A DNA stretch of 35,832 nucleotides from Leptolyngbya sp. (GTDB taxonomy: Bacteria > Cyanobacteriota > Cyanobacteriia > Leptolyngbyales > Leptolyngbyaceae): contig QBMH01000025.1 of the NCBI GenBank assembly GCA_003249025.1, forward strand, positions 1 to 35,832. Direction: 5' to 3'. The position numbers were made by a program, and so were the translations under genes. Positions 1-35,832 of this stretch are shown one piece after another. The notes under the pieces were generated by a model, which did no database searches, was not told the origin of the DNA, and saw only the letters and a list, made by a program, of their open reading frames with translations. Within the stretch, counting starts at the first letter, position 1, and the number at the start of each line of letters is the position of its first letter.

Positions 1-479
1 TAGGCATGGGGGTAATTCAGATGGATGATAAGTTGGCACTTTCACCCTACCTGTTTTGCCCCTTCCTTATCCCGAACTCAGGTGGATTTAACTAACCTTG
101 TCAGATTGAATTGGTCATTTGTTCTGCCGATTTTCAGTCTTTGCATCAAAGTCAAAACTTAGAGCAATAGGCAACTAGCGCGATGTGCCCTTAAGTTTTC
201 CCAAGGGAAGCCCTACTGGATTACTTGCTGACAAAACACCCTATCTGCTGGAGCGGAACCCATATTTACGATTGAAGAGCAGTGCAACTCAGTAGATTAG
301 TACAGATTTGTGAAAAATTGTAGATACAAAATACAGTTGATTGAGAGCGTCCGAGGATAAGGATATTAATAGAAATAGATTTTGTTGCCAACCGATTTGA
401 TTGCCAACAAATCCCTATCTTCTGTAGCGATATAAATCACCTCCAGCACACCTAAAGTTTTGAGACGCGAGACAAAGCC
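1..479. other. Non-coding stretch at left edge, upstream of the universal stress gene
   Basis: I see no convincing gene here. Short open frames exist on both strands but none has a recognisable product, a ribosome binding site or sustained coding character. The last part is AT-rich and precedes the stress-protein start. A TATAAA box at about 431-436 could be a -10 element, but no good -35 lies 16-18 bp upstream of it, so I do not call a promoter. Confidence 0.5.
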
Positions 480-1331
480 ATGATAGAAAAAATTTTACTA
501 GCAAATTCCGGTACTGGACATTCTGAAGAAATGCTGAAATCTTTAATGGAGATTCCTTCAATTCAGAGAGCAAGAGTGACGGTTTTGCATGTGGTTCCTG
601 CCCAAACGACCACAGAGGCAATGACCGAAAAATGGGAGGAAGGCGGTAAGGTTTTGGCAAATGCCATTCAAACGCTGAAGCTCGATCCTGCTCATGTGAA
701 TGCGATGTTGCGTCAGGGCGATCCAAAAGACGTGGTGTGCAAGGTGGCAGAAGAAATTGACGCAGATTTGATCATTATGGGATCTCGCGGACTTAAGCGA
801 ATCATGTCTATTTTGGAAAACTCGGTCAGTCAATACGTGTTTCAGCTATCGTCTCGCCCCATGCTACTGGTCAAGGATGATCTGTACGTTAAGAAAATTA
901 AGCGTGTGATGGTGGCGGTTGATAAATCTGAGGCATCTAGGAGTGGCTTGAAGTTGGCACTATTTTTGCTGCGTGACATAAAAGGGAGTCAGCTTACGTT
1001 GGTGCATGTTGATGCCAATATGAGTGCAAAAACAGAGCAGAAAACTGGGTCTGAGGCGGAGAAAGATCCGGCACTCGCTTCGGCGATCGCCGAAGCCAAA
1101 AAAATGGGTGTAGCCTATCAATGCATCTCTGCGATCGGTAAACCTGGCGAACTGATTTGCAGCATTGCTGAAGAGACTCACACCGATTTGCTCGTGTTAG
1201 GCTCGCCTGATCGCCGCCCTTCGATTGCCAAGGGCTTACCTGACCTCGATCGCCTACTGGGAACCTCTCTCTCAGACTATGTGCGGGTATATGCCAATTG
1301 TCCAGTGCTATTAGCCCGAACAGCAGCATAA
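480..1331 (+). CDS. Universal stress protein with two tandem UspA domains
   Basis: A 283-residue soluble protein made of two UspA-like alpha/beta domains, about residues 1-134 and 139-283. Domain 1 ends in a GSRG motif (101-104) followed by nine residues and then Asn-Ser (114-115). This is the G-2X-G-9X-G(S/T) nucleotide-binding signature with the third glycine replaced by asparagine. Domain 2 starts with a canonical VMVAVDKS strand (143-150), but its loop after LGSPDRR is longer and degenerate. Tandem Usp proteins are common in cyanobacteria and are thought to bind ATP or act as stress-related scaffolds; the target of this one cannot be read from the sequence. The gene stands alone and is followed by a hairpin. 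No clear Shine-Dalgarno precedes the ATG. Family assignment is firm, ATP binding is uncertain. Confidence 0.93.
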   Translation: MIEKILLANSGTGHSEEMLKSLMEIPSIQRARVTVLHVVPAQTTTEAMTEKWEEGGKVLANAIQTLKLDPAHVNAMLRQGDPKDVVCKVAEEIDADLIIMGSRGLKRIMSILENSVSQYVFQLSSRPMLLVKDDLYVKKIKRVMVAVDKSEASRSGLKLALFLLRDIKGSQLTLVHVDANMSAKTEQKTGSEAEKDPALASAIAEAKKMGVAYQCISAIGKPGELICSIAEETHTDLLVLGSPDRRPSIAKGLPDLDRLLGTSLSDYVRVYANCPVLLARTAA

Positions 1332-1337
1332 AAGAAA

Positions 1338-1396
1338 AAAGTAGGGGCGAAGGCTCTTTAGCTGAAAGGTAATTAAATCCTGCTCGCCCCTGCTTT
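1338..1396 (+). terminator. Hairpin after the universal stress gene
   Basis: The arms 1338-1350 and 1384-1396 are complementary over 13 positions with one G-U pair, separated by a 33-nt loop. The right arm ends in a T-rich stretch. Its position seven bases after the stop codon fits a transcription terminator or 3' stabiliser. Confidence 0.45.
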
Positions 1397-1540
1397 CTTC
1401 AAGCCTATAGAATGAATTAACGTCAGATTCGCTTTAGGATGCTTGACCTTAGAGATAGAATTGAAATTCGATCTAGCCTGATTCAGTAGCAGGTCTATTC
1501 CTTATATCCAAAACCCCATTTAGGACATGATGGTATTTTG

Positions 1541-2590
1541 ATGTCAATAAGAGATTTGGAGCGGTGCTACGGAATTTTAGGGCTTAAGTTTGGCGCTTCA
1601 TTGGAAGAAGTGAATCGGGCGTATAAGGATTTGGTTTTAATTTGGCATCCCGATCGCGTTCCAAAGGGCAATCCTCGCTTAGTCGAACAGGCAGAGGAAA
1701 AGATGAAGGAACTCAACTATGCGCGCGATCGCCTGCGCGATCGGTCTAACGAACAAGCAAATTTTACCAAAACGAATCAAACGACCCAAGGCACTCGTTC
1801 CGAATCAGAGCCTCGTTCCCAATCTCGACGGCATTATTATCAGCCCTACCCTCGCCCCCATCAGCACTATCAAGAGTCTAGCTCTCACGCCAAAGAGACA
1901 CCGCGTTATTCTGCATCCTCTGGGCAGACGGCATCTTCCGGGCAAACTGCATCCTCTGGACAAACTGCCAAGTCTCAATCAACGCAGCACTCAAAGCCAC
2001 CAGAACAACCGCCTCGTTCAGCTTCAACTTTCAACCAGTCTGACTACGCTCGGTATCAAACGTATCGTCAAGCTGCTGCTTCTCAGGCAGCTTCTTATCA
2101 AGCAACTTCCTCCCAAGTGTCTCAGTCTGCTTCAACACACCCCCCGGTAACGAAGCCGTCTGCTCCACCCAAACCTGAACCGCCACCCCGCGCTGTTTAT
2201 GAACCTCCGGTTTGGCGATCGCCCCATCCCGATATGAGCGGCACTAATTTTAGTGGTGCTAACCTCGCAGAACGAGATTTATCTCAGCGGAATTTAAGTA
2301 ATTCCAATTTGAGCAATGCCAATTTAAGCGATGCATTTATGCATGGCGTTAATTTAAGCGGGGCGAATTTGCAGCAAGCGAATTTATTTCGGGCAAATTT
2401 ACTGCAAGCCAACTTAAGACAGGCAAATTTAAAGGATGCCAATTTGATTGGGGCAGATTTGAGCGGAGCGGATTTAAGTGGTGCAGATTTGCGGGGTGCC
2501 AAGGTGAGTGCGGGCGATCGCGTCATGGTCAAACTCACGGGAGCCATTCTGACGGGAGCCATTCTGCCTGATGGTCGCATTTATAGTTAA
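1541..2590 (+). CDS. J-domain protein fused to C-terminal pentapeptide repeats
   Basis: About 349 residues in three parts. Residues 1-70 are a DnaJ domain with the diagnostic HPD motif in IWHPDRVPKG, so it should stimulate an Hsp70 (DnaK) ATPase. A long Gln/Ser/Pro/Thr-rich linker (about 75-230) is probably disordered and contains three copies of ASSGQT. The C-terminal part (about 232-330) is a run of A(N/D)LXX pentapeptide repeats that should fold into a right-handed beta helix. There is no Gly/Phe region or zinc finger, so this is a class III-type J protein with the repeats likely acting as the client- or location-specifying part. A TTG lies directly before the ATG at 1541; I prefer the ATG. 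Cyanobacterial genomes carry other J-pentapeptide fusions, but the client is unknown. Confidence 0.9.
   Translation: MSIRDLERCYGILGLKFGASLEEVNRAYKDLVLIWHPDRVPKGNPRLVEQAEEKMKELNYARDRLRDRSNEQANFTKTNQTTQGTRSESEPRSQSRRHYYQPYPRPHQHYQESSSHAKETPRYSASSGQTASSGQTASSGQTAKSQSTQHSKPPEQPPRSASTFNQSDYARYQTYRQAAASQAASYQATSSQVSQSASTHPPVTKPSAPPKPEPPPRAVYEPPVWRSPHPDMSGTNFSGANLAERDLSQRNLSNSNLSNANLSDAFMHGVNLSGANLQQANLFRANLLQANLRQANLKDANLIGADLSGADLSGADLRGAKVSAGDRVMVKLTGAILTGAILPDGRIYS
1913..1966 (+). repeat. 18-bp in-frame tandem repeat, three copies, in the J-protein linker
   Basis: Three consecutive near-identical 18-bp units (1913-1930, 1931-1948, 1949-1966) each encode ASSGQT. Differences between copies are mostly at third codon positions, so the peptide is kept while the DNA has drifted. 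The unit length keeps the reading frame when copy number changes. Confidence 0.85.
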
Positions 2591-2685
2591 ATCGATTCGA
2601 GCAAAACTTAACCAAAAGCCAACCTGCTAATTAACTTCCCTTGATCTGAGGGTTGTAGTCTAGGCGACATCGCTAGAAGAATAGG

Positions 2686-3312
2686 ATGTGGTTTATGCTT
2701 CAACTCTCTACTTCCAAAACGCCTCAGCGTGATTTGCGTCAATTTTTGGAAGGGGTTTATCAAGGGAGACATTTGCAAGCATTTGGGGCTGGGCAAACCA
2801 TTCCAATGAATCCTCAAGATATTTGGGTGGTTTGTCGCGGCGTGGTTCAGTTAAGCACACTATATCCAAATGGCGATGAAGCCTTGTTGGGGCTGGCGTG
2901 TTCATCCATGCCGTTTGGGTTGCCTTTGTCGCTAATTTATCCTTATCAAGCGATCTCCATGTCAGATGTGGATTTGATGTGCATGACGATGACTGAGGTG
3001 CAGCAATCGCCTGACTTAACCAACGAAATTTTCTTGCATTTGGGTCGCCGTTTGCGTCAATCAGAGGCAATGTTAGCCATGGCGGGATGCCGTCGGGTGG
3101 AAGACAGGCTGCGTCAATTGTTGCTGTTGTTGCAGATGGAGATTGGGTCTCCCTGTGCGGAAGGAACCCGATTGAGTGTGCGATTGACCCATCAGCATTT
3201 GGCAAGCTCGATCGGCACCACTCGTGTTACGGTAACCCGACTACTCGGCAAATTGAAGGAAGAAAACTGGCTGAAACTGGACAGTAGCCGCCATATTGTC
3301 TTGACGCAATAA
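2686..3312 (+). CDS. Crp/Fnr-family transcriptional regulator, NtcA-like
   Basis: A 208-residue DNA-binding regulator with an N-terminal cyclic-nucleotide-binding-type beta roll (about 20-110), a dimer helix (about 112-135) and a C-terminal winged helix-turn-helix (about 163-200). The recognition segment IGTTRVTVTRLLGKL closely resembles that of NtcA, the cyanobacterial nitrogen regulator. The sensor domain is shorter and lacks the residues that bind cAMP in Crp, so cAMP is unlikely to be its effector; the true signal is unknown. It is too divergent to be NtcA itself. An AGGA at 2683-2686 overlaps the first ATG but lies 8 nt before a second ATG at 2695, which may be the real start. The gene converges on the response regulator with a 14-bp gap. 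Confidence 0.88.
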   Translation: MWFMLQLSTSKTPQRDLRQFLEGVYQGRHLQAFGAGQTIPMNPQDIWVVCRGVVQLSTLYPNGDEALLGLACSSMPFGLPLSLIYPYQAISMSDVDLMCMTMTEVQQSPDLTNEIFLHLGRRLRQSEAMLAMAGCRRVEDRLRQLLLLLQMEIGSPCAEGTRLSVRLTHQHLASSIGTTRVTVTRLLGKLKEENWLKLDSSRHIVLTQ

Positions 3313-3326
3313 GCGTTTTTCAATAG

Positions 3327-4019
3327 TCACGCGGTGCTTCCAATCGTTGAACAACTGAATCGGTAGCCTTTGCCATAAACCGTGCTAATTAACGGTGACT
3401 CTTTATCTCGCTCGATTTTGCGTCGCAATAGGCGGATTTGAGCAGCAAGAGTATTGCTCGTTGGTTTTTCGTCTCCCCAAACCTGTTGATAGATTTGCTC
3501 GTGGGTGAGCAGTTGGTTGGGCGATCGCATCAAATAGGCAAGTAGTTGAGTCTCTTTTTCAGAAAGCTCAATTTCGCGATTGCCCCGATAGGCGAGTTGA
3601 TTTTCAGGATCAAGTTCCAGATCGCCCACCTGTAGTCGCCGTGTGGAAGATTCTAAAGTGGTGGGTCGTCTCAACAGGGCACGCACCCTCGCCAGCAGTT
3701 CTCGTAGCTCAAATGGTTTAACCAGATAATCGTCTGCTCCAGCATCTAGACCCTGAACGCGATCATCAACGGTGTCTTTAGCGGTTAGAAATAATACTGG
3801 GGTCATATTGCCCTGCGATCGCATCGCTCGACACATTTCCAACCCCGTTTTTTGCGGCAGCATCCAATCTAAAATCAGCAGATCATATTGATTTGTTTGG
3901 GCAAGTTGATTCCCGCGATCGCCTTCATAAGCAACCTCCACTTCATATCCTTCCCGCATTAACAAACGGCTTAGAGGATCTGCCATTTCTACTTCATCAT
4001 CAACTAAAAGAATACGCAT
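3327..4019 (-). CDS. OmpR/PhoB-family response regulator (orphan)
   Basis: A 230-residue two-domain response regulator. The receiver (1-118) has the acidic pair D7/D8, the phospho-acceptor D51 in LILDWMLP, T79 and K101, so it looks fully competent for phosphotransfer. The C-terminal winged helix (about 127-225) is of the Trans_reg_C type and would bind direct-repeat DNA sites as a dimer. No histidine kinase gene is adjacent, so the partner is not evident from context. The sequence is of the general type called RppA in cyanobacteria, but I do not assign that name because several paralogues are alike. It is convergent with the Crp-like gene and preceded by a 416-bp spacer. Confidence 0.92.
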   Translation of the reverse strand: MRILLVDDEVEMADPLSRLLMREGYEVEVAYEGDRGNQLAQTNQYDLLILDWMLPQKTGLEMCRAMRSQGNMTPVLFLTAKDTVDDRVQGLDAGADDYLVKPFELRELLARVRALLRRPTTLESSTRRLQVGDLELDPENQLAYRGNREIELSEKETQLLAYLMRSPNQLLTHEQIYQQVWGDEKPTSNTLAAQIRLLRRKIERDKESPLISTVYGKGYRFSCSTIGSTA

Positions 4020-4435
4020 AAAAAAGTGCGGAGTGCCAGGTAAGAAGTGGGACGTGCAAAATGCGAAGTAGTAAGCGGAAGATCACCATATAGAACACAG
4101 CGTACAATCATTTGCTATTCACCACCCGCTATTTACCCCCTGCTATTCATCAAGTGCCGACGAAGATACTCCAAGAAGAGGACAGCCGCAAGTTTATTCA
4201 ATTCCTGTCAGGAGTTTGGAGAGTTTGGAACCTAGTCGGCAGATCTTTAAAGAGAGGATAATTAAACTCCTAGTTCCTATTAGTTCCAATCTTTGTAAAA
4301 GTTTTGGGCTTTTTGGAACCCAGAGCATCCTTAAAAACTGCTGCCAAATTTTATAAAGCGGTGTAGATTGTCGTTAAGTTAATTAACCCTGCATGAATCT
4401 GTTGTTCTATTTCCCATTCTAGAAAGGAGCCGCGA
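4020..4435. other. Non-coding spacer with degenerate heptamer-like repeats
   Basis: No gene is supported here. From about 4025 to 4075 the sequence has a loose 7-bp periodicity (AGTGCGG, AGTGCCA, AGTGGGA and similar), of the kind found in short tandem heptamer repeats elsewhere in this window. Further on TTTGGAACC occurs twice (about 4222 and 4312). The spacer must hold the promoters for the response regulator and probably for the small gene at 4436. Confidence 0.45.
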
Positions 4436-4864
4436 GTGAATGCAGCCGAGCAGGCAAAAAGCCTGGAAACTGCCAGTAAAATAGCTGCGATCGTCAATTT
4501 ATTCAAGGCTGAGTTTCCCGATGCACGGGCTGACTTAAAGCCTTGGGCAAATGATCCTGATACGCGGGAATGGATTGATCCAGACTCGATCGACATTGCG
4601 TTTCATTTACCTGGATTTTCTCGGTTATTTCAAAGTCGTAGTATTTTGCTCCAGATTCGGTTTCATGATGATGGGTTGACCTCTGAGCGACGAGTGATTG
4701 GGGCAGAAATGGCAGGTTTTGATCATCGTGGCAAACAGTGGCGGCTTTCGACGGTTGAAAATTGGCTATTTGAGGGAAACTGTAGTCCGGTTATTCCAGT
4801 GAGCGATCGCCTGAAGGATTTTCTAAAGCAATCCCTGGCATTGTTCAATTCGCTGGAGTGCTGA
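4436..4864 (+). CDS. Hypothetical protein, 142 aa
   Basis: I do not recognise this family. The start is a GTG with a strong Shine-Dalgarno (AAAGGAG, 4423-4429) 6 nt upstream, which argues that it is a real gene. The product is soluble and mildly acidic, with no signal peptide or membrane segment. It opens with an amphipathic helix (about 3-26), followed by a Trp/Asp-rich middle (DPDTREWIDPDSID, about 40-53) and alternating hydrophobic strands to about 120. The composition looks like a small alpha/beta regulatory or adaptor protein. It lies just upstream of psbI on the same strand with a 155-bp gap, but that does not by itself imply a photosynthetic role. Confidence 0.7.
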   Translation: MNAAEQAKSLETASKIAAIVNLFKAEFPDARADLKPWANDPDTREWIDPDSIDIAFHLPGFSRLFQSRSILLQIRFHDDGLTSERRVIGAEMAGFDHRGKQWRLSTVENWLFEGNCSPVIPVSDRLKDFLKQSLALFNSLEC

Positions 4865-5019
4865 AGGGTAATCATTTTTCTGGACAAGGAGGATGCAGAA
4901 ATCCTGCGCGGTTTTAGAAAAAAGGATTTTTGAATCAAAGTCGCTAAGCACTATGATTGAATAGCGATTGACTCGTGCCAACCATTACATCGTATTTTTG
5001 ATATTTTCGGAGAATCTAT

Positions 5020-5136
5020 ATGCTCACACTCAAGATTGTTGTGTACATTGTTGTTGCCTTCTTCGTAGGGCTGTTTATTTTTGGCTTCCTGTCTAATGAC
5101 CCATCTCGTAACCCAAAACGCCGAGATATGGAATAG
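5020..5136 (+). CDS. psbI: Photosystem II reaction-centre protein PsbI
   Basis: This 38-residue peptide begins [12 protein letters not shown] and ends NPKRRDME. It matches PsbI along its whole length: an N-terminal transmembrane helix (about 4-25) followed by the conserved [12 protein letters not shown] tail exposed on the cytoplasmic side. PsbI is a single-span subunit of the photosystem II core next to D1 and CP43, and helps early assembly and stability of the D1 module in the thylakoid membrane. A GGAG at 5009-5012 sits 7 nt before the ATG. The gene appears monocistronic and is followed by a stable hairpin. The gene is short enough to be missed by length-filtered annotation, but the assignment is unambiguous. 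Confidence 0.97.
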
Positions 5137-5161
5137 CCAACCTTTGGTTTTGTCTCACCGA

Positions 5162-5199
5162 TGACATCGGGGCGGTAGTTTTCTGCTGCCCCGATGTCA
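5162..5199 (+). terminator. Hairpin after psbI
   Basis: A perfect 12-bp GC-rich stem (5162-5173 with 5188-5199, TGACATCGGGGC and its complement) encloses a 14-nt loop. It lies 25 bp after the psbI stop. There is no U-tract after it, so it may act as an RNA 3'-end stabiliser or a U-less terminator rather than a classic intrinsic terminator. Confidence 0.6.
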
Positions 5200-5250
5200 C
5201 GAGTAAGATATTGCCTCCGGGCTGTGTTTCGTTCAATGTTTGCTTAAACT

Positions 5251-8200
5251 ATGCCCTACTCGGTGCCCCCTGAACTCCCGCCTTTGCATTCGTCCCCAGC
5301 TCTTGAGACGATTCGCTGTTCAAAACTTTCCTTGTCAAGCGAGGCGATCGCACTGGCAAATGTGCTGTCTCCCGCGATTCGTAAACCGTTAGCAAAGCTT
5401 TCCGTAGGACTCCCTACGGCGATTGCTCCACCTGAGATAGAACGCTCCTCCTTCAAGACTGCGACTCTGCAAAGTGACTCCCTCGTTGGCATCGCTTCAT
5501 CCACCATTTCGCCTCTGCAAGGCAAGTTGCCGCACCAAACGATTGAACCTTGCGGGTCAACTTTAAGGAATGTTTCTCAGCCGTTGCCGCTACCGATATC
5601 AGTTAAAAATATCGCCAAACCCGAAAGCATTCCCTCAAAACTGTCGCTACCGATTGTTCCAGAGAGAGGAACCATACCGCTTGAGAAACAGGATGCAGTG
5701 TCTAACTTGGCACCCAGATTGACCCAAAAAGGGGTGGTTTTCCCAACGGCGATCGCCCAATCGCAAACTAATCAGTCAGCTCTCACGCCATCCCTGCCCT
5801 TAAGCCAATCAATTTCACGGTCTAAGTCTGCGGTACTTGCTCAAAGACTACCGACAGCAACCCCAAAAAAAGCTTTATCAGCCGAGTCTAGACGCTCCAA
5901 ATCTACTAAAAAGAGTGAAACGCCCATCAAACCGGGGATTCCCCTAGGACGTGTTTCAAAAGTTGCGCCCGCCAAAGTATCCACGCCCCAACCAGATTCC
6001 CTGTCCTACAGCATTTCCGGCGTGAGCGGTAAATTGCCTCAAACGGCTGAAGCTGCGGTGATGAAACGGCTCGATCAAGCATTTGTCTTCGATCAGTTAG
6101 TTGAGGTTTATGATGCGATCGGCTCACTCACCGCTAGAGATTTAAGAAGGCTAGCCAAGCGATCGCCCCGTCAAATCATTCCCCTGATTACCGCCCAAGT
6201 TCCTGATGCTCCAACTCCGCTCCAACCTCCCACAGAGATTCTGATTCCTCCAATCACTCCATCGAGTGCGCCTAGTGATCCCATTTTGCCGGGTGATACT
6301 CCTGCGAATCTAAATTCAGTCCCCCTCGTCGATCCACTGCCAACCGATCAAGTCCCTGTTTCAATTCTGCGGCAGATTGTCAGTGAAACCGTTACCAGTC
6401 CGACCGTCAACCCAGTTGAGGTAACGGCGGATCGGTTAGAGTATGACGAGCGTAATCAGGTATTCACGGCGGAAGGCAATGTGATCATGCGCTTTCAGAA
6501 TGGCTTGGTCGATGCCGATCGCGTTCAAGTAAACCTAGCAAACCGGATTGCCGTAGCAGAGGGCAATGTTGCCTTTACTCGTGGACGGCAAGTGCTGCGG
6601 GGGCAACGGACAGAATTCAATTTTGTCCAGGGGGTCGGCAGCATTCAGCAGGCACGGGGCGATATTTATATTCCTACCGCTGGAACCGATCTATCTACTC
6701 CAGCCGCAACCGATGGCGTGGCAGAAACGGTGTTGGGTCGTCCAGTCAGCGATCGCATTACCTCCCAACAGCCCCTCCAAAATCCGGCGGGCGCTGGAGG
6801 AGTTTCGATTTCAGCCGGAGCCGGACGAGATGTGACTCGTGTGCCGGGAGGGTTGCCGAAAGGCGGCGAACTCAAGCGCCTTCGGTTTGAAGCAGAGCGA
6901 ATTGACTTCACGCCAGAGGGCTGGGTTGCCACCAATATTCAAATTACCAATGATCCCTTCTCGCCCCCAGAACTGGTTCTGAAAGCAGAAAAAGCAACCC
7001 TAACGCGCCTGTCTCCGTTGCAAGATGAAGTGAAGCTGACTCGTCCTCGGTTGGTATTTGATCAGAAGCTTTCCCTACCGTTTTTATTCTCGCGTACGGT
7101 TTTAGATCGTCGCCAACGCGATGCTGCCCCGCTGCGCTTTGCCTATGATGCTCAAGATCGAGGTGGGCTTTACTTAGAAGGGGTTTTTAACGTTTTACGA
7201 ACCGATAAGATTTCCTTGACGCTCTATCCTCAAATTTTCATTCAACGGATGTTTGATAGTCGCCAAAGTGGTTTTGGGTTAGCCGATGCTAATAGTTATG
7301 GATTGAGAAGTCAGTTAGATGCTGATTTGAGTCCTAGTACCTTTTTGAAAGGATCAGTAGCCCTGACCAGTTTTGATCCGGCTCGGTTTGAAAATAGTTT
7401 ACGTGCCAGCGTGCGAGTTCGTCAGATCTTAGGTACGCCGATTGGTCCCCATACGTTGGCGTTGGAGTATAGCTATCGCGATCGCCTGTTTAATGGCTCC
7501 CTTGGCTTTCAAACGGTGCAAAGCAGCATCGGATTGCTATTGCTTTCTCCCAATATTTTGCTGGGGCAATCGGGCGTTGTTTTGAATTACCAGGTGGGCT
7601 ATCAGGCGATCAATTCAGACACCGATCGCCTGAATTTGCTCTCCCCTACCCGCACGAATAACCGGATCGATTTAGGACGCTTTCAAGCATCTGTTGAAGT
7701 GAGCAAAGTATTTCCGCTATGGGCAGGAAAACCGCTGCCATCAACTCGCGATCAAGGTCTCCGCTTCTCTGCAAACCCAATCGTGCCCTATCTCAACTTC
7801 AATACCTCTCTGCGCGGCGTGTATAGCAACTACACCAGCGGCGATGTGCAGCAAAATGTATTTGCGGTAGCTGGGTTAACGGGTCAGTTTGGACATTTTT
7901 CCCGTGATTTCTTGGACTACACTGCTTTTAGTGTTTTCTACAGTCAGGCGATCGGGACTGGCGCATCTCCTTTTCTGTTTGATCGAGTGGTCGATACTCG
8001 CATCGTATCCGCCTCATTCATTCAGCAGCTTTATGGTCCATTTCGCGCCGGATTTACCACAGCGATTAGCTTAGACACGAACGACCCCATCAGTACCGAT
8101 TACTTTTTGGAGTACAGCCGTCGCACCTATGGCGTTATAGTGCGATATAACCCAGTGCTAGAAATTGGTTCCATTACCCTGCGAATTAGTGACTTCAACT

Positions 8201-8280
8201 GGGCTGGAACCGCAGATCCTTTTTCTGGAACAGGAGTTACACCAGTGCAAGGTGGAGTGACACGACCCTCAACATTTTAA
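5251..8280 (+). CDS. DUF3769 / LptD-like outer-membrane beta-barrel protein
   Basis: A 1009-residue protein of the cyanobacterial DUF3769 group, thought to be the local counterpart of LptD, which inserts lipopolysaccharide into the outer membrane. Residues 1-375 are a low-complexity, Pro/Ser/Lys-rich region of a length that varies in this family. An OstA/LptA-like beta-jellyroll segment starts near residue 388 (VTADRLEYDERN, then repeated GNV/AEGNV turns, to about 480). From about 541 to the C-terminus there are alternating amphipathic strands typical of a beta barrel. No Sec signal peptide is visible at the chosen ATG, which is odd for an outer-membrane protein; an internal or wrongly placed start is possible, or export is unusual. 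The gene ends one base from the end of convergent ppx. Confidence 0.85.
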   Translation: MPYSVPPELPPLHSSPALETIRCSKLSLSSEAIALANVLSPAIRKPLAKLSVGLPTAIAPPEIERSSFKTATLQSDSLVGIASSTISPLQGKLPHQTIEPCGSTLRNVSQPLPLPISVKNIAKPESIPSKLSLPIVPERGTIPLEKQDAVSNLAPRLTQKGVVFPTAIAQSQTNQSALTPSLPLSQSISRSKSAVLAQRLPTATPKKALSAESRRSKSTKKSETPIKPGIPLGRVSKVAPAKVSTPQPDSLSYSISGVSGKLPQTAEAAVMKRLDQAFVFDQLVEVYDAIGSLTARDLRRLAKRSPRQIIPLITAQVPDAPTPLQPPTEILIPPITPSSAPSDPILPGDTPANLNSVPLVDPLPTDQVPVSILRQIVSETVTSPTVNPVEVTADRLEYDERNQVFTAEGNVIMRFQNGLVDADRVQVNLANRIAVAEGNVAFTRGRQVLRGQRTEFNFVQGVGSIQQARGDIYIPTAGTDLSTPAATDGVAETVLGRPVSDRITSQQPLQNPAGAGGVSISAGAGRDVTRVPGGLPKGGELKRLRFEAERIDFTPEGWVATNIQITNDPFSPPELVLKAEKATLTRLSPLQDEVKLTRPRLVFDQKLSLPFLFSRTVLDRRQRDAAPLRFAYDAQDRGGLYLEGVFNVLRTDKISLTLYPQIFIQRMFDSRQSGFGLADANSYGLRSQLDADLSPSTFLKGSVALTSFDPARFENSLRASVRVRQILGTPIGPHTLALEYSYRDRLFNGSLGFQTVQSSIGLLLLSPNILLGQSGVVLNYQVGYQAINSDTDRLNLLSPTRTNNRIDLGRFQASVEVSKVFPLWAGKPLPSTRDQGLRFSANPIVPYLNFNTSLRGVYSNYTSGDVQQNVFAVAGLTGQFGHFSRDFLDYTAFSVFYSQAIGTGASPFLFDRVVDTRIVSASFIQQLYGPFRAGFTTAISLDTNDPISTDYFLEYSRRTYGVIVRYNPVLEIGSITLRISDFNWAGTADPFSGTGVTPVQGGVTRPSTF

Positions 8281-8281
8281 G

Positions 8282-9886
8282 TCAAGAAATCGCCATTTTA
8301 GTTTTCAATACAGGCAGCAACTTGAGTCCAAATTCGCTTTCAAAACTACTCTTTTTAGTTTCCAAACTCCACAATTCTAGAGCGCAGTCATCAGCGGGTT
8401 TTGCGGCTTGAAGATGCAGCCGCAGGTCGCGAGTGGTGGGCGAAAACTCACAGGTGACTGTTTGAATTGCCCCAATCTGGCGGCGATCGAGGGCAACTGC
8501 CAACCGTAACAAAGGACTCAATTGATCTACAACGCGCCGATGCCGCTTGCTGGTGAGATTGCGGTAACTTTCGTGTTTTTTCTTGGGGTTGTTTTTGCGG
8601 TGATACCGTGCCAGGTTTGCGATCGTTTCTATTTCTGTTTCGGTGTAGCCCAAAAGCTCTTCATAGCGGATCAAATAGTAGGAGTGCTTGTGATGGGCAG
8701 AGTGGCTGACAAAGTGCCCACAGTTATGCAAAATGGCGGCTGCCCATAGCAGTTCCCGTTCTTCATCGCCCCATTCATGCAAGACTCCTTGAGTTTGATC
8801 GAATAGGCTGAGCGCAAACTCTGCCACCCGTTCACTATGGTTCAAATTCACCCGGTATTTCTGGGCGGTTTTGAGAATACTACGTTGGCGGATGGAACTT
8901 TGGTAGCGCAACCGATCTTCAATCAACCCATGGGTCACCATCCAATCCACAATCACCCCTTCCCTGAGCGATCGCTGACAAATGGTAATCGTTTCCAGGT
9001 TAAGCAGAGTCATTGCCTGTTGCAAAATCAGTGATCCCGCCAGAATGATCTCAGCGCGGCGATCGTTCATGCCTGGAATTTGCGATCGCTCTGCAATAGT
9101 CATCCGCCGAAATCGCTGGGTCATTTCCTGCAAATCAGTCAGGGTGAAACTGTAGCCTTGGAGTGGCGTTGGCACAATGCCCAACTGTTCCCGTGCATGT
9201 AACATTGCTAGGGTTTCAATCGTGCCAGAGGTGCCAATTAGTCGGGGAATTTCGCCCGGTTTAAGATGCGATCGCAGTTCCTCCATTGGGCGCTCCAACA
9301 TGCCACGAATATAAGCTTGCAGCGCTTCAAATTCTTTATGGCTAATGGGATCGCTCGTAACATATTCATTGGTTAGCCGAACGGCACCAATTTTGGTGCT
9401 GCTCAAGCTACGAGGATCATGTCCATCGCCCAAAATCAGTTCTGTGGAACCGCCGCCAATGTCGATCACAATGTGGGGCTTATTATTAAACTCAATGCCT
9501 GACAGCACGCCTAAATAAATCCGTCGTGCTTCTTCTACTCCTGAAATCAGATTAATCCAAAGACCTAATTCTGACTCCACTCGCTGCAAAAACTCCCGTC
9601 CGTTGGGGGCTTCGCGAACCGCGCTGGTGGCAACTGCGATGATTTGCTCTGAACCCAAGCTTTGAGAAATGTCCTGGCAGCGTTTGAGGGCTTCCATGGC
9701 TCGCTGCATGGCTGATTCGGTCAAGTGCCCTGTTTCCTGGCACCGTTCACCCAACCGAACTGTATCTTTTTCGCTGGCGATGATAGTAAACGCTGGTAAT
9801 TCAGGCTGAATGCGAACCACGACCATATGAATGGAATTGGTTCCCACATCGATTGCTGTAAGAATGCGATCGTGTTCCAAAATCAT
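8282..9886 (-). CDS. ppx: Exopolyphosphatase, Ppx/GppA family
   Basis: A 534-residue enzyme that removes terminal phosphate from polyphosphate, and possibly pppGpp, in the cytoplasm. The N-terminal ASKHA-fold phosphatase domain (about 8-305) shows both glycine-rich phosphate-binding loops, AIDVGTNS (11-18) and IDIGGGSTEL (141-150), and the GVEEARRIYLGV segment holding the catalytic glutamate. The C-terminal half (about 320-534) is the HD-like helical domain of long Ppx proteins, with a His-rich segment (HNCGHFVSHSAHHKH). Length and domain order fit bacterial Ppx rather than the shorter GppA-only forms. It is divergent from the small histidine kinase with a 214-bp shared upstream region. Whether it also hydrolyses pppGpp cannot be told from the sequence. 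Confidence 0.93.
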   Translation of the reverse strand: MILEHDRILTAIDVGTNSIHMVVVRIQPELPAFTIIASEKDTVRLGERCQETGHLTESAMQRAMEALKRCQDISQSLGSEQIIAVATSAVREAPNGREFLQRVESELGLWINLISGVEEARRIYLGVLSGIEFNNKPHIVIDIGGGSTELILGDGHDPRSLSSTKIGAVRLTNEYVTSDPISHKEFEALQAYIRGMLERPMEELRSHLKPGEIPRLIGTSGTIETLAMLHAREQLGIVPTPLQGYSFTLTDLQEMTQRFRRMTIAERSQIPGMNDRRAEIILAGSLILQQAMTLLNLETITICQRSLREGVIVDWMVTHGLIEDRLRYQSSIRQRSILKTAQKYRVNLNHSERVAEFALSLFDQTQGVLHEWGDEERELLWAAAILHNCGHFVSHSAHHKHSYYLIRYEELLGYTETEIETIANLARYHRKNNPKKKHESYRNLTSKRHRRVVDQLSPLLRLAVALDRRQIGAIQTVTCEFSPTTRDLRLHLQAAKPADDCALELWSLETKKSSFESEFGLKLLPVLKTKMAIS

Positions 9887-10054
9887 TGAGTGTTGCGAAT
9901 GATCGGGCTAACTGTATCTTTAGTTTCACTTGTTCGGTAACCAATCGGGAAAGTTTTAAAGAAATTGCCCGATCGCGCTTTGAAAAGTATGGGATGAGGA
10001 TCAGGAGCGATGTAATCGGGCGATCGCCGTATCGTAAAAAATCAAATCATTTGT

Positions 10055-10084
10055 TAAGATATGTAAATAAGATATGTAAATAAG
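10055..10084 (+). repeat. 13-bp tandem repeat upstream of the histidine kinase gene
   Basis: TAAGATATGTAAA occurs twice back to back (10055-10067, 10068-10080) and a third partial copy TAAG follows. The repeat ends 16 bases before the ATG at 10101. It is AT-rich and lies in the region shared with divergent ppx, so it could be a tandem operator or a slippage duplication in the leader. Confidence 0.85.
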
Positions 10085-10100
10085 CTAGGGTTCGCTCTTC

Positions 10101-10901
10101 ATGTTTTCTTCCGCGAATGACCGTTCTATTTCTGCCTTGCTTCCTGCGGTTGAGCCGGAATGGAACACTGCTGACCAAGATTTGATTCAAGCATTTCAAG
10201 AGAATCAAACTCTGCGGGAGCATATTTTGCAGCACGCCCAACTGATGCAGTTGTTGACCCATCAGCTTGCAACACCTCTGACGGCGTTAAATGGTGCGGT
10301 TCATATATTAGGTGAGCCGTCGTTAACACTAGAACATCGTCAGGAATTTTTAGACGTTATTCAGCAAAAACTTTACTCTTTAACTAATTTGCTGCGCGAC
10401 TTGATGGCACTGCGGAATGTAGAGACTGGCAAGATCGCCACTCAGCCGATAAATTTCTGCCTTGAAACCCTGGTCAAAGAGGTAATAGCAGAATTTGCCT
10501 CCTATCTCGTTAGGGTGCAATGTGGGGCTGAATTGCCTCAGGTTTGGGGCGATCGCTGGCAGGTTTCGCAAGTCCTGGTCAACTTTTTATCCAACGCCAT
10601 CAAGTATTCGCCCAATGGTCAGGCGATTGAGGTAAGCGCAACAGTCAAGCAGTCTGGCTGGGTAGAGATAGGGGTGCAAGATTACGGGTTAGGGGTTCCC
10701 GCAGCAGATCAGCCTCATCTGTTCAATCGGTTTTATCGGGTCAAGCATGGCGATCGCCAAAATATCGAGGGCACCGGGTTAGGGCTGTCTTTGTGCAAGC
10801 TCTTGGTGGAAAATCAGGGTGGGAAACTCGGCTTTGAATCGACTCATGGCGCAGGCAGTCGCTTTTATTTCACCTTGCCAATCGCCCTCACTTCTACTTG
10901 A
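10101..10901 (+). CDS. Sensor histidine kinase without an obvious sensor domain
   Basis: A compact 266-residue kinase. After a short N-terminal segment (1-40) comes a HisKA dimerisation domain with the phospho-accepting H54 in LLTHQLATPLTAL. The HATPase_c domain (about 150-262) has an N-box with N165, a G1 box DYGLGVP (194-200) and a G2 box GTGLGLS (224-230), so catalysis looks intact. There is no membrane helix and no PAS or GAF domain, so it must sense through a partner protein or the short N-terminus. The H-box reads HQLATP rather than the usual HELRTP. No response regulator gene is adjacent. Neighbours are ppx (divergent) and the MuiA gene (66 bp downstream, same strand). Confidence 0.9.
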   Translation: MFSSANDRSISALLPAVEPEWNTADQDLIQAFQENQTLREHILQHAQLMQLLTHQLATPLTALNGAVHILGEPSLTLEHRQEFLDVIQQKLYSLTNLLRDLMALRNVETGKIATQPINFCLETLVKEVIAEFASYLVRVQCGAELPQVWGDRWQVSQVLVNFLSNAIKYSPNGQAIEVSATVKQSGWVEIGVQDYGLGVPAADQPHLFNRFYRVKHGDRQNIEGTGLGLSLCKLLVENQGGKLGFESTHGAGSRFYFTLPIALTST

Positions 10902-10991
10902 TTCCATCCTGTTACTGGATGAAGGGTAGTCACTCCCCAATTTCTGATCCCTGGTGTTAGGCTGGCGTTGATGATTGGGAGAACACAGAAT

Positions 10992-12644
10992 ATGGATAGT
11001 GGTCAGTTCCCAGTAAACCAAACTGTTGATACCACGATTGCAGTCGTCACAGTTTACACCGATCAGGCGTTAGTCACTCGACGAGGCACTGTCTCTCTCA
11101 CTGGGCAAGAGCGATCGCTGACTCTAACGAACCTACCCATTACACTACAACCTGAATCGGTGCGAGTGAAGGGAACGGGAACGGTGGCAGTGCGCCTGTT
11201 GGGGGTGCAAATGGAACGAATTTATGCAACGGAACCGATTGGCGATCGCGTGGCTCAGTTGACCGAGCAAATTCAGCAGCTAGAAGACCAACGACGCACC
11301 TTACAAGATGGTCTGGCAGCGCTGGAATTACGGCGCAATTTCATCCAAAGCTTGAGCGAAAAATCCGTTGATCGCTTCTCCCGTGGCTTGGCAGAACAGC
11401 GGGTCAACTTAGCCCAAACTGCCGAACTACTGGAGTTTGTCGGGCAGCAGCACAGTGATTTGGCAGGGGCGATCGCTCAGCAAAATCAAGCGCTGCGAGA
11501 ACTCAACAAGCATTTAAGCGCTATCCAGCAGCAACTTCAGCAGATCAAAACGCCCCGCCCCAAAGAAAGCTACAGCGTTATGGTTAGCATTCTGCCCGAT
11601 GGAGCAGGCGAGTTTGATTTGGAGGTTTCCTACACCGTCGATCGCGCCAGTTGGCAACCCCTCTATGATTTGCGCGTAGACACCCAAACCAAACTGCTAC
11701 AACTGGATTATCTAGCAGAAGTGACACAAAACACGGGCGAAGACTGGACAGAGGTTGCCCTGATTTTGTCCACTGCTAAACCCGGTTTGGGCACCCTACC
11801 TCCCAAGCTAAACCCCTGGTATGTGGATGCTCCCCTGCCGCCGCCGATGCCTGCCGCTGCGCCGATGATGATGCAACGAGCAAGAGCGAAGAGTGCTAGT
11901 GTCTCATCGGATGGCATGGCATTCGATGAGGCTGACTTCTCCGACTACCTTGAGGATGCTGTTGTCGGCAGTGCCCCTCCAGCCTATGCAGCAACCGTCG
12001 TGGCAGCTACCACTAGCAGTGATGGTGGCATTGTCACCTTTCAGATTGATGGAAATAACAATATTCCGGGCGATCGCTCCCCGCACAAAATCACTATCTT
12101 CAGCCATAGCTATCCTTGCGAAATGGAATACATCGCTATTCCCAAATTGGTTAGCTTCGCCTACCTGCAAGCCGTCGTGACCAATCCTGGAACTGGTGCG
12201 ACTCTGCTTCCCGGTCAGGCAAACATCTTTCGCGATGAGATGTTTGTGGGCACAACCCCTTTAGAGAATGTCGCCCCCGGTCAGGAATTCAAGCTCAACC
12301 TCGGCATTGACGAAGGGTTGAAGCTAGAGCGGGATTTAGTCGATCGCAAAGTAGACAAGCGCTTCATGCAAGACAAACGCTTGATTACTTACGCCTATCG
12401 GGTATTGGTGACAAATCTGCGCGACCAAGAAGCCACCCTACAACTCATCGAACAACTGCCCGTCAGCCGCAACGAGCGTATCAAGATTCGCTTAACCCGC
12501 AGCAGCCCTTCTATTGAACTGGGCGAACTGGGAAAATTGGAATGGCGGCTGCCGCTCCAGCCAAAAGCCACACAGGAAGTCACTTATCAGTTCACAGTAG
12601 AATATTCTCGCGAGATCGCCACTGTAATTGGACTGGATGTGTAA
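10992..12644 (+). CDS. MuiA-family protein (DUF4140/DUF4139)
   Basis: About 550 residues with the two-domain layout of the mucoidy-inhibitor A family. An N-terminal DUF4140 domain holds the VTVYTDQALVTRRG motif, a coiled coil follows (about 80-180), and a C-terminal DUF4139 beta-rich domain (about 200-550) starts with SYTVDRASWQPLYDLRVD. There is a Pro/Ala/Met-rich insertion in the middle (PPPMPAAAPMMMQ). The biochemical role of the family is unknown; the name comes from an effect on mucoid growth in Legionella relatives. A TTG and an ATG lie in frame at 10968 and 10971, but the GGGAG at 10977-10981 is well placed only for the ATG at 10992, which I choose. The next gene starts five bases after the stop, suggesting co-transcription. 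Confidence 0.85.
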   Translation: MDSGQFPVNQTVDTTIAVVTVYTDQALVTRRGTVSLTGQERSLTLTNLPITLQPESVRVKGTGTVAVRLLGVQMERIYATEPIGDRVAQLTEQIQQLEDQRRTLQDGLAALELRRNFIQSLSEKSVDRFSRGLAEQRVNLAQTAELLEFVGQQHSDLAGAIAQQNQALRELNKHLSAIQQQLQQIKTPRPKESYSVMVSILPDGAGEFDLEVSYTVDRASWQPLYDLRVDTQTKLLQLDYLAEVTQNTGEDWTEVALILSTAKPGLGTLPPKLNPWYVDAPLPPPMPAAAPMMMQRARAKSASVSSDGMAFDEADFSDYLEDAVVGSAPPAYAATVVAATTSSDGGIVTFQIDGNNNIPGDRSPHKITIFSHSYPCEMEYIAIPKLVSFAYLQAVVTNPGTGATLLPGQANIFRDEMFVGTTPLENVAPGQEFKLNLGIDEGLKLERDLVDRKVDKRFMQDKRLITYAYRVLVTNLRDQEATLQLIEQLPVSRNERIKIRLTRSSPSIELGELGKLEWRLPLQPKATQEVTYQFTVEYSREIATVIGLDV

Positions 12645-12649
12645 ACGCC

Positions 12650-12904
12650 ATGGAACTGCCACCACTGGATGCTGAAACAATTGATCGCGTGCTGGAAATG
12701 GCATGGGAAGACCGCACCACCTTTGAGGCGATCGCGCTTCAGTTTGGTTTACAGGAAAAACAGGTGATTGCTCTGATGCGTCGCGAAATGAAACCTTCCA
12801 GCTTTAGAATGTGGCGCAGGCGAGTGACGGGTCGCAAAACGAAGCACTTAAAAGAGCGAGATTTTCTAGCAGGACGGTTTAAATCAGCAAATCAGAATAG
12901 CTAA
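12650..12904 (+). CDS. Small TIGR03643-type protein
   Basis: An 84-residue basic protein starting MELPPLDAETIDRVLEMAWEDR. The arrangement AIALQFGLQEKQVIALMRREM (about 25-45) reads like a small helix-turn-helix, followed by a Trp/Arg-rich segment (FRMWRRRVTGRKTKH). This matches the short conserved bacterial family TIGR03643, whose function is unknown. The ATG at 12650 lies five bases after the MuiA stop. The open frame continues upstream inside the MuiA gene, but that extension has the character of an out-of-frame shadow. Nucleic-acid binding is a reasonable guess from the helix-turn-helix look and the positive charge, no more. Confidence 0.8.
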   Translation: MELPPLDAETIDRVLEMAWEDRTTFEAIALQFGLQEKQVIALMRREMKPSSFRMWRRRVTGRKTKHLKERDFLAGRFKSANQNS

Positions 12905-12907
12905 GCG

Positions 12908-12942
12908 AATGACGAATGGTGAATGACGAATGACGAATGGTG
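12908..12942. repeat. Heptamer tandem repeat, five units (AATGACG/AATGGTG)
   Basis: Five consecutive 7-bp units read AATGACG, AATGGTG, AATGACG, AATGACG, AATGGTG. Heptanucleotide short tandem repeats of this sort are known in intergenic regions of filamentous cyanobacteria. The array lies just after the TIGR03643-type gene, with a second heptamer array 34 bp further on. Confidence 0.8.
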
Positions 12943-12976
12943 GTGAATTCAAAACTCAAAACTTTCCTTCGCCCCT

Positions 12977-13003
12977 GACACCCGACACCCGACACCCGAC
13001 ACC
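12977..13003. repeat. Heptamer tandem repeat, 3.9 units of GACACCC
   Basis: Three perfect copies of GACACCC and a fourth missing its last base run from 12977 to 13003. It is the second heptamer array in the spacer between the TIGR03643-type gene and rpsU. The period is the same as in the preceding array but the unit sequence is different. Confidence 0.85.
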
Positions 13004-13097
13004 TCATACTTCATCCTGCAAAATTGCCAAACATCTGTTTTATTGAGATGATAAATTAGTTAAGATGACGTTCGTTTAATTGGAGAGTTTGTCGCGA

Positions 13098-13277
13098 ATG
13101 ACCCAAGTAGTTCTTGGCGAGAATGAAGGAATTGATTCTGCCCTGCGGAGATTTAAGCGCCAGGTTTCTAAGGCAGGAATTTTGGCAGATTTGAGATCCC
13201 ATCGGCATTTTGAAACCCCCATTGAAAAGCAGAAGCGGAAAGCAATTATGGCTCGACGTAAAAGACGTTATAACTAG
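13098..13277 (+). CDS. rpsU: 30S ribosomal protein S21
   Basis: A 59-residue, highly basic protein matching bS21 from end to end: [22 protein letters not shown], then the RHFETP element and an Arg/Lys-rich tail ending RRKRRYN. bS21 binds the 30S platform near the 3' end of 16S rRNA and helps start-site selection on mRNAs. The frame is open to a TTG at 13080, but the ATG at 13098 gives the family's usual start (MTQVV) and is preceded by GGAGAG (13082-13087) 10 nt upstream. A very strong hairpin terminator follows. The gene stands alone rather than in the dnaG/rpoD arrangement seen in proteobacteria. Confidence 0.96.
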
Positions 13278-13320
13278 CCATTGACTTGCATTGCAGCACC
13301 CATAAAAATATTTGTTTGAG

Positions 13321-13369
13321 ACAGTTACCAGTTTTGACAAGAAGCTTGTCAAAACTGGTAACTGTTTTT
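13321..13369 (+). terminator. Intrinsic terminator with a perfect 21-bp stem after rpsU
   Basis: Arms 13321-13341 and 13345-13365 are perfectly complementary over 21 bp, with a 3-nt loop (AAG) and a run of Ts (13365-13369) after the right arm. It lies 43 bp after the rpsU stop. It should be a very efficient terminator. The upstream side lacks a comparable A-run, so it looks designed for the rightward direction. Confidence 0.92.
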
Positions 13370-13541
13370 GACTATGTTAATTTTTCTTTAGGTTTTCAGA
13401 ATATCAAAGGGTTTAGGGAACTTCTAGGTAATTCGATGCGTCACTAAAAATGGTGGCAGTATCTACTTTTAGCGCATTATTTTCTAGTCTCGCCGGACAA
13501 AGTGATGCAGTTGCTAATTTATCCTTTATTGAGTTCACCCT

Positions 13542-14384
13542 ATGGTTAGGTATTACGCTCAGCTTTCTCGGAAATTGCGACGCTGGGGATACTTTGGCAT
13601 TTCAATCGCGATCGCGATCGCGCTAACCGTTGGTCAACCGATGATGGCGCAAGCCATTTCTTGGGGCGATTTGATTTTGCGCGGCATTCAAGTCGTTCAA
13701 CTGTCCAGTTTGTCTGATCGACAAGAAGTTGAAATTGGTCAGCAAATTAATCAGCAGCTAACGCGGGGACAAGTCCGCATTCTGCAAAATCCCCAAGTGA
13801 ATCAGTATGTCGATCAAATTGGGCAACGACTGGCTGCATCTAGCACTCGCCCCAATATCCCTTATCGTTTTCAGGTGGTGGACGATCGCGGCGTAAATGC
13901 GTTTGCCACCATGGGCGGTTTTGTTTATATCAACCGGGGTCTGCTAACCTTAGCGAGCAACGAGGCAGAACTCGCCAGTGTGATGGCGCACGAAATTGGT
14001 CATATTGCTGGGCGACATTCTGTGGCTCAAATGAGAAAAATGGCGGTGGCAAGTGGGCTAATTGGAGCAGCGGGCTTAGATCGTAATGCAGCGGTTAATA
14101 TTGGAGTTGACCTAGCATATCGCCGCCCAAACAGTCGCCAAGATGAATATGCAGCAGATGAGATGGGGTTGCAGACTCTAGCAAAAACGGGCTATGCCCA
14201 ATCTGCCATGGTTAGCTTTATGTCTAAACTCCTCCAAGCTCGGTCGGTACCTACATTTCTCAGTACTCATCCTGCGACTTCTGAACGCATCGGTCGATTG
14301 CAGCAATCAATTAATCCTGCAAACAGTTATGGAGATGGGCTAGATAGCGTTGCCTATCGTAACCGTCTGCGATCGCTGAGCTAA
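13542..14384 (+). CDS. Secreted or periplasmic M48 family metallopeptidase
   Basis: A 280-residue zinc protease. A basic N-terminus and hydrophobic helix (about 17-38, ending near MMAQA) form a signal peptide, so the catalytic domain should lie in the periplasm. The gluzincin motif HEIGH is at 150-154 and the third zinc ligand is E202 in DEYAADEMG, with the usual aspartate four residues on (D206). The size and the lack of TPR repeats place it with short BepA/LoiP-like M48C enzymes that act in outer-membrane protein quality control; this role is inferred from family. Two overlapping HIP1 octamers (13608-13621) encode the IAIAIA core of the signal peptide. It converges on the cyclase gene with a 13-bp gap. 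Confidence 0.93.
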   Translation: MVRYYAQLSRKLRRWGYFGISIAIAIALTVGQPMMAQAISWGDLILRGIQVVQLSSLSDRQEVEIGQQINQQLTRGQVRILQNPQVNQYVDQIGQRLAASSTRPNIPYRFQVVDDRGVNAFATMGGFVYINRGLLTLASNEAELASVMAHEIGHIAGRHSVAQMRKMAVASGLIGAAGLDRNAAVNIGVDLAYRRPNSRQDEYAADEMGLQTLAKTGYAQSAMVSFMSKLLQARSVPTFLSTHPATSERIGRLQQSINPANSYGDGLDSVAYRNRLRSLS

Positions 14385-14397
14385 ACGAATTGTGCAA

Positions 14398-17300
14398 CTA
14401 GCTGTTTTTTTGGAGCAACCAATAAGTCGCCATTTCGCCTTTTCCTTTTACATCCACAATGCCCCGCCGCTCAAATTGATACTTGTCCTTTAAGCGTTGA
14501 TAGGTCGCTTCGGTGACTTGAATTTTTCCTGGAATGCCGTGCGATTCCATACGGTTGGCGATGTTCACGGTGTCACCCCAGAGATCGTAGGTGAATTTCT
14601 TTTTGCCGATCACCCCGGCAATCACGGAGCCTGTATTGATACCCACTCGGACGGCGATCGCGTGTCCTTCATAGGTGCGAAACTGATTGATCTCGTGCTG
14701 AATATCCAGCGCCATATTGGCGATCGCTTCAGCATGATCAGTGCGGGGATTGGGTAGCCCCCCGACTGCAAGGTAAGCATCTCCAATCGTTTTAATTTTT
14801 TCAATACCGTGCTTCTCGCACAGGTCATCAAACACTAGAAAAATCCGATTGAGTAATCCCACTAAATCTGCGGCGGAGATATTGGCAGATAGGTTAGTGA
14901 AGCTAACGATATCGGCAAACAGAACGGTCACTTGGTCATAGCTTTCGGCAATCAAAGCTTTGCTATTTCGTTGTTGCAGCAGATTAAGGCTTTGTTTAAG
15001 TTGATCGGCGATCGCTTGGGGTAACACGTTCAGCAGCAGTTTTTCCGAGCGTTCCTGTTCAATCGCCAGAGCTTCTTCCGACTGCTTGCGGAGAGTGATG
15101 TCTTCAATCACACCCAAAATGCCGATCACGTTTTGGTAGGAGTCGTGAATCGGAATTTTGCTAATGTCGAGCCAGGATTTTTCGCCATCAAGGGATCGAA
15201 CCTTGGGCGCAATGAAGTGGAGTTGGGGCGTATCGGTTTCAATAATGTGACGATCTTGGATGCGAAACTGTTCGGCGATCGCGGAATCGGGCACCAGGTC
15301 AAAATCGGTTTTGCCCACAATTTGATCAGGGTCATCCAGTTGAGCCGCTTCTGCCCAGTTTTGGTTGCAGCCCAAAAAGACCAGGTTGGTATCTTTCCAA
15401 AAAACCTGTTGGGGAATGTTATCTAAAATCAAGCGGAGGTATTGTTCTTTTTCCTGGAGGGCGGCTTCGGCACGCTTGCGATCGCTAATGTCAAAGCCGA
15501 TCGATAAAATTTCGTTAATCTCACCTTGCTCATCCAAAATGGCTTTGATCGACCACTTGACCCAGACGTTTTCTCCAGTGCTGCGAGAGTTTTCAGATTC
15601 CGCATCCTGGTAGTGTTCTGGGGTTTGACACAGTTGCTCAATCCAAAGTTGCAGGTTTTCCCAAGAGTCGGCTTGAGCCGGAACGAGGGTGCCAATAATG
15701 TTTTGTCCTAAAATTTCTTCTTCTGTATAGCCAAAAAACTCTTGTCCATAGCGATTTAAGAAGGTGATGTAACCACGCGTATTCCAGCGCAAGATAATGG
15801 TGTTGGCGGATTCTACTAGATCTCGATACTTTTTCTGGCTTTCAGCGATCGCGGCTTCTGCTCGTTTGCGATCCGTGATATCCTTCGTCACGGCGAGGAG
15901 ACAAAGTTCGCCTTCTAGCTCAATGATTTCCGCAGAGAGCAGGGCAGTCATCACGTCGCCATTTTTCTTGCGAAGCTGGATTTCTAAGTCTTTGATGTCT
16001 GCTTGCTCGGCAATCAGGCGGCGCAGTTCTGTGCGATCGGCGTGATTTGCCCAAGCGCCCAGATCAAACACGGTTTGACCCAACACTTCTGCATGGGTAT
16101 AACCAGAGGCTTCTAAGAAACTCTCGTTGACATCAATAAAACGTCCTGTTGCCAGGGAACTGATGGTGATGAAATCGGGAGACGCGCGAAAGGCTTTGGC
16201 AAACTTTTCTTGAGAAATATTGAGGGCAACTTCGGTGCGGCGGCGAGATTGGGCAGCAATTCCTAACGCAATCAGATCAGCGATGGAACGAGCAAAACTT
16301 TGCTCCTCTACCGTCCAGTGATGGTTTTGACCGACCTGCTCCAGGCATATAACTCCAATGGTGTGACCGCCAGAGCGAATAGGTGTGTCTAGCAGGGAGG
16401 TGATTCCGGTTGTTGTCAGATAAGAATCTACTAACTCGTGGGTGCGAGGATCGGTCTGAACCGTGTCGGCAGCAAGGGTCACTTCTTCTTCTAAAGCATT
16501 GAAATAGATCGGAAAATCAGCCGCTGTAAGTTGGGTTCCCGAAGTGTGTTGGTTGGGCGATCGCTGATATAAATCCAGACATTGCAGCGTGGTATGGGTG
16601 TCGTTAAACCGCCATACGCTGGCGCGTTCCACTTCTAAGGTGCGGGTGGCTGCCTCCGTAATTTGTTGGAGTGCAGCCTCTAGATTCCCCTCATTCAACA
16701 CCGTACTTTTTGCTAGTTCTAGTAAAACCCGGTTTTGCTTTCGCACTTGGCGATCGCTTCGGTGGAGGGCTGCCTCCGCTTGCAGCCGTTCAGCCTCTCT
16801 AGATTTCTGTTCACTCACATCTCTGGCGACCCAAATGACCGTCTCTGGCGACAACGGCGACACATTTGCAGAGAACCAGAGTTCCTGATTATCCACAATC
16901 AGGCAGTATTCCACATTCACTACTTGCCCAGTCTGTAAGGCTTGCTGAATTCCTTGCACAACCAGATCGGCTTGATCCTCTGGCATGATCTCATGAGCAG
17001 TCTTGCCGATTTGCTCTGATTCAGGGCTAATTAGTTGGGTTGGATGGGTGGAGACAATTTTCAGAAACTGCCCGTCTTTGTCATAGACAATGACAAGATC
17101 GGTCATGGCGGCAAACAAAGCTCTGAGTTCGGCTTCGGCTTCTGCCAAGGAAGCCGTGCGCTCTTGCACCCGCTGCTCTAAACTGGCATTGGTTTGCTCT
17201 AGGGTGGCAAATGATTCCTGCAACTGCTGAGCCATGCGATTAAAGGAGTTTGCCAGGGTTTCGAGTTCGGTAATTCCTTTTGCTTGCACATTTTGATGAA

Positions 17301-18522
17301 GTTGTCCGTTGGCAAGAGCTTCTGAGGCGCGGCTAAGCTGCAAAATTTGGTGGGCAATCCAGCGAGAGGTAGGAATGCCAAATAGGGTTGCAGCGGCTAG
17401 GGCGATCGCGCAGCCTAGTAAAGTGTTGCGAGTATTCGCGTGAATCTGCCCCATAAAGTCGGTTTCGGGCACCACAACCACGATCAACAAATCCAAGCCA
17501 TGGGCATCTTTCCAGGGCATGACTAGCAAAAATTGGCGCTGATCGTGTAGATGAAATTCCAGCTTTTCAGTTTGATTGATCTGATCCAGACTGCCAAAAG
17601 TGTTGATCAGGAAATGGGTGCTGTCGCGAATCAGCGGATCAGCACTTTCGATCGCCTTGAGGCGAAAGGCTTTGCCGTTGACGATACGAAATGGTTTTTC
17701 AGTTTTTGACGAGGTGGCAACCAGTTTTCCAGATCGCTCTAGGATAAAGGTTTCTCCAGTTTTGCTGACTTGAATACTTGCCAGAAAGTCGCTAATTTGA
17801 GTCAAAATTTGGTCTACACCCATCACTCCCAGCAATTTCCCGGTTTTGCTGTATAGGGGATGGTTGGCGCTGATAGACATCACCTCTGGCTTATCATCCC
17901 AGTTGTAGATGGAACTCCAGGCAGGTTTGCCGATTTTCTCGCCGTCTGCATACCAGCCTTCATTCAAGGGGTTGTAGTCTGGAGTGATTTTGATCATCTT
18001 GGCGCGATCGCCTTGAGGAGTAGTCGAAAATGTATATTGTTGGTTTTTCGTTCGAGCAGATTTCTCGTTAATCAGCAGTTCACCGCTATCTAGTCGCTCA
18101 ACCCCAATAAAATCGCCCTGCGGATTGGCATAGCTAATATAACCCACATTAAATATTTTCATTTGTCGCCAAAAATATTTGCCGGTCACATCAAAATTTT
18201 GGAGGTTTAACAGCCGTAGCTCAATTGCATCCGCATTGGTGCGGTTCAATTGGAATGGAGTTGCCAAATAATCATCTAAGTGCTGATGAATCCGGCTAAC
18301 CGATTCATTGCGAACCTGGGTCGCCACTTCATTCACTGCTTTCTGCCCATTTTGGTGAGACAGAAAGCCAACTGCGACAACGGCTCCGACCACCTGAATC
18401 ACCAAGGGCACAGCCATGACTAAACCGAGCGGAACCTTTTTCACAGCATTCGATTGAGAATTCGCCAAAAAATGGGACAACGCAGGCAGCTTATTTAAGA
18501 CCATTGCGAGGGTATCCACCAT
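14398..18522 (-). CDS. Membrane-bound class III adenylyl cyclase with Cache, HAMP, PAS and GAF domains
   Basis: A 1374-residue receptor cyclase. In order: transmembrane helix (about 33-55), an extracellular dCache-type sensor (about 60-350, with YANPQGDFIGVERL and a VMGVDQILTQ element), a second helix (about 366-386), HAMP (387-440), coiled coil, PAS (about 465-580), GAF (about 605-765), three more PAS domains (about 785-1160) and the cyclase domain (about 1165-1374). The cyclase has VLFADIVSFT with the metal-binding aspartates, KIKTIGDAY and YDLWGDTVNIANRM. Lys in the first and Asp in the second substrate position indicate ATP, not GTP. It should raise cAMP in response to an external small molecule, possibly modulated by GAF/PAS ligands. 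It is similar in plan to cyanobacterial Cya proteins, but I assign no letter. Confidence 0.93.
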   Translation of the reverse strand: MVDTLAMVLNKLPALSHFLANSQSNAVKKVPLGLVMAVPLVIQVVGAVVAVGFLSHQNGQKAVNEVATQVRNESVSRIHQHLDDYLATPFQLNRTNADAIELRLLNLQNFDVTGKYFWRQMKIFNVGYISYANPQGDFIGVERLDSGELLINEKSARTKNQQYTFSTTPQGDRAKMIKITPDYNPLNEGWYADGEKIGKPAWSSIYNWDDKPEVMSISANHPLYSKTGKLLGVMGVDQILTQISDFLASIQVSKTGETFILERSGKLVATSSKTEKPFRIVNGKAFRLKAIESADPLIRDSTHFLINTFGSLDQINQTEKLEFHLHDQRQFLLVMPWKDAHGLDLLIVVVVPETDFMGQIHANTRNTLLGCAIALAAATLFGIPTSRWIAHQILQLSRASEALANGQLHQNVQAKGITELETLANSFNRMAQQLQESFATLEQTNASLEQRVQERTASLAEAEAELRALFAAMTDLVIVYDKDGQFLKIVSTHPTQLISPESEQIGKTAHEIMPEDQADLVVQGIQQALQTGQVVNVEYCLIVDNQELWFSANVSPLSPETVIWVARDVSEQKSREAERLQAEAALHRSDRQVRKQNRVLLELAKSTVLNEGNLEAALQQITEAATRTLEVERASVWRFNDTHTTLQCLDLYQRSPNQHTSGTQLTAADFPIYFNALEEEVTLAADTVQTDPRTHELVDSYLTTTGITSLLDTPIRSGGHTIGVICLEQVGQNHHWTVEEQSFARSIADLIALGIAAQSRRRTEVALNISQEKFAKAFRASPDFITISSLATGRFIDVNESFLEASGYTHAEVLGQTVFDLGAWANHADRTELRRLIAEQADIKDLEIQLRKKNGDVMTALLSAEIIELEGELCLLAVTKDITDRKRAEAAIAESQKKYRDLVESANTIILRWNTRGYITFLNRYGQEFFGYTEEEILGQNIIGTLVPAQADSWENLQLWIEQLCQTPEHYQDAESENSRSTGENVWVKWSIKAILDEQGEINEILSIGFDISDRKRAEAALQEKEQYLRLILDNIPQQVFWKDTNLVFLGCNQNWAEAAQLDDPDQIVGKTDFDLVPDSAIAEQFRIQDRHIIETDTPQLHFIAPKVRSLDGEKSWLDISKIPIHDSYQNVIGILGVIEDITLRKQSEEALAIEQERSEKLLLNVLPQAIADQLKQSLNLLQQRNSKALIAESYDQVTVLFADIVSFTNLSANISAADLVGLLNRIFLVFDDLCEKHGIEKIKTIGDAYLAVGGLPNPRTDHAEAIANMALDIQHEINQFRTYEGHAIAVRVGINTGSVIAGVIGKKKFTYDLWGDTVNIANRMESHGIPGKIQVTEATYQRLKDKYQFERRGIVDVKGKGEMATYWLLQKNS

Positions 18523-18755
18523 GCTAAGGGCGAAGAGAGCTAAACCAACAGTAGCGCGATCGCTTTCAACGATTCTTCATAATGGGCTTCCTTGCATCAT
18601 AGAGTTAAAGCGATCGCCCTCCCACTAAGCTCAACCCGGATCGCCCTAGTATGTGCAACACAGCCCTTTCGTGATGTAAAAAGTGTTTCTTTTTGTCGTA
18701 AAAAAATGTATTGTGTTGACGAGTAACTGTTAGATTAATGGAGATTCTATAACTC

Positions 18756-19793
18756 ATGCTGACACATAATCTGTGCTCTCTTGCCTCTGGGTTCAGCAGA
18801 TTGGCAGTATTGGCAGGCACTTTCGGAGGGCTTCCTGCGATCGCCGTTATGCCAACAGAAGCGGACAGAATCATGACAGATGAATTGCGCTTGAAAATTA
18901 TTGGATGTGGAATTCCTCAGGTCACTCGAATTCAAATCGGGGCTGAGGAGCGATACACATTAGACCTTCCTGGTGAAAAGCGGTATCTCTACGATGCTGG
19001 GACGAAAAAACTGATTGACGTTTCGACGGGCACTCCCAACCCTCCAGCTAGCACCAGTGGCACTGAGTCTACGGATTCCTCCAGTGAGATCAGAAAGCAT
19101 CCCCAATTTTCTCTAGTCTATGGCGATGTTGTGGATGGAACCATTACTGCCAATTCCCCAATGCAGCAAGTTTCAACCGGAGCGTTTGGACAGGTTGCCG
19201 TCAAAGGTCGAGCCAATACGTTCACTTTTGCCGCGCAACAAGGGGATCAAGTTGTTGTTAAAACAACTACTCAAGGTAGTCTCAAACCTTTTTTGGCGCT
19301 GATTGCTCCCAATGGAACACAGGTTGCTAGTGATTCAGATGGAAATTTGAGATATACGACGACAACAGTAGGCAGATACAAGATTGTGGTTTTAGGCGAT
19401 CGAGATACCCTCGGTGCTTACAGCTTGAGTTTGGCAGGAACTCCGTCCAGCACAGGCTCCTCGCAAACCGGGGTGAGTGCTGCCAATAGTCGAACCTTCG
19501 CCGTTCGTGCGCCCTTCAATGATCTGGAGCGATCACGCATAATCGATGCGGTCTATCGAAATTGGAGCTCCAAAGTGCAACGGGTAAACAATATCACTGT
19601 TTCGAACCCGAACTACCGATTCAATAATGGTACTTATGGCATTCTCCTCAACGTTGCTTGGATCCACCCCCAGACAGGTCGGTCATACAGCAATTCTACG
19701 ATAGCAACGATTGATACCACTAACGAAATTGGATACACATACTCGGTCAATAAACAGTGGCAAAAATGGATTTGGACGGGACAAAAACTATAA
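18756..19793 (+). CDS. Secreted protein with a PPC-type beta-sandwich domain
   Basis: A 345-residue exported protein. Residues 1-30 form a signal peptide (hydrophobic stretch LAVLAGTFGGLPAIA). Residues 40-85 are a conserved-looking segment with YTLDLPGEKRYLYDAG. After a Ser/Thr linker comes a bacterial pre-peptidase C-terminal (PPC) domain (about 130-225, with FTFAAQQGDQVVV and GAYSLSLAG). A C-terminal unit (about 245-345) has FNDLERSRIIDAVYRNW and ends WIWTGQKL. PPC domains usually accompany secreted proteases, but no protease is present here, so a binding or cell-surface role is more likely. A GGAGA (18740-18744) lies 11 nt before the ATG. The gene is divergent from the cyclase. Function unknown. 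Confidence 0.75.
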   Translation: MLTHNLCSLASGFSRLAVLAGTFGGLPAIAVMPTEADRIMTDELRLKIIGCGIPQVTRIQIGAEERYTLDLPGEKRYLYDAGTKKLIDVSTGTPNPPASTSGTESTDSSSEIRKHPQFSLVYGDVVDGTITANSPMQQVSTGAFGQVAVKGRANTFTFAAQQGDQVVVKTTTQGSLKPFLALIAPNGTQVASDSDGNLRYTTTTVGRYKIVVLGDRDTLGAYSLSLAGTPSSTGSSQTGVSAANSRTFAVRAPFNDLERSRIIDAVYRNWSSKVQRVNNITVSNPNYRFNNGTYGILLNVAWIHPQTGRSYSNSTIATIDTTNEIGYTYSVNKQWQKWIWTGQKL

Positions 19794-19821
19794 GCAAGCG
19801 CGATCTCAGGTTTGAAGAGAA

Positions 19822-19883
19822 GGGGCGATCGTATTTCTTAGGCGTGAAGGGGGCGATCGTGTATTGGAGAAGAGGGGCGATCG
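19822..19883. repeat. Three spaced direct copies of GGGGCGATCG
   Basis: GGGGCGATCG occurs at 19822-19831, 19850-19859 and 19874-19883, each followed by a T-rich segment. This is the HIP1 core preceded by a G run, repeated at 28- and 24-bp intervals between two convergent genes. The copies share flanks (AGAAGGGG, GAAGGGG, AGAGGGG), which suggests local duplication followed by drift. Confidence 0.7.
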
Positions 19884-19977
19884 CGTTTCTGTAGTTTTAG
19901 CCGCGATCTCGACACTCCCAATCAAAGCGGCTGATAGGTGCGTTTGGAGTACTGTCTCCACCCAAAACTCAAGCAGC

Positions 19978-22188
19978 CTAAGAAACTAACTCAACGGCTC
20001 GTTTTGCGATCGCTTCTGGAGTGATGCCGTTGAGCGCCATCAGTTCGGTAGCACTAGCCGTAGTTTCGCCGCGCTTCCAGGCAAAGATGTCGCGTTTGGC
20101 AGTGCTGCGGAGCATCACGGGTTCTAGCATGGCGCTGGCTCCGCCGATTACACCGATGAGGGCATCGCCACTAAACAGGCGATCTAATCCGGCATCATCC
20201 AAAAAGCCACCATCTGCTTCAGAGCAGATTTCCCATGCTACATCGGTCGGGCGATAGAGTCGGCGCGGACTGACGATCGCCACAATCCGAACGCCGAATC
20301 CTTGGGCTTCTAGCTGTTTAGCCGCTTCAAATACCGGGTTCAGAATCATGTCGCCAATCACCGCAAAGACGATAGTTTTGCTCCCCTGGCTTTCGTGTAG
20401 GGCGATCGCGCCATCTTCGAGTGCCTGCCGCGTTTGCTCAAACGTAGTGCGAATCGGTAACGGCGATTTGCTGGCAGTGATGACAATGCCTTTGTTTTGC
20501 GTGGTCAAACCCCAGTCGTAGCAAACCTGAATGCTGTTGGCATCGGGCGGAAACAGCGGAAATACATTGCCATTTCGCATCATCGCCGCAAAGTAAGCTT
20601 CAATTTCGGGACGTTGATGCGTCCAGCCATTGCGTCCTTGCTCTAGTGCGCCTGCGGTAAATAGGGTGATGGTGGATGGCGTGGGGCGACGCAATTCTGC
20701 CATTGCCTGGATCACTGTTTGCCAAATGGGTAAGCCGTTGATTGCAAAAGATTCGTAGGAACACCAGAGCGTCCGGCAGCCAAACAAAGCTAAGCCTGCC
20801 GCCAATCCTGCACAAGCATCTTCGCTCAGCGGTTCATAGACTTGCCCGATCGGGTTTTGGTTATACAGCGGGTCTGCCGTGGGATGAATGATTTTGAGCG
20901 CTTGGTTGATGTTGGCAATGCCGGAAGCCTCGTTGCCATCGGCGTTGGTGACCAGGTAGCTCGGATCGGTTTGCCCCACGTAGCCCACCAGTTTACCCAT
21001 GGCGGTGGTGGAAATCTTGGGGTCGCCGCCTACAGTAAATTCTTCTAGGGGGAGTGTTCCTAGGTCGGGGAGCGATCGCACAAATTCGGTGACTACAGTT
21101 TTACTCGCTGGTCCGCCCCCGGCTCTCTCGCAGTTGGTTCGCACCAAATCCCATGCTTCGGTGGTCAACGCACGGGTTTGTAGCGCACTCACAATATCAG
21201 GATTCTCTAACGTGTGGTGGGCGTAAAGATTGTGAGATTTGGCACCCCGCGCATGAACTCCAGCCCCCTTCAGTTGCTTGATGATAAAAACCGTGAGTGT
21301 ACCGTTCAGTGCGGACTCTGCCGCTTTTGCCATGCCTTCCAAGACAGCTTGAGTGAACGCCAATCGCTGTTTAAAGGAAAAAACCGTGCTGTCTACAAAA
21401 TCGCCCGGTTGATCTTGGTCATCAAACTCTTTGGCATCCACTAGCACGACCTGATCAAACCCATTGCCGCGCCAGTATGCCACCATGCGATCGCTGGATA
21501 GCGTAGACACCATGCTGTGATGCTCTTGGGAAAAGCCATTCCACACCAGCACGGGCAAAAAATTAGTGGCATGGGGAAACGCAGTATGGAAATGCGCCAT
21601 CGAGCTGACGATGTAAGGTTCACCCAAACCGCCATCTCCCACGGTGAAGGGGAACAGCTTATCGGGATTGAGCAATGCACCCGCCATGGCGAAATGTTGC
21701 CCCTGACCCAACGGTCCTGCTGGAGCGAGCAGTCCGGGAATTTGACCGGACAGGTGACCGAGTAATCCATGGCGTTCCCGGTAGCGATCGCGCAACTGCT
21801 GCACGGTTTCAATGCCCATATCTTCCAGGGAGCGATCCAAAAACATGGCGCTGTAGAATCCCGGCGCATGATGCCCGACTTCCGTCACAAAGTTTTTGTG
21901 CCCCAACATCACAAGTGCCGCGTAAGCTTCAGCTTGGCTGGCAAACCCGCCTGGATGCCCCGATGCTTTGCTGGCAGTCACTTGCAGCGTCAGGTAGCGC
22001 AACGCATCCGCATAGAGCAATGTTTGATAAATAGCACAGGGATCATTCGGCGCAGTGATGGCAGTTTTGCCGTCTAGAATCGCGGGCATAATCCCGTAGC
22101 GATCGAACTCAGGATAGGAATCAGTAAAATATTGAATTCCCTCACAAAAGGCTGGAGCGGATTTGGGGTTCGGAGTAACTGCCGTCAT
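19978..22188 (-). CDS. Phosphoketolase/transketolase-type thiamine-diphosphate enzyme
   Basis: A 736-residue ThDP-dependent enzyme. The ThDP/Mg motif starts with GDG (184-186) and ends at N217 in LVWNGF. SGHPGG (76-81) and GHHAPG (105-110) hold the expected active-site histidines. The PP-domain neighbour EPLSEDACAG (452-461) followed by LWCSYESF parallels the LSEHQCEG/SSYEAF signature of xylulose-5-phosphate/fructose-6-phosphate phosphoketolase, with E456 as the cofactor-activating glutamate. It is about 60 residues shorter than classic phosphoketolases and diverges in the N-terminal domain, like the second phosphoketolase-like protein of Synechocystis (Sll0529 type). The likely reaction is cleavage of sugar phosphate to acetyl phosphate, bypassing glycolysis, but substrate and even transketolase activity are not settled by sequence. 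The gene is monocistronic. Confidence 0.82.
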   Translation of the reverse strand: MTAVTPNPKSAPAFCEGIQYFTDSYPEFDRYGIMPAILDGKTAITAPNDPCAIYQTLLYADALRYLTLQVTASKASGHPGGFASQAEAYAALVMLGHKNFVTEVGHHAPGFYSAMFLDRSLEDMGIETVQQLRDRYRERHGLLGHLSGQIPGLLAPAGPLGQGQHFAMAGALLNPDKLFPFTVGDGGLGEPYIVSSMAHFHTAFPHATNFLPVLVWNGFSQEHHSMVSTLSSDRMVAYWRGNGFDQVVLVDAKEFDDQDQPGDFVDSTVFSFKQRLAFTQAVLEGMAKAAESALNGTLTVFIIKQLKGAGVHARGAKSHNLYAHHTLENPDIVSALQTRALTTEAWDLVRTNCERAGGGPASKTVVTEFVRSLPDLGTLPLEEFTVGGDPKISTTAMGKLVGYVGQTDPSYLVTNADGNEASGIANINQALKIIHPTADPLYNQNPIGQVYEPLSEDACAGLAAGLALFGCRTLWCSYESFAINGLPIWQTVIQAMAELRRPTPSTITLFTAGALEQGRNGWTHQRPEIEAYFAAMMRNGNVFPLFPPDANSIQVCYDWGLTTQNKGIVITASKSPLPIRTTFEQTRQALEDGAIALHESQGSKTIVFAVIGDMILNPVFEAAKQLEAQGFGVRIVAIVSPRRLYRPTDVAWEICSEADGGFLDDAGLDRLFSGDALIGVIGGASAMLEPVMLRSTAKRDIFAWKRGETTASATELMALNGITPEAIAKRAVELVS

Positions 22189-22320
22189 GCTTGAAATACC
22201 TGGTGCAATGATGAAAGGGCGAAATCGCTCAATACTTTATCCTACACAGCGATCTGCACAAAAAAATGACGGGCGTGATAATGACCTTTGCAGGATAGCT
22301 ATTGAGTTTTGGCAATGTAG

Positions 22321-22355
22321 GTTTCGGGTTTCAGGTTTCAGCACTCAGCACTCCC
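22321..22355. repeat. Heptamer tandem repeat, five degenerate units
   Basis: Consecutive 7-bp units read GTTTCGG, GTTTCAG, GTTTCAG, CACTCAG, CACTCCC. The 7-bp periodicity is clear although the unit changes from the GTTTC to the CACTC form. It is the third clear heptamer array in this window. Confidence 0.7.
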
Positions 22356-22390
22356 GCCGCACTTCAAACTCAAAAGGGGATTAAATCAGC

Positions 22391-22576
22391 TTGCTCTTTA
22401 GGCAAAACACGATTGACAATTGCACTTCGCGAACTGACAAGTCAGCGCCAGCGATCGCCCTGGCAACCGAAGTGCTTGAAATTGCCCAACAGTTTCAGCA
22501 AGTTCCTACTGTGCAGGGCTACGCAAAAACCGCGATTCAAGTCTTGCAGGAAAATGGGGTAGAGGTTGGCCCGTGA
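22391..22576 (+). pseudogene. Possible 3' remnant of an unidentified gene
   Basis: A 61-codon frame whose last two thirds looks like real protein: SAPAIALATEVLEIAQQFQQ then VPTVQGYAKTAIQVLQENG, predicted as two amphipathic helices. It begins at a TTG without a ribosome binding site. A short part of it (RTDKSAPAIAL) is echoed on the other strand at about 28265-28298 as RTDKSAQAIAL, followed by a stop. I take it as a decayed fragment or part of a dispersed repeat rather than a working gene. I do not recognise the family. Confidence 0.35.
22428..22448 (+). repeat. 21-bp inverted repeat, left copy
   Basis: The core CGCGAACTGACAAGTCAGCG plus one more C is repeated, exactly and in inverted orientation, at 28278-28298. 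Weaker similarity runs for about 12 more bases inward (9 of 12). The centre CTGACAAGTCAG is nearly palindromic. The two copies bracket the zinc-ribbon, emrB, emrA and glgX genes. Confidence 0.8.
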
Positions 22577-22697
22577 GTCGGGGCGTTTCGCGAAACATCT
22601 CTACGTTGATGCAAAATTTTGTATCACACCACACTCTCATTAGCGGAAAACGGCGTTTAATTAAAGGTATTGCAGCTTATATGGTCTAGTTCAAGCC

Positions 22698-22901
22698 ATG
22701 ACTATTGCGATCGCTTTTATTACCCTCGGAATTATTGCTCAGGCAGTTGCGTTGGCGACACGTTCGGAGTTGCCGCGCTTCACGAAGATGTGTCAAACCT
22801 GTCGCTATCAGATCCCGCCGATGGAGCGCCCACCTGCTTTCTATGATTGTCCAGAGTGCGATCGCCTGTTCAGTCTTAGTGACCGCTTGCTCCCCCGGTA
22901 G
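22698..22901 (+). CDS. Small membrane-anchored zinc-ribbon protein
   Basis: A 67-residue protein with an N-terminal hydrophobic helix (about 2-21) and then two CxxC knuckles, CQTC (C32, C35) and CPEC (C51, C54), spaced as in a zinc ribbon. This combination is unlikely to arise by chance in a non-coding frame, so I favour a real gene, although no Shine-Dalgarno precedes the ATG. The zinc ribbon would face the cytoplasm or lumen depending on orientation; the role is unknown. Its 3' end overlaps the convergent end of the emrB-like gene by 26 bp. Confidence 0.55.
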   Translation: MTIAIAFITLGIIAQAVALATRSELPRFTKMCQTCRYQIPPMERPPAFYDCPECDRLFSLSDRLLPR

Positions 22902-24489
22902 GCTTCGCTTTTTTGAGGAAAAGCACCAGCGCTGCACTACCAACTAAGGCGCAACCCATAAAGAAGAAGCAATCATTAAACGCCATGACATTCGCTTCGC
23001 GGCGAACAATGCTAGCAATTTGAGCGATCGCCTGATTTTGGGCGGTTGTGGCATCGGCACCGCTGTTGGTAAAAAACTGTGTCAGTTGATCAATGCGATC
23101 GCGCGTAATTGGATTTGACAGCGCCACAGCATCAACGAGGCGATTGGAATGAAACCGTTCCCGTGTACTTTGGATGGTGCCCAAAATGGCAATGCCGACC
23201 GAACCGCCCAAATTGCGTGACATATTGTAGAGTGCCGATGCAGAGCCAATCTGCTTGGGTTCAATCCCCGCTGTTGAAATGCTAGATAGCGGCGTGATCA
23301 CGAGCGGTTGCCCCAGCGCTCGGACAATTTGGGCGGGGATCAGCTGATCGATGCCCGTATCGTGGGTCATGTGAGAGTTCATGAAGCAACTGATGCCAAA
23401 CAGCGTCATCCCGATCGCCACCAGCAGACGCAGATCAAATCGCTGCATCAGTTTTGGCACAAAGGGTGTGATCAGAAGCTGGGGCAACCCCGCCCACATA
23501 ATCGTTTGTCCGATTTGCATCGCGTTGTAGTGCTGCACCTGCGCTAGATAAAGCGGCAAAATAAAGGTCGAACCATATAAGCCTAATCCCAGCGCTAGGG
23601 TGATGATGATCGCTAGACCAAAGTTGCGTCGCCACAGTAAGCGTAGGTTGAGGAGTGGTTTTTTTCGCGTCAGTTGAATGAAGACAAACAAGGGCAGCGC
23701 GATCGCTGCAATGATTGCAGCGCGTTGAATTTCTTCCGATCCAAACCAGTCTTTGCGGTTGCCTTCATCGGCAAAAAACTCAAAGGACGCAAACCCGATC
23801 GCCATTGTCAGAATGCCCCACCAGTCACCCTGCTTGAGCAAATTAAGCTGCATCGGCTTGGGTGCAAGTCCATACCAAACGCCTGCGATTAAGAGCAAAC
23901 CAGGAACGATATTGATGTAGAAGATATACTCCCACCCGAAGTTATCCGTCAACCAGCCGCCCACGGTTGGACCAATCGAGGGTGCAAAGGTTGCCGTTAG
24001 CGAGAACATGGCTAAACCAAGTGGCTGCTTGGATGGTGGCAACGTCGTCAGGATGACCGTGAATGCCATTGGGATCAGAACTCCACCCGTAAACCCCTGC
24101 CCTGCCCGAAATGCAATCATCATCGGCAAGTTGACCGAAAAGGCACAGGCAATGGAAAACAATAGGAATAAGGTGGCATTGACCAGTAAATAGCGCCGCA
24201 CCGAAAAGACCTGCGACAGCCAGCCGGTCATCGGGATCACCACAATTTCGGCGACTAGATAACCCGTCGAAATCCAGGAGCCTTCATCGATCGTGGCGCT
24301 TAAGGCTCCAGTGATGTCGTTTAAGGAGGCATTCGTCACCTGAATATCCAACACTGCCATAAATGCGCCCAGCAAAGTCGCCATTACACCGATCCACTCC
24401 CGCAGCGAAACATGTCGCTCTGGAGAACGTTGAGGTGATGCACCTACGGTAGTCTGCCCTAATGGGCGATCGCTGCGTGTGGTCGTCAT
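22876..24489 (-). CDS. DHA2-family MFS drug efflux permease (EmrB-like)
   Basis: A 537-residue inner-membrane transporter with about 14 predicted helices, as in the DHA2 (14-spanner) family. The first helix holds the family motif LDIQVTNASL (about 45-54). The motif C antiporter element APSIGPTVGG follows in helix 5, then TDNFGWEYIFYINIVPG. It would export lipophilic compounds in exchange for protons, working with the membrane-fusion protein encoded 14 bp upstream and an outer-membrane channel encoded elsewhere. A short hydrophilic N-tail (1-30) precedes helix 1. The natural substrate is unknown. The gene is the second of a two-gene operon; its 3' end overlaps the small zinc-ribbon gene on the other strand. 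Confidence 0.93.
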   Translation of the reverse strand: MTTTRSDRPLGQTTVGASPQRSPERHVSLREWIGVMATLLGAFMAVLDIQVTNASLNDITGALSATIDEGSWISTGYLVAEIVVIPMTGWLSQVFSVRRYLLVNATLFLLFSIACAFSVNLPMMIAFRAGQGFTGGVLIPMAFTVILTTLPPSKQPLGLAMFSLTATFAPSIGPTVGGWLTDNFGWEYIFYINIVPGLLLIAGVWYGLAPKPMQLNLLKQGDWWGILTMAIGFASFEFFADEGNRKDWFGSEEIQRAAIIAAIALPLFVFIQLTRKKPLLNLRLLWRRNFGLAIIITLALGLGLYGSTFILPLYLAQVQHYNAMQIGQTIMWAGLPQLLITPFVPKLMQRFDLRLLVAIGMTLFGISCFMNSHMTHDTGIDQLIPAQIVRALGQPLVITPLSSISTAGIEPKQIGSASALYNMSRNLGGSVGIAILGTIQSTRERFHSNRLVDAVALSNPITRDRIDQLTQFFTNSGADATTAQNQAIAQIASIVRREANVMAFNDCFFFMGCALVGSAALVLFLKKAKPTGGASGH

Positions 24490-24503
24490 GAATGGCGTTT
24501 CAA

Positions 24504-25853
24504 CTATGGCGTTTCAACGGTGACCACAACCGACATTCCTGGTGTGATCCGAGACTCATAGCCCTTAATGCTATTGGCATCGAAGATGACTTTGACCGGA
24601 ATCCGCTGCACAACTTTGGTGAAGTTGCCGGTCGCATTATCAGGCGGCAGCAGGGCAAATTTAGCGCCGGATGCAGGCGCTAAACTATCGACGTTGCCCC
24701 GAAATAGATGATGGGGAAACGCATCGATTTTGATTTCAACTGGCTGTCCTGGCTGCATTTTTGCGAGCTGCGTCTCTTTGAAATTGGCATTAACCCACGG
24801 GAGCGGCTGCACCAATGACATCAGCGTTTGTCCAGGTTGAACTCTCTGCCCAATCTGCACCGTTTTGTTGCCGATGCGCCCGGTTAGCGGAGCCGCGATC
24901 GCGGTGTATGACAGTTGTAATTGGGCGTTTTTAAGTTGGGCATTGGACTGATCAACCGCTGCTAACGCTGCCTGATACTGCCGTCGATTCACTTCTGTCT
25001 GCTTGCCACTGGCGTTTGCCTGCTCCAGTTTCCCCTGAGTTGAGTTGAGTTTCGCCTGAATATTTCCCAGGTTTGTCTGAGCCTGCACCACTCTGGCTTG
25101 AGCTTGCTTGATTTGCTCCGCGATCGCGTTGTATTGCCCTTGCGTTGCCTCATAGGTTGCCCTAGCCGCATCAAGCTGTTGTTGAGCGATCGCACCTTCA
25201 TTAAACAGTGAAAGGTAGCGCTTATAGTCGAGATTAGCTTTGACTAAATTTGCTTTCACTTGGGCAAGTTGGGCGCGCGCCGCTGGTACTCCTGCTTGTG
25301 CCTCTGCCAAAGCCGCTTGCGCCGTTGAGACGCTAGCCCCCGCCGCATCAATATCGCCCCGCGCCTCCGTCGTCAACCCTTGAGCATTAGTTGCCGTCAC
25401 CCCAATATTTGCCTGAGCAACCCGTGCCTGCTGCTGCGCTAATTCTTGGGCAGCCTTTGATTGCTGCAAAGCAACCTGGTTGTCACGCGGATCTAGCTTG
25501 ACCAACAGGTCTCCTCGCTGCACCTGCTGATTGTCTTTTACAGCAACCTCAATCACCGTCCCGTTAATCCGGGCATTGATCGGATGCACATCAGCCGTTA
25601 TGTAAGCGTCATCGGTGCTTACATGAATTGCCGCAAAGCGCCACCAGCGATACCCTAAAATGCCGCCAATCATTAATCCCACCCCTAATGCAGCCAGGAG
25701 TATCCATTTTCGACGCGGATGCTTTTGTGGCGCTTGTGGATCACTTGGTATGGGGTCAGTGCCATCACTTGTAGGAGAGGTATTTCTATCCAGCACCGCT
25801 GGCTTCTGCCCGTCGAGTGTTTGAGTTTGGTTGACTGAGTTAGTAGATTCCAT
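24504..25853 (-). CDS. HlyD/EmrA-family membrane-fusion protein
   Basis: About 449 residues from the chosen ATG. A short cytoplasmic tail and one membrane anchor (WILLAALGVGLMIGGILGY) are followed by a biotinyl-lipoyl half-motif (STDDAYITADVHPINARING), a long Ala/Gln-rich alpha-hairpin coiled coil with many AQA-type heptads, the second lipoyl half and a beta-barrel domain. This is the EmrA plan: the periplasmic adaptor for the MFS pump encoded next to it. The frame is open upstream to a GTG at 25958, but those 35 extra residues do not look like a family N-terminus and no ribosome binding site marks either site, so the start is my best guess. It is the first gene of the efflux operon. Confidence 0.9.
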   Translation of the reverse strand: MESTNSVNQTQTLDGQKPAVLDRNTSPTSDGTDPIPSDPQAPQKHPRRKWILLAALGVGLMIGGILGYRWWRFAAIHVSTDDAYITADVHPINARINGTVIEVAVKDNQQVQRGDLLVKLDPRDNQVALQQSKAAQELAQQQARVAQANIGVTATNAQGLTTEARGDIDAAGASVSTAQAALAEAQAGVPAARAQLAQVKANLVKANLDYKRYLSLFNEGAIAQQQLDAARATYEATQGQYNAIAEQIKQAQARVVQAQTNLGNIQAKLNSTQGKLEQANASGKQTEVNRRQYQAALAAVDQSNAQLKNAQLQLSYTAIAAPLTGRIGNKTVQIGQRVQPGQTLMSLVQPLPWVNANFKETQLAKMQPGQPVEIKIDAFPHHLFRGNVDSLAPASGAKFALLPPDNATGNFTKVVQRIPVKVIFDANSIKGYESRITPGMSVVVTVETP

Positions 25854-26081
25854 GTTGAGGACATCATGAGGGATAATGCAGAGGCGTAGCCATAGGCTTG
25901 GAATACTGAGCTTAGGCGTGAGCGATAGAGTTTCTAATACAGAATATAAAGCAGACACTCAATTAATACAGGCAGAGCTTTCCAGAAGGCTACATCCAAA
26001 AGGAAGAGTTCAAGCCAAACTTGATTTCTTTTGGTTAATGGGGAATGTGAAAATTTATTCCCGATCATCGCCTTCTCCGCT

Positions 26082-28151
26082 TTAGATCGGCAGAGACATC
26101 AACACGACTGAAGAACGGGATTCCACTGGATAAATGGCTTGCTTGATTTGGGGCGCTTTCTTAGGATCTTGAAAATCCTCTGGTGATGGCAAGCTAGTAT
26201 CCACAATGCGATGCCAGCCGTTGCCCGGTTCCAAGGTGGGCAGTTCAAAAGTCAAGGGTTTCCAGTCCGCATTGAAAATCACATAAAGGTGTTCTTGAAT
26301 CGTGGGATGGTAAAGGCTAAAGGCAATGCTATGAGAGTCCTCACTCCAGTCGGGCTGACCTAATTTAAGCCCATGCCAGAGAAGATGGGGCTTATGATCA
26401 TGAGCCGAAAGTTCTAAGAGACGCTCCTGCTGATACAACTCAAGGGATTGGGTCAAGTGGATCATGCCTTGGACAAACCTGAGCAAATCGGCATGTTTGT
26501 CGATTAAGCTCCAGTCAAACCAACTCAGGTTATTATTTTGGCAATAGGCATTATTGTTACCAACTTGGGTGCGCCGTACTTCATCCCCCATCAACAGCAT
26601 GGGCGTTCCTTGGGATAGGAATAGGGCAGTCAAAAAATTTCTAATTTGGCGATCGCGCAACCGCCCGATCGTCGCCTCGCTCGTGTCTCCTTCAATGCCG
26701 CAATTCCAACTGTGATTATCATTGGCACCGTCGCGGCTCTCCTCGCCATTTTCCTCGTTGTGTTTGTCGTTGTAGGAAACTAGATCATTTAGCGTAAAGC
26801 CATCGTGACAGGTGACAAAGTTGATGCTGCGATTGGGTTCGCGATCGGGCTGCTGAAAAATATCAGGACTGCCCAAGATTCGTAAGGCAAATTCATGGAT
26901 TACGCCAGAATCACTTTTGATAAAGCGCCGCACATCATCCCGAAACGGTCCATTCCACTCGGCAAAGCGATCGCCAATGAACGATCCCACCTGATACAAT
27001 CCACCCGCATCCCACGCTTCCGCAATAATCTTCACCCCAGCCAACACCGGATCGGATTCGATCAACCATAGCAGCGGCGGGTCTTCCATCGGATGCCCCA
27101 ATTTGCCGCGTGACAGGCACGAAGCCAAATCAAACCGGAACCCATCCACATGCATCACATCGACCCAATAGCGCAAGCAATCGAGAATTAGCCGAGTTAC
27201 GACTTCGTGATTTGCCTTCACCGTGTTGCCGCAGCCCGTGTAATTGCTGTAGTAGGTTGGGTCTTTTTCCAAAATGTAATAAGCGCGGTTTTCCAATCCT
27301 CTAAACGACAGCGTTGGACCTTCCTCATTGCCTTCTGCCGTATGGTTAAACACCACATCCAAAATCACCTCAATCCCCGCTTTGTGGAAGGCTTTCACCA
27401 TATCCCGAAATTCATTCACGGGACCCAACGGATCTTTGGAGTAGCTATAGGCGCGGTGGGGCGCAAAGAATGCCAGCGTGCTATATCCCCAATAGTTTCT
27501 TAAGCCGGGTCGAGCGTCTTGCTCATCAAATTCATGGATCGGCATCAACTCTACGGCAGTGATGCCTAATTCCTTCAAATAGGGAATTTTTTCAATCAGT
27601 CCGGCATAGGTGCCGCGTTTTGCCGGAGCAATCCCAGAATTGGGATGACGAGTAAAACCAGCAACGTGCAATTCATAAATGATGGTTTTGGCATAGGGAG
27701 TGTGAAGCGGGATATCGCCGTCCCAGTCGTAAGTCGTCGGGTCAAGGACAACGCTTCTCAGGGCTTGAGGGCAATTATCACCGGGCAAAATTGCCGCTTC
27801 TCGGCTGTAATGCTCCCACCCCACTACCACCGTTGTATATGGGTCTAACAGAACTTTGTTACCGTCAAACCGATGTCCTTGATCGGGTAGATAAGGGCCA
27901 TAGACTCGATAGGCGTAGACTTGCCCTGCGGTGAGGTTGGGCACAAACACATGCCAGTAATAAAATGTCTTGTTACGTTTCAGATCAAGGTTGATCACTT
28001 GACTAGGCTGTGGATCATCCGGTGCGGCAAACAGCAAAAGTTCAACAGCCGTGCTGCTTTTGGAAAAAATGGAAAAGTTTACACCATCTGGATAAACGGT
28101 TGCGCCTAATGGAAAACTTCGCCCTGGCAAATTCTGACTGATTACATCCAT
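26082..28151 (-). CDS. glgX: Glycogen debranching enzyme (GlgX, isoamylase type)
   Basis: A 689-residue GH13 enzyme that hydrolyses alpha-1,6 branches in glycogen after phosphorylase trimming. An N-terminal CBM48-like domain (about 10-130) is followed by the TIM barrel with all four GH13 motifs: DVVFNH (265-270), DGFRFDLAS with the nucleophile D341, IIAEAWD with the acid/base E378, and TCHDGF with H449-D450. A C-terminal beta domain closes the protein. Length and motif spacing match bacterial GlgX/TreX. The gene is apparently monocistronic, between the efflux operon and the CBS-kinase gene on the same strand. It fits the diurnal use of stored glycogen in a photosynthetic cell, but the sequence shows no direct clock signal at its promoter. 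Confidence 0.95.
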   Translation of the reverse strand: MDVISQNLPGRSFPLGATVYPDGVNFSIFSKSSTAVELLLFAAPDDPQPSQVINLDLKRNKTFYYWHVFVPNLTAGQVYAYRVYGPYLPDQGHRFDGNKVLLDPYTTVVVGWEHYSREAAILPGDNCPQALRSVVLDPTTYDWDGDIPLHTPYAKTIIYELHVAGFTRHPNSGIAPAKRGTYAGLIEKIPYLKELGITAVELMPIHEFDEQDARPGLRNYWGYSTLAFFAPHRAYSYSKDPLGPVNEFRDMVKAFHKAGIEVILDVVFNHTAEGNEEGPTLSFRGLENRAYYILEKDPTYYSNYTGCGNTVKANHEVVTRLILDCLRYWVDVMHVDGFRFDLASCLSRGKLGHPMEDPPLLWLIESDPVLAGVKIIAEAWDAGGLYQVGSFIGDRFAEWNGPFRDDVRRFIKSDSGVIHEFALRILGSPDIFQQPDREPNRSINFVTCHDGFTLNDLVSYNDKHNEENGEESRDGANDNHSWNCGIEGDTSEATIGRLRDRQIRNFLTALFLSQGTPMLLMGDEVRRTQVGNNNAYCQNNNLSWFDWSLIDKHADLLRFVQGMIHLTQSLELYQQERLLELSAHDHKPHLLWHGLKLGQPDWSEDSHSIAFSLYHPTIQEHLYVIFNADWKPLTFELPTLEPGNGWHRIVDTSLPSPEDFQDPKKAPQIKQAIYPVESRSSVVLMSLPI

Positions 28152-28277
28152 TGCCCAACGCTCCCAGGTAGATCATGTCTGACGGTTATCATAGCTTCTC
28201 TCTGCAATCGCATCTATCACCTCTCATGTTGGTTGATTCCGGTCGCTGTATTTACTTAAAGATGAGAGCGATAGCTT

Positions 28278-28298
28278 GCGCTGACTTGTCAGTTCGCG
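28278..28298 (-). repeat. 21-bp inverted repeat, right copy
   Basis: This is the exact reverse complement of 22428-22448. Read on the minus strand it continues as a short coding-like string (RTDKSAQAIALIFK, then stop) that matches the remnant at the left copy. It lies between glgX and the CBS-kinase gene. Confidence 0.8.
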
Positions 28299-28319
28299 GG
28301 GGCAGCTATTTTTGAACTA

Positions 28320-31300
28320 TCAATCACCGGATGGGTCTTTTCGCATCGCCCAGTGAATCTCTTTTAATAAATCTGTCATGTTGGTCGGGGCAACCAAAAC
28401 TTGGGTGGCAAGCTGTGTAATCCTGTCGGGTAAGGGAGCAGGTGTGGAGGAGGCTTGATGGTGGCGATGATCCAAGATGAGCATGGGGGGCGGTTGATCT
28501 AAGGATTCTAGAGACGACAGGAGCGCGATCGCGTCCGATTCAGGTGCATCGCTAGTCCAACAAATCAACAATAAATCGACACTTTGAGCCTGAATTTGCT
28601 GCATGACTTCTTGCCAAGACTGCTTGATCTCACTGCGTAGTCCGGCGGTTTGAAGATAGTGAGTCAGAGCTTGCAGCCATTCCACTTGTTTTGGGGAGTT
28701 AGGCAATGTTTCTAAGGTTGCGTGAATGGTCGCAGCGACGGGATCGGTCGCCATCAGCAAGGTAGAAATATCTACTGCTAAAACTGACGGTTGCCAAGCT
28801 GAGCTAGCCGCAATCTGAAGCACTTGTAACAGCGTTGCAGGGATAACCTCTTCAGAAAAGGTCGTTGTGGCTGGGGCTAGATAGGGAAACACGAGCAAGC
28901 CAGGAATTTGACTAGCGGCTTGAGTCACTGCTGAATCGAGGGTTACCAAGGGCAGGGCAGACAAGGACGGGTAATGGCTTAATTGTTTTAGATAATCGGC
29001 TGGAGCCGACAGGGAACCCTCCAACAAAACGACATGAGGCTTCCACACCCGCGCCAATAGCTCGGCTTGCTCTAGATCATCCGATTCTAAAATGCGATAG
29101 CGATGGGATTGGAGCAGATGATTCAAATCTTCTAAGGGGGTTGAGTCGCGATCGCTCGGTGCATCCAAATATAACCGTAAAATTGTCAGGTTTGTGATGG
29201 GGCGATCGCGAAAAATGGGCGACTCTGTTTCGATCAAAAGCGTTTTCAAGGTTTGTTCCAACACCTTGATTTGAATCGGTAAATTCATAAATCCATTCGC
29301 ATGGCACCGATAGGCTGCTGCTTCTTCAACCTGCGTTGACATGACCACCACCGGCAGATGCTGGGTTTCTGTATTGGACTTGAGCAACGTCAGCACATCC
29401 CAACCCGATAGTAAGGGCAGCAACGGATTCAGAAAAATGATGCAGGGCTGCAACCGCCGCGCTTTTTCTAATGCCTCGGTGCCAGAGCGAGCAATTACAA
29501 CCCGATACCCTAAGCTCCCTAGCTGATCTGATAGCGTTTCGATCGCCTGCGGCACACCTTCCACAATCAAAATCAAGCGATCGCGGCGAACCGAACCACT
29601 CACTCCCGGCTGTATATCTGCCCTAAAACGATCCGGTGGCAAATAAATGGGCGATCGTCCCCCCAGCCATTCTCCCGATTCAGCAAGCCCATTGCCATCC
29701 TCCGCCTCATCTTGATAAGAGAAAGGTGCTTTGTTGGGTGGCAGCGGCGGCAACAATACGGTAAATTGGCTCCCTTCATCTTCTTTAGACAAAAAGGTGA
29801 CATCCCCGCCGTGCAATCGAGCCAATCGCCGCGTTAACACCAACCCCAACCCTGCCCCTTCAAACTGGCGCGTCAACGGGTTTTCAAGCTGCTGAAATTT
29901 TTGAAAGATTAGGTGCTGCTTTTCCGCTGGAATGCCAATGCCTTGATCCCAAACCGTAAATGCAATCCAGCCACCCCAGCGGTTCACCTTTAAGCCAATG
30001 GGCTTACCGGGTTCTGTAAACTTGAGCGCATTCGACAGGAGATGAATCAGCATTTGGCGTAGTCGCAGTTCATCCGCAACGAAAATGTCTAGTCCAGGCG
30101 TAATCTCCAGTGAGAATTGAGCCGTTAACTGCTCGTCGGTTGGAGGATCTTCTGATTTACTTTCTAAGAAACGCAGTTGCTTCGCTTGCTCAAACGCCTG
30201 AGCGCATACAACCTCGATCTGAACGGGTGCAAACAACAGTTGCAATTGCCCCGTTTCAATTCGCGTTAAGTCTAAAATATCGTTCACCACGGTCATCAAG
30301 TGGCGGCTACTTTGGTAAATCAGTTGGGCATACCGTACCTGTCGCGGATTCAGTTCACCTAACGTTTGATCTTTGAGCAGACTGGACAAACCCAAAACAG
30401 CAGTCAGAGGAGTTTTTAGCTCATGACTAATACAGGCTAGAAACTCATCTTTGAGCCGATTCAGTTGGATCAGATCCGCATTCTTGGCGGTCAGTTCATG
30501 GGCTAACTGCTGTTGTTCAGTCACATCCTGGGCTTGCACGAGCCAGAGTGCTTCAGTCCCGATTTCAAGCGTTTTCTGCCATGGTTCATCCACCAAAGTG
30601 CTTTGAGAACCTGCATATCTGGACAGACTCGCGTTGCTAGATTCACCTGTTTCTGTACTGGAGGGATTAGCATCGGAAGTCAGGTCAGCCAATCGGAACG
30701 AGCCAACCTGAGATGGGCTTGTCTGGGAAAAAAGTGGTGGAGCGGTTTGGGACAAGGGATTTGACCAGTCTAAATTCCAGCCTGGCAACAATGTGCAAAG
30801 TGGAATTTTAATAAACTGCAATACCCGTTCCTGTCCATCCTTCAAAGGACACAAACACACACAGCTATCGGGAGAAGTTCCTAAATAACAGAGGTTTGGG
30901 TCTGCTAGAGACGGGTTTGCATCCAGTTCTCCCAATAGTTGAGACGCTTCTTGGCGAATCCATCCCGGATCAAGCAAGTCTCCTACTTGACTACGCCAAG
31001 TGGAGTTTTGGGCTAACACAGTGCCACTTTGGGTTTGCAACATGAGGGGCAGGGGCAGGCGTTCTAATAACTCCAATAATGAGTTGAATAATGCAGCTTG
31101 AGAGGGGGGCGCTGAAAGGGCTGTGAGTTGGGTGCTTGACGAAGAAGGATTTAGGCTTATGGGTTGGTTCTGCTGCCGCAGTTGATTAATTTCATTTTGT
31201 TGAGTTTTAAGGCGCTGCTCTAGCTCGGCGCGTTGAGCGAATAACTGTTGAGTAAGCTGAATAATTTGGCGTTGTTGAGGATCTGAGTGAATGCTCGTTG

Positions 31301-31811
31301 GTGCGTCTTGGGGCACTGGGGATAAAAAGGCAGGCAAATACGGCGCAGAAGCTATTTCAGTTGGATCGGAGGCAGTAGGCTCTTCCGTGAATAGCTGGAA
31401 CACCCGTTCAATATCCAAAAGCCCCAAAACTTCGCCTGTGCCGTTGATCAAGGCGATCGCTTCTGAGTCGGGAAGTTGCACCCGCATCATCAGTTGGGAG
31501 AGTTGCCACTCGGCGGGCACGAGAATGATCGGTTCGATCACGGAGGGCGCGATCGCGGTAATGGGTGCAGCCAATATCGGCGGCAAGGCTAGGGGAGAAA
31601 GTGACGCAGGACTTTCAGACGAAAGCAGCAGTTGGGGGAGCAGGCGATGTAATTTGACGACCCCCATCGGCTGCTGCTGCGAATCCAAAATGATTAAGCG
31701 ATCGCATTGGCTGCGGCTTAATGCCGTTAACGCTACTTGAATCGTTACCGTGTTTGGAAAAACCGGAACAAAATATACCAACTCACTCAAGCAGATATTA
31801 GGCAGAAGCAT
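28320..31811 (-). CDS. CBS-domain hybrid histidine kinase with three degenerate receiver domains, divergent from kaiA
   Basis: About 1163 residues; numbering here starts at a TTG two codons before the preferred ATG. In order: a CBS pair (about 15-145), coiled coil (178-218), a PAS-like region with a Ser/Thr-rich insertion (240-435), HisKA with H465 in SHELKTP, and HATPase_c with N596, DQGIGIP (624-630) and GAGLGL (654-659). Three receiver-like domains follow (about 748-862, 877-1005, 1010-1160). The kinase core looks active. In receiver 1 the phospho-acceptor position is N797 and the conserved lysine is L846; receiver 2 has E933, and receiver 3 probably C1086, at the aspartate position. All three should therefore be pseudo-receivers. 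CBS domains commonly bind adenine nucleotides. The gene is divergent from kaiA across a 399-bp spacer, suggesting a clock link like that of CikA, though this is inference. Confidence 0.88.
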   Translation of the reverse strand: MLLPNICLSELVYFVPVFPNTVTIQVALTALSRSQCDRLIILDSQQQPMGVVKLHRLLPQLLLSSESPASLSPLALPPILAAPITAIAPSVIEPIILVPAEWQLSQLMMRVQLPDSEAIALINGTGEVLGLLDIERVFQLFTEEPTASDPTEIASAPYLPAFLSPVPQDAPTSIHSDPQQRQIIQLTQQLFAQRAELEQRLKTQQNEINQLRQQNQPISLNPSSSSTQLTALSAPPSQAALFNSLLELLERLPLPLMLQTQSGTVLAQNSTWRSQVGDLLDPGWIRQEASQLLGELDANPSLADPNLCYLGTSPDSCVCLCPLKDGQERVLQFIKIPLCTLLPGWNLDWSNPLSQTAPPLFSQTSPSQVGSFRLADLTSDANPSSTETGESSNASLSRYAGSQSTLVDEPWQKTLEIGTEALWLVQAQDVTEQQQLAHELTAKNADLIQLNRLKDEFLACISHELKTPLTAVLGLSSLLKDQTLGELNPRQVRYAQLIYQSSRHLMTVVNDILDLTRIETGQLQLLFAPVQIEVVCAQAFEQAKQLRFLESKSEDPPTDEQLTAQFSLEITPGLDIFVADELRLRQMLIHLLSNALKFTEPGKPIGLKVNRWGGWIAFTVWDQGIGIPAEKQHLIFQKFQQLENPLTRQFEGAGLGLVLTRRLARLHGGDVTFLSKEDEGSQFTVLLPPLPPNKAPFSYQDEAEDGNGLAESGEWLGGRSPIYLPPDRFRADIQPGVSGSVRRDRLILIVEGVPQAIETLSDQLGSLGYRVVIARSGTEALEKARRLQPCIIFLNPLLPLLSGWDVLTLLKSNTETQHLPVVVMSTQVEEAAAYRCHANGFMNLPIQIKVLEQTLKTLLIETESPIFRDRPITNLTILRLYLDAPSDRDSTPLEDLNHLLQSHRYRILESDDLEQAELLARVWKPHVVLLEGSLSAPADYLKQLSHYPSLSALPLVTLDSAVTQAASQIPGLLVFPYLAPATTTFSEEVIPATLLQVLQIAASSAWQPSVLAVDISTLLMATDPVAATIHATLETLPNSPKQVEWLQALTHYLQTAGLRSEIKQSWQEVMQQIQAQSVDLLLICWTSDAPESDAIALLSSLESLDQPPPMLILDHRHHQASSTPAPLPDRITQLATQVLVAPTNMTDLLKEIHWAMRKDPSGD

Positions 31812-32210
31812 GATCAATTGCGCCGTGAAGGAAGGTGAAGCCGGATGTACTCAATAACCCTCCAGGTTTTATAAGCTTTTTAATCGCGCTCTATTTCTGA
31901 GAATGATCTATTCAAGCAAAGCGACCCATGGAAAAACTGAATGCAAAAAGAAATGTAAGGATGAACGCCACTTTTTTGGATCAGCGACGTGAATCAGCAA
32001 AATTTAATGGAGAATAATGAACAAGTACTCGATTAAAACTTCAGACCCCATTATGGAGGCGGATTGGGCAGAACAGGCAGACAATTATAATTAATTAAAG
32101 TTGTGCCTGTGTGCAAGACGCAGCAGCCAATGTCGTCGTCGTTTCTGATTCCATAACTGACTCTAGAATGGCTTTTTCTCACTCTTAACGCTATTGACTT
32201 TTTAAAAACT
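31812..32210. other. Divergent intergenic region between the CBS-kinase gene and kaiA
   Basis: No gene is supported in this roughly 400-bp region. It holds the presumed promoters of both flanking genes, including a good sigma-70 type promoter toward kaiA at 32064-32091. AT-rich patches (31866-31880, 32083-32098) are frequent. I could not identify a known clock-output element such as an RpaA site by eye. Confidence 0.6.
32064..32091 (+). promoter_or_regulatory. Likely sigma-70 promoter of kaiABC
   Basis: A -35 element TTGGGC (32064-32069) and a perfect -10 element TATAAT (32086-32091) are separated by 16 bp and point toward kaiA. Transcription would start near 32098, leaving a leader of about 110 nt before the kaiA start. 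Confidence 0.6.
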
Positions 32211-33104
32211 TTGTCCCCCAAACTTTCGATTGGTCTATTTCTAAACCCTGATTTTGCAGCCCAAGCTTTTTTAGAGGCTTTAAATCACGATCGCTATCAC
32301 GTTGCCCTTCACACTGCCAGCGATACATTTTGCGAGTCTATTGAGCAAGAAAAACAACAGCTTGATTGCCTGATTCTCCAGAATGGTTCAGCGCTACCTC
32401 ATTTGGTCAACTGGTTGCATGGTCAGGTGATTGTCTTACCCGCCGTGATTTTACACACCGGGCTGGATGGGATGCCATCCAATCATGATTTTGCTCATGA
32501 ACATGATTCTTCCGGGCGATCGCCGTTCACCTATCACACCGCCGAATTCCACACGACCCCCGCCCAATTTGTGCTAACCGATGATGTAGCGGAGCAGGCG
32601 ATCGCCCGATTTATCCATCTTTCGCCCAACTGCCGAATTAGCAGTTCCGTGGAGGCAGAAGTCGCGATCGATGCAGCCACCCAAACCTTGCTCATGCTCC
32701 AGCAACAGCGCCGCCTCACAGACAAACTCAAAGAACGCCTGGGGTATTTAGGCGTATATTACAAACGCAATCCCCAAAACTTCTTCCGTCGCCTATCCCA
32801 TGAGCAACAGCAGGAGCTATTAGAAAAGCTCAAAGCCGACTATCGAGACATCATCCTGTGCTACTTCACAAACGGTGGTACGCTAAATCAGCGGATTGAC
32901 GACTTTGTTAACACGTCCTTTTTTGCAGATATGTCAGTGCCCCAAGTCGTTGAAATTCATATGGAATTAATCGACGAAATCTCTAAACAATTAAAATTAG
33001 AGGGACGCAGCGAAGAAATCCTATTAGATTATCGGCTGACATTGATCGACATCATTGCCCACTTGTGCGAAATGTATCGCCGCTCAATTCCGCGAGAACC
33101 CTAG
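32211..33104 (+). CDS. kaiA: Circadian clock protein KaiA
   Basis: A full-length 297-residue KaiA. Residues 1 to about 135 form the N-terminal pseudo-receiver domain; the C-terminal helical domain (about 180-292) is highly conserved (ERLGYLGVYYKRNPQNFFRRL, VVEIHMELIDE, EGRSEEILLDYRLTLIDIIAHLCEMYRRSIPRE). KaiA binds the KaiC C-terminal tail as a dimer and stimulates KaiC autophosphorylation, until KaiB-KaiC captures it. The chosen start is a TTG: it aligns with the family start (the SPKLSIGLFL strand corresponds to LSQIAICIWV of Synechococcus KaiA) and no in-frame ATG or GTG lies upstream before a stop. No Shine-Dalgarno is visible, so low translation efficiency is possible. It is not the short KaiA seen in Nostoc relatives. 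First gene of the kai operon. Confidence 0.96.
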   Translation: MSPKLSIGLFLNPDFAAQAFLEALNHDRYHVALHTASDTFCESIEQEKQQLDCLILQNGSALPHLVNWLHGQVIVLPAVILHTGLDGMPSNHDFAHEHDSSGRSPFTYHTAEFHTTPAQFVLTDDVAEQAIARFIHLSPNCRISSSVEAEVAIDAATQTLLMLQQQRRLTDKLKERLGYLGVYYKRNPQNFFRRLSHEQQQELLEKLKADYRDIILCYFTNGGTLNQRIDDFVNTSFFADMSVPQVVEIHMELIDEISKQLKLEGRSEEILLDYRLTLIDIIAHLCEMYRRSIPREP

Positions 33105-33148
33105 GCGATTGATCCCCAGACCTTTTTGCCAGCACACCCCTCAAGCTT

Positions 33149-33460
33149 ATGCCACTGAAGAAAACCTACGTTCTGAAACTGTATGTTGCAGGCAACACAC
33201 CAAACTCCATTCGAGCGCTAAAAACCCTCAACAATATTCTTGAAGAAGAGTTTAAGGGCGTGTATGCGCTCAAAGTAATTGATGTTTTGAAAAATCCGCA
33301 GTTAGCCGAAGAAGACAAGATTTTGGCAACCCCCACCCTGGCAAAAATTTTGCCGCCGCCCGTTCGCAAGATCATTGGTGATTTATCCGATCGCGAAAAA
33401 GTGCTAATCGGGCTAGATTTACTTTATGAAGAACTGCGGGAAAAAGAAGCTAACGCATAA
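33149..33460 (+). CDS. kaiB: Circadian clock protein KaiB
   Basis: A 103-residue thioredoxin-like metamorphic protein. It shows the family core [18 protein letters not shown], then [24 protein letters not shown], the [15 protein letters not shown] segment and an acidic C-terminal tail ([11 protein letters not shown]). KaiB switches to its rare fold to bind the KaiC CI ring at night, sequesters KaiA, and controls the output kinases SasA and CikA. The cis-proline in ATPTLAK and the two prolines in LPPPVRK, involved in fold switching, are present. The gene starts 44 bp after kaiA and ends 99 bp before kaiC. Length matches the KaiB family (about 102-108). Confidence 0.98.
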
Positions 33461-33520
33461 TAGATCGGATTTGTGGGTAGCTTTTGTGATAGAAGCGGTT
33501 TAACAAACAAAGTGCAATGA

Positions 33521-33554
33521 GTAGGTCAATTCAAAACGTAGGTCAATTCAAAAC
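33521..33554 (+). repeat. 17-bp perfect tandem repeat just before the kaiC start
   Basis: GTAGGTCAATTCAAAAC occurs twice without a gap (33521-33537 and 33538-33554). The second copy ends five bases before the kaiC ATG, so the repeat occupies the ribosome binding region. No normal Shine-Dalgarno is present there. Confidence 0.92.
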
Positions 33555-33559
33555 GAATT

Positions 33560-35110
33560 ATGAATGAATTGAATCCACAAAACCAGAGCGGCATCACCGC
33601 CGCCGGGGTGGACAAAATCCGCACGATGATCGAAGGGTTTGATGATATTAGTCATGGCGGCTTGCCCATTGGCAGAACAACCCTCGTGAGCGGCACCTCT
33701 GGCACCGGAAAAACACTCCTCGCCGTCCAATTTTTATATAACGGCATTGTTGATTTTGACGAGCCTGGTGTCTTTGTCACCTTTGAAGAGTCTCCCGCCG
33801 ATATTATCAAAAATGCCTTTAGCTTTGGCTGGGATCTCCAGAAATTTGTGGATGAAGGCAAGCTGTTTATTTTGGATGCTTCCCCCGATCCAGATGGGCA
33901 GGATGTGGTGGGCAATTTTGATCTCTCAGCGCTGATCGAGCGGATTCAATACGCCATTCGCAAATATAAAGCTAAGCGCGTTTCGATTGATTCCGTTACG
34001 GCAGTATTTCAACAATATGATGCTGCCTCGGTGGTGCGGCGAGAAATTTTTCGGATTGTGGCGCGGCTGAAGCAAGTGGGTGTGACCACGATTATGACTA
34101 CGGAGCGGGTGGATGAATATGGGCAAGTTGCTCGCTTTGGCGTAGAAGAATTTGTCTCGGATAATGTGGTGATTTTGCGAAATGTGCTGGAGGGTGAACG
34201 CCGCCGCCGCACAATCGAAATTTTGAAACTGCGCGGCACGACCCATATGAAGGGAGAGTATCCGTTTACGATGACGCGGCAAGGGATTAATATCTTTCCG
34301 CTGGGAGCGATGCGGTTGACTCAGCGATCGTCGAATGTGCGCGTGTCGTCTGGCGTGAAAACTTTGGATGAAATGTGTGGCGGTGGCTATTTCAAAGATT
34401 CGATTATTCTGGCGACGGGCGCAACGGGAACGGGCAAAACGATGCTAGTTAGCAAGTTTTTGGAAGAAAGCTGCGTTAAGGGTGAACGGGCGATCTTGTT
34501 TGCCTATGAAGAGTCCCGCGCTCAACTATCGCGGAATGCCTATTCTTGGGGAATTGATTTTGAAGAGTTGGAACAGCAGGGCTTACTGAAAATTCTCTGT
34601 GCGTATCCAGAGTCGGCAGGGTTGGAAGATCATCTGCAAACGATTAAGCAGGAGATTGCGGATTTTAAGCCGGCTCGAATTGCGATCGATTCTCTATCGG
34701 CGATCGCCCGTGGAGTCAGCAACAACGCCTTCCGCCAGTTTGTGATTGGCGTAACCGGGTTTGCCAAACAAGAAGAAATCACAGGCTTTTTCACCAATAC
34801 GACCGACCAATTTATGGGGTCAAACTCCATCACCGACTCCCACATTTCCACCATCACCGACACGATTTTGATGTTGCAATATGTGGAAATTCGGGGCGAA
34901 ATGTCTCGTGCCATCAACGTATTCAAAATGCGCGGGTCTTGGCATGACAAAGGCATCCGGGAATACACGATTAGCGATCACGGTCCCGAAATTAAGGACT
35001 CGTTCCGCAATTTTGAACGGATTATCAGTGGGTCACCGACCCGAATTGCTGTGGATGAAAAAACGGAACTATCTCGAATTATTCGCGGCGTGCAGCGCGA
35101 TGAAGAGTAG
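33560..35110 (+). CDS. kaiC: Circadian clock ATPase/autokinase KaiC
   Basis: A 516-residue double-RecA protein, the hexameric core of the clock. CI has the Walker A GTSGTGKT (about 45-52) and the catalytic pair in FVTFEES; CII has GATGTGKT (about 287-294) and AYEESRAQL. The phosphorylation sites are S430 and T431 in SITDSHISTITDT, equivalent to S431/T432 of Synechococcus KaiC, with no insertions or deletions from there back to about residue 21. The C-terminal A-loop and tail, where KaiA binds, are present but two residues shorter (ending IRGVQRDEE). CI slow ATPase sets the period; CII undergoes the phosphorylation cycle. Third gene of the operon; the tandem repeat before its ATG replaces a normal ribosome binding site. 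Confidence 0.99.
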   Translation: MNELNPQNQSGITAAGVDKIRTMIEGFDDISHGGLPIGRTTLVSGTSGTGKTLLAVQFLYNGIVDFDEPGVFVTFEESPADIIKNAFSFGWDLQKFVDEGKLFILDASPDPDGQDVVGNFDLSALIERIQYAIRKYKAKRVSIDSVTAVFQQYDAASVVRREIFRIVARLKQVGVTTIMTTERVDEYGQVARFGVEEFVSDNVVILRNVLEGERRRRTIEILKLRGTTHMKGEYPFTMTRQGINIFPLGAMRLTQRSSNVRVSSGVKTLDEMCGGGYFKDSIILATGATGTGKTMLVSKFLEESCVKGERAILFAYEESRAQLSRNAYSWGIDFEELEQQGLLKILCAYPESAGLEDHLQTIKQEIADFKPARIAIDSLSAIARGVSNNAFRQFVIGVTGFAKQEEITGFFTNTTDQFMGSNSITDSHISTITDTILMLQYVEIRGEMSRAINVFKMRGSWHDKGIREYTISDHGPEIKDSFRNFERIISGSPTRIAVDEKTELSRIIRGVQRDEE

Positions 35111-35238
35111 GGTGCCTTCCTCGCTCTAGGCTCAAATTGATTGGCGACCCGATACAGACTTGAAAATATTTCTGGTATCGTTAGTTCTGAGAATGCGGTC
35201 AATCGCCCAGTCAGCGAATGGCAGAAGGTCGTAACCGA

Positions 35239-35268
35239 GCCACTGCCAAAAGCGCCACTGCCAAAAGC
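35239..35268 (+). repeat. 15-bp perfect tandem repeat upstream of purU
   Basis: GCCACTGCCAAAAGC occurs twice in direct succession (35239-35253, 35254-35268). The second copy ends nine bases before the ATG at 35278. As with the repeat before kaiC, it lies in the ribosome binding region. Confidence 0.9.
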
Positions 35269-35277
35269 CACAAAACT

Positions 35278-35778
35278 ATGACAACTCCTACCGCGACGCT
35301 ATTGATTTCTTGCCCTGATCAAAAAGGATTAGTCGCAAAAATTGCCAACTTCATTTATGCGAATGGCGGCAATATTATCCATGCCGATCAACACACGGAT
35401 TTTGCGGCGGGGTTGTTTCTTACCCGACTGGAGTGGCAGCTCGAAGGGTTTAACCTGCCGCGTGAAATTATTGGAACGGCGTTTAACGCGATCGCCCAAC
35501 CTCTCCAGGCAAACTGGCAGTTGCACTTTTCAGATACGGTGCCGCGCATTGCCATTTGGGTGAGTAAACAAGACCATTGTTTGTATGATCTGCTTTGGCG
35601 ACAGCAATCGCGAGAACTCAAAGTAGACATTCCGTTGATTCTCAGTAATCATCCAGACTTAGGCGCGATCGCCCAGCAATTTAACATCGACTATCACCAT
35701 ATTTCCATTACTCAAGACACTAAACAAGCCCAAGAAAAAAAACAGCTTGAGTTATTGAAAAAATACAACATTGACTTA
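35278..35778 (+). pseudogene. purU: Formyltetrahydrofolate deformylase, 5' part, apparently interrupted
   Basis: This 167-codon stretch matches the N-terminal half of PurU, which hydrolyses 10-formyl-THF to formate and THF for purine synthesis and one-carbon balance. An ACT domain (about 5-90, with ISCPDQKGLVAKIANFIYANGGNI) precedes the start of the formyltransferase domain (RIAIWVSKQDHCLYDLLW, ILSNHPDLGAIAQQFNIDYHHI). The match runs to KKYNIDL and then stops: PurU should continue with a VVLAKYMQ-type strand, but the frame reads EPIRKMLGAYDRQ to the window edge. The break coincides with sequence resembling an IS end at 35779. The catalytic residues lie beyond the break, so the product would be inactive unless the rest is restored elsewhere. 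The frame stays open at the edge. Confidence 0.8.
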
Positions 35779-35832
35779 GAGCCTATCCGGAAAATGTTAG
35801 GAGCTTACGACCGACAATCAAACAAGCGGCAA
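35779..35832 (+). mobile_element. Possible left end of an insertion sequence (IS5-like) inside purU
   Basis: From 35779 the sequence reads GAGCCTATCCGGAAAATGTT, reminiscent of the terminal repeats of IS5-family elements found in cyanobacteria. It begins directly after TTA (35776-35778), which fits a TNA-type target duplication. An ATG at 35794 opens a frame (MLGAYDRQSNKRQ) continuing past the window edge that could be the start of a transposase. Only one end is visible, so the identity of the element is inferred. Confidence 0.5.

Follow-up and report, generated by a model that had tools for sequence, protein, structure and literature searches.

Most of what is understood of the cyanobacterial circadian clock comes from S. 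elongatus, in which KaiABC is linked to RpaA by CikA and SasA. The pseudo-receiver domains of KaiA and CikA are established clock input modules; CikA and KaiA compete for a site on KaiB, and CikA also responds to oxidised quinone and has RpaA as a target (review PMC7766417). Receiver folds with Asn at the phospho-acceptor position are also known among the ALR domains, for example RitR, with Asn53 (PMC4395418).

Here we describe a kinase encoded next to kaiA in a 35,832-nucleotide stretch of Leptolyngbya sp. DNA (hereafter, the window). Its likeness to CikA consists of a HisKA/HATPase core followed by receivers without a working phosphorylation site, in a clock context; its likeness to SasA, the KaiC-binding output kinase, is that of a clock-tied HisKA kinase and candidate RpaA partner. 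CikA has a GAF domain, whereas the kaiA-linked kinase has a CBS pair, a Cys-bearing PAS-like domain, three pseudo-receivers and a location at kaiA. Unlike the described ALR domains, its pseudo-receivers form a tandem of three at the C-terminal end of a kinase, with an Asn that is conserved family-wide. Its best NCBIfam score is to the HrmK-type hybrid kinases (NF038297; 268.8 bits over the kinase and first receiver), far under the 725-bit cut-off, and thus denotes general hybrid-kinase similarity only. Foldseek aligns about 280 columns of the tandem receivers of PleD with the first two pseudo-receivers, REC1 and REC2, but the kaiA-linked kinase has no GGDEF output and REC1 has no acceptor Asp.

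No description of this kinase was found in the open-access literature, although earlier mention elsewhere is possible. The parts seen of papers on synteny and clock components do not discuss it, and Anabaena all2883, presumably the kaiA neighbor in that organism, appears in the open-access literature only in a list of predicted CRP sites. Hybrid kinases and pseudo-receivers are already known; a widespread kaiA-linked family with such an architecture is, provisionally, new. Because the kinase stands at kaiA in roughly three quarters of sampled loci and is absent in the model organism, any input or output wiring that it provides would be invisible there, and the kinase is possibly a clock component that has been missed.

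The kinase gene and its kaiABC neighbors

The kinase open reading frame (28320..31817, minus strand) encodes 1165 residues, with TTG as the listed start and a possible ATG at 31811, and is the single strong full-length match in its own genome. An intergenic region of 393 bp (31818..32210) separates it from kaiA (32211..33104, plus strand; KaiA 3e-63, KaiA_N 1.3e-30), which encodes an N-terminal pseudo-receiver and a C-terminal domain. Downstream, also on the plus strand, lie kaiB (33149..33460) and kaiC (33560..35110). The locus is therefore as an earlier preliminary description of this DNA had it, with the kinase divergent from kaiA beside a full kaiABC operon. A simple, weak scan of the 393-bp region for sigma-70-type promoters found none.

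Linkage to kaiA across cyanobacteria

A scan of named genomes with KaiA returned 80 loci, of which L047, L069, L092 and L095 were left out for want of upstream DNA. A divergent homolog of the kinase lies beside kaiA in 67 of the remaining 76 loci, in hosts that include Nostocaceae, Hapalosiphonaceae, Scytonemataceae, Oscillatoriaceae, Microcoleaceae, Leptolyngbyaceae, Pleurocapsaceae and the reduced endosymbionts of diatoms. The nine named loci without it are L051, L062, L067, L072, L074, L076, L077, L078 (decayed) and L087. A second sample comprised 291 genomes of the class, 260 of them with kaiA; among 190 kaiA loci examined, all outside the marine picocyanobacteria, 147 have the divergent kinase beside kaiA. 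This count combines 85 of 95 loci scored by coordinates, 40 of 40 approached from the kinase side (39 with the kinase within 2.5 kb of kaiA; in the remaining one, L189, the two share a contig but lie farther apart) and 22 of 55 in which a diverged copy of the kinase is still oriented divergently from kaiA. Several of the remaining loci are contig breaks, and in others the gene has moved elsewhere. The clock role had originally been proposed in part from position, and on this point the survey is favorable: the linkage is conserved over much of the phylum.

Regions 4.1 kb beyond the kinase and beyond kaiC served as a control: a homologous open reading frame was common to only 2% and 3% of locus pairs, respectively; gene order around the cluster has thus been scrambled while the kinase stays. 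The region between kinase and kaiA is mostly short, about 50–1700 bp across loci. Among the best 150 kinase matches, 148 fall in kaiA-positive genomes, and the other two, G274 and G289, are incomplete MAGs in which the kinase lies close to the end of a contig; since kaiA is already so common in the sample, this presence/absence association is weak evidence.

Individual loci show variant forms. The diatom endosymbionts of Epithemia and Rhopalodia (L064, L065, L089) have kaiABC and a kinase of 841–861 residues with intact ATP boxes; in L078, by contrast, the kinase gene is the decayed one noted above. In L085 and L210, an Alkalinema-type kinase beside kaiA is split into two open reading frames, representing a recent frameshift, a pseudogene or an assembly error.

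Absent and relocated copies

The two S. elongatus-type genomes (L119, L120) gave no match to the family next to kaiA; upstream of kaiA, L119 has rplU and truB. Genome G052 was assigned to the S. elongatus type from the match of its CikA pseudo-receiver to PDB 2j48 (1.8e-60). S. elongatus has a robust clock, and the kinase must therefore be dispensable to the oscillator. Relocated copies persist away from kaiA in six genomes (G043, G067, G164, G214, G049 and G241). Some Leptolyngbyaceae without the kinase have a plus-strand open reading frame of about 1200 residues directly upstream of kaiA (L062, L067, L072, L077, L132, L133); in L133 the gene in the kinase's place (4297-7896) encodes a B12-dependent methionine synthase.

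A candidate case of joint loss of kaiA and the kinase was rejected: G154 lacks kaiA, standard kaiC and the kinase, all three of which are present in its congener G287, but one missing locus in a 220-contig assembly is indistinguishable from an assembly gap. In a mirror-tree comparison of the kinase with KaiA and KaiB given KaiC, a weak test dominated by phylogeny, the partial correlation between the kinase and KaiB was about 0.

Sensory N-terminal half

The preliminary description had read a CBS pair and a PAS domain in the protein. The CBS pair (residues 8–148; 31374..31796, minus strand) is sub-threshold by Pfam in the window protein itself (0.14); CBS is, however, matched in 38 of 49 orthologous N-termini, and the AF2 model superimposes on CBS-pair structures with Z about 13 over 120–137 residues (rmsd about 3). 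With two CBS repeats, the segment is a Bateman module, and this part of the reading stands. The CBS fold suggests adenylate sensing. Within the pair, cysteines are common in the family at residues 20 and 38 (window about 31701-31760, minus strand): C20 occurs in 46 of 49 orthologs (Phe in the window protein) and C38 in 38 of 49.

A long helix or coiled coil is predicted at residues 180–216 (31170..31280, minus strand) in the AF2 model of residues 1–449, followed by a PAS-like domain at residues 240–435 (30513..31100, minus strand) with a large, low-confidence loop that is modeled as disordered. The PAS fold is read from the AF2 secondary structure; Pfam gives weak PAS matches in just one or two family members. 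This domain contains a cysteine motif, C310-x8-C319-x-C321-x-C323 (30849..30890, minus strand). C310 is conserved in 44, C319 in 40 and C321 in 43 of 49 orthologs, and C323 is present in the window protein. Across the 126 aligned family members, C310, C319 and C321 are all present in 66 and all absent in 38; C310 occurs alone in 18, with few other intermediates. This largely all-or-none CX8CXC pattern is what cysteines of a putative shared metal or thiol site would show.

Kinase core and repeated loss of the ATP site

The core comprises a HisKA/DHp domain (residues 456–523; 30249..30452, minus strand; Pfam 4e-18), with H465 in the motif HELKT (30423-30425), and a HATPase_c domain (residues 582–691; 29745..30074, minus strand; Pfam 8e-26). 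Besides the phospho-acceptor His, the N, G1 and G2 boxes of a HisKA histidine kinase are present (N596, D624, G654), and the claim of an intact core was accurate for the window protein. The ATP site is not kept throughout the family. The phospho-acceptor His is kept in 126 of 126 aligned members, whereas at least one of N596, D624 and G654—mostly all three—is lost in 28, leaving 98 ATP-intact. The ATP-dead copies belong to Thermosynechococcus-like, two Leptolyngbyaceae-related and Pleurocapsaceae groups, together with G044, and the KaiC tree forces at least three independent losses. These copies are still located at kaiA. In one of them (L128), Pfam still matches HisKA and no longer HATPase_c.

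In HisKA kinases, an acidic residue at His+1 is required for kinase activity and Thr/Asn for phosphatase activity (PMC3510030). The residue at His+4 (T469 in the window protein) is Thr, Ser or Asn in all 126 family members, and the His+1 acid is lost in 11, every one of them ATP-dead. Retention of the His and the +4 residue despite ATP-site loss is the trace that would be expected of a phosphatase- or docking-type DHp function, with the caveat that Ser at +4 differs from the classical Thr/Asn. Mean identity over 49 orthologs is 0.87 for HisKA, 0.81 for HATPase and 0.69 for REC1; the HATPase value, together with the ATP boxes intact in 98 of 126, indicates that catalysis is under selection in most lineages.

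Three pseudo-receivers

The C-terminal third contains REC1 (residues 749–862; 29232..29573, minus strand; Pfam Response_reg 749–856, 2e-13), REC2 (residues 876–1006; 28800..29192, minus strand) and REC3 (residues 1010–1160; 28338..28790, minus strand), the latter two assigned from AF2 and a receiver profile. Neither REC2 nor REC3 of the window protein has a Pfam match; the generic receiver profile matches them at 5.6e-9 and 3e-6, respectively. The AF2 model of the C-terminal 423 residues (mean pLDDT 81) shows three successive (beta-alpha)5 domains, so that the receiver fold that had been read from the sequence is predicted for all three. Structural alignment of REC1 with ordinary receivers gives Z about 21; the VIA-align match lists were taken up by REC1 and CBS matches, and the absence of CikA and KaiA structures from them carries no weight.

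At the acceptor and Lys positions, the window protein has N797/L846 in REC1 (Asn797 at 29427-29429), E933/F977 in REC2 (Glu933 at 29019-29021) and C1086/A1143 in REC3 (Cys1086 at 28560-28562), in agreement with the Asn, Glu and probable Cys first proposed. Leu846 lies immediately N-terminal of the conserved Pro847, and REC1 has a conserved beta3-alpha3 face with the sequence NPxLPxLSGWDVLTLLK. The domains thus combine a receiver fold with replacement of the acceptor Asp, as in aspartate-less receivers, and no C-terminal receiver of the window protein has the Asp and Lys of a phosphorylatable domain. The Asn of REC1 is a family trait of the kaiA-linked kinase: it is invariant in the 65 rows of one alignment, and in the 98 ATP-intact orthologs the acceptor is Asn in 90, Ser in 7 and Asp in 1, with Leu at the Lys position in 78. 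Seven members have Lys in REC1, and their acceptor is then Ser or Asn. Asp in REC1 occurs in the relocated copy L138:2318-5377 (G043), unlinked from kaiA, and in its congener L291 (G067), both without the Lys; the kaiA-linked ATP-intact copies that were read do not have it. The Glu of REC2, by contrast, is true of the window protein and not the family state: 77 of the 98 have Asp, accompanied by Phe or Tyr at the Lys position. The absence of a usable aspartate is accordingly qualified by the Asp often kept in REC2, and is upheld in that Asp and Lys co-occur in neither REC1 nor REC2 of any of the 98 ATP-intact orthologs. In REC3, the acceptor is Cys in 55 orthologs.

REC1, REC2 and REC3 are under purifying selection (dN/dS 0.13–0.15 in comparison with the same-genus genome G041). 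With REC1 at a mean identity of 69%, the pseudo-receivers are maintained rather than decaying. REC3 was considered and rejected as the source of the N-terminal pseudo-receiver of KaiA: it scores 29.2 with KaiA_N (shuffle maximum 21.1) and 32.9 with the generic receiver profile, the higher generic score pointing to ordinary receiver similarity.

Relation to CikA and SasA

Among S. elongatus-type proteins, the kinase core matches CikA best (47% identity, E 1.5e-53; protein checked against 2j48), which could suggest that the kaiA-linked kinase is a CikA ortholog or a paralog with duplicated pseudo-receivers. This origin is extremely improbable. In a kinase-core tree, 17 sampled family members form one clade (100/100) and 30 CikA cores another (100/99), with other kinases between them, and CikA orthology was rejected on this tree. 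Both genes are present in many genomes, and none of 49 N-termini of the kaiA-linked family has a Pfam match to GAF. REC1 is closer to generic receivers (score 138) than to CikA pseudo-receivers (100), so that its loss of Asp is most simply independent of that in CikA. The analogy with CikA drawn in the preliminary description is weaker than proposed: receivers without a working site are shared, but the clade is separate and REC1 has a closer affinity to ordinary receivers.

In the window's genome (G000), no CikA-type pseudo-receiver was found at E 1e-8; its CikA-like kinase (L223) has a canonical C-terminal receiver, in which both Asp and Lys are present. The kaiA-linked kinase also falls below the SasA model: NF006800 gives it 114.3 bits against a cut-off of 342, and the same genome has a separate SasA above the curated cut-off on another contig. 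The SasA match (L302; G000:C174:11485-12273) contains one in-frame TAA.

Proposed role in the clock

The linkage makes it likely that the kaiA-linked kinase is functionally tied to the clock, probably as a regulator that works through its DHp domain. The details of this tie are less certain. We tentatively propose, at rather less than even confidence, that the kinase is an accessory regulator of KaiABC of ancient origin, encoded as the divergent partner of kaiA. A detailed scheme for such a regulator, which we consider doubtful to tentative, would have adenylate and redox inputs, docking of the pseudo-receivers to Kai proteins and DHp action on RpaA. The CBS pair and the Cys-bearing PAS-like domain would respond to adenylates and redox state. 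The tail of three pseudo-receivers may serve for protein docking and so let Kai proteins (fold-switched KaiB, if CikA is the guide) set the state of the DHp dimer. CikA offers a precedent for such a tail, and KaiB binding by the kaiA-linked kinase is putative. As its conserved output, the DHp domain would act on a response regulator, for which RpaA is the first candidate; the most plausible activity is that of a phosphatase or of a bifunctional kinase/phosphatase. Lineages without ATP binding would keep just a phosphatase or docking function. The repeated loss of ATP binding with retention of the His provides a testable prediction of such a role. The absence beside kaiA in S. elongatus-type genomes, the relocated copies, the position of REC1 away from CikA, the non-classical Ser at +4 and the KaiB correlation near zero were all counted against the clock-regulator reading.

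Linkage to kaiA could stem from shared regulation alone. The kinase might then be a metabolic or redox hybrid kinase that shares a bidirectional promoter with kaiA and is clock-driven without contacting Kai proteins, its pseudo-receivers restraining its own kinase domain. The divergent layout across a mostly short intergenic region, the copies that survive away from kaiA and the CBS and PAS-like inputs, which suit a metabolic sensor, are all consistent with this alternative, which is possible but somewhat doubtful. Against it, nearly every pair of loci differs in the genes lying next outward, so that a shared promoter alone would need to hold the kinase and kaiA together phylum-wide; moreover, ATP-dead copies remain at kaiA, and the simple, weak scan recognized no shared promoter. 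The ATP-dead copies would in turn suit a pseudokinase scaffold or relay, in which the protein's own HATPase is optional and the essential element is either the DHp His, shuttling phosphate, or the DHp dimer, partnering another kinase. The loss of ATP boxes in 28 of 126 members with the His and +4 residue kept, and the Pfam pattern of L128, point in this direction, but the intact boxes of the other 98 and the HATPase identity of 0.81 make it quite improbable.

If the kinase is nonetheless an accessory clock regulator, as tentatively preferred here, a stronger form of that proposal would make it a fourth component of most cyanobacterial clocks, with a Kai-docking tail, an ATP-optional DHp phosphatase on the output regulator and adenylate and redox input. 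We regard this form as unlikely; on it, the kinase would have gone unstudied because the model S. elongatus is without it.

Other genes in the window

Two further genes of the window, both on the minus strand, lie away from the kaiABC cluster. The first (14398-18522) encodes a 1374-residue sensor with Cache, HAMP, GAF, several PAS and adenylate/guanylate cyclase domains. The other (19978-22188) encodes a diverged phosphoketolase-like protein of 736 residues that matches XFP weakly (1e-10 to 1e-12) and may represent a separate subfamily.
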